A program made the translations under genes and the position numbers. 64,000 bases of DNA, from the NCBI GenBank assembly GCA_903907865.1, contig CAIVPR010000044.1:310001-374000 (forward strand), given 5' to 3'. The notes under the pieces are model-generated. The model did no database searches. It was not told where the DNA came from and saw nothing but the letters and a program-made list of their open reading frames with translations. The stretch comes from an uncultured Acidobacteriia bacterium. GTDB lineage: Bacteria > Acidobacteriota > Terriglobia > Bryobacterales > Bryobacteraceae. Shown in pieces: positions 1 through 64,000 of the stretch. Numbering within the stretch: the stretch's first letter is position 1; each line of letters begins with the position of its first letter.

Positions 1-231
1 AGGTTCGACTCGGCCAAGGGTACGGTCGAAATCGACTTGGCACAGACGCAGCCGGGCCCGGCCTACCGGCTGGATTTCGACTTCGCACCAGCGTCTGGCG
101 TGGGACACGCGGAAATGACGGAGAAGCGGCAGCACTTCTCCGTCAAGGTCGCGAAGGATCCGGGCAAGCTGGAGTTGGACCCGCTGTTGCGGGTCCTCGC
201 CGGCCTCGGGGAGTTCACCCGGTCAAACTGA
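1..231 (+). CDS. C-terminal end of a probable M1-type metallopeptidase (partial)
   Basis: The frame is open from the first base and ends in TGA at 229-231, so this is the 3' end of a gene that starts outside the window; about 76 residues are visible. A stretch reading GTVEIDLAQTQPGPAYRLDF followed by a beta-rich segment resembles the C-terminal part of M1-family peptidases of Acidobacteria, which often carry a V-x-L-x-QTQxG-x-x-(F/Y)-x-L pattern. No catalytic residues are in view because the HExxH motif would lie far upstream. It converges with the ParA-like gene that ends 2 bases further on. The family call is inference from a short tail only. Confidence 0.5.
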   Translation, partial: RFDSAKGTVEIDLAQTQPGPAYRLDFDFAPASGVGHAEMTEKRQHFSVKVAKDPGKLELDPLLRVLAGLGEFTRSN

Positions 232-233
232 GA

Positions 234-986
234 CTACTTCAGCAGGTCGGCAACCGGATCGAGAGCCGCGAAGCACTCCCGCAACCAAGTGCGGCAATAG
301 CGCTTCTCGGTGAAGCCACCATGGGTCCCGGCCGATTCGGCATAGGTCGAGAATGCCAGGCTGGAGCGGTCGACGGACTGGTAGACGGCACCGTCGAGCG
401 GCGGCAGTGCGATTTCCCGAGCCCCGGCGGCCAACACATCCTTGCGGATGCTCGAATTGTCGTAGATCTCGAACTTCTGCGCCACGCCAAAATTGCGGAT
501 GATGACGTAGTTGACGTCGCGGCCCAACTGCTGGAAGCATTCCTTCAAATGCCCGACGCTGTCGACGGCCCCGCCGAGCACGTAGACCACGGTGATCCCG
601 AGTCCGCCGGAACCGGCTTCCTCCAGCGCGCCGCCCTTGTAGAGCCAAGTGCGGAGGTCTTCGCCCGAACGCGCGCCAAGGTCCACCAGCGCGATCCGGT
701 GGCCGCCCTCCATGACGTAGTCGAGGACCGGAGCAATCCCGGTGGAATCGCCGACGTCCACCGAGGAGGTCTCGTTCTTGTGGAAGCGGAGGAGCTGCCC
801 GGTGTTGCCCTCGGCGTCGAACGCGCGGTAAGAGAGCTTGCGGGCGTTGAGATAGTCGGCCAGGACGCGGGCGACGGTGGTCTTGCCGACGCCGCCCTTT
901 TCACCGTGCGTCAGGATGAGGCGCGGCTTCTCGGCGGAAGCGGCCTTGGCTGTATCGTTTGCGATGGCGTTGTTTTCAGTGCTCAT
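234..986 (-). CDS. ParA/MinD-like P-loop ATPase
   Basis: A 250-residue protein with a deviant Walker A motif HGEKGGVGKTT at residues 27-37, including the signature lysine before GG that defines the ParA/MinD/Soj class. A switch-like LVDLGARSGED follows near residue 110. I chose the ATG at 984-986 because the motif lies close to it and because it starts 4 bases after the stop of the upstream gene; the longer open frame upstream lies inside that gene. With the upstream DNA-binding-like protein it looks like a two-gene unit. ParA relatives position plasmids, chromosomes or protein clusters, or act in conjugal mobilisation (MobD-like). No parS-like repeat or ParB is visible, so the cargo is unknown. 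Confidence 0.75.
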   Translation of the reverse strand: MSTENNAIANDTAKAASAEKPRLILTHGEKGGVGKTTVARVLADYLNARKLSYRAFDAEGNTGQLLRFHKNETSSVDVGDSTGIAPVLDYVMEGGHRIALVDLGARSGEDLRTWLYKGGALEEAGSGGLGITVVYVLGGAVDSVGHLKECFQQLGRDVNYVIIRNFGVAQKFEIYDNSSIRKDVLAAGAREIALPPLDGAVYQSVDRSSLAFSTYAESAGTHGGFTEKRYCRTWLRECFAALDPVADLLK

Positions 987-990
987 GTTC

Positions 991-1551
991 TTATAAGTCC
1001 TCAATGCGGGAGAAGGGATGGACCGACCCTTTTTGGGGGCTGGTCCCGAAGATTCTTGCAACGGCGACCGCTGCGGCACCCCCTGCCGGGGTTGGCAGTG
1101 GTGCGAGCTGCGGCGGCGGGAGTGGAGTGGAGGCACGTTCGGGCTCCGGAATCAAGGGTTCTCGCTGCGCGGCAACGGCCACCGGAGGCGCAGGCACCGG
1201 CGCGGCTTCCCTGGCGGCTTCCCCGACCGCTTCGGGCCGGAGATCCAGCAGCGGTGCCAACAGCGAGTCCGATCCGATTGCGGACTTGAGCAGCCGACGT
1301 CGCTCCGTCAAACTCATGCGCCGGTAAAGCCGGAGCGTGGTGACCGCCAGCCGCGGAACGGGAGCGCCACCGGTCAGCCAATCTTCCACGGTGGCCACCG
1401 GGTACTCGAGAACCAGCGCCGCGTCGGCCAGCGTCAGTTCGCAACCGTCCATTTCCCTGCGGAGTGTTTCGGAGCTCGCTACGGGCATGAATTTGGTACG
1501 CAGGGCCTCAAGACCGGCTTCCAAGGCATCAAGCTTTTCAAGTGTAGTCAA
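991..1551 (-). CDS. helix-turn-helix-like protein with Pro/Ala-rich tail, partner of ParA-like ATPase
   Basis: I do not recognise a named family. The N-terminus is a predicted amphipathic helix (TTLEKLDALEAGLEALRTKF). The middle, ELTLADAALVLEYPVATVEDW, has the spacing of an excisionase/MerR-type helix-turn-helix. The second half is low complexity, rich in Pro and Ala. The gene ends 4 bases before the ParA-like start, so the two are probably co-translated, and it may be the DNA- or cargo-binding partner of the ATPase. The start is uncertain: TTG at 1551 begins exactly at the helix, ATG at 1488 would remove it, and a longer frame opens with TTG at 1635. No clear ribosome-binding site decides between them. 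Confidence 0.55.
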   Translation of the reverse strand: MTTLEKLDALEAGLEALRTKFMPVASSETLRREMDGCELTLADAALVLEYPVATVEDWLTGGAPVPRLAVTTLRLYRRMSLTERRRLLKSAIGSDSLLAPLLDLRPEAVGEAAREAAPVPAPPVAVAAQREPLIPEPERASTPLPPPQLAPLPTPAGGAAAVAVARIFGTSPQKGSVHPFSRIEDL

Positions 1552-1716
1552 TGGATGTTGAAAGCTGATTACAGACGGAACGAGGCCGGACGGGATCGAC
1601 CAACTTTCAGGCCTCCAAAACAAAAGGTAGCACAACTGTTTTGGACATGGGTTGCTGGAGAGTGGTGATGCTGTTGCGGAACGGCCCGAAGACCGTTCCG
1701 CCGAAGGGGTGGAGCA

Positions 1717-2682
1717 CTACTTGGGCTGGCTGTCGTCGCGCCGGATCCACTTGTAGGCCGCCAGCGAGTTCTTCCAGAAGTACTTCTCCGCAGCCGCCTT
1801 GCCCTTGGCCTCGAAGTAGCCGCGGACGATCTTCAGTTCGACCGGGTATTCTGCCCAGAGGTCGCTGTTCGGCCAGTCGCTGCCGTAGATCAGGCGGTCT
1901 TCGCCGAAGGTGGCCCACATCTCGTCGATGGTGGCCTTGTAGAAGTTGTAGTCGTCGGGCACCTTGCCGTTGACCTTCTTGGCGACGCCGGAAACCTTGG
2001 CGAAGACCTGCTTGCGCTTGCCGAGTTCGGCCAAGTCCGTTTGGTAGGCCTTGAGGGCCTTGGGATCGGAAGGCTTTTCGATGCGCGGCAGGTGGTCGAG
2101 AACGATGCGGAGGTTGGGCACCTTGTCGGTGACGCGCAGCAGGTCGTTGATCAGGCGCGGATTGGGGTTGGCGCTGTCCATGACGAGGTCGGCGTCTGCC
2201 AGAGCCTTCAGGCCCGCGATGAATTCGGGCTTGCCGATGTTGGCCGTGAAATCGCGGTCCCACAGGTTGCCGTAGCGGATGCCGCGGAATAGCTTGTTCT
2301 TGTGGAAGTTGTCGAGCTGCTTGCGGAACTCGGGCTTTTCGGGCTCGAGGTCGCCGATGAAGCCGACGAGGACCTTGTCCTTCTCGGCAATGTCGAGCAC
2401 CCACTGGTTGTCGTCGTACCAGGGGCTGGCCTCGACCTCAATGGCCCCAACGATGCCCAAGTGCAGCGCGAGCTTGCGGTAGCGCTCCATGGAGGCCGGC
2501 TTGTAGAGGACGGTGTCCTTCTTGTCGGGCCACGGCACGCCCTGTTTGCGGGTGGTGTCGAAGAGGTGGATATGGCAATCGATGATGGGGATCGACATGG
2601 GCGCGGCGGTGGCGGCCTGCTCGGAAGCCTCGACGGCGGCTGCCGCGGCGGCGCTGGAGGCAAGGAAGGTTCTTCTGTTCAT
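1717..2682 (-). CDS. exported amidohydrolase-2 family metal-dependent hydrolase
   Basis: A 321-residue protein starting at ATG 2680-2682 with a Tat-like signal (MNRRTFLASSAAAAAA) and an Ala-rich hydrophobic stretch. The mature part opens with IIDCHIHLFD, the H-x-H metal ligand pair on strand 1 of the amidohydrolase TIM barrel. It later shows RIVLDHLPR (His ligand) and RLIYGSDWPNS (the catalytic Asp in the GSDWP motif of amidohydrolase-2 members such as lactonases and decarboxylases). The length is normal for the family. The substrate cannot be read from sequence; relatives act on sugar lactones or aromatic acids. A longer frame upstream of this start lacks family features. Confidence 0.85.
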   Translation of the reverse strand: MNRRTFLASSAAAAAAVEASEQAATAAPMSIPIIDCHIHLFDTTRKQGVPWPDKKDTVLYKPASMERYRKLALHLGIVGAIEVEASPWYDDNQWVLDIAEKDKVLVGFIGDLEPEKPEFRKQLDNFHKNKLFRGIRYGNLWDRDFTANIGKPEFIAGLKALADADLVMDSANPNPRLINDLLRVTDKVPNLRIVLDHLPRIEKPSDPKALKAYQTDLAELGKRKQVFAKVSGVAKKVNGKVPDDYNFYKATIDEMWATFGEDRLIYGSDWPNSDLWAEYPVELKIVRGYFEAKGKAAAEKYFWKNSLAAYKWIRRDDSQPK

Positions 2683-2768
2683 CGTCTTCAGATGTTGTAT
2701 CACTATTCGGACGACGGCGGGGGCTAGCCGGTTTTTGGTTGACCGAACGCGCGGCGGAATCCGTTCGT

Positions 2769-2774
2769 TATAGT
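2769..2774 (+). promoter_or_regulatory. possible -10 element of the small ORF/secA unit
   Basis: TATAGT matches five of six positions of a sigma-70 -10 element and lies 8 bases before the GTG of the small exported ORF, so a transcript from it would be nearly leaderless. The best -35-like sequence, TTGACC at 2739-2744, is 24 bases away, too far for a normal spacer. Weak call. Confidence 0.25.
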
Positions 2775-2782
2775 TGGTACCA

Positions 2783-3103
2783 GTGCCGAAGTCGCGCCTA
2801 AATCCAAGACGTCTCGCATGGCTGCTCGCAGCCCTGCTCGCGCTTGGCGCTGTGCATGCGACTCCGACAACGCGCACCGACCCGTTCGCGCAGATCCGAT
2901 CGGGGGTGACCCGTGTTGTGGAATCGCGGAACTCCGGCGGATCGGTCGAAATTGAAAAGCCCCGAACGCGGGCTGTGAAGTTCGAAGCTCGGGTCTGCAT
3001 CGCGCGGGCGTCACTCGCGGTTACGCCCATACCTGCTGTTTCGGCACCGTTCCGGTTCCAACTCCCTCCCCCTGCATTGGACTCCAGCGACATTCTCGTT
3101 TGA
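2783..3103 (+). CDS. small exported ORF upstream of secA; candidate SecM-type secretion monitor
   Basis: A 106-residue frame from GTG 2783. Residues 1-26 form a signal peptide: K3, R5, R9 and R10, then a hydrophobic core LAWLLAALLALGAV and a cleavage-like AVHA. The rest has no recognised domain. Residues 95-97 are Pro-Pro-Pro, nine residues before the stop, within PFRFQLPPPAL. Consecutive prolines are known to slow or stall ribosomes. The gene lies 76 bases ahead of secA on the same strand, and bases 3064-3070, inside the Leu-Pro-Pro codons, are the exact complement of the secA Shine-Dalgarno. E. coli secM has the same position and logic; no SecM arrest sequence is present here. That it is translated is inferred, and the start lacks a ribosome-binding site. 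Confidence 0.5.
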   Translation: MPKSRLNPRRLAWLLAALLALGAVHATPTTRTDPFAQIRSGVTRVVESRNSGGSVEIEKPRTRAVKFEARVCIARASLAVTPIPAVSAPFRFQLPPPALDSSDILV

Positions 3104-3175
3104 TCGCGTTGTGGGCGCGCAGATTGCGTGCGCCACGTTCACGTCCATGCCTACCGTTTTATACCCCAGGGAGGG
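3064..3175 (+). promoter_or_regulatory. complementary pair: anti-Shine-Dalgarno in upstream ORF and secA ribosome-binding site
   Basis: CCCTCCC at 3064-3070 is a perfect 7-base complement of GGGAGGG at 3169-3175, the purine-rich ribosome-binding site ending 4 bases before the secA ATG at 3180. The first strand lies within the codons for L94-P95-P96 of the upstream ORF, directly before P97. Pairing would close a loop of 98 bases and hide the secA ribosome-binding site; a ribosome paused on the proline codons would keep the helix open. The complementarity is seen directly; the switch is inference. Confidence 0.4.
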
Positions 3176-3179
3176 TGAA

Positions 3180-5282
3180 ATGCGTCCATTTCTACGTTCG
3201 TTGTTTCCGGCATTGCGCGATGCCGCCAAGAGTTCCATTCAGAAGATCAATCGTCTGCGGGCAGAGTACGACCCCCTCCCGGACGCCGAGTTGCGCTCCA
3301 TCTGCGCCAAAACCTCCGAGCTTGAGACCGTACTCGCGATAACCGCCGTCATGGCGAAGCGGGTTCTCGGCCTCGACATGTTCGACGTCCAGTTGAGAGG
3401 CGCGCTCGCCCTCGCAAGCGGCCGCATCGCGGAGATGCAGACAGGCGAAGGCAAGACCCTCGCCGCCGTCCCCGCCGTCGTCTGGTACGCCAAGAAGGGG
3501 CGTGGCGTCCACGTGATGACAGTGAACGACTACCTGGCGCGCCGCGACTCGCTCTGGATGGGCGTGATCTACCAACGTCTCGGCTTCTCGGTCGGCTGTA
3601 TCCAGCAAGGGATGACACCCGAGGAACGCAAGGCCGCCTACGCCTGCGACATCACCTACGCCACGGCCAACGAAGTCGGTTTCGACTACCTCCGCGACCA
3701 GTTGGCGCTCCAGCCGTCCGAACAGGTCCACAGGCCCTTCTCGTCGGCGGTGATCGACGAGGCCGATTCCATCCTGATCGACGAGGCCCGCATCCCCCTC
3801 GTGATCGCGGGCGGCGAGTTCGAGGAGGAAATCCTCGCCATCCGCGCCGACCGGCTCGTGCGCCAACTGCACCCGGGCCTCCACTACCAGGCCGAGCAGC
3901 ATTTCCGCAATGCCACGTTGACCGACGAGGGGATCCGCCGCGTCGAAGCCGCTTTCGGGTGCGGAAATCTGTTTGCCGAAGAGAACCTCCAGATCCTCAC
4001 AGCAGTGCAGGACGCCGCCCACGCCCACATGCTGCTGCATCGCGATGTCGACTACATCGTCAAGAACGGCGCGATCGAGTCGGTAGACGAGTTCAAGGGC
4101 CGCGTCGCGCAAGACCGCCGCTGGCCCGCCGGACTCCATACCGCCGTCGAGGCCAAGGAGGGCGTCGCCATGAAGACCCAAGGGCGGATTCTGGGCTCGA
4201 TCACGCTGCAGAACCTGATCGCGCTCTACCCGCATGTCTGCGGCATGACGGGCACCGCCGCCACCCAGGCCGATGAATTCCTCAAGATCTACGATCTGGA
4301 TGTCGAGGTGATCCAGCCCAACCGCCCTGTCATCCGCATCGACCATCCGGACTCGGTCTACCGCACGCGCCGCGACAAGGAGGAGGCACTGCTGGCGGAG
4401 ATACGGACCGTGCACGCGACCGGTCGACCGGTGCTGGTGGGCACCGCGAGCGTTGGCGAATCCGAGCGCCTCAGCCTGCTGCTGGGCGACGTGCCCCACC
4501 AAGTCCTGAACGCCAAGCACGAGGAACGCGAGGCCGTCCTGATAGCCGGGGCCGGGGAGCGCGGGGCGGTAACGATCTCGACGAACATGGCGGGCCGGGG
4601 CACCGACATCCGGCTGGGCGAAGGAGTGGCTGCAATCGGCGGCCTGCACATCGTGGGCACCAACCGGCACGAAGCACGCCGCGTCGACTTCCAACTCCGG
4701 GGACGAGCGGGGCGGCAGGGCGATCCGGGCAGTTCGCGCTTCATCGTTTCGCTGGAGGACGACATCATGGTGCGATACGCCGAGGACATCGACTGGCACC
4801 AGTACACGCCGGAATCGGTGCAGCGCATCGTGGAGGGCAAGAACCTGGAGATCCGGCTGTTCCTGCAGAAGTACGAGGGGACACTGGAGGGGCAGCGGAA
4901 GATCCTGCACGGATACCGACAGGAGGTGCTTACGGGCGATTCGCCGGAGTTCGAGCGCACGGTGGCGTTGCGGGTGGTCGACGATTTGTGGTCGGAGCAC
5001 CTGGCAACGGTGACGGAACTGCGCAACGGGGTCCATTGGGTTTCCTGGACCGGCCGCGACCCGCTGCATGCATTCCTGCTGCGGATCGACGGCATGTTCC
5101 GGGAACTGATGGAGATCCTGCCGGAGGAGATTCAGACGCGGATCGAGGAGGCGCGGGACAAGGGGATCGACCCGGCGCAACGGGGTGCCACCTGGACATA
5201 CCTAACTACGGACAATCCGTTCGGGAAGCTGAGCAACCGGATCCTCAAAGGACTGACCACGCTGCTCTACGGGAAGAAGTGA
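3180..5282 (+). CDS. secA: preprotein translocase ATPase SecA, short form
   Basis: A 700-residue SecA motor that drives unfolded preproteins through SecYEG. It shows Walker A QTGEGKT at residues 87-93, a DEADSILIDEAR Walker B segment near residue 190, the cross-linking domain, DEFKGRVAQDRRWPAGLHTAVEAKEGV before the VCGMTGTAAT helicase motif, then NMAGRGTDIRLG and QLRGRAGRQGDPGSSRF of the second nucleotide-binding fold. ATG 3180 follows a strong GGGAGGG site, so I prefer it to the open frame from 3111. The protein stops after a short helical wing/scaffold region and lacks the linker and Cys-rich zinc tail of typical 850-950-residue SecA, as in SecA2 or second copies. Whether this is the only secA of the cell cannot be told. 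Confidence 0.93.
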   Translation: MRPFLRSLFPALRDAAKSSIQKINRLRAEYDPLPDAELRSICAKTSELETVLAITAVMAKRVLGLDMFDVQLRGALALASGRIAEMQTGEGKTLAAVPAVVWYAKKGRGVHVMTVNDYLARRDSLWMGVIYQRLGFSVGCIQQGMTPEERKAAYACDITYATANEVGFDYLRDQLALQPSEQVHRPFSSAVIDEADSILIDEARIPLVIAGGEFEEEILAIRADRLVRQLHPGLHYQAEQHFRNATLTDEGIRRVEAAFGCGNLFAEENLQILTAVQDAAHAHMLLHRDVDYIVKNGAIESVDEFKGRVAQDRRWPAGLHTAVEAKEGVAMKTQGRILGSITLQNLIALYPHVCGMTGTAATQADEFLKIYDLDVEVIQPNRPVIRIDHPDSVYRTRRDKEEALLAEIRTVHATGRPVLVGTASVGESERLSLLLGDVPHQVLNAKHEEREAVLIAGAGERGAVTISTNMAGRGTDIRLGEGVAAIGGLHIVGTNRHEARRVDFQLRGRAGRQGDPGSSRFIVSLEDDIMVRYAEDIDWHQYTPESVQRIVEGKNLEIRLFLQKYEGTLEGQRKILHGYRQEVLTGDSPEFERTVALRVVDDLWSEHLATVTELRNGVHWVSWTGRDPLHAFLLRIDGMFRELMEILPEEIQTRIEEARDKGIDPAQRGATWTYLTTDNPFGKLSNRILKGLTTLLYGKK

Positions 5283-5378
5283 AAAACTGCAAATTCCTTG
5301 GCCCTCGATGAAGGCTCCACACGCTTTTATTTCTGGGCCTGTAACACGAACCCGCCTCACTGCACTTGGTAGATGAAA

Positions 5379-5526
5379 GCGGCAAGCGCCGCGAATGCGG
5401 AAGGCTCGGAGGTCGTCCGCGTTGCAGTTCCAGAGGGGAATGGAATTCCTACTCGACCACCCGGGGGTTCGGAGGCCGCCGGGTGGAAGATTTGAAAGGG
5501 GACGCTCGGAGGCGTCCCCTTTTTTT
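5379..5526 (+). ncRNA. candidate structured RNA or secA 3' UTR ending in a terminator
   Basis: The stretch after secA contains consecutive hairpins: GCGGC/GCCGC at 5379-5392 with loop AAGC, GCGGA/TCCGC closing 5397-5420, and an 8-bp stem CCACCCGG/CCGGGTGG at 5457-5486. An intrinsic terminator follows at 5495-5526. No convincing reading frame with coding character crosses it. It could be an independent small RNA or the structured 3' end of the secA mRNA. I see no match to 6S RNA, tmRNA or a riboswitch that I could defend. Confidence 0.35.
5495..5526 (+). terminator. rho-independent terminator
   Basis: An 11-bp stem, AAAGGGGACGC against GCGTCCCCTTT, around a six-base loop TCGGAG, followed by seven T at 5520-5526. 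It faces the plus strand, after secA, and its A-flank lets it also act weakly for the convergent metallophosphoesterase gene that ends at 5539. Confidence 0.9.
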
Positions 5527-5538
5527 ATTGGGTCTCGA

Positions 5539-6930
5539 CTATTTGGAAATGCGGAAGGAATCCACTTCCGCGCCCGTCTCGGAAATCTGCCGGAACTTGA
5601 AAGTCTTGCCGTCGATTTCCACCAGGCTGAACGAGTGCACGTCGGAGATGAACTTGTTGGTGAACGACTGCCAGGTTCCCGGCTGCTTCATCTGCGGGAT
5701 GTCGTAAAGGCCCGCCCCGCCGCCGCCGCTGACGATGTAGATGGGCCCGTTCGGCTTGCCGTTCGCGCCGTCGCCAAACTTGTCGTCCAACGACCATGCG
5801 CCCTCCACCTCGCCCTTGGGACCCTGCTCCACCGGCTTGAACTTCAGCGGAAAACTGCGCTGGTAGTTGTGGACGTGCCCGGCGAACACGACGTCCACGT
5901 TCGCCGCTTCGAAGATGGGGGACAGGTTGCGCATCCATTGGTCGGCGAAGTGCGAATGCGAGGAGTTGAAGCCCGGATGGTGGAAGGCCACGAAGCGCCA
6001 TGTGGCACCGGCCGCAGCGGCCAAATCCTTCTTGAGCCAGGCTTGGAGTTCCGGGTTCCTCCAGTCCATGTAGGTGTTGGAATCGAGGACGGTCCAGTGG
6101 GCGTTGCCGTAGTCGAACGAGAAATTCGCCATCGCCGGGTAACGCGCTTCCGCGGCCTGGCGGAACGCGGGCTGGGCCTCCTCGTGGCCGAGGATCTGGT
6201 GCTGAGTCTTTTCACCCGAGACCTTGGGACCGTTCAGGGGCTGGTCCCAGTACAGGAAGTAGGCCAGGGAATCTGGAAATTTCTGGAAGTTGGCGAGGAG
6301 CGTGTCGTGGTTGCCGGGAGCGGCAATCATGGGCACCGACCGGATCAGCGGCGCGCCTGTTTCCGCACTCGCGGTCTCGGCATTGAAGATGGGGAAGAAC
6401 TTGTCGCGGTACTCCGAGATCCTGCCCGCCGAATAGACGATGTCGCCGGTAACGAAGACGAAGTCGGGCTTGACCTTTGACACCTCGAAGGCAATAGCCT
6501 TTTCGCCGGGTGTGTTTTGGGCCGTATCGCCGAAGAGGGCGAACTTCACGGGCTGGTTGGCGGCCTTGCGGGCGCGGCTGGTGGATTCGAAGACTTGCGT
6601 GCCGCCCTTCAGGACCCGATAGGCGAAATCGCCGCCGGGGACCAGGCCTGTCAGATGTGCCCGGTAAACCAGATGCTTGTCGATACCCGGCGCGTCCACC
6701 AGCGTGGAGTTCGGGGCGGCAACTGCGCGCCACTTGTTGCCATCCTTGGACGTCTTTACCTCCACCGACCATTTGTCGGTATTTTCGACCGTATGCCAGA
6801 GGAGCACGAGGCTCTCCGAGGCGGCCAGTTTGGGGCTATCGCCGAGTTGGAGATAGGGCTTTTCGATGAAAGTGTCGGAAGTCTGCCCGAACGCAAAGAG
6901 GGCGGATAGGAAAAGTATGGCGAGGCGCAT
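5539..6930 (-). CDS. exported metallophosphoesterase, purple acid phosphatase-like
   Basis: A 463-residue protein with a signal peptide (MRLAILFLSALFAFG), an N-terminal fibronectin-like beta domain (residues about 25-120) as in purple acid phosphatases, and a calcineurin-like core. Metal motifs in order: FALFGDTA, FVFVTGDIVY, APGNHD, AFHHPG and FAGHVHNYQRS. All the usual Asp, Asn and His ligands of the binuclear centre are present. It probably hydrolyses phosphomonoesters or diesters in the periplasm or outside the cell. It lies 46 bases downstream of the His/Met-rich membrane protein on the same strand. Confidence 0.88.
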   Translation of the reverse strand: MRLAILFLSALFAFGQTSDTFIEKPYLQLGDSPKLAASESLVLLWHTVENTDKWSVEVKTSKDGNKWRAVAAPNSTLVDAPGIDKHLVYRAHLTGLVPGGDFAYRVLKGGTQVFESTSRARKAANQPVKFALFGDTAQNTPGEKAIAFEVSKVKPDFVFVTGDIVYSAGRISEYRDKFFPIFNAETASAETGAPLIRSVPMIAAPGNHDTLLANFQKFPDSLAYFLYWDQPLNGPKVSGEKTQHQILGHEEAQPAFRQAAEARYPAMANFSFDYGNAHWTVLDSNTYMDWRNPELQAWLKKDLAAAAGATWRFVAFHHPGFNSSHSHFADQWMRNLSPIFEAANVDVVFAGHVHNYQRSFPLKFKPVEQGPKGEVEGAWSLDDKFGDGANGKPNGPIYIVSGGGGAGLYDIPQMKQPGTWQSFTNKFISDVHSFSLVEIDGKTFKFRQISETGAEVDSFRISK

Positions 6931-6976
6931 CTGTAACTAACATGGTATGCGCGCAAGATTGCAGGGTGATGAACGG

Positions 6977-8383
6977 TCAGCGTACGTCGAAATCGAACGC
7001 GCCGGTTTCCACCTTGCCGGCGCGTTTCATTTGGACGAAGACGCGGTAGGACCCGGGGGTCGGAATGCCGTAGGGGAACGAGACTTCGGGGCCCGGATTC
7101 AGTTGGTGCATGCCCATCATGGCGACCGGGGAGGCGATCTGCTCGCTCGCCATCGAGACCGAGCCCGACGGGTGCACGTGCGCAAACACCGTGCCGTCCT
7201 TCTTGACGAATTCGGCGTGGCCGCCCATGCCCATGTAGGGCTCGAGGTCGGGGACGGGTTTGCCGTCGGGCCCGGCCAACAGGAAGGTGTAGAGCTGGAT
7301 CGCCTTTGGGTGGATGGCAGCGGCGGGATCGCGCTTCCAGACCATCTGGTAGCCGCCACCCAGCGGAAAGACGTCGCCGGACGCTGGCGTAGCCCCGCCG
7401 GAGTCGTCGCCAGACAAAGGCGTCCCGTGGATTGCCGGCAGGGTCGCGTTCCCCACCGCCGTCTCGGCGAAACCGTTCTGGTGCACGATGTCGGCATACA
7501 CGTGGTAGTCTCCCGCCGGGATCGACGGGGCCTCCGCCTCGAAAATGCCGGTGTCCTTTGGCTCGGGGTGGAGGTGGAAGATTTGGTCCATGGCGGGCCA
7601 CCTGACGAGGAACAGGTGCATGGGGTGGCCATGGTCGGGGACGAGGTCGTCCAGCTTGCGTAGGTTGAGCCAGCCGGGGTCCGAGAGGCGGATGTCGAGA
7701 TTTGCGCCGGTAGGGGTGACGGTGACGCCGAGCGGCGTGTACATGCGGCGTTCGAAATTGGCGGCGTCATTGGCCCACCACGCGTTGCCGCCCCAGAGCA
7801 TGGCCAACACCATGCACGCGGTGAACGCCATCCAGCCGATCGACTTGCGATCCCACGGCTGGGCGGGAGCACCCGGAGCGAGCCGGGCCTCGCGCACGGC
7901 GGCCCCGACCATTGCCACCATGCCCACTGAGAGGAAAACCATCATCCCGATGAGGAAGTAGGTGGTGGGCTGGTCCATCGGCTTGCTCTTGACGGCGACG
8001 GCGGGCACAGGCACCGGCAACTCTCCGGTACCCTGAGGGCCGACGACACGCACGTGGACCTCCCAGGAGCCCATCGCCATGAGCCAGAGTTGGCCCTCGA
8101 AGTAGTTGCGGTCGGTGACGGAACGGTCGGCAATGTCGGCGACGGGCGGGTGCTTGGCGGCCTCGCCGGTCATGGGGGTGGGGGTGAGTTCGATACGGGT
8201 GACGTCGCCGGAGAGGACGCGGACCTCGATCCGGGCGATGCCGGGGATAACGTCGGGCGGGCGGATGGCGACGAGAAGCGGGTAAGGACCGGCGCTGCCC
8301 TGGAAGAAGACGTCGGGGCTGCCGACATGGGCTTGGGCGGAAAGGGCGATGGCGAACAGGGCCGGGAGGAGTCTCATCCGCAT
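6977..8383 (-). CDS. His/Met-rich membrane protein, probable copper handling
   Basis: A 468-residue protein from ATG 8383 (a second ATG lies at 8377). Order: signal peptide (LLPALFAIALSAQA), a periplasmic beta domain (about 20-150), two membrane helices (YFLIGMMVFLSVGMVAMVG and IGWMAFTACMVLAMLWGG), then a large periplasmic C-terminal part. The last part is rich in metal-ligand patterns: HGHPMHLFLV, FHLHP, YMGMGGHAEF, HVHPSGSVSM and MMGMHQL. Similar H-x-H and MGMGGHA patterns occur in uncharacterised proteins next to copper systems. I infer copper binding or sensing in the envelope; the exact family name is unknown to me. Confidence 0.6.
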   Translation of the reverse strand: MRMRLLPALFAIALSAQAHVGSPDVFFQGSAGPYPLLVAIRPPDVIPGIARIEVRVLSGDVTRIELTPTPMTGEAAKHPPVADIADRSVTDRNYFEGQLWLMAMGSWEVHVRVVGPQGTGELPVPVPAVAVKSKPMDQPTTYFLIGMMVFLSVGMVAMVGAAVREARLAPGAPAQPWDRKSIGWMAFTACMVLAMLWGGNAWWANDAANFERRMYTPLGVTVTPTGANLDIRLSDPGWLNLRKLDDLVPDHGHPMHLFLVRWPAMDQIFHLHPEPKDTGIFEAEAPSIPAGDYHVYADIVHQNGFAETAVGNATLPAIHGTPLSGDDSGGATPASGDVFPLGGGYQMVWKRDPAAAIHPKAIQLYTFLLAGPDGKPVPDLEPYMGMGGHAEFVKKDGTVFAHVHPSGSVSMASEQIASPVAMMGMHQLNPGPEVSFPYGIPTPGSYRVFVQMKRAGKVETGAFDFDVR

Positions 8384-8466
8384 GGTTTGATTATCGGATG
8401 GCGGGATGGGTAGTCCGAATAAGGCCCTCCAAGAATGTGGAGGCATATGGTGATAACCTTGAGCCG

Positions 8467-9972
8467 ATGCGTCACATCCGTCTCCCGGCCTGCCTACTGA
8501 TGTTGCTCCCCTTTACCCTTATGGCCCAGTCCACCCCCTACTACCCCACCAATGGCTGGCGCGAATCGACGCCGGAAGCGCAAGGGATCGATTCCTCCGT
8601 CCTCGCCAAGATGGTGGACGGCATCACCAAGTCCAAGCTGAACGTCCACAGCATCCTGATCATCCGGCACGGGTACGTGGTTCTGGACTCCTATTTCTAC
8701 CCCTACACCCCCAAAGCCACTCATGACGTGGCGTCGGTCACCAAGAGCATCACCGCCGCCATCACCGGCATCGCCATCGACAAGGGCCTGTTCAAAGTCG
8801 ACCAGCCCGTCCTTTCCTTCTTCCCGGACGAGGCCCCGAAAGATCCCGATCCGCGCACCAAGAAACTGACCGTCGGCGACCTGCTTTCCATGCAAGCCGG
8901 GCTCGACTGCGGCTTCCTCCCCGGTGAACGCGAACTGGAGGACATGCGGCGCGGCAACCAGTGGGCGAAGTTCACCCTGGCGCTGCCCGTGAAGTACGAC
9001 CCCGGCACCAAGTTCGGCTATTGCAGTCCGGGTTACCACGTCCTGTCGTCGATCATTTCGCAAACCGCGCACCAGTCGCTGCTGGAGTTCGGCAAGAAGA
9101 ATCTGTTCGCGCCGCTGGGAATCCACGACGTGGCCTGGCCCTCGGACGACCAAGGACGCACGCACGGCTGGGGCAACAGCCATTTCTATCCGCGCGATTT
9201 CGCCAAGATCGGCTACCTCTACCTCCATGGCGGCAAATGGGACGGCAAGCAGATCGTGTCCGAGCAATGGGTGAAGGATTCCATCACCAAGCGCGCCGAT
9301 CCAGGGCGCGGTCCCGACGGCGGCTACGGCTATGGCTGGTGGCTGGACAAGGTCGGAGGGAACGACGAATTCGGGGGCAACGGACGGGGTGGCCAGCGGG
9401 TGGCCGTCTGGCAGGACAAGGACATGATCGTCGTGGTGACCGGGGCGGGCTATCCGGGGACGGCGGTGGGTCCGCCGATCGCAGGCTCCGTGAAGTCATC
9501 CACTCCGCTGCCGGAGAATCCGGACGCCGTGAAGGAGCTCCGGGAGAAAGTGGCCGAAGCGGCGAAGGCCCCTGCGCCGACGCCGGTTTCCGATCTGCCC
9601 GCCCTGGCGGCGAAGGTCTCGGGGGCGGCTTGGGAGTTTCCCCGCAACGCGTCGCGGATCGACGGCCTGCAATTCACGTTCGACGGCAAGACCGAGGCCA
9701 AGCTGAAGGTGAAGTACCTGGGAACGGAGTTGTCGTTCCCCGTTGGGCTGGACGGCGTGTACCGGCTCGGCCCCTGGGGCCCTCTGGGACTGCTGGCCGG
9801 GGCGACCGGGAAGTGGACTTCGGAGACGGATTTCCTGTTGGATCTGAACTTCGTGTCGAACATCAACCATTACTCGTTCGCCCTTCATTTCGAGGGTGAT
9901 AAAGTACAAGCCGTGATCAACGAGACGTCGGGCCTCGCGCGCAACGTCAAAGTGGAAGGCAAGAAGCTTTAG
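8467..9972 (+). CDS. exported serine hydrolase, beta-lactamase/class C family
   Basis: A 501-residue protein from ATG 8467 with a signal peptide (LPACLLMLLPFTLMAQ). It has the S-x-x-K nucleophile motif in HDVASVTKSI near residue 95. The second motif, normally Y-x-N, appears as FGYCSPGYHVLSS, so the Asn position is altered. GYGYGWW and a GGQRVAVW segment near residue 315 fit the third active-site strand. A C-terminal beta domain of about 150 residues follows. Relatives are esterases, D-aminopeptidases or beta-lactamases; substrate unknown. It heads a three-gene plus-strand operon, with the next gene 10 bases away. Confidence 0.85.
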   Translation: MRHIRLPACLLMLLPFTLMAQSTPYYPTNGWRESTPEAQGIDSSVLAKMVDGITKSKLNVHSILIIRHGYVVLDSYFYPYTPKATHDVASVTKSITAAITGIAIDKGLFKVDQPVLSFFPDEAPKDPDPRTKKLTVGDLLSMQAGLDCGFLPGERELEDMRRGNQWAKFTLALPVKYDPGTKFGYCSPGYHVLSSIISQTAHQSLLEFGKKNLFAPLGIHDVAWPSDDQGRTHGWGNSHFYPRDFAKIGYLYLHGGKWDGKQIVSEQWVKDSITKRADPGRGPDGGYGYGWWLDKVGGNDEFGGNGRGGQRVAVWQDKDMIVVVTGAGYPGTAVGPPIAGSVKSSTPLPENPDAVKELREKVAEAAKAPAPTPVSDLPALAAKVSGAAWEFPRNASRIDGLQFTFDGKTEAKLKVKYLGTELSFPVGLDGVYRLGPWGPLGLLAGATGKWTSETDFLLDLNFVSNINHYSFALHFEGDKVQAVINETSGLARNVKVEGKKL

Positions 9973-9982
9973 GAGGCGTTTT

Positions 9983-10804
9983 ATGGACCGAAGATCGTTC
10001 GTTGGCGGTACCGCCATCGCGCTGGGTTCCGGCATGTTCCGGCTGGCTTTTGGGCAACAAACAAAATCACGAAGGGTGTTGGCGCTCATCGGCGACCGTT
10101 ACCACAATTCGGACTACATCCGGGTCGCCTTGACCAAGATCTACCAGGGCCTGAACGTGACGGTCGACTACACGACCCTCTACGACAAACTTTCTGCGCC
10201 CCTGCTCAAGGACTACGACGTCTTCGTCAGCCTGCGCGACGGCATGATCTGGCCCGAAGGCTATCTCGGCCCGGACGCCTACACCCACTACGAGGCAGGT
10301 CTCGAAAATCCGAAGGACTTCCCCGCCCCGAAGTCCGAGTTCTGGCTCCGCGAGGAACAGGCGCAAGCCGTCAAGGACTTTGTCAACAACGGCGGCGGCT
10401 TCTACTCGGTGCACAACAACAGCCACGTCTCGGTCACGTCGAAAACCTACCGCGAGGTGATGGGTGGCGCGTATCTGGGACATCCCACCCTGCGCCCGTT
10501 CAAAGTGAAGGTGGTCAACTCCAACCACCCCATCACCAAGGGCGTGAAGGACTTCTTCGTCAACGACGAACAGCACTACGTCGAGTACGACAAGGACAAG
10601 AAATACCAGTTGCTGGAAGCGGAAAACGTCGACGGCCTGACCTTCGACAAATACGGCACCACGTCGGTGGCGGGCTGGGCGTACGACTACGGCAAAGGGC
10701 GCGTCGTGTTTACATCCATCGGGCACACCATCCACGCGCTGTGGAATCCGGAATACGTGAAGTTGCAGAAGCAGGCCATGCGCTGGCTGCTCAAGGAGAT
10801 TTAA
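9983..10804 (+). CDS. ThuA-like domain protein, Tat-exported
   Basis: A 273-residue protein with a twin-arginine N-terminus (MDRRSFVGGTAIALGSG) and a ThuA fold, a glutamine-amidotransferase-like domain without the catalytic Cys. Visible features are RVLALIGDRYHNSDY, VFVSLRDGMIWP, NNGGGFYSVHNNS in place of the usual G-G-G-x-V-x-x-H, and GRVVFTSIGHTIHALW near the end. The ribosome-binding site AGGAGG lies just upstream, overlapping the previous stop. ThuA proteins are linked to sugar metabolism such as trehalose and keto-sugars. Its neighbours, a serine hydrolase and an enolase-superfamily dehydratase, support carbohydrate use. Confidence 0.85.
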   Translation: MDRRSFVGGTAIALGSGMFRLAFGQQTKSRRVLALIGDRYHNSDYIRVALTKIYQGLNVTVDYTTLYDKLSAPLLKDYDVFVSLRDGMIWPEGYLGPDAYTHYEAGLENPKDFPAPKSEFWLREEQAQAVKDFVNNGGGFYSVHNNSHVSVTSKTYREVMGGAYLGHPTLRPFKVKVVNSNHPITKGVKDFFVNDEQHYVEYDKDKKYQLLEAENVDGLTFDKYGTTSVAGWAYDYGKGRVVFTSIGHTIHALWNPEYVKLQKQAMRWLLKEI

Positions 10805-10807
10805 CAG

Positions 10808-12046
10808 ATGAACCGACGCTCATTCCTGAAAGCCGCCGCCATCGCCGGTGCCGGGGCACTGGCACGTTTTCCATTGGCGCAAGCCGCACTGCCGAAGATG
10901 AAGATCACCCGGGTGCGGGCCTACGCGCCGCAGAACCCGAATCCTCTGTTCAACCAGGCGGATACCGTGGTCACCATCGAGACCGACGCCGGGATCACGG
11001 GCATCGGCGAAGGCGGGTTCACGGACACCATCCGTCAATGCGCGGGGCGGCTGATCGGGCAGGATCCGCAGCACATCGAGCGGCTTTGGCAGGACATGCA
11101 GCGCTCGTTCTTCTACCCGCCGGGACGCGAAAAGACGCACGCGCAGGGGGCTCTCGATTTGGCGCTGTGGGACATCCGGGGCAAGGCGCTCGGATTGCCG
11201 GTGCACCAGATTCTAGGCGGCATGACGCGCAACCACTGCGAATGCTACAACACGGGCGGTGCGGTGCCGGGGATCAAGCCCGGCATGCCTTTGAAAGAAC
11301 GCGCAGCCGCAACCGTTGCCGCCGGCTTCCGCGCCTTCCGCATGGGTGCCGCCGATACCCCTGCCAACACCACTTTCAATACCCGAGTCAAGGTCAACGA
11401 ACTCTACGAGCAGTGCGTCCAAGCGCGCGAAGGCGTCGGCAAGAACGGCGATTTCTGCATCGACTTCCACCAGCGCTTCGACCTCTCGGACGCCATCCGC
11501 GGTGCCAACCTGATCGAGCCCCTGGCCCCCCTGTTTGTCGAGGATCCGGTCCGAGCCGAGGCCTTCAATGACGACCTGCCCAGGCTGCGGAAGATGGTCA
11601 AGGTGCCAATCGCCGCTGGCGAGGAGTGGGGCAACCGCTGGGATTTCAACAAGTTGGTGGAGGACCACGACATCGACTGGGTGCGCGCCACGCTGCCCAA
11701 CGTCGGAGGCATCACCGAGATGATGAAGATCGCGGCGATCTGCGAGACCCATTTCGTCGGCATCATCCCGCACTTCACCGGGCCGATTGCCACGGCGGCA
11801 CTGGTGAATTCGCTTGGGACGTTCTCCGGGCCGCTGCTGATGGAATATGGCTTCTCGGGCCGCTCGATCCCCCACCTGCCCCTATTCGCCGACTACAAGG
11901 ACGGCAAGCTCTGGCCCAACGACCGGCCAGGACTCGGCGTGCAGCTCGACATGTCCAAGCTGACGCAGTTGCTGGAAGTGACAAAGTACGACACGAATCG
12001 GGCCCAGACGTATTTCAGGCCGGACGGATCGATCACGAACTGGTAG
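10808..12046 (+). CDS. mandelate racemase/galactonate dehydratase-like enolase-superfamily enzyme
   Basis: A 412-residue protein, 3 bases after the ThuA gene, with a Tat-type signal (MNRRSFLKAAAIAGAG). The N-terminal capping domain runs to about residue 130. The barrel shows the metal-ligand series DFHQRFD, PLFVEDPV and PIAAGEEWGN, and a late HFTGPIATAAL where galactonate-type dehydratases carry the general-base His. It probably dehydrates or epimerises a sugar acid after export, which is unusual because most relatives are cytoplasmic. The last 14 bases overlap the convergent CCA gene. Confidence 0.87.
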   Translation: MNRRSFLKAAAIAGAGALARFPLAQAALPKMKITRVRAYAPQNPNPLFNQADTVVTIETDAGITGIGEGGFTDTIRQCAGRLIGQDPQHIERLWQDMQRSFFYPPGREKTHAQGALDLALWDIRGKALGLPVHQILGGMTRNHCECYNTGGAVPGIKPGMPLKERAAATVAAGFRAFRMGAADTPANTTFNTRVKVNELYEQCVQAREGVGKNGDFCIDFHQRFDLSDAIRGANLIEPLAPLFVEDPVRAEAFNDDLPRLRKMVKVPIAAGEEWGNRWDFNKLVEDHDIDWVRATLPNVGGITEMMKIAAICETHFVGIIPHFTGPIATAALVNSLGTFSGPLLMEYGFSGRSIPHLPLFADYKDGKLWPNDRPGLGVQLDMSKLTQLLEVTKYDTNRAQTYFRPDGSITNW

Positions 12047-13394
12047 GGTGAGGGCGGGAAAGCTTCTCAAGCGCAACCGCCAACGCCTCTTCCTTGCTGG
12101 AAACCCGGCCCTCCAGTTGGGCGTCTTCGACCGCCGTCAACGCCGCTGAAAACGCCGGGCCGGGCTTGAAACCGGCGGCGATTAGGTCCGCACCGGTGAT
12201 CAGGCGGGTGGGGTGGAGTTCCTCGGGTTCCAACGAGGCCAGCTTTTCGCGGCAGAAATCGTAGTTGTCGAGGGCCCCGTGGCTCGACAGGCAGTCGAGG
12301 CGGTGCAGCGCGAGGTGTTCGTCGAAGGCTGGAAGCCGCAGGAAGCGCTTCAAGCGGCTGACGCGCATTTTCGGAGCGTCGCGGAACTTCATGTGGTTGG
12401 CGATCAGCGCCTCCGCCGCGTCGATGGTCTTGTTGGGGAACTTGAGCCGCTCCATGAGCGCCCGTCCAATCTCCATGCCCTTGTCGACGTGGCCGTCGAA
12501 ACGGATGCGGTCGGCAATGCGGAACGTTGCGGGCTTGCCGACGTCGTGAAGTAGGACACCCAGCGCCAGCTCCAACGAGACTCCGGCGGGCAGGCCCTCC
12601 AACATGATCATGGTGTGGATCCAGACGTCGCCTTCGGGATGAAACTCGGGCGGCTGCTCCACACCCTGGAGGGCGACGATCTCCGGCAGGATCTCCTTCA
12701 GCAGGCCGGAGTCGTTGAGCAGGCTGAATCCGGTCCGCGCGCCGCCCTCGGTGAGGATCCGTGAGATCTCGTCGCGAACCCGTTCGATGGAGACGCCCCG
12801 GACCGCCGGAGCGAGGCGACGCATCGCGTCGAAGGTTGCCGGGTCGATGGCAAATCCCAGCCGCGCCGCGAAACGCACGGCGCGCAGGAGGCGCAGATGG
12901 TCCTCGCGGAAGCGCAGTTCGGGATCGCCGATGGCGCGGACGATACACGACGCGAGGTCGGCGCGGCCCCCGACGAAGTCGAGAACTTCGCCCGAATCGG
13001 GGTCCAGAAAGAGCGCGTTGATGGTGAAATCCCGGCGGAGGGCGTCGGCACGTGGGTCGGACTCGAACCGCACCTCCTCGGGATGGCGACCGTCGGAATA
13101 GCCGAGGTCGCTGCGGAAGGTGGCCACTTCGACCGATTCCCCGCTCTCGTGCACCCCAGCATCATGAACAATGACGACGCCGAAATGCGCGCCGACCTTC
13201 TCGGCTCGGGGAAAAAGGCGTAGCAGGTCGTCTGGCCGGGCGGATGTCGCGACATCGAAGTCCTTCGGCTCGCGGCCCAGAAGCAGGTCGCGGACGCAGC
13301 CGCCGACGAGGTACGCGACATGGCCCGCCGCCCGCAGACGCCCTACGATACTCCGTGCGAGGTTAGTGGCCGCCAAGGTTGAAAATCCAGCCAT
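12033..13394 (-). CDS. cca: CCA tRNA nucleotidyltransferase/poly(A) polymerase family
   Basis: A 453-residue enzyme of the class II nucleotidyltransferase family that adds or repairs the tRNA 3' CCA. The head domain has LVGGCVRDLLLGREPKDFDV with GG at residues 31-32 and catalytic D45 and D47. RRDFTINALF and the REDHLRLLRAVRFAARLGF helix follow. An HD phosphohydrolase motif, LLHDVGKP, sits in the C-terminal half. Family members without experiments cannot be split into CCA-adding and poly(A) enzymes by eye. Its ATG overlaps the end of the DUF3667-like gene by 32 bases, so it is the last gene of a long co-translated unit. Confidence 0.9.
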   Translation of the reverse strand: MAGFSTLAATNLARSIVGRLRAAGHVAYLVGGCVRDLLLGREPKDFDVATSARPDDLLRLFPRAEKVGAHFGVVIVHDAGVHESGESVEVATFRSDLGYSDGRHPEEVRFESDPRADALRRDFTINALFLDPDSGEVLDFVGGRADLASCIVRAIGDPELRFREDHLRLLRAVRFAARLGFAIDPATFDAMRRLAPAVRGVSIERVRDEISRILTEGGARTGFSLLNDSGLLKEILPEIVALQGVEQPPEFHPEGDVWIHTMIMLEGLPAGVSLELALGVLLHDVGKPATFRIADRIRFDGHVDKGMEIGRALMERLKFPNKTIDAAEALIANHMKFRDAPKMRVSRLKRFLRLPAFDEHLALHRLDCLSSHGALDNYDFCREKLASLEPEELHPTRLITGADLIAAGFKPGPAFSAALTAVEDAQLEGRVSSKEEALAVALEKLSRPHPTSS

Positions 13395-14268
13395 GTTCCA
13401 CCATTACCGCCGCAGTAAATGCCAGCACCAGTTCGATCAGTGACAACCACACAATCAGCAGCACGGACTCGAATGTGGTCCGTTTCCAGCCATGCCCATA
13501 TAGTCGGCGCACCGACAGAAACATGTAAACCGCCACCAGAAAAGCGGCTGGCACCTTCAGAAGTTCGACTCGGCCGCCGACGGCGGCCATAACGTACCAG
13601 AAGCTGTAGGTGTGGAACGAGGCGACAAGCTGATTGACAATGAACGGCTGCCTGCGGCGGAACAACAGCCAGACACCGAGCGTGTAAAAGAGCACCGAGA
13701 AGTAGCGGATGCTCGAATAGGCCGTGCGGAAATTGTTGGCAAACTCATGCCGCTCGTGCTCCGCCACGGGCACAAGGTCCTTGCGGTTCCGTGGTGCCGT
13801 GCCCTGGGTGTTGATTTCCACGTCGCGCTTGCCCTTCGCGTCCTCGTAGACCCCCACTTGGAAGTTCATGGGGCCCACTTTGTCATGTACGATGAGCAAA
13901 TTCAGAGCCACCACGATGAGGAAAATCCGCAGTGGGCGGATCCAAGGGGTAATCCGGCCTTTCCAATACTCCTGGGTGAGGAGGCCTGGTTGGAAAAGCA
14001 ATGCCTTGAGGGTGCGGAAGATTTTGCCATCGACATGTACGAACTCATGGACCAGTTCGTGGCCGAAGTGTGCGATGGTCGGGTGGCGTCCCTCGTGCGC
14101 GGCTTGGCCACAGCTGGAACAGTATTCGCCATGCAGAGGAGTGCCACAGTTCAGGCATTCCAGCGGCGCGTCCGTTGAAAGTTCGTGTGGCGTTTCGTGC
14201 GACATCGGGGCGTTCTCCCCATGGTAATGCAGACCAGCCCCGGTTTCTCCCGGCAGGTTGGATGTCAC
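13363..14268 (-). CDS. DUF3667-like zinc-ribbon membrane protein
   Basis: A 301-residue protein. The N-terminus has a zinc ribbon, CLNCGTPLHGEYCSSCGQ, then a conserved-looking FLIVVALNLL helix after EYWKGRITPWIRPLRIF, and further membrane segments (FSVLFYTLGVWLLF, FLVAVYMFLSVR and LLIVWLSLIELVLAFTAAVMV). This architecture matches DUF3667 proteins of unknown role. The start is GTG 14268, overlapping the TGA of the upstream gene as GTGA, a translational-coupling arrangement; ATG 14205 is an alternative. It shares an operon with pdxST and cca, which gives no clear functional clue. Confidence 0.75.
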   Translation of the reverse strand: MTSNLPGETGAGLHYHGENAPMSHETPHELSTDAPLECLNCGTPLHGEYCSSCGQAAHEGRHPTIAHFGHELVHEFVHVDGKIFRTLKALLFQPGLLTQEYWKGRITPWIRPLRIFLIVVALNLLIVHDKVGPMNFQVGVYEDAKGKRDVEINTQGTAPRNRKDLVPVAEHERHEFANNFRTAYSSIRYFSVLFYTLGVWLLFRRRQPFIVNQLVASFHTYSFWYVMAAVGGRVELLKVPAAFLVAVYMFLSVRRLYGHGWKRTTFESVLLIVWLSLIELVLAFTAAVMVEHGWIFNLGGH

Positions 14269-15371
14269 CGGGCCGCGGACTGGTTCAGCAGGCGGACGGC
14301 GAGCGAGCGGGAAAGATTCAGCAGGAACTTTGCGGCCAACTCAGCGTGGCTGGCCAACAACTTCTGCAGGTTTCTCTCATCCAGCACTACAAGCCGGACC
14401 CGTTCGCCCTTGGCGAAGACATCGGCAGTGCGCTTGGTGTCAAGAAGGAGCGCGAACTCCCCGAACATCTCGCCGGCACCGAGCCGGGCCACCAAGGCAC
14501 CATTGGACCGGACGTCCACTGCGCCCTCCAGAATGACGTATGCCGAGCGGGTTCCCTGACCCTTGACGACAATCTGATGGCCGTCCGCGCACTCCAAGAC
14601 TTGGCTGCGGTTGAGGAAGGCGGTCATCTCTTCCTCGGAAAAGCCTTCGAAGGCTCCCGTGTTCTGACGGGGCTGTCCAAGAAACCCGACCGCCTCCATC
14701 CAAGCCGCACGCTCCAAGTCTCCCATGCTGGTGACGGGAGCGTTGTCAGGCAGCAACTTCACGATGGACACGGTCAACACCGGGTCGTCTATCCCCTTGG
14801 AGTAACGGATGATCGGGGACCGGATGGACCGCAAATGCGCCACGTCCGGCACCACGAACACCAGAGGCACCATGATGCCGAAGCCTGCCTGCTCGAACAC
14901 CGGGGCGTAGGGACGGAAGCCGACGGACTCGTAGAGATTCACCAAGTGCGGCTGGCAATCGCAAAACAGCAATTGGAGACCGAGTTGGAACTGGTACTTC
15001 GCGGACTCCGCGATCAGCTTCATCGGGACAGCGGAACCACGATACTCCGGCTTCACCAGGAACCGGATCATGATAGACATGCGGTCCCGTGGCACTACGG
15101 GTACGAAGCGCTCTATCTCGAAACCGTGTTCGAAATGCTCGGGAAACCGATCCGACGTGCCGATCAGCATCGCCAAAGTGCCGACCACTTCGCCGTCCAC
15201 CTCGGCGCACAGAACTTTGGAACGGAGGATGGCCTCGTCGCACAGGATGCCCCGCTCGTGGTCGGCGTTCTCCCGCATGGTGCCCATCTCCAGGCAGAAC
15301 ACTTGGTAGGCGAGCCGGTAGCAGGCTTGGAGCTGCTCCTCGTTGGCCAACGAAACGATGATGTCGGACAT
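14265..15371 (-). CDS. GNAT/LuxI-like acyltransferase fused to a C-terminal cyclic-nucleotide-binding domain
   Basis: A 368-residue two-domain protein. Residues 1-200 look like the N-acyl amino acid synthase/LuxI branch of the GNAT fold: RLAYQVFCLEMG at the start, SKVLCAEVDGEVVGTLAML in the middle and the acyl-CoA motif RFLVKPEYRGSAVPMKLI. Residues about 235-360 are a cNMP-binding domain with GEMFGEFALLLDTKRTADVFA, close to the GE(L/F)AL-x(n)-RTA phosphate-binding cassette of CRP and PKA. I infer a cAMP- or cGMP-controlled acyltransferase. Mycobacterial Pat is cAMP-gated but has the opposite domain order. Substrate unknown. Confidence 0.82.
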   Translation of the reverse strand: MSDIIVSLANEEQLQACYRLAYQVFCLEMGTMRENADHERGILCDEAILRSKVLCAEVDGEVVGTLAMLIGTSDRFPEHFEHGFEIERFVPVVPRDRMSIMIRFLVKPEYRGSAVPMKLIAESAKYQFQLGLQLLFCDCQPHLVNLYESVGFRPYAPVFEQAGFGIMVPLVFVVPDVAHLRSIRSPIIRYSKGIDDPVLTVSIVKLLPDNAPVTSMGDLERAAWMEAVGFLGQPRQNTGAFEGFSEEEMTAFLNRSQVLECADGHQIVVKGQGTRSAYVILEGAVDVRSNGALVARLGAGEMFGEFALLLDTKRTADVFAKGERVRLVVLDERNLQKLLASHAELAAKFLLNLSRSLAVRLLNQSAAR

Positions 15372-15401
15372 GGTATTCAGGATACCCAGGCTGGAGGCTG
15401 C

Positions 15402-15791
15402 TTACTGTTGTTCCCGCCGCAGCCGCAACACCAACTGCATCACCTTCTGCTCAATCTCCCCCCGCACGCGTCGGTAGACTGCCGCCGATTTCTGATACGG
15501 ATCCTCCACCTTCCAATCAATCAACTCCTTCGGCGGCTTCCCCGGCAGTCGGTACCCCGACATGTTCACAACGATGTCGTACCGCGCCACCTGCAACGGC
15601 TGGTACCACATCGGTACATGTTGCGAGATGTCGATCCCGGCCTCGTCCATGATGAAGACGGTCTCCGGGATCACGACGTCGACCGGCGATAGTCCCGCGC
15701 TGGTGGCGCGCAGGACGTCGCTGCCGTAATGCTTCGCGAAGCCCTCGGCCATCGGGCTCCGGCACGTGTTTCCGATACACACGAAAAGCAC
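15402..15791 (-). CDS. low-molecular-weight protein-tyrosine phosphatase/arsenate reductase-type protein
   Basis: A 129-residue protein with the phosphate loop VCIGNTCRS (C5, N8, R11) immediately after the start and the general acid D97 in EDPY, the hallmarks of low-molecular-weight phosphatases. The loop and the DP motif favour phosphatase over ArsC, but arsenate reductases of this fold look alike. The start is GTG 15791, only 5 bases after the pdxT stop, which suggests coupled translation. It stands between pdxT and the acyltransferase gene. Confidence 0.87.
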   Translation of the reverse strand: MLFVCIGNTCRSPMAEGFAKHYGSDVLRATSAGLSPVDVVIPETVFIMDEAGIDISQHVPMWYQPLQVARYDIVVNMSGYRLPGKPPKELIDWKVEDPYQKSAAVYRRVRGEIEQKVMQLVLRLRREQQ

Positions 15792-15796
15792 GTTCT

Positions 15797-16378
15797 TCAG
15801 ATTTTGCTCAGGAATAATTGGTGTACCCTCGAATCTTTTGTCAGCTCGGGATGGAACGTTGCAACCAGGAAACGTCCCTGCTCTACCAGGACCGGGTCTC
15901 CGGCATATTCGGCCAGGACCTTGACACCCGGACCCGCGCGGCGGATGATCGGAGCACGGATGAAGACCGCCTCCACCGGGCCCTCGCCAACCCGATCGCC
16001 AAACTCGGCTACCGGCTCAAGGTCTACGACGCGGCTATCCACCTGCCGTCCGTACGCATTGCGCTCAACGGTCAAATCGATCAAGCCGAAGCTCGCCTGG
16101 GACGGATTCAGCACCTCGGTCGCCAAGAGGATCGCCCCGGCGCAGGTCCCGAACACCGGCTTTTCGGCACAGAACGCCCTCAGCGACTCCCAGAGTTCCA
16201 TGTAGTTGATGAGCTTGAGCATGGTGGTACTCTCGCCCCCCGGAATCACCAGCCCGTCGACGGCTGCCAGTTCGGCAGCCGTGCGCACTTGGACGGGCTC
16301 GGCACCTGCGCGGGAGATGGCCCGCTCGTGCGCCTCGAAATCACCCTGCAACGCGAGTACGCCAACGCGCTTCGCCAT
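15797..16378 (-). CDS. pdxT: pyridoxal 5'-phosphate synthase glutaminase subunit PdxT
   Basis: A 193-residue glutaminase that feeds ammonia to PdxS. Key residues are GGES at 48-51, the nucleophile C79 in FGTCAG, and H176 with E178 in FHPEL, completing the Cys-His-Glu triad. VGVLALQGDFEAH at the N-terminus is typical. ATG 16378 lies 2 bases after the pdxS stop, so the pair is co-translated. Confidence 0.97.
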   Translation of the reverse strand: MAKRVGVLALQGDFEAHERAISRAGAEPVQVRTAAELAAVDGLVIPGGESTTMLKLINYMELWESLRAFCAEKPVFGTCAGAILLATEVLNPSQASFGLIDLTVERNAYGRQVDSRVVDLEPVAEFGDRVGEGPVEAVFIRAPIIRRAGPGVKVLAEYAGDPVLVEQGRFLVATFHPELTKDSRVHQLFLSKI

Positions 16379-16380
16379 GT

Positions 16381-17277
16381 TTACCAGCCCCGCGACGCCA
16401 TCAATTCGCTCTCCGGCAGCTTGGAGATGTCGAGGCCAGCCATGCCGATCCCGAGGTCCTCGCTCGCTTCCAGCAGCTTGATCGGGTCCTTGTAATAGGT
16501 GGCGGCCTTCACGATGGCCTTGGCGCGCGCCTCGGGATCGTCGCTCTTGAAGATGCCGGAACCGACGAAGACGGCCTCGGCGCCCAGCTGCATGACGAGC
16601 GCCGCGTCGGCAGGGGTCGCGATACCACCCGCCGAGAAGTTCGGCACTGGCAAGCGGCCATGCTCGGCGACCCATTCCACCAAGTTGAGCGGTGCGCCAA
16701 GCAGCTTCGCCTCGTGCACCAGTTCCTCCTTGCCGAGGATGGTGAGGTGCCGCATCTCCTTGACGATGGTGCGGATGTGGCGCACAGCCTCAATGATGTT
16801 GCCGGAACCGGCCTCGCCCTTGGTGCGGATCATGGCCGCGCCTTCCGCGATGCGCCGCAGGGCCTCGCCCAGGTTGCGCGCGCCGCAGACGAACGGCACG
16901 GTGAAGTCTCCCTTGTTGATGTGGTGCTCGTCGTCGGCGGGGGTGAGGACCTCGCTCTCGTCGATGAAGTCGACCTTGAGTGCCTCCAGGATGCGCGCCT
17001 CGGTGAAGTGCCCGATGCGGGCCTTGGCCATCACCGGGATGGTTACAGCCTCTTGGATCTCACGGATGATGCGCACCGGGGACATTCGGGCCACGCCGCC
17101 TTCCTTGCGGATGTCCGACGGGACGCGTTCCAGCGCCATGACGGCACACGCGCCAGCCCTCTGGGCGATGACGGCCTGTTCGGCGTTGATGACGTCCATG
17201 ATGACGCCACCCTTCATCATTTCGGCCAGTCCAACCTTGACCTTGAAATTGGGATCGTTCAAGACGTTCAGAATCAT
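16381..17277 (-). CDS. pdxS: pyridoxal 5'-phosphate synthase subunit PdxS
   Basis: A 298-residue TIM-barrel synthase that makes PLP from ribose 5-phosphate, glyceraldehyde 3-phosphate and ammonia. D28 (GVIMDV), K85 (VMAKARIGH), which binds the pentose, and K153 ([11 protein letters not shown]), which carries the later intermediate, are all present. The start ATG is preceded by AGGAG. It lies 38 bases after the pdxR-like gene and 2 bases before pdxT. Confidence 0.98.
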
Positions 17278-17315
17278 TGCTGTTCTCCTAACAGTTTCTT
17301 AGACCACTGCATTTT

Positions 17316-18764
17316 TCAGACCATGGCGAAGGCAGACCTCGACGCTTCGTCGCGCGAGCCGGCCGCGTTGCGAATTACTTCGCCCAGAATTTCCACGCCA
17401 CGACGGATCTCGTCGGGCTCAAGACCGGCAAAACTGAGCCGGAGCCCCGAATCGAAGGGGCGCGTCACGGAAAAATAGCGTCCCGGCAGGAAATCGACCC
17501 CCGCCTGCTGGGCGAGGCCCCGCACGGAGCTGGAATCGAGTCCGTCGGGCAGTTCAAGCCACATGTTCATGCCGCCGTCGGGGAGCCGGTAGCGGCATCC
17601 GTAGAGGTGCCGGCGGGCCGAATCCTCCATCGCGCGAAGCTTTTCGCGCCCGGCCGCAACCATGTGCGCCTGGTGGGCGGCAAGCCTGCCGGATTCAGCG
17701 AAGCGGAGGAGGAATGCTTGGGACAACTGGTCGGTGTGGAGGTCGGCCAGTTGCTTGAGCTCGGTGACGCGGGCGATCACCGGCTTGGGGGCGATGATCC
17801 AGCCACAGCGCATGCCGGGGAAGGCAATCTTCGAGAAGCTGCCGAGCAGGATTACGTTGGGATCGAGTGCTTTCAGGCGGGGTGGGGCCCCTCCCGCGTA
17901 GTCGAGTTCGCTGTAAATGTCGTTTTCGATGATGACGGCCCCGGCGGCGCGCGCAATCGAGACGATTTGGCGTCGTGCGGCGGCGGGAATCGTGCCACCC
18001 GTCGGATTCTGGAAGGAAGGGGTCAGGACGACCAGCTTCGCGCCGCGTTCGAGCGCCTGGCGCAGCGAGTGCGGTTCCGCACCCTCCGACCCGACGGAAA
18101 CGCCGATCAGTTCCGCGCCGGCTTCGAGGAACAGGTTTTTCAATCCGGGGTAGACGGGTTCTTCAATCGCGACCTTGGCACCGGGCCGCAACAGGGCGCG
18201 GCGCAGCAGGTCCACCGCTTGCTGGCAACCGTTGGTGATGAGAATGCCGTCCGTGTCCGAGGCCTCGACAGTCCTCCGCATCACGAATTGCTTCAACGGC
18301 TCGTAGCCCGAGGGCGAGCCGATCTGAAGCAACGGGCGGAGTCGGTCACTCTCGAGCACTTCCGTGGCCGATTGGCGGAACTCGTCAACCGGAAACAGTT
18401 TCTCCGCCGGACGCGAAGCCGAAAAGTTAATGGTGCCGGAGCGCCCCGGTGCCGCGGAGGCCGCCGAAGTCGAGGGAGTCAGGATGCGGGCCCAGTTGAC
18501 GGCGTCGGGGGCCCGTTCGGGAAGGCCGCGGACGAAACTTCCCCGCCCCACCGCGCCCTTGATCCACCCGTCGGATTCGAGAAGCTCGTACGCGGCGGAA
18601 ACGGTGGTCCGGTTCAGTCCAAGTTGGCCAGCCAATTCACGGGTTGGCGGCAATCGGTCGCCAGGCAGGATTTCGCCAGTCTCGATGCGGCGTTGCAAGT
18701 AAACACCGAGTTGCCTGTATAGGGGCACCTCGGAGCTTTCGTCGAGTTCAGGCCGCAGGACCAT
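17316..18764 (-). CDS. pdxR: PdxR-like MocR-family regulator (GntR helix-turn-helix plus aminotransferase fold)
   Basis: A 482-residue fusion. Residues 1-80 form a GntR winged helix (VPLYRQLGVYLQRRIETGE, then LPPTRELAGQLGLNRTTVS). The rest is a fold-type I aminotransferase domain with FQNPTGGTIP, a DIYSELDY segment and the PLP lysine in LLGSFSKIAFPG. In firmicutes and actinobacteria, PdxR regulators of this type sense PLP and control pdxST. Its position directly ahead of pdxS supports that role here. The ATG at 18764 follows a TATACT box after only 7 bases, so the mRNA may be leaderless. A long upstream open frame is not part of the protein. Confidence 0.88.
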   Translation of the reverse strand: MVLRPELDESSEVPLYRQLGVYLQRRIETGEILPGDRLPPTRELAGQLGLNRTTVSAAYELLESDGWIKGAVGRGSFVRGLPERAPDAVNWARILTPSTSAASAAPGRSGTINFSASRPAEKLFPVDEFRQSATEVLESDRLRPLLQIGSPSGYEPLKQFVMRRTVEASDTDGILITNGCQQAVDLLRRALLRPGAKVAIEEPVYPGLKNLFLEAGAELIGVSVGSEGAEPHSLRQALERGAKLVVLTPSFQNPTGGTIPAAARRQIVSIARAAGAVIIENDIYSELDYAGGAPPRLKALDPNVILLGSFSKIAFPGMRCGWIIAPKPVIARVTELKQLADLHTDQLSQAFLLRFAESGRLAAHQAHMVAAGREKLRAMEDSARRHLYGCRYRLPDGGMNMWLELPDGLDSSSVRGLAQQAGVDFLPGRYFSVTRPFDSGLRLSFAGLEPDEIRRGVEILGEVIRNAAGSRDEASRSAFAMV

Positions 18765-18771
18765 TGGCCGA

Positions 18772-18801
18772 AGTATAGCATGCCAAATTGGACTGCCACA
18801 A
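18772..18801 (-). promoter_or_regulatory. probable pdxR operon promoter
   Basis: On the minus strand, TATACT (18777-18772) forms a good -10 element and TTGTGG (18801-18796), 18 bases upstream, a partial -35. The -35 sits in the loop of the palindrome at 18787-18812, so a protein bound there would block RNA polymerase. The -10 ends 7 bases before the ATG, which would make a leaderless or nearly leaderless message. Confidence 0.45.
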
Positions 18802-18855
18802 GCCAGTCCAATCGGACTTGGTGGCCTGGATTGGACCGACCGGATACAATCCAAG
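18787..18855. promoter_or_regulatory. probable PdxR operator: palindrome plus repeated half-sites
   Basis: ATTGGACTG (18787-18795) and CAGTCCAAT (18804-18812) are a perfect 9-bp inverted repeat with an 8-base spacer. A direct copy with one mismatch, ATTGGACCG, follows at 18830-18838, and a looser inverted one, CAATCCAAG, at 18847-18855. MocR regulators are known to bind combined direct and inverted repeats in front of their own gene. The region lies between pdxR and the divergent RidA-like gene, so both may be controlled. Confidence 0.6.
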
Positions 18856-18858
18856 GTA

Positions 18859-19863
18859 ATGCGATTGCGCTGGCCAACTCTGTGCAAGTATGCGGTTCCC
18901 TGGCTGTTGTTGGCCACCACACTGGTTGGCGGGAAAAAGAACCCCGACGAGGTGACGCAGATACTTGCGCTCCCCAAGGACCCGCCGCCGGTCGCTGTGG
19001 GCGAGACGCGCAAGCTGGTGTTCCACCTGTCGCCGCTTTCGGGCAAGGGGTTGCTGTCGCAGCAGACTCGTGACGCCCTAAAGGCAATCCTCAAAATCAA
19101 CGGCGGGGCCCAGGTCATCCATTTACGCGCGTTTGTGGCCGGCAGCGGCGACATACGGCGCGTGCCGCAAATTGTTAGCGAAGTGTTCACCGAGAAGAAG
19201 CTGCCACTTCCGTCCGTGAGCGTGGTACTGGCCGGTGCCCTGCCGCTGGAGAACGCGCAGGTGCTGATCGAGTCGGTCTCCATGGGGCGAAAGGACGCCG
19301 GGCAGGGTGGATTGGATTTCATTGTCGGCGAGGAAGCGGTGGACAAGGACCCGGCCGCGCCTGTGGCACCGCTGCTGAAACGGGCGGTCGACTCCCTGGC
19401 GTCGAAGATGAAAGGCACTGCCCTTCGGGTGAGCTGTTTCGTAACCGCGCCTCCCAATGCGCCCGAGTTTTCCGCAATCGTGTCGGCCAAGTTCGGGTCA
19501 GCGCCGGCGACGCTGGTGATGGCGCAGCGGGGAGCCTACCAAGCCATGGCGATGTGCGAAGGCGTGTCGCGCGCCTCCGCAGCAGGACCGGAACGATTGG
19601 CGTTTTCCGGGACCCGTGTGGCGTTCGGTTCCGCCGAAAAGGACATGGCACTGGCATTCCAGCGGCTGGATCGGGATTTCGCGGAAGCGGGGGCGTCACC
19701 GGCAAGTTTGATCTACACGAACCTGTATCCGGTGTCCTCGCAGATCGGGGCGTTGGCGCGCAAGCTGCGGGTTGCCGACTCGCCGGTGTCCGTCATGGCG
19801 TTCGAAGGTGTGGCATCCAACGACGCCGGTTTCGCGGTCGGTGCCGTGGCAGCGGTCAAATAG
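18859..19863 (+). CDS. exported protein with two RidA/YjgF-like halves
   Basis: A 334-residue protein with a signal peptide (KYAVPWLLLATTLVGG). Two RidA-like halves follow: IHLRAFVAGSGDIRRVPQIV with LPLPSVSVVLAGALPLENAQ around residues 90-140, and AFQRLDRDFAEAGASPASL with IYTNLYPVSSQIG around residues 270-310. RidA enzymes hydrolyse reactive enamines and imines made by PLP enzymes. The usual catalytic Arg of RidA is not obvious, so activity is open. The gene diverges from pdxR-pdxST across a 94-base region containing the palindrome. A TACAAT box (18845-18850) lies 8 bases before the ATG. Confidence 0.65.
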   Translation: MRLRWPTLCKYAVPWLLLATTLVGGKKNPDEVTQILALPKDPPPVAVGETRKLVFHLSPLSGKGLLSQQTRDALKAILKINGGAQVIHLRAFVAGSGDIRRVPQIVSEVFTEKKLPLPSVSVVLAGALPLENAQVLIESVSMGRKDAGQGGLDFIVGEEAVDKDPAAPVAPLLKRAVDSLASKMKGTALRVSCFVTAPPNAPEFSAIVSAKFGSAPATLVMAQRGAYQAMAMCEGVSRASAAGPERLAFSGTRVAFGSAEKDMALAFQRLDRDFAEAGASPASLIYTNLYPVSSQIGALARKLRVADSPVSVMAFEGVASNDAGFAVGAVAAVK

Positions 19864-19947
19864 GGTCGGAACCGACACCGGGATTGCTACCATGGGCATG
19901 GCCCGTCTCCCGCAGCGACCTCCGTCGGTCTCCACTTAGAGGACGAT

Positions 19948-21351
19948 ATGAACATCACGAACCGCAAACTTTTCATGGCCGGAATTACGGCCTCGACCCT
20001 CGGACTGCTTTTCGTCGCGACAGCCCCAACCGCCCCCGCCCAAGCCAATGACGCCGCGCTGGTGGCCAGGGCCAAGGCGATCCACGCCCGCGTCATCAAG
20101 CTGGACACACACAACGACATCGAGGCCAGCCACTTTACCGCCGACTGCAACTACAAGATGCGGCTCACCACCCAGGTCAACATCCCCAAGATGGTGGAAG
20201 GCGGCATGGACGTCTCGTTCATGATCGCCTACGTCGGCCAAGGACCGCTTACGCCGGAAGGCTACGACGACGCCTACAAACAGGCCGTCGCCAAGTTCGA
20301 CGCCGTCCACCGCTTCACGGAGAAGCTCGCCGCGGACAACATGGGCCTTGCCCTGACCCCGGCCGATGTGATCGCGCTGCACAAGAAGAACCTCCGAATC
20401 GCCGTGATCGGCGTCGAGAACGGCTACCCCATCGGGACCGACATCAAGCGCGTCAAGGAATTCTACGACCGTGGCGGCCGCTACATGTCCCTGGCGCACA
20501 ACGGCAACAGCCAACTCGCCGACTCCAACACCGGCGAAACACAGGGCTACCTCTACAACAACGGCCTGTCGCCCCTCGGTCGCGAGGTGATCGCCGAAAT
20601 GAACCGTCTTGGCATGATGGTCGACCTTTCCCACCCTTCCAAAGGCGCGAACATGGAGGCGATCCGGCTTTCCAAGGCACCGGTGATCGCTTCGCACTCG
20701 GGTGTTCGGGCGCTCGCCGACGTCAGCCGTAACATGGACGACGAACAACTGCTGGCGCTCAAGAAGAACGGCGGCGTAATCCAAGTGGTGGGTTTCGCGT
20801 CCTACGTCAAGGTTGATTCCAAGGAGCGTACGGCGGCGCTCGCGAAACTGCGCGAGGAGTTCGGCATCGGCGTGACCGGCGGAGGCAGGGGCGGCGGACG
20901 CGGTGGACGCGGACGCGGTGCGGCTGCCGAGACGGCCAGCGCGTGTCCCGTCGAAGACCCGAATGCCCCGCCCCAGGCTGGCGGACGCGGTCGCGGCGGC
21001 TTCAACTTCGAACAGTTCGTGGCACCGGAGCGCCGCGCCGAATTCGCCAAGCGCATGGCGGAACTCGACGCCAAGTACCCGCCCGCCGCCCGCGCCAACG
21101 TTCAGGACTTTGTCAACCACATCGATTATGCCGTGAAGCTGATCGGCATCGACCACGTCGGCATTTCGTCCGACTTCGATGGTGGCGGCGGCATCGACGG
21201 CTGGAACTCGGCTGCCGAGGCCTTCAACGTGACGCTGGAATTGGTGCGTCGCGGCTACACCGAAGAGCAGATCGGCAAGATCTGGAGCGGCAACCTGCTG
21301 CGGGTGTGGGGCGAAGTCGAAAAGGTCGCGAAACAGTTGCAAAAGAAGTAG
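19948..21351 (+). CDS. exported membrane dipeptidase-like enzyme, peptidase M19
   Basis: A 467-residue zinc dipeptidase of the renal dipeptidase family, with a signal peptide up to about residue 33. Metal ligands are visible as KLDTHNDIE (H55, D57), AVIGVENGYPIG (bridging Glu), VDLSHPS and VIASHSGVR; DHVGISSDFDG gives the late Asp. Between about residues 308 and 348 there is an insertion of Gly/Arg-rich sequence (GGGRGGGRGGRGRG and GGRGRGGF) that normal M19 enzymes lack. The next gene starts 1 base after its stop. Confidence 0.9.
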   Translation: MNITNRKLFMAGITASTLGLLFVATAPTAPAQANDAALVARAKAIHARVIKLDTHNDIEASHFTADCNYKMRLTTQVNIPKMVEGGMDVSFMIAYVGQGPLTPEGYDDAYKQAVAKFDAVHRFTEKLAADNMGLALTPADVIALHKKNLRIAVIGVENGYPIGTDIKRVKEFYDRGGRYMSLAHNGNSQLADSNTGETQGYLYNNGLSPLGREVIAEMNRLGMMVDLSHPSKGANMEAIRLSKAPVIASHSGVRALADVSRNMDDEQLLALKKNGGVIQVVGFASYVKVDSKERTAALAKLREEFGIGVTGGGRGGGRGGRGRGAAAETASACPVEDPNAPPQAGGRGRGGFNFEQFVAPERRAEFAKRMAELDAKYPPAARANVQDFVNHIDYAVKLIGIDHVGISSDFDGGGGIDGWNSAAEAFNVTLELVRRGYTEEQIGKIWSGNLLRVWGEVEKVAKQLQKK

Positions 21352-21352
21352 G

Positions 21353-21790
21353 ATGCCGCACCTGCGTTTGGAAGTGCCCGCCGAATGGCTTGGACCGGAA
21401 TTCCGGGCTGCGACCGGCTTTGATGCCGAAAAGCTGCTCGGAGTTCTTGTCCAGACGGTGGCGGGCTTGCGAATGGGGGAGCCGCCCGGCGTTACGTTCA
21501 TCAACCTCTCCAACCTGAAGCACGCCATCATCCCGGTCCATGCCGCCGGGGTGGGTGGCGATCCGGCCAAGCGATTCCTGCATGTTACGTTGGCGGCTGG
21601 AAACGACACGCCGGGGCGCACTGCCGAGGTGCGTTGCCGGGCGGCGGAGGCGCTGGGCGACGCGGTCGACGCCTTCACCGCCGGGTTGGCGGGGCTGGCA
21701 TCGGTCACCGTCCATGTCCAGGATATCGACCGCACAAGAGGCTATTCGACGACGACGGAACGGAAGAAGACGCGCGACGGAACGAATTGA
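21353..21790 (+). CDS. tautomerase/5-carboxymethyl-2-hydroxymuconate isomerase-like protein
   Basis: A 145-residue protein. MPHLRLEVPAEW, GEPPGVTFINLSNLKH and FLHVTLAAGNDTPGRTAEVR, with ADAF-type helices between, resemble the CHMI/4-oxalocrotonate tautomerase fold, in which the Pro after the initiator Met is the catalytic base; here it is Pro2. The ATG lies 1 base after the dipeptidase stop. The C-terminal dozen residues are charged and may be read-through of a shorter ancestral end. The substrate is not evident. Confidence 0.65.
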   Translation: MPHLRLEVPAEWLGPEFRAATGFDAEKLLGVLVQTVAGLRMGEPPGVTFINLSNLKHAIIPVHAAGVGGDPAKRFLHVTLAAGNDTPGRTAEVRCRAAEALGDAVDAFTAGLAGLASVTVHVQDIDRTRGYSTTTERKKTRDGTN

Positions 21791-21828
21791 TCCCAGAAAC
21801 GGCAGTTGACCGTGCCGGTTCCGCGAAC

Positions 21829-21898
21829 AAACACTCCCTCGCGGTCGCGGCTCTGCCGAATCAGCATGATACCGAGCCACGACCGCAAGGGAGTGTTT
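21829..21898. repeat. REP-like inverted repeat, copy 1
   Basis: Two 25-base arms (21829-21853 and 21874-21898) match as inverted repeats at 23 of 25 positions around a 20-base loop. The right arm starts GAGCCACGACCGC and ends GGGAGTGTTT. The same 25 bases recur exactly at 55014. On RNA it would form a long hairpin between two plus-strand genes, so it may act as a terminator or mRNA stabiliser. Confidence 0.8.
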
Positions 21899-21963
21899 CT
21901 TCGAGCCATACACGGCTGAGGCGCACGCAACTGCCGTTTCCAAGTTGATAGACTAATCGTCCG

Positions 21964-23805
21964 GTGCCACGATTCCTGATCTCCGTGCTCTTGTTCGCCG
22001 CCGTTGCGATCGCCCAAGACCAGAAGTTCGCCGTCCAGATTGCAGGCGCGCCGTTTCCGGAATTCCTGCCTTCCGGCGACTCGATCACCGTGAAGATCAC
22101 TCCGTCCGGGCCACAGGCTGGCAAACGGATGGCGGTCAACCTGAACGGGCGCGACGTCACACCGCTCTTTCAATCGGGCACGGCGACATTGAACGGTCTC
22201 AAATCCGGTCCGAACACCATCGAAGTTTTCGCGACCAAGTCATCGCGCGTGGCTGCAACCCGAATGGTGGTTTCAACGGGCACCGCACCGCAATCCACCT
22301 GTGCTGATCTTGTCAACAAGCCGCTCGGGTTCCCAGCCTCGGATCAGCTGGTGATCGAGTCCGCGACGCCGGTCGCCGCAACAACCCAGCTTCCCGCCCA
22401 CTGCGTGGTCCGGGGTACCTCCAATCCCCACGACGGCGCGAACAACTCCCACTTCGCCATCGGCTTCGAGGTGCGGTTGCCGGACCGCTGGAGCGGACGA
22501 TTCCTGTTCCAAGGTGGTGGCGGGAACGACGGGACGGTGAACAACGTGATCGGAAACAACACGGGGCGAGGTTCGCCGCCTGCGTTGGCACGCGGATTCG
22601 CCGTCGCAGCCACCGACGGCGGCCACAGCGGGCGCACTGCGGCCTCGTTCGGCTTCGACCAACAAGCACGCATCGACCACGCCTACGCGGCGTACGGCAA
22701 AACCGCCGAGATCGCCAGGTCCCTAATGCGCGTCTACTACGGGCGGACGCCGGACAGATCCTACGTGGTAGGTTGTTCCGGCGGCGGTCGACAGGCGATG
22801 ATGTTCTCGCAGCGCTTCCCGGATTTGTTCGACGGCGTGGTGGCCTGCGCTCCGGCGATGCGCGTCTCGTCTGGCGCCACGATCTCTGCCGCATGGGAGT
22901 CGAGGCTCTACCGGGCCATCGCCCCCAACGGGACGGATGGCGCGCCGGTACTCAGCCAGGCGTTTTCCAACGAAGATTTGGCCCTTGTATCGAAGGCCGT
23001 CTTGACCGCCTGCGACGGTCTTGATGGTGCGATGGATGGCGAGATCAACGACTACCAAGGGTGCAAATTCAATCCCAAAACGCTGGAGTGCGTCGGCGCA
23101 AAGGCTACAGGATGCCTAACACCACCGCAGGTCGAAGCTCTTTCCGAGGCATTCGCCGGGCCGCATAGCAGCAACGGCACCCGCCTCTATTCGGCGTGGC
23201 CCTGGGACGCCGGAATTTCCGATCCCGGTTGGCGCGCCTGGAAGCTGGGCACAAGTCCCAACGCCCAGCCGAACTCCCTGTTCGCGATGTTGATGCAGGA
23301 CGCCCTCGGCAACGAGTTCCTCACACCTGCCCGCCCCGCCGTCAGCATCTTCCAGTTCGACTTCGACCATGACCCGGCGGCAATGGAGGCCGAATCCGCC
23401 ATCTACGACACCTTTCGGGACGACAAACTAGCCGCCTTCCACAGCCACGGCGGGAAGCTGCTGTTTTTCCACGGCATGAGCGATCCGATCTTTTCGCCGC
23501 TCGACACAATCGACTACTACAACCGGCTGGCAAAGAACAATGGCGGCTTGGCGGCAGTTCGAAGCTGGGCGCGGACTTTCCTCATTCCGGGCATGACGCA
23601 CTGTTCGGGAGGTCCGGCGAACGACACTTTCGACGGCTTGTCCACGATCATCGATTGGGTAGAAAACGGCACCGCTCCCGACCGTATCAAGTCGAGCGGA
23701 CGCGCCTTTCCCGGACGCACCCGACCGCTCTGCGCCTATCCGACCCAAGCGCACTACAACGGAACCGGCAACCTCGAAGACGCCGCCAGTTTCACCTGCC
23801 GGTAG
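21964..23805 (+). CDS. exported tannase/feruloyl esterase family protein
   Basis: A 613-residue protein starting at GTG 21964 with a signal peptide (MPRFLISVLLFAAVAIAQ). A beta-rich N-terminal module (about 20-105) precedes an alpha/beta-hydrolase. The nucleophile is in YVVGCSGGGRQA, the Asp in FFHGMSDPIF and the His in IPGMTHCSGGP. Cys residues flanking Ser and His form the CS-D-HC arrangement typical of this family, in which a disulphide ties the triad together. It probably releases phenolic acids from plant esters or tannins. Length and motifs are normal. Confidence 0.9.
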   Translation: MPRFLISVLLFAAVAIAQDQKFAVQIAGAPFPEFLPSGDSITVKITPSGPQAGKRMAVNLNGRDVTPLFQSGTATLNGLKSGPNTIEVFATKSSRVAATRMVVSTGTAPQSTCADLVNKPLGFPASDQLVIESATPVAATTQLPAHCVVRGTSNPHDGANNSHFAIGFEVRLPDRWSGRFLFQGGGGNDGTVNNVIGNNTGRGSPPALARGFAVAATDGGHSGRTAASFGFDQQARIDHAYAAYGKTAEIARSLMRVYYGRTPDRSYVVGCSGGGRQAMMFSQRFPDLFDGVVACAPAMRVSSGATISAAWESRLYRAIAPNGTDGAPVLSQAFSNEDLALVSKAVLTACDGLDGAMDGEINDYQGCKFNPKTLECVGAKATGCLTPPQVEALSEAFAGPHSSNGTRLYSAWPWDAGISDPGWRAWKLGTSPNAQPNSLFAMLMQDALGNEFLTPARPAVSIFQFDFDHDPAAMEAESAIYDTFRDDKLAAFHSHGGKLLFFHGMSDPIFSPLDTIDYYNRLAKNNGGLAAVRSWARTFLIPGMTHCSGGPANDTFDGLSTIIDWVENGTAPDRIKSSGRAFPGRTRPLCAYPTQAHYNGTGNLEDAASFTCR

Positions 23806-23807
23806 AC

Positions 23808-24185
23808 CTATTTCGCCAAGAAGCCAGTGAACTGGCCTTCGACGCCGTACTCGGCCACGTTCACAAACCCCTTCATTTCGGTCGGGGAAGTGAGCGCCCC
23901 ACGGTACTGGAGAGTCACGACGCCGTTGGCCTGCGTAGTGACCTTGATCGTCCAAGTGACCTTCTGGCCGTCCACCTTGCCAGTGACTTCGCTGTTTCCG
24001 CGCTCCGAGGCGCAAGTGCCGCCAAGATCGCTGCCTTCCTGCGTGAAAGTGCAGGCCCAGTCGCTTTCACGGTCGGAAACATTGATGTGTACCTGCCATT
24101 TACCGGCGAGTTGCGCGGTGGGGTCCGCCGCGGTCGCGAATGTCGCGGCTGCCAGCAGTATCGCAACCAGAGTTCGTTTGATCAA
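23808..24185 (-). CDS. small exported beta-rich protein of unknown function
   Basis: A 125-residue protein with signal peptide MIKRTLVAILLAAATFATA and start TTG 24185, supported by AGGAG 8 bases upstream. The mature part (LAGKWQVHINVSDRESDWAC, then GTCASERGNSEVTGKV) looks like a small beta-barrel; two Cys residues could pair. I do not recognise a named family. It converges with the tannase-like gene, 2 bases apart. Confidence 0.7.
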   Translation of the reverse strand: MIKRTLVAILLAAATFATAADPTAQLAGKWQVHINVSDRESDWACTFTQEGSDLGGTCASERGNSEVTGKVDGQKVTWTIKVTTQANGVVTLQYRGALTSPTEMKGFVNVAEYGVEGQFTGFLAK

Positions 24186-24239
24186 TCGGTGTCTCCTGTG
24201 GGCGGCAAGTCCCGCTACCTAGAAAAGTATACCCGCACC

Positions 24240-24746
24240 CTATTGGGCCTGTGGTGCGATCAATTCGACGTCCTTGCGGAAGCCCTCGAACACGCTCGGA
24301 CTTGCGCCCAACGTCTCGGCCAGAACAAACGGGTCCATGCCGCCCAACCCGACCGAGATCCCGATATCGTTGGGGGAATCATTGTTGAAGATCACCAGCA
24401 TCTTGAGGTCGGAGTCTCCGATGTTCTGGATCGAGTGGAACCACCCCTGCGGGATGAACGAAATCTCCCCCGCCGACACGTCGAACGTCTCCTTGACGTT
24501 GTCCGGCCCGACCATGGCTATCCGCGCCTTGCCGTGGAGGATGTAGTCGAGTTCGTTGGCATCCGGGTGCCAGTGCGGAATGCGGACGCCGCCCGGATGC
24601 AGTTCCAAATAGAAGACTGCAAGGCCGTTGAGTGCCGGGAATGTCTTCTTTTTCGCTTCGCGCACGGAGCCGCCGAGCACGTCGGCGGTGGGCGGGACGG
24701 TGGACAAGGGGAATTTGAAGGGATTTGTGGACATGTTGGGGATCAT
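24240..24746 (-). CDS. cupin-domain protein
   Basis: A 168-residue single cupin resembling oxalate decarboxylase and germin domains. Motif 1 is PHWHPDANELDYILHG, with two His and one Glu as metal ligands; motif 2 is FIPQGWFHSIQN with the third His. The protein lacks a signal peptide. Start codons compete: ATG 24746 (MIPNMST) and ATG 24734, neither with a good ribosome-binding site. A longer frame reaches 24818 but runs into the promoter of the divergent NIPSNAP gene. Substrate unknown. Confidence 0.82.
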   Translation of the reverse strand: MIPNMSTNPFKFPLSTVPPTADVLGGSVREAKKKTFPALNGLAVFYLELHPGGVRIPHWHPDANELDYILHGKARIAMVGPDNVKETFDVSAGEISFIPQGWFHSIQNIGDSDLKMLVIFNNDSPNDIGISVGLGGMDPFVLAETLGASPSVFEGFRKDVELIAPQAQ

Positions 24747-24823
24747 GATATCAACTTTCGGACCTGGATGCCGGATCGACCGGCGCTCATAGACTCGGAC
24801 TTTATCGCCCCTCCCCATACGCC

Positions 24824-25612
24824 ATGTCCCGCCGAGACTTCCTCACCGCCTCCCTGACCGCGTCAGCCTTCTCCTTGGTCGATTCGGTGGAGGCTCAATC
24901 CCCCGCCCCGGAATACTACGACTTCCGGCGCTATCAACTCGCCAGCGGTCCCGGCACGAAACTGACCGAGAGCTTCTTCGCGAGCGCGCTGATCCCGGCG
25001 CTGAACCGCTTGGCCATCGGACCCGTTGCGGCATTTTCGCTCTATTTCGGACCTGACACGCCAGCTTACTACCTACTGCTGCCTTCGACCAAGCTCGAAA
25101 CCCTGGTGACGGCGGACCTGGCGCTCGCCAAAGACCCTGTATTCATGAAGGCTGCGGCACCGTTCTGGGACGCTCCGGGCAATACGCCGCCGTACCTGCG
25201 GATCGAGAGCACCCTGCTCCGCGCTTTCGAAGGCTACCCCAAGCTGACCGTCCCGCCCGCCGCCACCAAGAAGGAAAAGCGCGTCTACCAACTGCGCCAG
25301 TACGTCTCGCCCACCAACATGGACCACGTCCGCAAGGTCGAAATGTTCCACCACGGCGAGTTCGGCATCTTCGCCAAGGCCGGAGCCGCCAACGTGTTCT
25401 ACGCGGACGCCCTGATCGGACCTCGGCTGCCCAGCCTGACCTACATGCTCTGTTTCCCCGACGTCGCGGCCTTGGAATCCACTTGGGAGAAATTCTCCGC
25501 CGACCCCGACTGGAAGAAGCTCTCCGCCGACCCGCAGTTCAAGCTCGACCCGCCCACCGTCAACAATGTCACCAGCATCGTGTTGAAGCCGCTGGCGTGT
25601 TCGCAGGTCTAG
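24824..25612 (+). CDS. NIPSNAP-domain protein, Tat-exported
   Basis: A 262-residue protein with MSRRDFLTASLTASAFSLV as Tat-like signal. Two tandem ferredoxin-like halves follow: YYDFRRYQLASGPGTKL at about residue 36 and KRVYQLRQYVSPTN at about residue 150, each opening with the Y-x-x-R-x-Y pattern of NIPSNAP domains. Repeated W-x-x-x/F-x-x-DP segments occur near the end. The molecular role of NIPSNAP proteins in bacteria is not settled. The remnant of an SDR gene begins directly after its stop. Confidence 0.85.
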   Translation: MSRRDFLTASLTASAFSLVDSVEAQSPAPEYYDFRRYQLASGPGTKLTESFFASALIPALNRLAIGPVAAFSLYFGPDTPAYYLLLPSTKLETLVTADLALAKDPVFMKAAAPFWDAPGNTPPYLRIESTLLRAFEGYPKLTVPPAATKKEKRVYQLRQYVSPTNMDHVRKVEMFHHGEFGIFAKAGAANVFYADALIGPRLPSLTYMLCFPDVAALESTWEKFSADPDWKKLSADPQFKLDPPTVNNVTSIVLKPLACSQV

Positions 25613-26153
25613 TGCGCCGGATCGCCGACATCCCCGCCATGGTCGGGGCCTAGGCGATCTCGATGCGCTGGTGAACAACGCGGCGGTGCTGTACTGCGAC
25701 CCGGTCGAGGCCATCCCCGACGAGCATCGGCAGGAAATCCTGACGGTAAATCTGGAAGCCCCGTCGGCATTGATCGCGGCTGCCGCGCCGGGCATGAAGG
25801 CCCGGAAGACCGGGCGGATCGTTAACGTCAGTTCCGTGTCGGCCTTCACCGGGCACCCGGACCTCTGGTACGGCGTGACCAACGCCGGAATCCTGAACCT
25901 GACAAAGTCTTGGGCTCGCGCGCTCGGGCCGCACGGAATCCTCGTGAACGCCGTCGCGCCCGGCCCCACCCAGACCCGCATGTACGACCAACTGCCGCAA
26001 TCACGGCGCGACGACGTCATGCGGGCCGTCTATTCGGGCCGCGTCTGCCAGCCGGAGGAAGTTGCCGCGGCAATCCTATGGCTGGGGAGCGCCTGCCCGG
26101 AGTATGTGAACGGCACCACGCTGGATGTGAACAACGGCAGCTATCCGCGCTGA
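25613..26153 (+). pseudogene. remnant of a short-chain dehydrogenase/reductase gene
   Basis: The last two thirds of an SDR are readable from GTG 25671 (VNNAAVLYCDP, then GRIVNVSSVSAF, WYGVTNAGILNLTKSWA, GILVNAVAPGPTQTRM). Just upstream, in another frame, VRRIADIPAMVGA continues the same protein and ends in TAG, so a frameshift lies near 25650. The whole NAD-binding Gly-rich N-terminus is missing and the preceding gene abuts the break. The active-site YxxxK reads YGVTN, losing the Lys. The shape points to deletion plus decay. Confidence 0.8.
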
Positions 26154-26171
26154 CCGTGTCCAGGCCCCGGA

Positions 26172-27434
26172 TTACAGGAGCTTGAGTTCCTGCTCCACGG
26201 CGGCCGCGAAGGTGTCGACTTCCGAGACCGTGGTGTACACGCTCGCGGTGATGCGGATGCCAATGTATTCATCATGCGGCACGTAGGCCGTGTAGATTCC
26301 ATGCTTGGTTTGCAGCGCGGCGACGAGCTTCTGGGCGTCCGCACCCACAGTTCCGAACATGCCGATGCCGCACGACATCTCCGGGCTCGGGTTGTGCAGG
26401 ATCTTCACCTTCGGATTCTGCGCCAATCGGTTGGCCCAGCGGTCCCGCAGATAGCGCAGCCGGGCGGCCTTGCGCTCGATGCCGATGTTCTCGTTGAAAG
26501 TGATCGCCTCGCAAATGGCGTCGTGGTTGGCCGAGGGGTGCGTGCCGACCTCCTCGAACTTGCGGATATCGTCGTCCTGCCGTTCCGAGGAGGCCATCAG
26601 CGCCCAAGTCTCCTTGATCCGCGACCTGCGCACATACAGAAACCCGGTGCCGATCGGGGCGAAAGTCCATTTGTGGAGGCTGACGCCGTAGTAGTCGCAG
26701 TTCAGGTCCGAGATCTTGAAGGGGAACTGGCTGAAGGCGTGCGCCCCGTCCACTATGACCGGGATTCCGCGCGCGTGGGCCATGTCGCAGATGCGGCGGA
26801 TCGGGAAGATCTGGCCGGTGCGGTTGGTGATGTGGCAGACGAGGATCAGCTTGGTCTTCGGGGTAATGGCCTGCTCGAAGCGGTGGTAGAGGTCGTCCAT
26901 GCTCACCACGGGCACGGGGAAGGAGATCGTCTTGAGAACGATGCCGTCGCGGCGGGCGCGCTGCTGGAAGGTGGTCAGCATGCGCGGATAGTCCTGGTTG
27001 GTGGTCAGAACTTCGTCGCCCGGCTTCAGGTTGACGCCGAGTTGGGCGATTTCGAGGCTTTCGGAGGAGTTGCGGGTGATGGCAATTTCCTCGGGGTCGC
27101 AGCCGGCTGCTTGGGCGATCATTCGGCGGGCAGCCTCCACCTTTGCCTCCAGGACTTGGACCATGGTGTGGTACGGCCCTTGGTTGGTGTAGTCCATGTA
27201 TCGCCGTTGGGCGTCCTGCACGGTCCGGGGCGCGGGGCTGGCGTACCCGTTGTTCATGTTGATTACCGTGCGGTCGGTGGTGAACTCGTTGCGGACGAGG
27301 GACCAGAAGTCCTCGTCGGTGGCGAATTCCTCGGGCGTGCGGCCTTTGGTGGTGCCGGCTGCGACAGCGCTCGAAATGGCGGACGCGGCAGCGGCGGTGG
27401 TGGCTGCGATCTGGAAAAAGTTGCGGCGGTTCAC
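26172..27434 (-). CDS. Tat-exported class V aminotransferase/isopenicillin N epimerase-like PLP enzyme
   Basis: A 420-residue fold-type I PLP enzyme with twin-arginine signal MNRRNFFQIAATTAAAASA. PLP contacts include ITRNSSESLEIAQ (phosphate), VIVDGAHAF (Asp-x-x-His) and the Schiff-base Lys in YGVSLHKWTFAP. The start is GTG 27434 with AGGAG upstream. Members act as cysteine desulfurases, epimerases or lyases; the substrate cannot be fixed here. Export of a PLP enzyme fits Tat, which moves folded, cofactor-loaded proteins. Confidence 0.87.
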   Translation of the reverse strand: MNRRNFFQIAATTAAAASAISSAVAAGTTKGRTPEEFATDEDFWSLVRNEFTTDRTVINMNNGYASPAPRTVQDAQRRYMDYTNQGPYHTMVQVLEAKVEAARRMIAQAAGCDPEEIAITRNSSESLEIAQLGVNLKPGDEVLTTNQDYPRMLTTFQQRARRDGIVLKTISFPVPVVSMDDLYHRFEQAITPKTKLILVCHITNRTGQIFPIRRICDMAHARGIPVIVDGAHAFSQFPFKISDLNCDYYGVSLHKWTFAPIGTGFLYVRRSRIKETWALMASSERQDDDIRKFEEVGTHPSANHDAICEAITFNENIGIERKAARLRYLRDRWANRLAQNPKVKILHNPSPEMSCGIGMFGTVGADAQKLVAALQTKHGIYTAYVPHDEYIGIRITASVYTTVSEVDTFAAAVEQELKLL

Positions 27435-27599
27435 GGACGGTCTCCTGGGTTGGGATAAAGGAGCGTCGCGGCTCGAAAGCTACGCCCGCCACTGCAACGT
27501 GACGGGCACTACGGGGTCCATTCTATCAGCTACGGCTCTTGCCGGGTGAAGTAGGAGGCCGAAATGGGCTGGCACCTGCGCCACACCATGGGGATGCCG

Positions 27600-28031
27600 T
27601 CACGGTAACAGTTCGAGCGCTTGGGTCAGCCGGGGCCCGACACGAATTGCCCCGAAATCGCGTCGGTCTATGGTCAACACCCGGTAGACCCTGCGGCGTT
27701 CAGCCACAGCCGCCACCATGGAGTCGACCAGTCCTAACCCGAGTTGAGAGAACCGCTCGTCCAATTCCATCGCCCGAGTCATGTCCGACGGAACCGGAGG
27801 TTCGTACTCATATCGGCTTGCGGAATCGAAGACCTCGGACAGCAACGTCCTCATCGCGGCGCGCTCGGAGCGCACGAAATAGTCCACTTCGGCCAGGACC
27901 AAGCCAGGGACGATGACGGCGGAGGCCGAAACCATCACACGCTGGTAGTCGGGAAAGCTCGGCTTGCCCGCCGTGGTTCTCGCGAGGGCGCGGAGGAGTC
28001 CGCCAGTATCCGCGATGACAAGCGGGATCAA
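27600..28031 (-). CDS. vapC: VapC-type PIN-domain toxin
   Basis: A 143-residue PIN-domain ribonuclease with acidic residues D8 (IADTGG), E48 (LAEVDY), D103 (GLVDSMV) and D122/D125 (LTIDRRDF), the Mg-binding quartet of VapC toxins. Start TTG 28031 overlaps the antitoxin stop as TTGA. It probably cleaves RNA when freed from the antitoxin. Confidence 0.88.
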   Translation of the reverse strand: MIPLVIADTGGLLRALARTTAGKPSFPDYQRVMVSASAVIVPGLVLAEVDYFVRSERAAMRTLLSEVFDSASRYEYEPPVPSDMTRAMELDERFSQLGLGLVDSMVAAVAERRRVYRVLTIDRRDFGAIRVGPRLTQALELLP

Positions 28032-28255
28032 AGATCCAAGTCCCGGAAAAGCTCGGCCTCGTTTCCCAAGTTGGGATCGGTCGATTCAAACAGCATCGTC
28101 GAGGGCGGGCGACGCTCGGTGTAGTAGCGAGAGGCGACGGAGCGCAAGCCCGCCCTCACGAGGTCGGATGTGGAGTAGCCATCCTCGCGGGCCCGCTTCA
28201 GCGCAAGAACATCCTGCTGCTCCAGTCGGATCGTTGTCGAAACCAAGTGCGCCAT
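28028..28255 (-). CDS. vapB: VapB-type ribbon-helix-helix antitoxin
   Basis: A 75-residue protein. The first half (VSTTIRLEQQDVLALKRARE, then YSTSDLVRAGLRSVA) fits a ribbon-helix-helix DNA-binding fold. The acidic tail (LGNEAELFRDLDL) would block the toxin. It overlaps vapC by 4 bases and probably represses the pair. Confidence 0.82.
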   Translation of the reverse strand: MAHLVSTTIRLEQQDVLALKRAREDGYSTSDLVRAGLRSVASRYYTERRPPSTMLFESTDPNLGNEAELFRDLDL

Positions 28256-28378
28256 ATGCCCACGTTATCACGAGCCGAGCGGATTCCGGTCTACCCAGCC
28301 TCCCGGAACCGCACCAGCCGCCGATCCAGTTCAAACTCCTCGTTCGCCGCCACATTAGCGGGAAACTGCCCAAGGAGT

Positions 28379-29329
28379 CTAGGCCTCCGCACTGCCCCGC
28401 GCCAGCCGAACATCCCGCATCGGCGGCTGCCCGAACATCCGACTATACTCCCGGTTGAACTGGCTCGCGCTCTCGTACCCCACCTCGAACGCCGCCCCGG
28501 CCGCGTCGATTCCGTCCACCAACATCCGCGCCCGCGCCGTGTGCAATCGCATTTGCTTCTGGTACTGTAGCGGACTCATCGAAGTCAGCGCCCGGAAGTG
28601 GTGGTGCAGCGTCGAGACGCCCATCCCCGCCACCTCCGCAACCTCCTCCACCTTTACCGGACGGGCGAAATTCTCACGCAGCCACGCAATCGCCCTCGCG
28701 GTGCGGTGGCTCTGGTCGCCCAACGTCGCTATTGCACGGAGCCGCGCACCCTCCGGCCCCTGCAGCACCCGGTAGACGATCTCGCGCTCGATCAACGCGG
28801 ACAGGAACGGAATGTCCCGCGGGGTCTCCAACAGACCCACCAACCGGCAACAGGCATCCAGCAACACGACCGTCGTCTCCGCAGTTCCCATCGCGGGCCG
28901 GTCGGCATGCGCCGCGGTCGCCATCGGAATGTCCTCCCGGCCGAGCAACTCCCGCACCGTCGAAATCTCCAGCTTCAGCATCATCGCGAGGCACGGCGTC
29001 TGCTCGCTGGCTTCCAACACTCGACTCGCGATCGGCAGGTCCACCGACGTCAGCAAATACCTCGTTGCATCGTAGAAGAACGACTTGGTGCCGAGGTCGA
29101 CCTGCTTCCGCCCTTGCGGGATCACGATCACGCTGGGCTCGTAGGTGACGGGGCAAGGAACGGTCGGCTCGGTGCGCCGGTGCAGCGAGAGGCGCGGCAC
29201 CGGCGTTGCCAGCCTCTCTGCCGTGCCGACGAAACAGGCAATCCTCCGCGCCAACTCGGACCGCAGTTCCGTTAGCCGTTCCGCCTGTAGTTTCAGAGTG
29301 TTGAAATCGCCGTCCACATCTCCCAGCAT
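28379..29329 (-). CDS. AraC-family transcriptional regulator
   Basis: A 316-residue regulator from ATG 29329 (a longer frame starts at 29377). An AraC-N type cupin domain (VIVIPQGRKQVDLG, YLLTSVDLPIASRV) is followed by two helix-turn-helix motifs: VKVEEVAEVAGMGVSTLHHH and AAGAAFEVGYESASQFNREY with the FGQPP ending. It is transcribed away from the molybdoenzyme genes across about 120 bases and may control them in response to a small ligand such as an aldehyde. Confidence 0.88.
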   Translation of the reverse strand: MLGDVDGDFNTLKLQAERLTELRSELARRIACFVGTAERLATPVPRLSLHRRTEPTVPCPVTYEPSVIVIPQGRKQVDLGTKSFFYDATRYLLTSVDLPIASRVLEASEQTPCLAMMLKLEISTVRELLGREDIPMATAAHADRPAMGTAETTVVLLDACCRLVGLLETPRDIPFLSALIEREIVYRVLQGPEGARLRAIATLGDQSHRTARAIAWLRENFARPVKVEEVAEVAGMGVSTLHHHFRALTSMSPLQYQKQMRLHTARARMLVDGIDAAGAAFEVGYESASQFNREYSRMFGQPPMRDVRLARGSAEA

Positions 29330-29449
29330 AGATGCACCCGCGGCAGAAACCCAGCGTTCTTTCAACAGGCAAGACAATCAGGCAAGAGAAAGGCAGGATC
29401 GTGCTACCGCTACGACACCCGAACGGCGTACTCTCTAAGGTAGAGGCCT

Positions 29450-29973
29450 ATGCCCACGATCACCGTCAATGGAAAAAAGCGGGACATCCAGTCTCCCGCC
29501 TCGACACCCCTCCTCTATGTATTGAGGGATGAACTCGACGTCACCAGCCCGCAATTCGGATGCGGCCTCGCCCAGTGCGGAGCCTGCTCGGTGCTGCTGG
29601 ACGGCAAGGAGATCCGCTCCTGCATCACCCCCGCTTCAGCGGCGGTGGGCAAGGAGATCACCACCCTCGAAGGACTGCCGGCGCGCTGGGCCAAGCAGCG
29701 GAACCTCATCGGCGCGGAGGCGGAAAACACCCTCCATCCCGTCCAGACGGCGTGGATCGAGGAGCAGACTCCGCTCTGCGGCTTCTGCCAAAGCGGCATG
29801 ATGATCAAGGCCACCGAACTGCTGGAAAAGACGCCGAATCCGACCGTCCCGGAGATCAAGGCGGCGTTCACGACTTCGGGCCCGTCGCCCCACCTCTGCC
29901 GCTGCGGCAGCTACTCGGCCATCGTCGAAGCCGTCCGCCACGCCGCAACGCTAATGGCCAAGGGAGGCGCGCA

Positions 29974-29977
<4 letters not shown>
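29450..29977 (+). CDS. isoquinoline 1-oxidoreductase/aldehyde oxidase small subunit with two [2Fe-2S] clusters
   Basis: A 175-residue electron-transfer subunit. The plant-type cluster uses C38, C43 and C46 (FGCGLAQCGACSV) plus C58. The second cluster, close to the molybdenum cofactor, uses CGFCQSGM and HLCRCGSY. This is the small subunit of xanthine oxidase-family enzymes of the IorAB type. Its TGA overlaps the GTG of the large-subunit gene as GTGA, so the two are translationally coupled. Confidence 0.92.
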
Positions 29978-34313
<4,336 letters not shown>

Positions 34314-34534
34314 GTGAGTTCCTCCGAGGTGGAGTATGCCTCACGGGGCCGGGAAAACGACCATGGAGCCCTTGGATGTTATTGATTTGGCGGCAAATAT
34401 AATTTGTGACCGTGGCGTCGGGCAAGCAGTAAATCATGACACGTGAGCCGGGGCTGAGGGCTTCCGGCCACGCAGACCGAGCTCCCAAGCGAGGCCTTCT
34501 TCCTCATCGTGTTTCCGTGTTCCTCTCTTCCAGA

Positions 34535-37500
34535 TCAAAAGCCTCCAGACAGCACCTTCGTCACATACGAGATCGGGGCATTGCTGGGATCAGTGAACTT
34601 CAGGGACACCGACACCGATGCTCCGGGAGCGAGAGGTGTGGTGGTTGCGGTGATATAGGGTAAGCCGGTGTAGCTGCCCGTGGGAACCACGCCTGTTTGA
34701 CTGGTGAGCGAAACCCCGGCGGGCAGGCCCGTCAGCACGATTTGGAGCGGTCCGGCGATGGCGGTCGCACCCGTGTTGGTGACGGTTAGTGTCGAAGTGT
34801 AGGTATTGGTAGCGCGGTTGAGGACCAAGCCTGTCGCAGTCGCCTTGATTTGGTTGGTGACGTCCACAGGCGGTGCTGGATTGACGGTAATTGTAGTCGT
34901 GGCGGTCCGGCTCGCGTAGTTGGTGGTGTCGGTCGGGGTAAACGTGACCGAGAGTGTTTGGTTGGTGCCGACCGAGAGAACCGTTCCCGACGCTGGAGTG
35001 TAGGCGAAGGTGCCGGGGATGCTGGCAGTCGCGTTCAGTTGGGTGGCCGAGAGGGCGGTGCCGTAGGTGATCGCGGTCGGGTTGGCCCAGGCGATTGTGG
35101 GGGTGGCCTTGCTCACGGTGATCGGCGCCGTGGCGGTTGCGGTGGCGTAGTCGGTCGTGTCGGTCGGGGTGAAGGTGACCGACAGCGTTTGGTTGGTGCC
35201 CGCGCTGAGGACGGTTCCCGAGGCCGGGGTGTAGGCGAAGGTGCCGGGGAAGCTGGCGGTCGCGTTCAGTTGAGTGGCCGAAAGGGCGGTCCCGTAGGTG
35301 ATGGCGGTCGGGTTGGTCCAGGTGATGGTTGGTGTCGCCTTGTTCACCGTGATGGACGCCGTTGCGGTTGCGGTGGCGTAGTTGGTGGCGTCAGTTGGGG
35401 CAAAGGTGACCGAGAGTGTTTGCGCGGTGCCGACCGACAGGATGGTCCCCGACGCTGGCGTGTAGGCGAAGGTGCCCGGGACGGTGGCGGTTGCGTTCAG
35501 TTGGGTGGCTGAAAGGGCGATGCCGTAGCTGATCGCGGCCGGGTTCGCCCAAGTGATACTGGGTGTCGCCCTGTTCACCGTGATCGACCCCGTCGCGGTT
35601 GCGCTGGCGTAGTTGGTCGTGTCGGTTGGAGTGAACGTCACCGATAGTGCCTGGTTGGTGCCAGCCGAGAGGACGGTGCCGGAAGCCGGGGTATAGGCGA
35701 AGGTGCCGGGGATGCTGGCGGTCGCGCTCAGTTGGGTGGCTGAGAGCGCCGTGCCGTAGGTGATCGCGGCCGGGTTGGCCCAGGTGATGGTCGGGGTGGC
35801 CTTGCTCACCGTGATTGTCGCCGTGGCGGTTGCGGTGGCGTAGTTGGCGGTGTCGGTCGGCGTGAACGTCACCGATAGGGTTTGGTTGGTGCCTGCCGAC
35901 AGCACCGTGCCCGCCGCCGGAGTGTAGGCGAAGGTGCCCGGAACGCTGGCTGTCGCGTTGAGTTGCGTGCCAGAGATCGCGGTGCCGTAGGTGATGGCGG
36001 CCGGGTTGGCCCAAGTGATGGTTGGCGTGGCCTTGTTCACCGTGATCAACGCCGTGGCGGTTGCGGTGGCGTAGTTGGCGGTGTCGGTCGGCGTGAAGGT
36101 GACGGACAACGTTTGGTTGGTACCCGCGCTGAGGACGGTGCCTGACGCCGGGGTGTAGGCGAAGGTGCCGGGGACGCTGGCGGTCGCGTTGAGTTGCGTC
36201 GCCGAGAGTGCCGTGCCGTACGTGATGGCGGTCGGGTTGGCCCAGGTGATGGTGGGGGTGGCCTTGTTCACCGTGACCGTCGCCGTGCCGGTTGCGGTGG
36301 CGTAGTTGGTGGTGTCGGTTGGGGTGAAAATGACCGAGAGGTTCTGGTTGGTGCCGACCGACAGGATCGTTCCGGACGCCGGGATGTAGGCGAAGGTGCC
36401 GGGAACGCTGGCGGTCGCGTTCAATTGGGTGGCTGAAAGGGCGGTGCCGTAGGTGATCGCGGCCGGGTTGGTCCAGGTGATGGTCGGGGCCGCCTTGTTC
36501 ACCGTGATCGACGCCGTCGCGGTTGCGCTGGCGTAATTCACGGAGTCAGTCGGCGTGAACGTGACCGAGAGTGTTTGCGCGGTGCCGACCGACAGGACGG
36601 TTCCCGACGCCGGAGTGTAGGCGAACGTGCCCGGCACATTGGCAGTCGCATTCAATTGAGTGGCCGAGAGCGCGGTACCGTAGCTGATCGCGACCGGGTT
36701 GGCCCAGGTGATCACCAACGGCGCCTTGCCCAGCAGCAGCCGGACCTCGCTGCTTCCGTTCGCAACCACGGCAAGGTCGGCGCGGCCATCACCATTGAAC
36801 TCTCCCGCAACCAGGGCAACTGGACTGGTTCCGGCCCCAAACGGGCTGTTGGCCATGGCGGTGAAAGCCCCTCCACCGTTGCCCAGCAGGATGCTCGCTG
36901 TACCGCTTCCCGAGTTCGCAACGGCCAGATCGGTCGCTCCATCGCCGTTGAAATCGGAAAGGGCGATGGCGGCAGGGTTGGAGCCAACAGTAGTGCTGGA
37001 CGAATACGGGAAGGACCCGTAACCATCGCCGAAGAGGATGGACACAGTTCCAGCCCCGTAATTCGCAACCGCCAGATCAGGGATGTTGTCGCCATTCAGG
37101 TCCGCCGCAACGATGAAGCGAGCACCGGTTCCCGCGGCAAACGGGCTGCCCGAGGCCTCGGTGAAAGCGCCCCGGCCGTTGCCCAGTTTGACCGTTACCG
37201 AGCCCGATCCGCTGTTGGATACGGCGAAATCGGCATAGCCATCACCATCGAAATCGGCGACCGCTATGGAGAACGGTGTCAAACCGGTGGCCTCGTCCGA
37301 GAAGTGGGAGAAGGAGCCATTCCCATTGCCGACCAAAATCGAGACTGTATTGTCGCCGGAGTTGACGACCGCGAGGTCGGGCAGCCCGTCGCCATTGAAG
37401 TCCCCTGCCGCGACGTGACGCGGCTGGCTTCCCACCGACACCGGACTGCCGGGAGCGGCGGAGAAACCGCCCGTCCCATCACCCAGAAGTACAGTAACAG

Positions 37501-40500
37501 TGCCCGAACCGGAGTTGGTCACCGCAAGATCCACCTTGCCATCGCCGTTGAAATCGAGGGCGAGTACGGAAGACGGCGTCTGTCCAACCGCGATCGTGGC
37601 GACGGAGGCGGGAGCGAAACCACCCGATCCGTTGCCGATAAAGATGGAGATCGTGTTCGCAGCCTGGTTGGCGACGACGAGGTCCGCAATTCCATCGCCG
37701 TTGAAATCGCCTTGCGCAACCGCCGCCGGCGGCGCGGTGGAGATGGAACTCGACAGCATTCCGGTGGAAGCAACTGCCGACACGGTGGCCACCACCGGTG
37801 CCGAGGTGCTGGGCAGGTTGGGCGTGGCTCCATCGAAGCGCGCGGAGAGGGCGTGGGGGCCCGGACGCAACAGTCCTGTAGTGAGCGTGGCGACTCCGCT
37901 CGAATTCACGGCGGACACCCCGAGTACGGCGCTGCCGTCAAAGAAGCTGACTTGACCGGAGGCCACCGTGGCGACCGAGGCGGTCAGGGTGAGGGCATGG
38001 CCCAAGGTCGATGTGGAGGATGGCGCGACCGCAAGGGTGGTGGATGTCGTACTCACCGAAAGGCGGTTGCTCACCGGCAGGAGCGAGGAGGAATCGGTTC
38101 CCGTGTTGGATACGCCGATGGCAGTGTCGGTTGCAATGGCCTGAAGGCTCGCGGGCGAAGTCGCGTTCGCGTTGATGTTGACGGTTACGAGGATGGTTTC
38201 AAACGTACCGGAGGCACCGAGAGGTGTCGAACGGGTGCAGAAAAGCGTGGCGACGGAACAGGCCCAGTTGGAACCGGCGAGACCTGTGATCGTAATGCCC
38301 TGGGATGCGGCGAAGGCAACATTGGTGACAATCGCGATCCCGGCACTGGCGACGTTGGAGATCCACACCGAGTACCGGGCGCCATTCTGGCCCTTTTGCA
38401 GGCTGCCGGTGTGGGTGACCGTAGTGGCCAGCGGGCCGTCAATCAGGATCGCCGGAGTGACGGGCGCGGCCGGCATCCAGACACCGCCGACGCCAGGCTG
38501 GCTCGCGGTGATGGAGCAGGTTCCGTAACCGATGACCGAAGCCGTAACCGTCCACTGCTGCAGGGCCGAATCGAACGTGGAATTGGCGGGCACGGTGCAC
38601 ACCGTAGGACTGTTGGAAGCAAATGAGACCTGCAGACCCGAAGTCGCCGAGGCGTACAACCGGAGCGAGTACGGATTGGCAGGGGAAGCGAAGGCGATGT
38701 TGAGCGACGTATTTGGATTGAACGCGATGGTCTGCGTCGGCAACGCCGGCAGGAGCGCGCTGGAGTCGGTTGCAGTTGCCGAAACGCCGATGGCTGTATC
38801 GGTTGCAGTGGCCTGAAGGCTTCCGGGCGAGGCTGCATTGACATCGAAATTGACGGTCACCAAGATGGTCTCAAACGTACCGGAGGAGCCGAGCGGCGTG
38901 CTGCGGGTGCAGGAGACCGTGGCCACAGAACAGGACCAGTTGGAACCGGAGAGACCGCTGATCGTCATGCCCTGGGACGCGGCGAAGGCAACGTTGGTGA
39001 CGATCGCGATTTCCGAATTGGAGGCGTTGGAAACCCTCACGGAGTACTTTGCTCCGTTCTGCCCCTTGTAAAACGATCCCGAATGGGAGACGTTGACGGC
39101 AAGGGGGCCGTCTATGAGGATCGTCTGCGTCACCGGGGAGGCCGGTAGCCAGATACCGCCGCCCGGCTGGCTCGCGGTGATCGAGCAGGTCCCGTAGCCG
39201 ATGACCGAGGCATTTGCCATCCAGACCGCCGAGGCGTAGTTGAACGTGGAAGTCGCGGACACGGTACAGACGGAGGGGGTGGTGGAGACGAACGAGACTT
39301 GCAGTCCCGACGAGGCAGTGGCGAACGCCGGAAGCGCGTACGGATTCTGCGATGAAGCGAAGGCCACGTTCACGGACGGGTCTAGCGTGAACGTGATGGT
39401 TTGCGCCTGCGACGCCTGAACGACGACGATTGAATTGCTGGAAGTGGAACTCAGGCCAGGCGACGACGCGTTGAGGGAGTATGTTCCGGCACTCGGGAAA
39501 ATCAGGTTCGTGAAAGTGGCTAAGCCGCCCACCGCGCCAACTGTCGTGGTTCCTGTCACCGGCGAACCGATGGCCACCTGCGCCGTCGACGAAACGGGGT
39601 TGCCGTAGGCGTCCTGAACTTGGACAGCTGCTCCAAATACCTGGTTCGTGTTCACGCTGGAGGGCGGCTGTGTGCTGAAGACCAGCTTTGCAGCGGCACC
39701 GGCCCCGATCGCAATGGAAGAGGACGACGCGCCTGTCGTCCCGCTGGCCGTTGCATTCAGAGTGTAGGAACCGACGGAGGTGAGGATGAGGTTGTTGAAC
39801 GTCGCAACGCCGTTGACCGGGGTCGCAGTCAGGGTGCCGCCGACCCCGGCCGGAGTGGACGAGATGCTTACCGGCCCGCTAATGCCGGACACGGGGTTTC
39901 CGCCGGGATCGCTGATCTGAACCGACACGGTGGTCAATGCGGTCCCGGCCGTTCCGCTGGAAGGCTGGGTCGTGAACACCAAGTGGACGGGAGAGATCGT
40001 GATGGCCGCGCTGTTGGCGCTCGTGACTCCGCTCGCGGAGGCGGTCAGAGTGTAGCTGCCGGACCCGCTGAATACCAAGTTATTGAAGGTCGCGACACCG
40101 TTCACGGGGGTCGCGCTCAGCGTGCCGCCGACACCAGTCGGAGTGGACGAGATACTCACCGTCCCGGTAATGCTGGACACCGGGTTCCCGCCGGGATCGC
40201 TGATCTGAATCGAAATGCTCGAAATGGGCACTCCTGCCAAACCGCTCGAGGGCTGGGTTGTGAACACCAGATGGACGGGCGCTATTGCGATGGCGGTACT
40301 GTTTGCAATCGTGACGCCGGTAGCGGACGCAGTCAACGTGTAGCTGCCGGAAACACCGAATACGAGGTTGTTGAACGTCGCGACGCCGTTGACGGGAGTC
40401 GCGGTCAAGGTGCCGCCCACACCGGTCGGGGAGGAGGCGAGGCTTATCGGAACCGCGACGCCGGTAATGGCACTTCCGCCGGAATCGGTGATCTGAACGG

Positions 40501-43500
40501 AAACGGTGGAGACCGGCACTCCGGCCAATCCTGTGGACGGCTGGGTCACGAACACGAGGTGCGCAGTTGTGATGGTCAGGTTTGCGCTGACGACGCTCGC
40601 GAGTCCACTCGAAGCGGCCGTAATCGTATAGGTGCCAGGCGAGTTGAAGACCAGGTTACTGAATGTGGCGACGCCGGTTGTCGCATTCACGGCCAGCGTG
40701 CCGGAGACTCCCGACGGCGAAGATGAGATCGTGACCGGGGCGGACGAACCGGGTTCCGGGTTGCCCGAGGCGTCCTGTACCTGAACCGCCAGAGCGGGTA
40801 ACGTGATCCCGGTGATTCCGGAGGAAGGCGGAGCGGTCGTGAAGACCAGCTTCGACGGCGGACCGAGCGTGACGACGATGGTCGCCGTCGCGGTCCCGAT
40901 TGATGTTGACGCCGTCAGGGTGTACGTTCCCGGGGTGGCGACGACGACGTTACCGAAGGTGGCGACACCGTTGACGGTGCTCGCGGTCAGGGTGCCGCTA
41001 ACACCGGACGGGGCGGACGTGATTGTCACCGACGAAGAGAGGCCGGCGAGCAAGGTCCCCTGGCTGTCCTGAAGCTGGACGGTGAACGAGGGCACCGTTC
41101 CCGTGGGCACCGTTGACGGCAGCGAGACGAACACCGGACGGATCGTGTTGACGACAGTGGAGTCCGACGTGCTGGCGGAAGGCGCGTTGCCGCCCGAGAC
41201 GGTCGCCTGGTTGACCAGCGGCGAACCCGCGTTGGCCGCGACATTGACGGTCACGGTTATTGCCGGGAAGCTCGATCCGCCTGCCAGCACGTCCGAGCGT
41301 GAGCAGGTGGGAAGCGCAGCGCAGGTCCAGCCGGTTCCCGACATCCCGGTGATCGTCATGCCGGAGGGCGGCGTATCCGTGACCGTGATGGTGCCGCCGC
41401 TGTTCAAGCTGGAGGTGTTCGAGACCGTCAGCGAGTATTGCGCGCCCACCTGCCCCTGATAGAAAGAGCCGGAGTGCGACTTCTGGATGGTGAGCGTATC
41501 GCCGAACAGGATGTTGGTTGAGTCTGTCGCGATGGTCGAAAAAATGTCACCGAGCACGCTGACCAGATTCACCAGCGGAGTGGCCGCGGTTTGCGAAACG
41601 CTGACCGTGACGGTGATCGGCTGGTAAGTGCCGCCGCCGTTGACCCCGTCCGGGCGGGTGCACTTGGGCAGGCTGGAGCAATCCCAGCCCGCGCCGGACA
41701 TGGCGGTGACCGTCATCCCCGCCGGAGCGACATCGGTGACCGTCACGGGCCCGTAGATACCCGTAGAGCCGCTGTTTCTTACATTAACCGTATATTGCCC
41801 CGATTGCCCTCGTGCAAACGAACCGCCGTGGCTCAATGTCGCGGTCCACGCACGAGTCTCTTCCGGAATAAGACCGTAAATGTGCGTGGCGTCGCCGAAC
41901 ATCAATGTGGCCATGTTGTTCGTGCCGTTGTAGGGATAGGGATTGCCCGAAATACCGGCGACGGGCGCTTCCGGCAGGAAGAAGAGACTGGGTGTGGTCT
42001 GGCCCGTCGTGTAGTTGCTGTTGATGAATTGTGTGAAGTTCCCGGAGCCGTCGCCGGTCATGATAATTCCGGCTGGAAACTGATAGTCGCTCTCCCCGTC
42101 GCACATGTGGAAGGTGGAGATCGCCGCGATGATTTTGGCGGTCCTGTTAGGGAAGTAATCCACATACGGACAGGCTTCGTGCCAGGTAGTGGTACTGATG
42201 GCATTGCCGCCCACGATGAGATCCGGGTGCCCGTCGCCATTCACGTCGGCGGTGTAAATAACGGTGGGGCGCAAGCTGAGATCGCCGGGGCCGCCGCCAA
42301 TGGAACCGACGCTGACGGCACCGGCAGTGTACCCGCCGCTTCCGTTGCTGATGACCGTGAGGATGTTCGAGTCGAAGGTATTGGGAACAATGAAATCCGG
42401 GTAGCCGTCGCCGTTCAGGTCGGCGGTCGCGAGGGCGGTGGCGGTGCCGGGGTTGGTCGCCTGAACGACAATCGGACTACCGGGAGCCTGCGTGAATGCC
42501 CCAAACCCGTCGCCGCGGTAGAGCGAGATCGAGTGCGAAACGTAGTTGTAGACGGCGATGTCGGCGTGCGAGTCCTTGTTGAGGTCCGTGGTGAGGACGC
42601 TGTACGGGCCGGTGCCGGTCGGGAGACTGGCGCGCAGGGTGAATCCGCCCTGGCCATCGCCCATTAGAACGGCGACCGAGGCCGCGTTCAAGTTTGTGAC
42701 GACCAGATCCGGATTGCCATCTTCGTCAAAGTCGGCGGCCGCGATCGAATTCGGCCAAACGTTCTGTCCGAAGGTGTAGACCGTGGAGGGCGAACCGAAC
42801 GTGCCATCGCCGTTGCCGGGCAGCACCACGACGGTGCCCTCAGTGATGTTGGCCACCGCAAGGTCGGGGTAGCCGTCCTTGTTGTAGTCGGCGACTGCGA
42901 CGGAAACGGGCGAGGAACCGGCGGTAAGCGTATTGCAGCCATTCGGGTAGCCGTAGCTGTCCTGCGGAATGCCGCCGCCCAGGCATACCTGGACAGAGTT
43001 GTTGTTGACGAAGACGAAGTCCTCAATGCCGTCGTTGTTGAGGTCGGCAAGCCGCATTTCCGTGGCTCCGCCAAAGATCACGTAAGACGCGCCGATGTAG
43101 GTCTCTGCGTTCCCCGTCGCCACGCCGAGCGTGAACGGGGTGGACTGGCTAGTGGCGAAATTGGCGTCCCCGAGGTACATCGCCCTTACGGAGGACGACC
43201 CGGCAGGCAGTGACGACGGCGCAATTGTAGCCACGCCGTTGGTCACCGTCCCGAAACCGGCCACGATGGCACCGCTGTAGAACACCACCTTGCCGGTGGC
43301 GTTCGAAGGCGATACGGTCGCGGTTAGGGTCACGGGATTCCCCAGAGCCACCGGATTGGGCGACGCGGTCAGCGACAGCGTGGTCGTCGCGGCCAAACCG
43401 CGGAGCACCTGAACAGCGCCCGAGCCCGAGACGGCGAGGCCAACAACCACATCCGCCCGACCGTCGCGATCCACATCGGCCGCCACCATGCTTAGAATCG

Positions 43501-46500
43501 TTCCGGTGACCGTGGCGGTCGCCGGGGTCCCTTGCGCGAAACCACCAGCGCCGTCGCCCAGCCAGAATTGCACGGAAGAGCCGAATCCGAAGGCCAGATC
43601 TTGCTTGCCATCGCCGCTGAAGTCCGCCGCAACCACGGCCGCAATGTTCGATCCCGGCGCAAAGGACGCACCGTGCTGCGAGAATCCGCCTTGGCCGTTG
43701 CCGAGCCAAATGGTGGTGGTGCCCGTCGCCGAATTGACGAATGCCAGATCCGCGCGGGTGTCGGAATCGAAGTATCCGGCGACGACCTTGTCCGCCGCTC
43801 CAAACGAATTTCCGGTCACTTGGTGGAAACCGCCGCCGCCATCGCCGAGCCACACAGAGGGCGAACTTCCGGTCACTGCGAAGTCCGGAATGCCGTCCCC
43901 GTTGAAATCGGCGATGGCGACCTGTCCGCTGACGTTGTAGTGGGACCACTCGGCAAACCCGCCGAGTCCGTTGCCGAGCAGAATCGTGGTCGTATTGGCG
44001 TTCGGCGTGGTGACGATCAGGTCGGCGATGCCGTCCCCGTTGAAATCGGCGATGGCAAGCCTCATGGGGTTGCTGCCGGAACCGGGCGTGTTCGGAACCA
44101 CAGGACTACCGGGGGCCGCGCTGAAGCCGCCGGTCCCGTCTCCGAGCAGGATGGTGACCGAATGGTCTGTCGCATTGGCAATGGCGAGGTCCATCTTGCC
44201 ATCTCTGTTGAAATCTCCGGCCACGAGCGAGACCGGGCCGTGGGTATCGGAGATGGGGCTGCCGGTGGCTTCATGCATCGGTCCGCCACTCGGTTGGGCG
44301 AGCGAAACGCGGATGGTCTGGTTGACCACGTCGATTGCCGCGATGTCGAGGCGACCGTCGTTGTTGAAATCGGCGGTGACGAGCGCCTGCGGCAAGCTGC
44401 CGCCGACCGTGGTGATCGTGCTTGAGCCGACCGTGTAGTCGACCAGCGCGTTGACCGTCACGGACACGGTTGCAGACACCCCCGGCGCGTGGCTGCTGTC
44501 GCCCGCATAGTAGGCACGGATGGAATGGGCTCCCGCCGCAAGGTTCTTGGCCGTGAAGGTGCCGACGGAGTTTGTGAGCGGGGCGATATAGGCAGTACCG
44601 AGAATCGACGCGCCGTCGTAGAGCGTAACCGTGCCAGAGGCTCCAATCGGCGCAAGCGTTAGGCTAAACACGACCGGCGTGCCCGACGTCGAAGTAACGG
44701 GAGTGGCGGAGAGCGATACAGTGCTCCCGGGGACGCCCTGCAGCAGCGCAATGGCTCCGCCGTTCTGGCCGGACACGGCAAGGTCGGGGGTGCCGTTGGT
44801 AAAGATACCCGCCACCGCGATGTTGCCCGGTCCCGCAGCCACCGCATAGCGGCCCGACTGGGTGAATGTAGCCGCGTTGTTCTTGAATGTGGTGACGGTG
44901 CCGGAGGTGTAGGTGCCCACAGCGAGGTCGATCTGGCCATCGGCATCGAAATCCACCGCGACCACGGACAGCGGATTCGAACCGGCAGGCAGCGAGATCG
45001 CGTTGCCGGAATTGAAGCCGCTGCGGTCGGACTTCTGGAGCAGGATGGTGACGTTGTCCGTATAGAAACCGGTGATGGCCAGATCGAGCTTGCCGTCGCC
45101 ATTGAGGTCCGCAATCGCAACGGAACGGGCGTCCTGCCCGGCGGAGAAAGTGCCGCCCACGCCCGCCGCGAAACCGCCCGTACCGTTGCCGAGCAGTACC
45201 GCCACGTTGTTGCTATTGCCCGCGCCGGTCACGACCAAGTCGGCGATGCCGTCGCCATTCAGGTCCGCGACGCCGATGAATTGCGGGTTCGCGACGGTGG
45301 AAATCGGACTGCCCGAGGGTTGGCGGAAAGTGCCGTCGCCGTTGCCGAGGAGAATCGTAAGCGTTCCCGGACCGTAGTTGGCCACGGCGAGGTCGATCAA
45401 TCCATCCCCGTTGAAGTCGCCGGAGGCAATCTGGATGGGATTGGTGCCCACCGCCACGCTGCCGGACACGGAGAACGTGTTGTTCGCACCCTGGAGCAGG
45501 ATAGAGACGTTGGCCGAGCCGAAGTTGACCACCGCGATGTCGGGCTTGCCGTCCCGGTTGAAATCGCCGATGACGGAAGCGAACGGATTCGTGCCGACGG
45601 TGACGACCGGGCCTGCCGTGATTCCGCCGTTGTTGTTGTACCAGACGCTGACGGTCCCGGCGGCGCTGTTGGCCGAGACAAAGTCGGGGCGGCCGTTGCC
45701 GTCGAGGTCGGCGACCGATACGTTGCGGGTCGACGCCTGGGTGATGCTGCCGCTATTCGACAGGGCACCTCCCCCGGTGAAGTGGACCGTTTCCGTAACT
45801 ACAGACGAGGCACTGCCGAGGTATCCGGCACTCCCTTGGTAGCGGGCCCGGAAGGTGGTGGCGGTCGGCGGGAATCCGAAGGCGATGTACGTCGCGCTGC
45901 CATTCGAGAGCGTAGCCGTCCCGAGGACGGTCGAGTCTGCGTAGAACGTCACCTGGCCCGTTGCGGCGGCCGGCGTGACTGTGGCGGTCAGGAATGCACC
46001 CTGGACGCCCCAGGAAACGGGGTTGGGCGAAACCGCGAGCGTCGTGGTGGTGGAATTGGTACCCACTAGAAACGTAATGGTGGAGTCGTTTTGGTTGGCG
46101 ATGGCGAGATCCGGAGTACCGTCGCCGTTGAAGTCCCCGATGACGAGGCTGCCGGGGCCATTGCCGGTGGAAAATGGACTGCCCGTGGCCAGGCGGAAGG
46201 TACCGTCGCCGTTGCCGAGGTAGAGATAGACGCTGTTGCCGCTGAACGCGCCGATGGCGAGGTCGGTCTTGCCGTCGGCATTGAAGTCGCCCGCAACCAC
46301 CGTCCATGGGTTGGCTCCCCCTGGCAGGGTAACGTCCGCCTTCTGGATGAAACCGGTACCCGCCGAGTTCTGGACAAACACGCTCACGGTGTTGTTGTTG
46401 TAATTCCCCACCGCCACGTCGAGCCGGCTGTCGCCGTCGAAGAAGCCGGTCGCGATGCTGCGGGCGCTGCTGCCGACGGCGAGCGTATTCCAGCCGGTGA

Positions 46501-49500
46501 ACGTGCCGTCGCCGTTGCCAAGGAAGAGGCTCGCGTTGCTGCTGCCGCCGTTCGATACCGCGAGATCCGCCTTGCCGTCGCCGTTGAAATCGACCACCGT
46601 GGCGAACCACGGCGCCGTTCCGACGCCAACCGTGTGCTGGAGCGCGGTCGGGAAGCCACCCACGCCGTCGCCGATCAGAATCTTCACGTCGTTGGAGCTG
46701 AAATCGACCACGGCGAGATCGGGAATGCCGTCGCCGTTGAAGTCGCCGGTCGTTATGTACTGTGGCAGCGAGCCTGCAGCGACAGGGCTGGCCGAGGAGG
46801 GCGAGAATGTGCCGTTCGCGTTCTGCAACAGAATGGTGACGGTGTTCGAACCCGAATTTGAGACTGCGAGGTCGGCGCGTCCGTCGCGGTTCAGGTCCGC
46901 CACGACAACGCCTGTCGGGCTGGATCCCACCGTGATCGAGCCGCCCGATTGTGTGAAACCGCCCGCGCCATTGCCGAGCCAGACCGAGACCGTGTTCGCC
47001 GACCGATTCACCGCGACCAGATCCGACTTGCCGTCGCCATTGATATCCCCGGCCGCCACAAAGTACGCGCCGGTGGAGATCGTGCTGGCTCCCACCCCGA
47101 GTCCGCCATTCGAAACCGTGGTATTCACAGTCTGCGAAACTCTCGCGGACGTTGAGGGAACCGTTGTGGGGCCGCCTGCGAAGTAGACGTAGAGCGAGTG
47201 GGTACCGGCGCCGAGTTGATTGGTGGAAAGCGTGGCCGAGCCACCGGAGGCGAACGCGGACCCGAGCACGTTCACGCCGTCGTAGAACGTGACATAGCCG
47301 GAGACAGTCGTCGGACTGACGGTGGCGGTGAGCGTCACCGAAGATCCAAACGTGGAAGGGCTGGGCGAGGCCGACAGCGTCACCGAGCTCTGCACCGCTC
47401 CGCGCAGGATGCTCACGTTGTTGGTGCTATTCGCGGTGAGAATGTCCGGCGCGCCATCCCCATTGAAATCGCCAACCGCCAGTGAATTGGGGCCCGTTGT
47501 CGCGACGGAAAATGGGCTATAGGGCGCGGCGGCGAAAGAAGCGTTCCCAGCGGACGCAGTGGTGTTGAGCAGAACAATGATGCTCTGCTGGCTCGACAGG
47601 AAGGCGAGATCCGGCTTGCCGTCGGAGTTGAAATCCGAGATGACGAGGGCCGCGTTGTCGACCCCGGCGGAGACGGGGCTCAACGGGAAGGCGGTAAAGC
47701 CGCCCACGCCGTCGCCGCGGAGGACAGTAATGATGGATTCTCCAGCGATGGCGAGGTCGAGCTTGCCGTCGCCATCGAAGTCGGCGACAGCAACGTCGTT
47801 GGAGGCGCCGCTCAGCGCGATGGTGGACGCAGCGAAGTTGTTCTGGCCCAGCCCCGTCAGGAGCGTGACCACGTTGGCCGTGGGGCTGGCGACAACGATG
47901 TCCGGATTGCCGTCCGTGTTGAAATCGGTGACCACCAGGCGGGCTGGCGCGTTGGCCAGCCGCACAATGGCGGCCGAACTGAAGGTTCCGGTGCCGGAGC
48001 CTTGGAGAATCTCGACTGTTTTCGAGGCATAGCCCGCTAGCGCCAGATCTTCAATGCCATCACCGTTGAAGTCGCCGACAACCAGGCCGAAGGGTACGAC
48101 GGTGGTGCTGAAAGGACTGCCCGAGGCTGCGGAGAAGGTGCCGTCCCCGTTGCCCAGCAGGATGGTGACGCTATTGTTGGCGTTCGCAATGGCCAGGTCG
48201 ATCTTGCCATCGTTGTTGAAGTCGCCCACCACCACCATCTGCGGGGAAGCGGCATCGGTGTACGGACTACCCGACGCCTGCGTGAATCCGCCGTTTCCGC
48301 CGAGGTACACCGAAATGCTGTTGCTGGTGGAGTTGGCGGTTGCGTAGTCTGGAATGCCGTCGCCGTTGAAATCCGCCGAGATGGCGTTCTGGACGTTGGT
48401 GCCCGCGCCGAAGGTGGCGGCGACGAAGCCGGAGATGGGAGACGTGGTTACCGTCTGCGTCAAAGTACCGGTTCCGGGGAAGTACGACGGGCCGGGGCTG
48501 TAGCTGGATTTCAGCGTACGGGTGCCCGGCATTAGGAAAGCAGTGGGGACGGAGATCTTGCCAAACTGATCGGTCTGCCCCGCCGCGACGGGCGCGCCGT
48601 TGTCGGTGATGAGAACGGGATAGCCGAGGCTGCCGGGTTGCGGATTCAGCGTGGCTCCAAGCGTCACGGATTGTCCGAAGCGCGACGGATTAGGCGTAGA
48701 GGTGAGGGTTACGGTAGCGGACGCCGCGCCCTTGAGTACGGTGACGTTCCCGCTCTGATCGGCAACAGCGAGGTCCGGGCGGCCGTCGCCGTTGAAGTCT
48801 TCCACCAGCAGCCCGCTGGGGTTGGTCCCCGCGCTCACTGGACTGTTCGCGGCGCTTGAAAACGTTCCGTTGCCGTTGCCCTTGAACACGTACACCTTGC
48901 TGCTGGTGAAGCCCGTCACCGCAAGGTCGATCTTTCCATCCGCATCGAAATCGAATGCTACAACATTCCACGGGTTGGTACCAGAAGCCAGCGTGATGTC
49001 CGACAACTGGCTGAAGCCCGTCCCGGTGGAGTTCTGGACATAGATGGTAATGGAGTTGTTGTTGTAGTTGGCGAAAGCCAGATCCGGCCGGCCGTCGCCG
49101 TTGAAGTCAGCTACGGCCACGCTGCGGGCGCTGCTGCCAACGGTGAGGATCGTCCATGTGGTAAACGTTCCATCGCCATTGCCGAGCAGCACGTAGGCGT
49201 TGCTGCTTCCGCCGTTCGGCACCACCAGATCCGCCTTGCCGTCCCCGTTTATGTCGGCGACAGCGATGAACCACGGATTCGACCCCACGGAAGCCGGGCT
49301 GCCGGTCGCTTGGTGAAATGTGCCATCGCCGTTGCCGAGCAGGATCGTAATACTGTTGCTGGTGCTCTGGAAGTTGGCGACAGCAAGGTCTGCAATGCCG
49401 TCGCCGTTGAAGTCGCCCGTCGCTATGTACTGGGGCTGACCACCCACGGAGATTGGACTGCCGGGAGCCGGGTTGAAACCGCCCGTGCTATTCCCCAGCA

Positions 49501-52276
49501 CACCATTGCCGAGCAGGATCGTGACCGTGTTGTCCCCGGAGTTTGTGACCGCGATGTCCGGCTTTCCGTCGCCGTTGAAATCCGCGACCACGGCCGCGGT
49601 TGGGCTGCTACCCACACTTGCACTGCCGTACAGACTGAAGGGAGCCGACCCATTGCCGGTCCACGCGCTGACCGTATTCGCGTTGCGGTTGACGGAAACG
49701 AATGCGGCGTGGTTGTTGATGTTGGCCGGAGCGACAAAATAGGTGCCGCTGTCGGCCGCAGTCGTACCCGGCACAAACCCACTGGAGGCCACGGGTGTAA
49801 CCGTGAACGTCACGGGAGCGGAGGTACTGGCCAAGTGTGTGCTGTCGCCGTTGTAGCGCGCCGTTAGCGTGTGACCACCGGGGGTGAGGCTCAGTACCGT
49901 CAAACTGCCACTATTGCTTGTTCCAAGCAGGTTGAACCCGTCATAGAATGCGATTGAGCCCGACAGGCCCGACGGGGTAGCAGTCGCGCCCAAACTGACC
50001 TGAGCGCCGTAGGTCGAAGTATTTGACGACGATCCAGTGGTCAAGGTGATACTCGTCGCCGTTTTCGCCACCGGGTTGCCGCCCAGGAGCGTTGACAGCG
50101 AACTGCCGCCCTGACTCCCAACGACCACGTCCAGGGTCCCGTTGGCGTCGAAATCGCCTACCGCGATCGAGCCCGGGTTGGCACCCACGGTGAACGGACT
50201 GCCGGCGATCGCCGTGAAGCCGCCGCTGCCGTTGCCCGTCAGAGCGTACAGCAGCCCGGTGGTCCAACCGGAGACGAGGAAATCCACCTTGCCGTCGCCA
50301 TTGAAGTCCGTCGCCACCAGGCTCCACGGATTGGTGCCGGACGGGAACGTGACGTCTGAAACCTGGTTGAAGCCGGTGCCGCCCGAATTCTGCAGGAAGA
50401 TGCTCAACGAATCGGTGGAGAAGTTGGCTGTGGCCAGGTCCGGTTTGCCGTCGCCGTTGAAATCGCCAACAGCGATGGAGCGGGCCCGGTTTCCCACAAT
50501 CAGTTGATTCCAGGAGGACAGCGTCCCGTCGCCGTTCCCCAGGTAAACAGTCACGGTGTTTTGACCAGACGCATTGCTTTCGTTGGCGTTGGCAACCGCG
50601 ATATCGGCCTTGCCGTCGCCGTTGAAGTCCGCCACCGCGATGAAGTTGGGCGTGTTCCCGCTGGTGTAGGTGTGGGCCAGAGAGAAAGTGCCGTCGCCGG
50701 CTCCCAAATATACGCCGACCGCGTTTGTGCCCGAATGTGCCACCGCCAGATCGGCAATGCCATCGCCGTTGAAGTCGGCAACGGCAACATGCCGCGGGAG
50801 GCTGGTGCTGCCCGTTGAGAACGCCGCTAGCGGGGAGAACCCGTTGAACCGGAAGTTGGTGTCGTAGGTTGCGAGCAGGATCGAAACCGTGTTGTCGCCG
50901 GAGTTGGTCACCGCCAGGTCCGGGTAGCCGTCGCCGTTGAAATCGCCCACCGCGACGCTGCTGGGGGACGCGCCGGTGCTCCAGACGCCTAGTTGGGTCC
51001 AGACAGCCGTGGCCGGATTCACCTTGTACACGCAAACCTGGTTGCTACTGCGGTTGACCACCGCCGCGTAGTTGGCCGGCTGCGTCGAGCTAGGCGTGTA
51101 GTCGAAAGTGGCCACATAGTACGAATTGGATTGGGAAATGGACGGTCCGGCATTGAAGCCGGTCGCGGAGACCGCGTTCAGGTTATAGGTTGCCTTGCTG
51201 GATGCGGCTGCCGAGTAGGTGGCGTCGCCGCTGTACCGGACCCACAAGGAGTGCTTGCCGGGAGCGAGGCTGGTAGTGTCCATCGTTGCGAAACCGGTAC
51301 CGGCGACGATCGGCTGGCGCCCTAGAAACGCCACGCCGTCGTAGAACGAGATCGAGCCCGTCGCGGAGAAGGCCTGTCCACCCGAAGTCGAGACGGTTCC
51401 ACGGATTGGCGTCACGGTGCCGTAGGTGGCCGAGCTGAAGAAACCGTCGACCGCCACGGTTGTGGCCGTCTGTGCCCTAGGAAGGAACACGGCGTTCGCG
51501 GTTGGCCGGTAGGCATCGAGGTCCAGACGGACGACGGGTTCAGCCTTCTCCTCGACCGGGCCCAGCAGACGGCCCTGGGGGCTGAACCGGGCGACAAAGC
51601 CCGCGCCGTTGGACCGGGAACCTCCGATCACCGGATTGCCCTGGGGGTCCAAGCCCATAAGGTTGGCCGCTTCATCCCCTTCCCCGCCGAGGTAGGTGGA
51701 CCACAGCAACTGGCCGTCGGCGGAGAGGCGCGCGAGGAACGCGTCGGAGGCACCACCCCGCCGCCCTTGGTGGGGGTCGCGCAGCGGCAGATCGTCGGCG
51801 GTGGTGGTTCCGGCCAGGTAGACACCGCCGTCCCCGGCCAAGGCCAGTGCCCGCACTTGGGTGGACGCCGGATTCCACCCCATCCACCAAGTCCACTCCC
51901 AGCGGGAGCCATCCGGCGCGACCTTGCCGATAAACCCGGCCCCGCCCGCAAATACAAAGCCACCCCGGTCGACCGCCAGCGCGCCGACGGCGGAGGGCGC
52001 GGCAGACCGCCACTCCGCGTTCTTGGCGACATACCCGGCACCGCCCAGATAGACGGACCCGGTGGCATCAAGGGCAAGAGCGGTCACCGGCTCGTCGACG
52101 GTAGCGCGGTACAGCTCCTTGCCGTCGGAAGCTGACACCGCCCAGAAGCCCCGAGCGCCGTCGCGCCCGTGTGTATAGAGGTTGCCGGCGGCATCGGAGA
52201 CCGGTGGCGTGACTTGGGCCGACAGGCTGAGAGTCACGAGAATACCCAAGAGTGTGGCGGTTCTGGAAGCGGTCAT
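34535..52276 (-). CDS. giant exported FG-GAP/Ig-like repeat protein (about 5,913 residues)
   Basis: One uninterrupted frame of 17.7 kb. Order from the N-terminus: signal peptide; SBBP-type propeller repeats (about 51.5-52.2 kb); seven units of Ig-like domain plus FG-GAP block (about 51.4-42 kb); a DUF11-like module; six filamin/invasin-like repeats (about 41.1-39.4 kb); two further modules with three cysteines each (39.4-38.1 kb); an Ig domain and an eighth FG-GAP block (37.7-36.7 kb); eight near-identical 77-residue ITWANP repeats; a DUF11-like end. I count about 53 DxNxDG calcium motifs of type DFNGDGxxDLAV, six or seven per block, as in seven-bladed integrin-like propellers. Probably a surface adhesin or matrix protein. 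ATG 52276; TTG 52279 is possible. Confidence 0.88.
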   Translation of the reverse strand: MTASRTATLLGILVTLSLSAQVTPPVSDAAGNLYTHGRDGARGFWAVSASDGKELYRATVDEPVTALALDATGSVYLGGAGYVAKNAEWRSAAPSAVGALAVDRGGFVFAGGAGFIGKVAPDGSRWEWTWWMGWNPASTQVRALALAGDGGVYLAGTTTADDLPLRDPHQGRRGGASDAFLARLSADGQLLWSTYLGGEGDEAANLMGLDPQGNPVIGGSRSNGAGFVARFSPQGRLLGPVEEKAEPVVRLDLDAYRPTANAVFLPRAQTATTVAVDGFFSSATYGTVTPIRGTVSTSGGQAFSATGSISFYDGVAFLGRQPIVAGTGFATMDTTSLAPGKHSLWVRYSGDATYSAAASSKATYNLNAVSATGFNAGPSISQSNSYYVATFDYTPSSTQPANYAAVVNRSSNQVCVYKVNPATAVWTQLGVWSTGASPSSVAVGDFNGDGYPDLAVTNSGDNTVSILLATYDTNFRFNGFSPLAAFSTGSTSLPRHVAVADFNGDGIADLAVAHSGTNAVGVYLGAGDGTFSLAHTYTSGNTPNFIAVADFNGDGKADIAVANANESNASGQNTVTVYLGNGDGTLSSWNQLIVGNRARSIAVGDFNGDGKPDLATANFSTDSLSIFLQNSGGTGFNQVSDVTFPSGTNPWSLVATDFNGDGKVDFLVSGWTTGLLYALTGNGSGGFTAIAGSPFTVGANPGSIAVGDFDANGTLDVVVGSQGGSSLSTLLGGNPVAKTATSITLTTGSSSNTSTYGAQVSLGATATPSGLSGSIAFYDGFNLLGTSNSGSLTVLSLTPGGHTLTARYNGDSTHLASTSAPVTFTVTPVASSGFVPGTTAADSGTYFVAPANINNHAAFVSVNRNANTVSAWTGNGSAPFSLYGSASVGSSPTAAVVADFNGDGKPDIAVTNSGDNTVTILLGNGVLGNSTGGFNPAPGSPISVGGQPQYIATGDFNGDGIADLAVANFQSTSNSITILLGNGDGTFHQATGSPASVGSNPWFIAVADINGDGKADLVVPNGGSSNAYVLLGNGDGTFTTWTILTVGSSARSVAVADFNGDGRPDLAFANYNNNSITIYVQNSTGTGFSQLSDITLASGTNPWNVVAFDFDADGKIDLAVTGFTSSKVYVFKGNGNGTFSSAANSPVSAGTNPSGLLVEDFNGDGRPDLAVADQSGNVTVLKGAASATVTLTSTPNPSRFGQSVTLGATLNPQPGSLGYPVLITDNGAPVAAGQTDQFGKISVPTAFLMPGTRTLKSSYSPGPSYFPGTGTLTQTVTTSPISGFVAATFGAGTNVQNAISADFNGDGIPDYATANSTSNSISVYLGGNGGFTQASGSPYTDAASPQMVVVGDFNNDGKIDLAIANANNSVTILLGNGDGTFSAASGSPFSTTVVPFGLVVGDFNGDGIEDLALAGYASKTVEILQGSGTGTFSSAAIVRLANAPARLVVTDFNTDGNPDIVVASPTANVVTLLTGLGQNNFAASTIALSGASNDVAVADFDGDGKLDLAIAGESIITVLRGDGVGGFTAFPLSPVSAGVDNAALVISDFNSDGKPDLAFLSSQQSIIVLLNTTASAGNASFAAAPYSPFSVATTGPNSLAVGDFNGDGAPDILTANSTNNVSILRGAVQSSVTLSASPSPSTFGSSVTLTATVSPTTVSGYVTFYDGVNVLGSAFASGGSATLSTNQLGAGTHSLYVYFAGGPTTVPSTSARVSQTVNTTVSNGGLGVGASTISTGAYFVAAGDINGDGKSDLVAVNRSANTVSVWLGNGAGGFTQSGGSITVGSSPTGVVVADLNRDGRADLAVSNSGSNTVTILLQNANGTFSPSSASPVAAGSLPQYITTGDFNGDGIPDLAVVDFSSNDVKILIGDGVGGFPTALQHTVGVGTAPWFATVVDFNGDGKADLAVSNGGSSNASLFLGNGDGTFTGWNTLAVGSSARSIATGFFDGDSRLDVAVGNYNNNTVSVFVQNSAGTGFIQKADVTLPGGANPWTVVAGDFNADGKTDLAIGAFSGNSVYLYLGNGDGTFRLATGSPFSTGNGPGSLVIGDFNGDGTPDLAIANQNDSTITFLVGTNSTTTTLAVSPNPVSWGVQGAFLTATVTPAAATGQVTFYADSTVLGTATLSNGSATYIAFGFPPTATTFRARYQGSAGYLGSASSVVTETVHFTGGGALSNSGSITQASTRNVSVADLDGNGRPDFVSANSAAGTVSVWYNNNGGITAGPVVTVGTNPFASVIGDFNRDGKPDIAVVNFGSANVSILLQGANNTFSVSGSVAVGTNPIQIASGDFNGDGLIDLAVANYGPGTLTILLGNGDGTFRQPSGSPISTVANPQFIGVADLNGDGIADLVVTGAGNSNNVAVLLGNGTGGFAAGVGGTFSAGQDARSVAIADLNGDGKLDLAITGFYTDNVTILLQKSDRSGFNSGNAISLPAGSNPLSVVAVDFDADGQIDLAVGTYTSGTVTTFKNNAATFTQSGRYAVAAGPGNIAVAGIFTNGTPDLAVSGQNGGAIALLQGVPGSTVSLSATPVTSTSGTPVVFSLTLAPIGASGTVTLYDGASILGTAYIAPLTNSVGTFTAKNLAAGAHSIRAYYAGDSSHAPGVSATVSVTVNALVDYTVGSSTITTVGGSLPQALVTADFNNDGRLDIAAIDVVNQTIRVSLAQPSGGPMHEATGSPISDTHGPVSLVAGDFNRDGKMDLAIANATDHSVTILLGDGTGGFSAAPGSPVVPNTPGSGSNPMRLAIADFNGDGIADLIVTTPNANTTTILLGNGLGGFAEWSHYNVSGQVAIADFNGDGIPDFAVTGSSPSVWLGDGGGGFHQVTGNSFGAADKVVAGYFDSDTRADLAFVNSATGTTTIWLGNGQGGFSQHGASFAPGSNIAAVVAADFSGDGKQDLAFGFGSSVQFWLGDGAGGFAQGTPATATVTGTILSMVAADVDRDGRADVVVGLAVSGSGAVQVLRGLAATTTLSLTASPNPVALGNPVTLTATVSPSNATGKVVFYSGAIVAGFGTVTNGVATIAPSSLPAGSSSVRAMYLGDANFATSQSTPFTLGVATGNAETYIGASYVIFGGATEMRLADLNNDGIEDFVFVNNNSVQVCLGGGIPQDSYGYPNGCNTLTAGSSPVSVAVADYNKDGYPDLAVANITEGTVVVLPGNGDGTFGSPSTVYTFGQNVWPNSIAAADFDEDGNPDLVVTNLNAASVAVLMGDGQGGFTLRASLPTGTGPYSVLTTDLNKDSHADIAVYNYVSHSISLYRGDGFGAFTQAPGSPIVVQATNPGTATALATADLNGDGYPDFIVPNTFDSNILTVISNGSGGYTAGAVSVGSIGGGPGDLSLRPTVIYTADVNGDGHPDLIVGGNAISTTTWHEACPYVDYFPNRTAKIIAAISTFHMCDGESDYQFPAGIIMTGDGSGNFTQFINSNYTTGQTTPSLFFLPEAPVAGISGNPYPYNGTNNMATLMFGDATHIYGLIPEETRAWTATLSHGGSFARGQSGQYTVNVRNSGSTGIYGPVTVTDVAPAGMTVTAMSGAGWDCSSLPKCTRPDGVNGGGTYQPITVTVSVSQTAATPLVNLVSVLGDIFSTIATDSTNILFGDTLTIQKSHSGSFYQGQVGAQYSLTVSNTSSLNSGGTITVTDTPPSGMTITGMSGTGWTCAALPTCSRSDVLAGGSSFPAITVTVNVAANAGSPLVNQATVSGGNAPSASTSDSTVVNTIRPVFVSLPSTVPTGTVPSFTVQLQDSQGTLLAGLSSSVTITSAPSGVSGTLTASTVNGVATFGNVVVATPGTYTLTASTSIGTATATIVVTLGPPSKLVFTTAPPSSGITGITLPALAVQVQDASGNPEPGSSAPVTISSSPSGVSGTLAVNATTGVATFSNLVFNSPGTYTITAASSGLASVVSANLTITTAHLVFVTQPSTGLAGVPVSTVSVQITDSGGSAITGVAVPISLASSPTGVGGTLTATPVNGVATFNNLVFGVSGSYTLTASATGVTIANSTAIAIAPVHLVFTTQPSSGLAGVPISSISIQISDPGGNPVSSITGTVSISSTPTGVGGTLSATPVNGVATFNNLVFSGSGSYTLTASASGVTSANSAAITISPVHLVFTTQPSSGTAGTALTTVSVQISDPGGNPVSGISGPVSISSTPAGVGGTLTATPVNGVATFNNLILTSVGSYTLNATASGTTGASSSSIAIGAGAAAKLVFSTQPPSSVNTNQVFGAAVQVQDAYGNPVSSTAQVAIGSPVTGTTTVGAVGGLATFTNLIFPSAGTYSLNASSPGLSSTSSNSIVVVQASQAQTITFTLDPSVNVAFASSQNPYALPAFATASSGLQVSFVSTTPSVCTVSATSTFNYASAVWMANASVIGYGTCSITASQPGGGIWLPASPVTQTILIDGPLAVNVSHSGSFYKGQNGAKYSVRVSNASNSEIAIVTNVAFAASQGMTISGLSGSNWSCSVATVSCTRSTPLGSSGTFETILVTVNFDVNAASPGSLQATATDTAIGVSATATDSSALLPALPTQTIAFNPNTSLNIAFASPANPYSLRLYASATSGLQVSFASNSPTVCTVPANSTFDSALQQWTVTASVIGYGTCSITASQPGVGGVWMPAAPVTPAILIDGPLATTVTHTGSLQKGQNGARYSVWISNVASAGIAIVTNVAFAASQGITITGLAGSNWACSVATLFCTRSTPLGASGTFETILVTVNINANATSPASLQAIATDTAIGVSNTGTDSSSLLPVSNRLSVSTTSTTLAVAPSSTSTLGHALTLTASVATVASGQVSFFDGSAVLGVSAVNSSGVATLTTGLLRPGPHALSARFDGATPNLPSTSAPVVATVSAVASTGMLSSSISTAPPAAVAQGDFNGDGIADLVVANQAANTISIFIGNGSGGFAPASVATIAVGQTPSSVLALDFNGDGKVDLAVTNSGSGTVTVLLGDGTGGFSAAPGSPVSVGSQPRHVAAGDFNGDGLPDLAVVNSGDNTVSILVGNGNGSFSHFSDEATGLTPFSIAVADFDGDGYADFAVSNSGSGSVTVKLGNGRGAFTEASGSPFAAGTGARFIVAADLNGDNIPDLAVANYGAGTVSILFGDGYGSFPYSSSTTVGSNPAAIALSDFNGDGATDLAVANSGSGTASILLGNGGGAFTAMANSPFGAGTSPVALVAGEFNGDGRADLAVVANGSSEVRLLLGKAPLVITWANPVAISYGTALSATQLNATANVPGTFAYTPASGTVLSVGTAQTLSVTFTPTDSVNYASATATASITVNKAAPTITWTNPAAITYGTALSATQLNATASVPGTFAYIPASGTILSVGTNQNLSVIFTPTDTTNYATATGTATVTVNKATPTITWANPTAITYGTALSATQLNATASVPGTFAYTPASGTVLSAGTNQTLSVTFTPTDTANYATATATALITVNKATPTITWANPAAITYGTAISGTQLNATASVPGTFAYTPAAGTVLSAGTNQTLSVTFTPTDTANYATATATATITVSKATPTITWANPAAITYGTALSATQLSATASIPGTFAYTPASGTVLSAGTNQALSVTFTPTDTTNYASATATGSITVNRATPSITWANPAAISYGIALSATQLNATATVPGTFAYTPASGTILSVGTAQTLSVTFAPTDATNYATATATASITVNKATPTITWTNPTAITYGTALSATQLNATASFPGTFAYTPASGTVLSAGTNQTLSVTFTPTDTTDYATATATAPITVSKATPTIAWANPTAITYGTALSATQLNATASIPGTFAYTPASGTVLSVGTNQTLSVTFTPTDTTNYASRTATTTITVNPAPPVDVTNQIKATATGLVLNRATNTYTSTLTVTNTGATAIAGPLQIVLTGLPAGVSLTSQTGVVPTGSYTGLPYITATTTPLAPGASVSVSLKFTDPSNAPISYVTKVLSGGF
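34870..36716 (-). repeat. eight tandem 231-bp coding repeats (MBG-like)
   Basis: Within the giant gene, eight copies of a 77-residue unit opening ITWANPxAITYGTALSATQL and containing GTFAYTPASGT. Unit length is constant, and most differences are single substitutions. Near-identity at DNA level makes unequal recombination and misassembly likely. Confidence 0.9.
39400..41130 (-). repeat. six tandem filamin/invasin-like repeats
   Basis: About 95 residues each, within the giant gene. Each contains a variant of LVFTTQPSSGLAG, then GVxGTLxATPVNGVATFNNL and GSYTLTAS. They probably form a rigid beta-sandwich stalk. Confidence 0.8.
43090..51450 (-). repeat. seven-fold super-repeat of Ig domain plus FG-GAP propeller, period about 1.34 kb
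   Basis: The Ig-like motif (I/T)(S/T)FYDG or its equivalent recurs at about 51340, 49940, 48600, 47280, 45930, 44615 and 43275, spacings 1315-1400 bases. Each interval holds one block of six or seven FG-GAP motifs. The unit is about 450 residues. Confidence 0.8.
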
Positions 52277-52288
52277 CAAGGTCAGAGT

Positions 52289-52335
52289 AAGCTCCGGCGG
52301 CCAGAAAAAACGAGGCCGGAAAGCTTACTTTTTTC
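52289..52335. promoter_or_regulatory. hairpin between giant gene and GH44 gene
   Basis: AAGCT (52289-52293) pairs with AGCTT (52322-52326), and CGGCC (52298-52302) with GGCCG (52314-52318), giving a stem interrupted by a small internal loop. On the plus strand six T follow at 52330-52335, terminator-like ahead of the GH44 gene. On the minus strand the hairpin ends about 12 bases before the giant gene's start and contains GGAG. Either role is unproven. Confidence 0.35.
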
Positions 52336-52506
52336 CTACTTCGGGCTCCGACTGGTTTACCGGACGGATGCTGCATTGAAAAGAATGGGGTTAGCAGGCA
52401 GCCTGTGTCCGGAGAAGCCATACAAGCATGGGGACCTGCGGCGGCATTCCGGATGCTGGCTGCGCGCGGCTCTGTCTGGATTTCGGTCTCGGAGGACAAT
52501 GGAGCC

Positions 52507-54987
52507 ATGGCTTTTTTGCGTGCCGTTGTGGTCGGACTGGTCAGTCTTTGCGTCGCCATTGGACAGTCAGGTCCCGCCCTGTCCGTGGATGCCAATGCCG
52601 GACGCCATGCCATCTCCCCGGACATCTACGGCATCAACTTCTACTGGGACCTCGGTAGCGCCAGCGATCCCAACCGCGCGGCGATCGAGGCCGCGGCCCT
52701 CGACGTCCGCGCCACCGCTCGACGCTGGGGCGGCAACGGCACCAGCACGTACCACTGGAAGCTCGACGTCAGCAACATCGCCGCCGACTGGTTCTTCGAA
52801 ACGCTGCCCGACGGGGCTGTCAACGCCTCGAAACTGCCGTCCGGATCCTCATTCAACCAGTACGCCGACCGTGCGCGGGTCAGCGGCGGCAAGATGATCG
52901 GGACGATTCCGGTGCTCGGCTGGCTGCCGAAGGCACGCGCGGAGGCCTGCAGTTTCGACATCCGGAAATACGGGAGCCAGTGCAAGGTAGATCCCTACGC
53001 CCAGTACCATACCTCGAAGTGCGGCAACGGAATCGTCTACGACACCGCTTGCGGCGATTCTTCGAAGACCGACGGACTTGGTCCCAAGATTCCCGTCTAC
53101 ATCAAGAACGACCCGACCGACGCCTACGCCCAAGCCGACGAGAAGCTGCAGGCGGACTGGGTGCGCTACTTGGTGTCCCGTTACGGGAAGGCGAGCCAAG
53201 GCGGCGTATCCATTTGGAGTCTGGACAACGAGCCGATCTGGTGGGACACCACGCACCGCGACATCCACCCGCAGCCCTATACCTACGACGAATTACTCGC
53301 TGTGGATACCCGGTACGCGGCCGCAATCAAGCAGGCCGACCCCACGGCGCTGGTTTCGGGCCCGGTCGGGGACAACTGGTCCTCGCTCTGGTTTTCCAAG
53401 GCGGACATCGTTACCGGACAGGCGCGGGGAAACTATTGGTCAAACCCGGTGGATCGAAACGCGCACGGGGGTATGGCGCTGCTGCCCTGGTATCTGCAGC
53501 AGATGCGGAACTACGAGGCCAAGAACGGCGTCCGGCTGATCGACTACCTGGACCAGCACGCCTACCTGGCACCCGGCAACGTGGGGCAGTCGGCCGTAGG
53601 GAACGCCGCAACCCAGACGCTGCGGCTGCAATCGACACGGGTGATGTGGGATCCGACCTATGTGGTGACCGGTGACTATTGGATCAAGGACGTCGATAAC
53701 AACGGCGCGCCTGTGGCTCCGGCTTTCATTCCCCGGCTGCGGGACATGGTGGCGCAATACTATCCGGGCACCAAGATCGCCCTCACCGAATACAACTGGG
53801 GCGGGCTGAACGACATCAACGGTGCCCTTGCGCAAGCAGATCTGTTGGGTGTTTTCGGACGAGAGGGACTGGACGCCGCAACCCTGTGGGGACCGCCCGG
53901 TCCACTGGCTCCCGGTGCGTTCGCGTTCAAGATCTACCGCAACTACGACGGGATCGGAGGATCGTTCGGCGACACCGGCGTGCAGGCAACCAGCGCCGAC
54001 CAGTCCAAACTCGCCGTCTACGCGGCGCTCCGCAGCGACCGGAATCTGACGGTCGTGGTCATCAACAAGACAGCCGGAGACCTATCCACGCAGTTGAGCC
54101 TTGCGAATTTCGACGCCGGTCCGGTTGCGAAGGTCTGGCGGTATTCGGCGTCCCAACTGGGCGCGATCACGGCGCAGGCTGACGCGCCAGTGGGCGGCAG
54201 CAACCTCGCGGCGGTTTTTCCGGCGAATTCAATCACGATGCTGGTGGTTCCGCCCGCCACATTCCCCGTGGAGCGCCCGGCTATCGCGGCGGTTACAAAC
54301 GCAGCCTCATACCGGACCGCGATTGCTCCCGGACAGATGGTCGTGGTTTGGGGCAGCCATCTGGGTCCCGACCAGCCAGCGCCGTTGCAGCAGGATGCAA
54401 ATGGCATGGTGACGACCAGTGCGGGGGCTGTCCGTGTGCTATTCGACGGCGTTCCAGCACCGGTCGTATACGCCTCGACGACGCAATGCGCGGTCGCGGT
54501 GCCCTATGCTGCCGCGCTGAAGGCCACAACGCATGTCCAAGTGGAGTTCCAAGGCGTCCGGTCCGACCCCTACGAGGTGCCCTTGACGGCCACAGGACCG
54601 GGATTGTTTACGGCGGACGCCAGCGGGACCGGGCAGGGGGCGATCCTGAACGAGGACGGGATAACGCGGAATTCGGTGTCGGCACCGGCTCGGCCCGGAT
54701 CGGTGGTGGTCCTTTGGGGAACCGGCGAAGGAGTGACGGACCCGCCCGGCGTGGACGGGCGTCCGGCGGTGGATGTGCTGCCCAAGCCCGTGGCCCCGGT
54801 ATCGGTCATGATCGGCGGACTTCCGGCCTCGGTGGAATACGCCGGGGCCGCGCCCGGCAACATGCCCGGGCTGTTTCAAATCAATGCGCGGATCTCCGCG
54901 AACGTGGTCCCCGGCGACAAGGTGCCAGTGGTGGTCACAATCGGGAAAGTGGCGAGCCAGGACGGGGTGACGGTGGTGGTCCGATAG
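52507..54987 (+). CDS. GH44 family glycanase with C-terminal TIGR03437-type domain
   Basis: An 826-residue exported enzyme from ATG 52507 with signal MAFLRAVVVGLVSLCVAIG. The GH44 catalytic part (about 20-540) has RRWGGNGTSTYHW, the acid/base E242 in SLDNEPIWW and the nucleophile E428 in LTEYNWGG. GH44 enzymes cut beta-1,4 glucans, xyloglucan or mannan by a retaining mechanism. From about residue 590, VTNAASYRTAIAPGQMVVVW, VVLWGTGEG and GLFQINARI match the Solibacter-associated TIGR03437 domain, whose role is unknown (possibly cell-surface sorting). The giant gene diverges from it across about 230 bases. Confidence 0.9.
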   Translation: MAFLRAVVVGLVSLCVAIGQSGPALSVDANAGRHAISPDIYGINFYWDLGSASDPNRAAIEAAALDVRATARRWGGNGTSTYHWKLDVSNIAADWFFETLPDGAVNASKLPSGSSFNQYADRARVSGGKMIGTIPVLGWLPKARAEACSFDIRKYGSQCKVDPYAQYHTSKCGNGIVYDTACGDSSKTDGLGPKIPVYIKNDPTDAYAQADEKLQADWVRYLVSRYGKASQGGVSIWSLDNEPIWWDTTHRDIHPQPYTYDELLAVDTRYAAAIKQADPTALVSGPVGDNWSSLWFSKADIVTGQARGNYWSNPVDRNAHGGMALLPWYLQQMRNYEAKNGVRLIDYLDQHAYLAPGNVGQSAVGNAATQTLRLQSTRVMWDPTYVVTGDYWIKDVDNNGAPVAPAFIPRLRDMVAQYYPGTKIALTEYNWGGLNDINGALAQADLLGVFGREGLDAATLWGPPGPLAPGAFAFKIYRNYDGIGGSFGDTGVQATSADQSKLAVYAALRSDRNLTVVVINKTAGDLSTQLSLANFDAGPVAKVWRYSASQLGAITAQADAPVGGSNLAAVFPANSITMLVVPPATFPVERPAIAAVTNAASYRTAIAPGQMVVVWGSHLGPDQPAPLQQDANGMVTTSAGAVRVLFDGVPAPVVYASTTQCAVAVPYAAALKATTHVQVEFQGVRSDPYEVPLTATGPGLFTADASGTGQGAILNEDGITRNSVSAPARPGSVVVLWGTGEGVTDPPGVDGRPAVDVLPKPVAPVSVMIGGLPASVEYAGAAPGNMPGLFQINARISANVVPGDKVPVVVTIGKVASQDGVTVVVR

Positions 54988-55013
54988 GCGTGCGTCAACG
55001 TTGGCATGTTGCC

Positions 55014-55038
55014 GAGCCACGACCGCAAGGGAGTGTTT
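55014..55038. repeat. REP-like repeat, copy 2 (single arm)
   Basis: Exact 25-base match to the right arm of the repeat at 21874-21898, with similarity continuing through TTCGAGCCAT on the 3' side. It lies between the ends of two convergent genes. Confidence 0.8.
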
Positions 55039-55063
55039 GTTCGAGCCATGCGCAGCCGCTGAA

Positions 55064-55756
55064 TCAGCGCAGGATCGGCAGCCCATGCCCCCGGTTCAAC
55101 TGCATCCACAGCTCCTGGTATCGCGCCTCCGGCAGTTCCGCCTTCAGTTGGAACCGGAAGGTGCGCTCCAGCACTGTAATGGTCAGGTCGAACGGACCGG
55201 AGGTGCCCACACTGTCTATGTCGGACATCCGCCACGTCCTGGACTCGCCCGGCCGGGCGGTCTTGTAAACAATCTGCTCCTTGCCCACGAGCAGTTCCCC
55301 CTGCGAACCGCCCGTGCCATGCAGCATCTTCACCGGCAACCGCCATTCCGGCTTCACGGCAGGATCGGCAAGTGCGGCGACGAACCGTTTGTCCAAGGTG
55401 CGGCTAAAGACCGGATACCAGTCAGTGGCCATGGCGGCGGGAGTCTTTTCAAATAGATAGACCCGGTCACGGCCCAGTTCGGCGCGGTTGTCCTCGTATG
55501 TGAGGATGCGGAGGAAGTCCGGGCCGAGCCGTAGTTCCTGGATGTCCTCGTACTTCCAGTGGCGCGAGTCCTTCGCGCCCTTGCCGCTTTCGTCGAACGA
55601 GATCCCCGCGTCGTCAATCTTGAGGACGCCAGCTCCCCCATGGCGGAGATGCCGGTGGGTCACGTTGTACGACTTCGGAGTCGCCGCGGCAGCCGCAAAC
55701 GCCAAAAGCATCAAGCACGCGCAAGTCTTGGTTTCAGTTCGAAGTGCCATTTCCAT
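55064..55756 (-). CDS. exported protein of unknown function downstream of cusA
   Basis: About 230 residues. With ATG 55756 or 55750 the protein has a signal peptide (RTETKTCACLMLLAFAAAAA) but overlaps the end of cusA by about 40-46 bases. ATG 55711 would share one base with the cusA stop (TGATG), a common coupled start, but shortens the signal. The mature part (VLKIDDAGISFDE, then KYEDIQELRLGPDFLRILTY, TWRMSDIDSV and TFRFQLKAELPEARY) looks like a double PH/GRAM-like beta domain. Unnamed family. Its position suggests co-expression with the efflux pump. Confidence 0.65.
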   Translation of the reverse strand: MEMALRTETKTCACLMLLAFAAAAATPKSYNVTHRHLRHGGAGVLKIDDAGISFDESGKGAKDSRHWKYEDIQELRLGPDFLRILTYEDNRAELGRDRVYLFEKTPAAMATDWYPVFSRTLDKRFVAALADPAVKPEWRLPVKMLHGTGGSQGELLVGKEQIVYKTARPGESRTWRMSDIDSVGTSGPFDLTITVLERTFRFQLKAELPEARYQELWMQLNRGHGLPILR

Positions 55757-58700
55757 ACCTCGTAGATTGCCGGGTACACCACCAACTCCAGAAGAAAGGA
55801 TGTGAAGATCCCTCCGATCATGGGTGCCGCGATCCGTTTCATCACGTCCGCCCCCGTTCCCACCGACCACAGGATCGGTGCCAAACCCAGAAACATCGCC
55901 GCCACGGTCATGAATTTCGGCCGGATACGCTTCACCGCACCCTCAAGGATCGCCTCCCGCAGGTCCGATAGATTGCGGAGCCGCCCTTCGCGGTCCGCGT
56001 GGTCGTAGGCGATGTCCAAATACAACAGCATGAAGACAGCCGTTTCGGCATCGACCCCCATCAGGGCGATCAAGCCCACCCAAACCCCGATGCTCATGTT
56101 GTAGCCGAGAAAATGCAGGAACCAGATCGCGCCGACGGCAGAGAACGGCACCGCGAGCACAATAATGAGCGTCTTCACGACAGACCGCGTATTCAGATAC
56201 AGCAACATCATCACCAGGAAGAGCGTCAGGGGCACCACCAGCATCAGGCGCTGGCGGACCCGCGCCATCCCTTCGTACTGGCCGCTCCAGGAGATCGAAT
56301 ACCCCGGCGGCAGCGTCAACCCGCGCGCGACCACCTTCTTGGCCTCCTCAACATAGGTGCCGATATCGCGGTCCGCGACGTCGACGTACACATAGCCGCT
56401 CAAGAGCCCGTTCTCGTCGCGGAGCATGGAGGGCCCGGACGCGAGCTTCACCACGCCCAGTTCCGAGACCGGAATCTGCCGCTGCCCGCCCATCACAGGC
56501 ACCAGAACGCGACCCAATGACGCCGGGTCGCCACGATAGCCTCGTTGGTAGCGCACGTTGACGGGGTAGCGCTCACGACCTTCCACCGTTGTGGTGACAT
56601 TCTCCCCTCCGAACGCGGCCATCACGACCGACTGGGCGTCTTCGATGCTGAGTCCGTTGCGGGCCAACTTGTCGCGATCCCACACGACATCCAGGAAATA
56701 CCCGCCCGCCGTCCGCTCCGCGTACACGCTCCGGGTGCCGCGGACGGGTCGCAGCAGCACTTCGATACGTTGGCCCAGTTGTTCAATCTGCTGGATGTCC
56801 GACCCAAAGACCTTCACGCCCACCGGAGTCCGTACGCCCGTGGTGAGCATGTCGATGCGGTTCTTGATCGGCATGGTCCAGGCGTTGGAAACGCCCGGCA
56901 TCTTGAGCGCCCGGTTCATCTCGGAAACCAGGTCGTCCTGCGAGATGTGGTCGGGGGTGATGTGGCGGAAGGCGGGGCGGATCCATTGGGGGGCCCACGC
57001 CGTGTACCAGGTCTCTGCAGGCCGCCACTGACTTTGGGGCTTCAGGGTGACAATGGTTTCGGCCATCGAGAGGGGCGCGGGGTCGGTCGAAGTTTCGGCG
57101 CGACCAGCCTTGCCGAAGACCTGCTGCACCTCTGGGAACCGGGCCAGGATTCGGTCTTGTGCTTGTAGGAGCTTCTGGGCCTCGGTTTCCGAGATGCCGG
57201 GGACGGTGGTCGGCATGTAGAGGATCGCGCCTTCGTCCAAAGGAGGCATGAACTCGGATCCCAGTTTTTGATAGACGGGCACGGTGACGGCCACCAACGC
57301 CACCGCCCCTGCCAGCACCAGCCATTTCCAGCGCAGGGACCATTCGGCCACGGGATGGTAGACGGCAATCAGGATCTTGCTGATCGGATGGGTCTCCTCG
57401 GAGTGAATCTTGCCGACCAGGACGTCGCTCACCAGCCTGGCGAGCCAGCGCGGTCGAAAGTGGAAATCCTGCATGTGGGTGAAGATGAGGCGCATGGCGG
57501 GGTCCAGCGTGATCGCCAGCACCGCCGCGATGATCATCGAAAAGTTCTTCGTGTACGCCAAGGGCTTGAAGAGCCGACCCTCCTGGGCTTCCAGAGCCAA
57601 CACAGGCAGGAACGCCACAGCGATTACCAGCAAGGCGAAGAAGCTCGGACCGCCAACTTCCTTGACCGCGTCGATCACCACGCGGTGGTAATCCTCCTTG
57701 CGGCCGTTGCGCTCCCACTCCTCCAGCTTCTTGTGGGTCTGTTCGACCACCACAATCGAGGCGTCCACCATGGCCCCGACCGCGATGGCGATGCCACCCA
57801 AGGACATGATGTTCGCCGAGACCCCCATCAGACGCATCGGAATGAAGGAAATGATGATCGCGATGGGGATGGTGACGGCCGGAATGATGGCACTGGGCAC
57901 ATGCCACAGGAAGACCAGAATCACGATCGAGACAATGATCAACTCCTCTATCAGCGTGTGCTTCAGGTTGTCGATGGAACGCAGGATGAGTTCGGAGCGG
58001 TCGTAGACCGGCACAACCTTGACTCCGGCAGGCAGCCCGGGCTCGATCTCCTTCAATTTGGCCTTGATGCGTTCGATGACGGCGAGGGCATTTTCCCCCT
58101 GCCGCATCACGACGACGCCGGAAACCGCTTCACCTGTGCCGTTGAAGTCGGAGATGCCGCGGCGGATGTCGGGGCCCAGCTCCACTTGGCCGATGTCGCG
58201 GACGCGGATCGGTACGCCGTCCTCGGCGTTGTTCAAGACGATGCCGGCGATATCCTCGACAGTCTTCGCGTAGCCCCGGCCCCGGACCATGTACTCGGCA
58301 CCGCTCATTTCGACAAGGCGGCCGCCAACGTCGTTGTTCCCCGCCCTGACAGCCTCGACAACCTTCGAGATCGGGATCTTGTAGGCCTGGAGTTTGACCG
58401 GGTCCACGTTGACCTGGTACTGGCGGACAAAGCCCCCCAACGGCGCGATCTCCGCAACCCCTTGCACGGATTGGAGTTGGTAGCGCAGGAACCAGTCCTG
58501 CACGGAGCGTAGTTGGGCCAAGTCGTGCTTGCCCGTGGAATCCGTCAGGACGTACTGGAAGACCCAGCCGATGCCCGTCGCGTCCGGCCCCAGCTCCGTC
58601 CGCACGCCCGCGGGCAGGCGGGGCTGGACGGCGGAGAGGTATTCCAGCGTCCTGGAGCGGGCCCAGTAGATGTCGGTGCCTTCCTCGAAGATGATGTAGA

Positions 58701-58974
58701 CGTAGGAGTACCCGAAGTCCGAGAACCCGCGCACGGTGCGGACGCCGGGGACGGACAACATGGCCGAGGAGATCGGGTAGGTGACCTGGTCCTCCATAAT
58801 GTCCGGGCTGCGGTCCCAGCGGGAGTAGACAATCACCTGCGTATCGCTCAGGTCCGGGATGGCGTCGAGCGGGATGGTACGGATCGACCAGAGACCCGCG
58901 CCGACAGCCGCCGCCACCAGGACGAACACCACGAACTTGTTCCGCCCGGAGAATTCGATGATGGCGTTAATCAT
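55711..58974 (-). CDS. cusA: CusA-type heavy-metal RND efflux transporter
   Basis: A 1,087-residue inner-membrane proton-driven pump of the HME-RND family. IRTIPLDAIPDLSDTQVI opens the first periplasmic domain. The three Met of the copper/silver site of E. coli CusA have counterparts in ILYMPTTVPG, PLSMAETIV and NRIDMLTTG, so Cu(I)/Ag(I) is the likely substrate rather than Zn or Co. GVDAETAVFMLLYLD is the late membrane motif. ATG 58974 overlaps the cusB stop as ATGA; an upstream open frame lies inside cusB. Confidence 0.93.
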   Translation of the reverse strand: MINAIIEFSGRNKFVVFVLVAAAVGAGLWSIRTIPLDAIPDLSDTQVIVYSRWDRSPDIMEDQVTYPISSAMLSVPGVRTVRGFSDFGYSYVYIIFEEGTDIYWARSRTLEYLSAVQPRLPAGVRTELGPDATGIGWVFQYVLTDSTGKHDLAQLRSVQDWFLRYQLQSVQGVAEIAPLGGFVRQYQVNVDPVKLQAYKIPISKVVEAVRAGNNDVGGRLVEMSGAEYMVRGRGYAKTVEDIAGIVLNNAEDGVPIRVRDIGQVELGPDIRRGISDFNGTGEAVSGVVVMRQGENALAVIERIKAKLKEIEPGLPAGVKVVPVYDRSELILRSIDNLKHTLIEELIIVSIVILVFLWHVPSAIIPAVTIPIAIIISFIPMRLMGVSANIMSLGGIAIAVGAMVDASIVVVEQTHKKLEEWERNGRKEDYHRVVIDAVKEVGGPSFFALLVIAVAFLPVLALEAQEGRLFKPLAYTKNFSMIIAAVLAITLDPAMRLIFTHMQDFHFRPRWLARLVSDVLVGKIHSEETHPISKILIAVYHPVAEWSLRWKWLVLAGAVALVAVTVPVYQKLGSEFMPPLDEGAILYMPTTVPGISETEAQKLLQAQDRILARFPEVQQVFGKAGRAETSTDPAPLSMAETIVTLKPQSQWRPAETWYTAWAPQWIRPAFRHITPDHISQDDLVSEMNRALKMPGVSNAWTMPIKNRIDMLTTGVRTPVGVKVFGSDIQQIEQLGQRIEVLLRPVRGTRSVYAERTAGGYFLDVVWDRDKLARNGLSIEDAQSVVMAAFGGENVTTTVEGRERYPVNVRYQRGYRGDPASLGRVLVPVMGGQRQIPVSELGVVKLASGPSMLRDENGLLSGYVYVDVADRDIGTYVEEAKKVVARGLTLPPGYSISWSGQYEGMARVRQRLMLVVPLTLFLVMMLLYLNTRSVVKTLIIVLAVPFSAVGAIWFLHFLGYNMSIGVWVGLIALMGVDAETAVFMLLYLDIAYDHADREGRLRNLSDLREAILEGAVKRIRPKFMTVAAMFLGLAPILWSVGTGADVMKRIAAPMIGGIFTSFLLELVVYPAIYEVWKWHFELKPRLARA

Positions 58975-60215
58975 TGGTCGGCCTTCTTCATCTGGCTCTC
59001 GGAATTGAGCAGGAAGGTCCCCGAGGTGACGATTCGTTCGCCCGGCTTCAGCCCCTTTAGGATTTCCACCCGGTCGGCGAAACGGGTACCGGTCTCGACG
59101 GCACGGGGCTCGAAGTAGCCGTTCCCGTGGTCCACGAAGATTGTTTTCGTGGTCCCCGCGTCGAGCACGGCGTCGGCGGGCACGGTCAGGCGCCGCCCGC
59201 CGCCGAGATCGATAGCCACGTCGACCCACATGTCCGGCTTTAGCTGCAACTTGGGATTCAGAAGTTCAAGTCGAACTTTAACCGTACGGGTGGCCGGATC
59301 CACCTGCGGCTGGATGAAGGTGACACGGGCAAAGAGCGATTCGGAGGAACCTGCGATCCCCACTTTGGCGCTCTGTCCGACTCGAACCTTCTGCGCGTCG
59401 GCCTCGAAGACGTCGGCCACGACCCAGACGCCGTTCAGGTCGAGCAGGGTGAACAACTCCGTTTCGGGAGTCACCCGTTGGCCGGGAAAGGCGTTCCGCG
59501 CCATGACGTAGCCGGTAGCAGGCGCGAGGAATACGACCGATTGGATCGGCCTCTGCGTCCTCTCCACCTCCGCGAGCTGCGCCTCGTTCAGATTCAGCAG
59601 CAGCAGACGACGCTTTGCGGCCTCGGCCATGGCCTCGCTGTTGACGGAGGATTCGGGCATGGAACTGTGCTGCATCACCGATTTCGCCTTCAACGCCAAC
59701 AAGTACTCCTGTTGCGCGTTCAGAAGCTCGGGGCTGTAGAGCGTCAGCATCTGCTGGCCCTTGGTGACGAACTTGCCCACAAAGTCAGTCGACACGTCGG
59801 TGATCCAGCCGTCGGTACGGGCCTGCACCCTCGTGAGGCGCGTTTCGTCCGGCATCACTCGGCCCGCAACCCGGATGGAGTCGCCGCCTTCGGTCCATTC
59901 GGGAACTCCATAGCGGACACCGATCAGGTGCTGCTGCTGCTCGGGAACCTGAATCGCGTTGGCGGGAGGCTGCGCGTCGGCGGGTTGTTCCCCGCCTCCA
60001 TCGGTATAGACGGGTTCCAGTTTCATGCCGCAATCGGGCGCGATGCCGGGCTTGTCGGACTTGTACCACGTGTGCATGGGGTCCACGTAGTACATGATTC
60101 GGTGTTCGGCCTTGGTCCCTGCGGGTTTCGTGCTGTACCAGCGACCGTAGCCGAAGCCCCCCACGAACACCGCACCGGCGAAAACCACTACTGCGAGAAA
60201 TCGAAGGATCTTCAT
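58971..60215 (-). CDS. cusB: CusB-type periplasmic adaptor with N-terminal metal-binding domain
   Basis: A 414-residue membrane-fusion protein. A membrane anchor (LRFLAVVVFAGAVFVGGFGYG) is followed at residues 41-70 by the small heavy-metal-binding domain MYYVDPMHTWYKSDKPG with PDCGMKLEPVY. Barrel-sandwich and beta-barrel parts follow (VAGRVMPDETRLTRVQARTD and ELFTLLDLNGVWVVADVFEA). It bridges CusA and the outer-membrane channel and may hand over the metal. It overlaps both neighbours by 4 bases. Confidence 0.93.
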   Translation of the reverse strand: MKILRFLAVVVFAGAVFVGGFGYGRWYSTKPAGTKAEHRIMYYVDPMHTWYKSDKPGIAPDCGMKLEPVYTDGGGEQPADAQPPANAIQVPEQQQHLIGVRYGVPEWTEGGDSIRVAGRVMPDETRLTRVQARTDGWITDVSTDFVGKFVTKGQQMLTLYSPELLNAQQEYLLALKAKSVMQHSSMPESSVNSEAMAEAAKRRLLLLNLNEAQLAEVERTQRPIQSVVFLAPATGYVMARNAFPGQRVTPETELFTLLDLNGVWVVADVFEADAQKVRVGQSAKVGIAGSSESLFARVTFIQPQVDPATRTVKVRLELLNPKLQLKPDMWVDVAIDLGGGRRLTVPADAVLDAGTTKTIFVDHGNGYFEPRAVETGTRFADRVEILKGLKPGERIVTSGTFLLNSESQMKKADQ

Positions 60216-61492
60216 TTGGGGGTCTCCTTGTTTGATGGCTTCTTGGAGATTGCCGTGCCCGTCATTTCCTCAAGCCGAGCGAGGGCCAGCGCGTAGTTCA
60301 ATTCCTGTTCATGTAGTTGCTCCTCCACGTCGATTTGGGTGGCCAGATTGTTGAGCACCGACACCAAGTCGGAGCCGCCCGTCTGGTAGGCGGTGAGGGA
60401 GGACTCCACCGTGAGGCGGCTTTGGGGCAGGATGGTGTCGACATAGAGTTTGGCGAGCCGAAGGGCTGTCTCGGCCTCGGCCCAGGCGGCACGAACCCGG
60501 AATTGGAGGGACTGGTTGGCGGCCTCAAAGTCGCGGCGGGATTCCGACAGCAGTGCGACCTGCTGGGTCAGCGCCGGTCGCTGACGGGATTCGGCATGCA
60601 GGCGGAGCGGGATGTCCACCCGCACCTGGTACATCGCCGGCATCGTGCCTTGGTTGTAATAGCCGGCCGAGACAGTGTAATCCGAATGGAAGTCCTTGCG
60701 CGCCAGGTTGACGCCAAGTTCACCGCGAGCAACCATGAGCAGGCGACGGTTGAGCTCCGGGGCGGTCGCCGCAGCCCGCGCTAGGTATTCATCGACAGTC
60801 ACTGCCAACGGCGGAGCGTCTTGGGGGGCGGGCTGGCCCATAGATGCGCCGGGCTTGCGGTTGAGCAGGCTGTTCAGTTCGGCCTCGGCCATCGCGCGGT
60901 CCTGGAGCATCCGTATGATCCGCGTTTCCATCATCGAGAGCTGCGTCTGTGTCTTGAAGATGTCCTGCTGGGCCACCTTCCCCACGGCATACCGGGCCTC
61001 CGAAACCCGCAGGGTCCGCGACAGCACTTCCTTGCCCTGCTCCAGGATCTCGACCGCGGCGTAGGTGTGGTGCAGGCGGTGCGCCGCTTGGACCACGCGC
61101 GAACGGACGCTCAGTTGGATGGCCTGATACTGCCAGAATTCGGCCTCGGCCTCCCTCGTGGCGATTTCGCCCCGCAGCTTTCGCTTGCCCGGATAGGGGA
61201 TCTCCTGCGACACGGACACGCCGATGTTGCTGGTCGGGTTGCGGCCGAGCTGTTGACCTGGCAGCGGTCCCCCGTTGCTGGCATAGCCGAGCGAGAGAAC
61301 GGGCTCGGGCATGCTGGCTTCGCGGGCCGGGCGTTGTCGGGCGGCCTCGTACGCTTTCTGGGCTGCGAGGATTTCCGGATTGTTCGCCAAGGCCTCGGCG
61401 ACGAGGTCTACGATGCGGACAGTTTCGGCGGCGGCTCCGGGCGGTGCCCATACGAGCACGGCAAATGCCGCCACCACGGGTGTGGAAAACAC
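60212..61492 (-). CDS. cusC: CusC/TolC-family outer-membrane efflux protein
   Basis: A 426-residue outer-membrane channel with two repeats of long helices, typical of TolC proteins: EALANNPEILAAQKAYEAAR near the start and LNNLATQIDVEEQLHEQELN near the end. EIPYPGKRKLRGEIATREAE is a usual CusC-type segment. It starts at GTG 61492 after a strong AGGAGGAG site and has a signal peptide up to AAAE. It is the first gene of the cusCBA unit. Confidence 0.92.
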   Translation of the reverse strand: MFSTPVVAAFAVLVWAPPGAAAETVRIVDLVAEALANNPEILAAQKAYEAARQRPAREASMPEPVLSLGYASNGGPLPGQQLGRNPTSNIGVSVSQEIPYPGKRKLRGEIATREAEAEFWQYQAIQLSVRSRVVQAAHRLHHTYAAVEILEQGKEVLSRTLRVSEARYAVGKVAQQDIFKTQTQLSMMETRIIRMLQDRAMAEAELNSLLNRKPGASMGQPAPQDAPPLAVTVDEYLARAAATAPELNRRLLMVARGELGVNLARKDFHSDYTVSAGYYNQGTMPAMYQVRVDIPLRLHAESRQRPALTQQVALLSESRRDFEAANQSLQFRVRAAWAEAETALRLAKLYVDTILPQSRLTVESSLTAYQTGGSDLVSVLNNLATQIDVEEQLHEQELNYALALARLEEMTGTAISKKPSNKETPK

Positions 61493-61598
61493 GTTGACTC
61501 CTCCTAGTTCCTGATCACGGACATGCGACTTTACAGTCGCGCCGGTTGACGCAGCCGCTCGATGGGCTGGTCTGGATGCGCCTAAGGAAGGACGCGGA

Positions 61599-61955
61599 TC
61601 AGATGAGGAGGATGGAATGGAGGAGGTTCAAGTCAGGCGGTGGATCGGGTTGGTGGGAGAACCATTCGCTGCGCGCAGGCAATAATTTGCGGTGAGCCGC
61701 CACTGGAACGCGCAATTGGACCAGATGGATCGTAACAGCCCGGGGAGCCGGTGCCTTGGCCTCAGCGTAGGCTTGAATCCGGCAACCCGGCGTTGGAACT
61801 TTCGAATTCGTTTGATTGCAACCGCCCGTCGGATTGCAACAGCTTTTCGCTTGCGCACCGGGCAGCCGGAAGTATTGGGCGCAGGAGAGACATCCGCCCC
61901 ACAGCAGGGTGGCGATCAGTACGGCGGCCATTGCGCAACTGCCGATTTTTCTCAT
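61599..61955 (-). CDS. small Cys-rich exported protein ahead of cusCBA
   Basis: A 118-residue protein. A signal or anchor (SCAMAAVLIATLLWGGCLSC) is followed by a Cys cluster CLSCAQYF, then KSCCNPTGGCNQ and PGCRIQ. The rest is basic and Pro-rich. Small proteins with a C-x-x-C plus CC-x(n)-C cluster are often found next to copper pumps in Acidobacteria; this is recollection, not a search. I infer metal binding or sensing. It lies 106 bases upstream of cusC on the same strand. Confidence 0.65.
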   Translation of the reverse strand: MRKIGSCAMAAVLIATLLWGGCLSCAQYFRLPGAQAKSCCNPTGGCNQTNSKVPTPGCRIQAYAEAKAPAPRAVTIHLVQLRVPVAAHRKLLPARSEWFSHQPDPPPDLNLLHSILLI

Positions 61956-62005
61956 GCGACACCGAAGCCTCAGCACGCCATCCGCCAAACAACCCCATCG
62001 GGGGC

Positions 62006-62335
62006 CTACTTCTTGGGCACGATTCCGGAAACCGTGATTGTCTGGCCATCCGCTCCGAGGTCGCCGGTCAGCGCGACCGTCATCCCCGCCTGTTTGGCAA
62101 TGTCCGCCAAACTCTGGTTGGCGATGCGGAAGACCTTGCCGTTGCTGACAAAGGCATACTTCGAACCGGCCTTGGCGCAGGCGAGGGTACAGTCGTGGGC
62201 GTTCACGGTCTTCGCTCCCGGCGACATGGCAGCGTGGTTTGTTCCGCACATGCTGTCCGTGATCTGGCCGGTCCAGGTCCGGGAGGCTCCGGACACCGGG
62301 CCCACGACCAGAAAAAGTACCAGTAGGGCTTTCAT
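62006..62335 (-). CDS. small exported protein with MCGTNH and CTLAC motifs
   Basis: A 109-residue protein from ATG 62335 with GGAGAG upstream and signal MKALLVLFLVVGPVSG. The mature part reads WTGQITDSMCGTNH, then HDCTLACAKAGSKYAF, then a beta-rich end (VALTGDLGADGQTITVSGI). The C-x-x-H plus C-x-x-x-C pattern recurs in small exported acidobacterial proteins of unknown role. It heads the minus-strand metal cluster and may bind metal. Confidence 0.7.
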   Translation of the reverse strand: MKALLVLFLVVGPVSGASRTWTGQITDSMCGTNHAAMSPGAKTVNAHDCTLACAKAGSKYAFVSNGKVFRIANQSLADIAKQAGMTVALTGDLGADGQTITVSGIVPKK

Positions 62336-62532
62336 CGTGATTACTCTCCTGTCTCCAGTATCATTCCGATGCGCCATTTCGCTCACCCCCTGCGCCAACG
62401 CAGCGGGGTCGCCACTGTCATTTAATGTAAGACCCCATTGCATTTAGCACCAAATTCCGATAGCGTGAATGGGCGAACCGGCCATGTAGCGCGGCATTCC
62501 CCCCTTGTCCGGTCTCGTTGAAGAGGAACCCG

Positions 62533-63648
62533 ATGTACCTGAACAGACGTGATTTTGGAAAACTTGCAGTGGCGGCCGCCGCCCTGCCGACCGGCTCCCT
62601 GCTTGCGGCGAAGCCCAACTCGAACTTCGGCGGCGTGCAGATCGGCGCCATTACCTACAGCTACCGTGACAAGCCGGAATTGGCGAACGACGCCCATGAA
62701 CTGCTCAAACTGCTCGTGGACAGCAACATCAGCGCGATTGAATTGATGCCCCCGGTCGCCGAGAACTTTGCGGGTGCCCCGGCGGCTCCTGCCCGCCAAG
62801 GTCGTGGTCCCGCTGGACCCGGAGGTCCCGGCGGCGGACGCGGTCCCGGTGGCCCCCCGACTCCCGCCGGAATGGTCACCAACCCCGACGGTTCCGTGAG
62901 TTGCCCTGTTCCCGCAATTGCCGAGGGACGCGGGCCCGGCGGTGGACGCCAAGGTGGCGGCGGTGGCGGACGCGGTGCAGGCCAGCCCAATCCCGAGATG
63001 GAAGCCTACCAGGCGGAACTCAAGAAGTGGCGCCTGTCAGTGTCCATGGACAAGTTCAAGGCCCTCCGCAAGCTCTACAACGACGCCGGTGTCAGCATCT
63101 ATTGCCACAAGCTCACCCCGTCGATGGCCATGTCGGACGACGAATATGACTACATGTTCAACGTCGCCGGCGCGCTCGGTGCCAACCAGGTCAGCCTCGA
63201 ACTGAACGGCGACCGGGCTTTCCTCAAGCGCCTGGGCGATTTCGCGCTGAAGCACAAGATGCTCGCCGCGTACCACTACCACACGACGGCCACGATCACC
63301 GCTTGGGACGAGGCACTCGACATCTCCAAGGGCAACGCCGTTAACCTCGATTGCGGCCACTATCTGGCGGGCACGGGCCTGAGCCCGATCCCGGTCCTCG
63401 AAAAGTACGCCAAGATGGGCCGGATCGGCAGCCTCCACCTGAAGGACCGTACCACTCCCGCACACTGCTCGCAGAACCTCTCGTGGGGCAAAGGCGACAC
63501 CCCGATCGGCGAAATCCTCAAGACCATGCGGAAGAACAAGTGGAAGTTCCCGGCCAGCATCGAGCTGGAATACCAGATCCCCGAGGGCTCCACAGCAGTC
63601 GCCGAAGTACGGAAGTGCGTCGAGTTCTGCCAGAAGGCGTTGGCGTAG
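62533..63648 (+). CDS. Tat-exported sugar phosphate isomerase/epimerase-like TIM-barrel protein
   Basis: A 371-residue protein from ATG 62533 with AGAGGAA ahead. The signal is MYLNRRDFGKLAVAAAALP. The barrel resembles AP-endonuclease-2/xylose isomerase-like proteins: VQIGAITYSYRDKP, ISAIELMPP, HKMLAAYHYHTTATIT, VNLDCGHYLAGTG, IGSLHLKDRT and FPASIELEYQIPEG, with the His, Asp and Glu expected to hold a metal. Between about residues 80 and 155 there is a Gly/Pro/Arg-rich insertion absent from usual family members. Substrate unknown; relatives work on myo-inositol or keto-sugars. Confidence 0.85.
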   Translation: MYLNRRDFGKLAVAAAALPTGSLLAAKPNSNFGGVQIGAITYSYRDKPELANDAHELLKLLVDSNISAIELMPPVAENFAGAPAAPARQGRGPAGPGGPGGGRGPGGPPTPAGMVTNPDGSVSCPVPAIAEGRGPGGGRQGGGGGGRGAGQPNPEMEAYQAELKKWRLSVSMDKFKALRKLYNDAGVSIYCHKLTPSMAMSDDEYDYMFNVAGALGANQVSLELNGDRAFLKRLGDFALKHKMLAAYHYHTTATITAWDEALDISKGNAVNLDCGHYLAGTGLSPIPVLEKYAKMGRIGSLHLKDRTTPAHCSQNLSWGKGDTPIGEILKTMRKNKWKFPASIELEYQIPEGSTAVAEVRKCVEFCQKALA

Positions 63649-63704
63649 CATCTGGGTCGGCAGTCCGGAAAGGACAGCCAGCCAACACACGGACATCGAA
63701 ACAA

Positions 63705-64000
63705 ATGAACAACAAGACTCTATGGACAATCGCTGGAGCGGCCCTACTGCTGTTCCAGCTGGCGGCTCAAACGCCGCCCCCCGGACCTGCGGGACCCGGC
63801 CGTCAGGGTGGTGCCCCCGGTGGACCGGGAGCTCAAGGTGGACGAGGTGGTCGCGGCGGACGTGCCGGCGGCTTCACCCAATTCACCCGCCCGCTCGCTT
63901 CGCCGGACGTGCTCGCACGCGGCAAGTCGCTCTTTGACGCCAACTGCGCCAGCTGCCACGCCGCCGACATGCGCGGTACAGACAAGGGGGTCAACATTCT
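63705..64000 (+). CDS. exported cytochrome c, N-terminal part (runs off the window)
   Basis: From ATG 63705 about 98 residues are visible: a signal peptide (LWTIAGAALLLFQLAAQ), a Gly/Pro/Gln/Arg-rich linker (GGRGGRGGRAGGF at the end) and the beginning of a haem c domain, ARGKSLFDANCASCHAADM, with the CxxCH haem motif. It may continue into a c-type cytochrome fused to a quinoprotein or be a stand-alone electron carrier. It lies 56 bases after the sugar isomerase-like gene. Confidence 0.82.
   Translation, partial: MNNKTLWTIAGAALLLFQLAAQTPPPGPAGPGRQGGAPGGPGAQGGRGGRGGRAGGFTQFTRPLASPDVLARGKSLFDANCASCHAADMRGTDKGVNI

Follow-up and report, generated by a model that had tools for sequence, protein, structure and literature searches.

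The window, by which we mean the whole stretch of 64,000 nucleotides that was analysed, contains a gene in which a GNAT acyltransferase domain is fused to a C-terminal cyclic nucleotide-binding (cNMP) domain, and this GNAT-cNMP fusion is a real and conserved feature. The gene lies on contig G000:C44 of a 7.5 Mb genome and among named sequences it is closest to two contigs, L031 and L032, from MAGs of uncultured Acidobacteriia. Both halves of the encoded protein exceed their Pfam cut-offs, cNMP_binding with 51.8 bits against 27.5 and FeeM, with a modest score, at 33.4-35.7 bits against 27; Acetyltransf_5 also matches the GNAT half. The features of the window that concern us here are as follows:

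14265..15371, (-) strand: coding sequence of the fusion gene (GNAT and cNMP), an open reading frame of 368 amino acids that has orthologues, an ATG start and no internal stop
14877..15326, (-) strand: GNAT domain of the FeeM/LuxI class, residues 16-165 (PF21926, E 4.8e-8; PF13444, E 8.4e-6)
14589..14876, (-) strand: region separating the Pfam domains, residues 166-261, with dN above that of either domain in four orthologue comparisons
14346..14588, (-) strand: cNMP-binding domain, residues 262-342 (PF00027, E 8.2e-14; matches to PKG and to PKA regulatory chains)
14424..14465, (-) strand: phosphate-binding cassette FGEFALLLDTKRTA, residues 303-316, with Glu305 and Arg314, aligned with FGERALLYDEPRTA of Plasmodium PKG
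14196..14262, (-) strand: stretch without blastn alignment to L031 and L032, at the position of their ~1.47-kb decarboxylase gene
13363..14268, (-) strand: DUF3667 protein with a CxxC-type zinc ribbon in its translation (PF12412, E 2e-13)
15402..15791, (-) strand: low-molecular-weight phosphatase/arsenate-reductase-like protein (PF01451, E 2.1e-22), ending 30 bp upstream of the fusion gene

The GNAT domain precedes the cNMP domain and there is no N-terminal cNMP domain ahead of it, which is the order that the original prediction had read from the gene and had described as the reverse of mycobacterial Pat. This reversal is borne out by the excerpted text of a review, where cAMP domains are N-terminal to the GNAT (type III) and where we found no case of a C-terminal cNMP domain (PMC8556138). 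Nor did full-text searches find a paper that joins an N-acyl amino acid synthase or FeeM with a cyclic nucleotide-binding domain, although domain databases may list the architecture. As far as the excerpts of the review go, a FeeM-type GNAT with a C-terminal cNMP domain would appear to be a variant on a known cNMP-GNAT theme, the reported cAMP-GNATs being cNMP-first. Structure prediction for the window protein and its L031 and L032 relatives returned a mean pLDDT of 37.6, and the model is unusable.

Distribution of the fusion gene in Acidobacteriota

Of the 19 genus genomes, five, the window genome among them, have a full-length fused orthologue, and the orthologues of the other four share 89, 88, 66 and 62% identity with the window protein. 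Among 299 genomes drawn from the class (E up to 1e-12) the full-length gene was found in three, namely the window genome and two of its genus, and in two further genomes only the GNAT part was matched. Of 396 genomes drawn from the phylum (E up to 1e-10), 33 gave a match: five, including the window genome, have the fused gene, and in the remaining 28 the match is confined to the cNMP side, starting no earlier than residue 202. One genome (G648) was matched over residues 11-283 in the phylum draw and full-length in the search of the class of G534, in which 10 of 148 genomes match, nine full-length (one with an in-frame TAG) and one in the GNAT only. The order of G499 contributes five fused genes in four of seven genomes. 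In these searches 6 (299 draw), 5 (396 draw) and 13 (148 genomes) first-look candidates were scored per genome, and misses are possible.

The family set used below consists of 18 full-length members free of stops, drawn from 17 genomes in six families of Acidobacteriota, and leaves out the TAG-bearing sequence. FeeM and cNMP_binding are both matched in all 18 (Pfam, E up to 0.001), some of which share only 24-32% identity with the window protein. The sequence left out (L118, 2117-3199, (-) strand) is a fused member with one in-frame TAG, which points to decay of this copy or to an error in the sequence. On a tree the fewest changes needed are three, a single origin of the fusion is still compatible, and all five GNAT-only rows have long branches.

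Beyond the phylum, no fused member was found in viral contigs, in plasmids or in one peptide-pattern scan of genome contigs. The viral contigs gave 59 pattern matches and no relatives, the plasmids gave no matches, and the genome contigs, with the window protein as sole query, gave 97 pattern matches and three relatives, two of them full orthologues. The third (L033, 5026-6546; Geobacteraceae) has a mechanosensitive-channel domain and a C-terminal cNMP domain, without a GNAT match. FeeM itself occurs in 1 of 14 control genomes. A second FeeM protein is encoded in the window genome (L065, G000:C10:1868-2344); it scores 84 bits, far above the window gene, and Pfam at E up to 10 lists nothing besides FeeM in its frame.

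Comparison of the window gene with L002 gave a dN/dS of 0.083 overall, 0.074 for the GNAT and 0.082 for the cNMP part, values which are rough because the synonymous distance is high (0.87). The least conserved part between the window protein and its four orthologues is the middle of the inter-domain stretch (alignment columns 203-242). Counted over 365 positions, the differences to L004 are 123 for the window, 118 for L002 and 117 for L003, and those to L005 are 139, 137 and 139, respectively. The window row is thus at most slightly faster than its sisters. The fusion gene is under purifying selection and, as far as sequence can tell, is maintained in the window lineage.

Conserved residues of the two domains

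A profile was built from 14 GNAT domains of the family (11 fused and three GNAT-only) and run against the PDB. Its best solved match is the AHL synthase 3p2f (E 2.1e-8), after which come ElaA, the autoinducer synthase 5w8c (third-ranked, E 2.3e-5) with 5w8a, the N-acetyltransferase 3fb3 and dopamine/arylalkylamine acetyltransferases; the 3p2f and 5w8c matches extend over most of the GNAT. Set against this, none of the profile's 47 PDB matches is to a chain with the name FeeM. The AHL synthase match, together with the Pfam FeeM match, upholds the first assignment of the GNAT as LuxI/N-acyl amino acid synthase-like. Within the family, Tyr22, His38, Asp45, Arg103, Arg111, Cys139 and Tyr147 are kept in all 18 members and Asp37 in 17, and the invariant Arg103 is aligned with the SRF/SRY arginine of 3p2f and 5w8c. 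Residue 21 is Ala in all five members of the window clade and Arg in all 13 others, where the profile-structure alignment sets it against an Arg of AHL synthases that we take to be essential in those enzymes.

The usual GNAT CoA or pyrophosphate loop (P-loop) motif is R/Q-x-x-G-x-G/A, and the aligned letters of none of the 18 members fit it. This, together with the replacement of Arg21 in the window clade, makes the use of acyl-CoA uncertain, and the lack of the motif throughout the family fits an ACP donor; acyl-ACP would be at least as likely a donor for these GNATs as acyl-CoA. In the excerpted text of a further paper, N-acyl amino acid synthases of the Brady/Clardy kind have long-chain acyl-ACP as donor (PMC8762209).

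In the C-terminal half, the RTA of a nucleotide-binding site, to which the original prediction had drawn attention, does lie inside a cassette, FGEFALLLDTKRTAD (residues 303-317 of the window protein), where Glu305 and Arg314 are also present. A search of solved structures aligned the fourth nucleotide domain of Plasmodium PKG (FGERALLYDEPRTA) with this cassette without a gap. The window protein thus shares the FGE..ALL..RTA cassette with the cGMP/cAMP domains of PKG and of PKA regulatory chains, but its domain is joined to an acyltransferase and not to a kinase. Across the family alignment Glu305 is kept in all 18 members. Arg314 is likewise kept in all 18 when the alignment is allowed a one-residue gap ahead of the cassette Arg in nine members, whereas in a 13-member alignment without such a gap it is Lys in L071 (12 of 13). 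With regard to the loss of cofactor-binding residues as a check on the original prediction, the nucleotide site stands, with its Glu and Arg retained, but in the GNAT no member has the P-loop motif and the window clade has Ala in place of Arg21.

The R[TS]A triplet itself is found in 13 of the 18 (18-member alignment), and the cassette has drifted at this point to RMS after VGE in L036 and L069, to RRH (RRRHT) in L103, to RMA in L070 and to RLA in L071. In the window clade, FGEFALLL..KRTAD, with both Glu and Arg, is present in five of five. The cNMP match of L103 is 25.3 bits, below the Pfam cut-off of 27.5, and this, with the drift in L036, L069 and L103, suggests that cNMP binding need not be family-wide. 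Possible sources of the ligand are two class III cyclase domains in the window genome, which at 181 and 74 bits both exceed their cut-off; this family is present in 5 of 14 control genomes.

The partner decarboxylase and the proposed function

In four of the five genus orthologues (L031, L032, L072 and L073) the next gene downstream encodes a PLP amino acid decarboxylase of 472-489 amino acids (gene ~1.47 kb; the L031 copy at 7104-8573). Its start overlaps the stop of the fusion gene as ATGA in L031, L032 and L072, and in L073 the listed start follows directly after that stop. The decarboxylases of L031 and L032 share 98% identity, and those of the other pairs of loci 61-72%; PF00282 is matched in the three of four that were scanned (E 9.3e-65, 1.3e-69 and 2.6e-68), and the L031 translation contains HKW, presumably the lysine motif of a PLP decarboxylase. 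Among solved structures the decarboxylase comes closest to 4obu (E 2.8e-71), with DOPA, tyrosine and further decarboxylases ranked next, and as no NCBIfam match reaches its cut-off the enzyme is not assigned to one amino acid. A palmitoylputrescine synthase beside a decarboxylase may be a precedent for such a pairing, and the proposal below does not lean on it.

The cognate decarboxylase is absent from the window locus when compared by blastn with L031 and L032, the alignment ending at 14263, past the fusion gene, and resuming at 14195 in the DUF3667 gene. At an identity of at least 61% the decarboxylase occurs in exactly those four of 19 genus genomes, and other matches listed are at or below 38%. 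The window genome has one match at E up to 1e-20, a paralogue with about 30-31% identity, and since a match of some kind is found in all 19 genus genomes, a distant decarboxylase says little. Because two more distant orthologues also carry the gene, the simpler account would be that a whole operon partner was lost in the window lineage.

We propose that the window protein is, quite possibly if not yet probably, a single-chain N-acyl-amide synthase with a cyclic nucleotide regulatory domain. The partner decarboxylase would make an amine of the aromatic or diamine type, and the GNAT would transfer a fatty-acyl group, with acyl-ACP as likely donor, onto that amine or onto an amino acid. Class III cyclases of the same cell would supply cAMP or cGMP, which at the C-terminal domain would open or close the active site, such that the output of lipid amide could track the second messenger without new transcription. 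As the linked decarboxylase is gone from the window genome, the enzyme there would need an amine from elsewhere, or would acylate an amino acid. Acyl transfer to an amine is also the chemistry expected from FeeM and the N-acyl amino acid synthases, with which the window GNAT shares a score over the PF21926 cut-off; the window protein differs from these in its extra C-terminal cNMP domain, in the partner decarboxylase of its genus, in the replacement of Arg21 in its clade and in the modest score. For the Acidobacteriota family as a whole, we would only tentatively suggest N-acyl-amide synthases switched by cAMP or cGMP, with clade-specific substrate-making partners, that form a gated module for lipid-amide signals; the partners seen are the PLP decarboxylase in the window genus and a haem-oxygenase-like enzyme or one conserved protein in other subgroups. 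If true, an intracellular second messenger would act through a single enzyme directly on a lipid-amide signal, which may be intercellular, without a transcription factor as go-between, and cNMP control would have arisen in a different class of GNAT and in a second order of domains. The decarboxylase pairing offers a concrete guess at the substrate.

The N-acylation half of the proposal rests on the enzyme class and the partner enzymes, and the cyclic nucleotide half on the cassette. As cNMP-fold domains are not always cNMP receptors and can serve without cNMP, the cassette backs cyclic nucleotide control the more weakly, and the VGE..RMS of L036 and L069 and the RRRHT of L103, with its match under the cut-off, are consistent with an N-acyltransferase free of such control, whose cNMP domain is structural or has another role, such as dimerisation or the sensing of another small ligand. 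We regard this as unlikely in view of the invariant cassette Glu and of the intact cassette of the window clade. A different division of labour is suggested by the occurrence of cNMP and GNAT domains in one chain, which is shared with mycobacterial Pat and the type III GNATs (MtPat Rv0998 and MsPat) and is described for type III in the excerpts of the review cited above (PMC8556138): the protein might be a cAMP-regulated lysine acetyl- or acyltransferase of proteins with its domain order swapped. However, the GNAT is of another class, matching FeeM/Acetyltransf_5 and AHL synthases, and is missing the GNAT CoA motif, while the genus neighbours are small-molecule enzymes. Moreover, Pat-type enzymes are cNMP-first, and the match to the NCBIfam Pat model is limited to the cNMP part, with 27.8 bits against a cut-off of 460, which makes a Pat-like acetylation less likely, and we consider it improbable. 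The original prediction had left the choice between an acylated signal and protein acylation; the decarboxylase-type gene neighbourhood favours, in our reading, small-molecule N-acylation over Pat-like protein acetylation, so that the former part would stand and the latter is disfavoured.

The resemblance to LuxI-type AHL synthases also has to be considered, as 3p2f and 5w8c are the top and third solved matches of the GNAT profile, with the SRF-type Arg aligned, and two of 13 members scanned together match Autoind_synth (PF00765; best E 2.3e-6), of which L038 is over the cut-off (27.8 against 24 bits); L037 has NCBIfam AHL-synthase matches that are weak and below cut-off. That the window protein is itself a divergent acyl-homoserine-lactone synthase is nevertheless hardly credible, since Autoind_synth is not among the six Pfam families listed for it at E up to 1, Arg21 is lost in its clade, it carries a cNMP domain and a decarboxylase partner would be unsuited to S-adenosylmethionine chemistry. 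An acyltransferase for lipids or cell-envelope amines, of the ornithine-lipid or PEP-CTERM-associated type, would agree with weak OlsB-type and exosort_acyl NCBIfam matches, but at 22.2 bits against 350 and 14.7 against 112 for the window protein these are far under cut-off, and such a role is decidedly improbable.

Other neighbours of the fusion gene

Names of neighbouring genes rest on Pfam or on pairwise matches, and no names are given for the neighbours of L116 and of the 3.6-kb L118. A Haem_oxygenas_2 gene lies upstream of the fusion gene in L075 (10455-11093) and L076 (10647-11276), and L074 and L077 have one conserved upstream gene in common. Short motifs seen by eye had made the latter a candidate adenylate-forming ligase, which was rejected as Pfam gave no match at E up to 10; of the four matches that a PDB profile search of this neighbour returned, all weak, the best has E 0.013. 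No biosynthetic partner was seen to recur beyond close relatives in the largest subgroup (L070, L071 and L103-L109). In two members of this subgroup an NTE-like protein with two cNMP stretches and a patatin esterase adjoins the fused gene, in L114 (7053-9305) on the opposite strand, and in L115 (10509-12731). The close relatives L078 and L079 share a long neighbourhood that includes an MMPL-type transporter (scanned in L078), and the close-relative pairs L112/L113 and L115/L116 have other genes in common.

In the window, a (-) strand gene at 17316-18704 encodes a GntR and class I/II aminotransferase (MocR-type) regulator, probably, as we assume, the PLP-pathway regulator PdxR, and lies directly upstream of pdxS/pdxT. 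That pdxST lies next to the fusion gene raised the idea of a connection, through PLP, with the lost decarboxylase. The pdxST arrangement is present in L031 and L032 (tblastn), and none of the 14 other window genes tested was found in L072 or L073 (tblastn), so the adjacency is taken as chance. The listed GTG start of the DUF3667 gene overlaps the stop of the fusion gene by 4 bases, and a later start is possible. On the other side, in L031, a TylF-type methyltransferase frame (5124-6029, (-) strand; PF05711, E 1.1e-14) separates the phosphatase gene from the fusion gene, and a similar frame is found at this position in L032, the gap there in the window being 30 bp.
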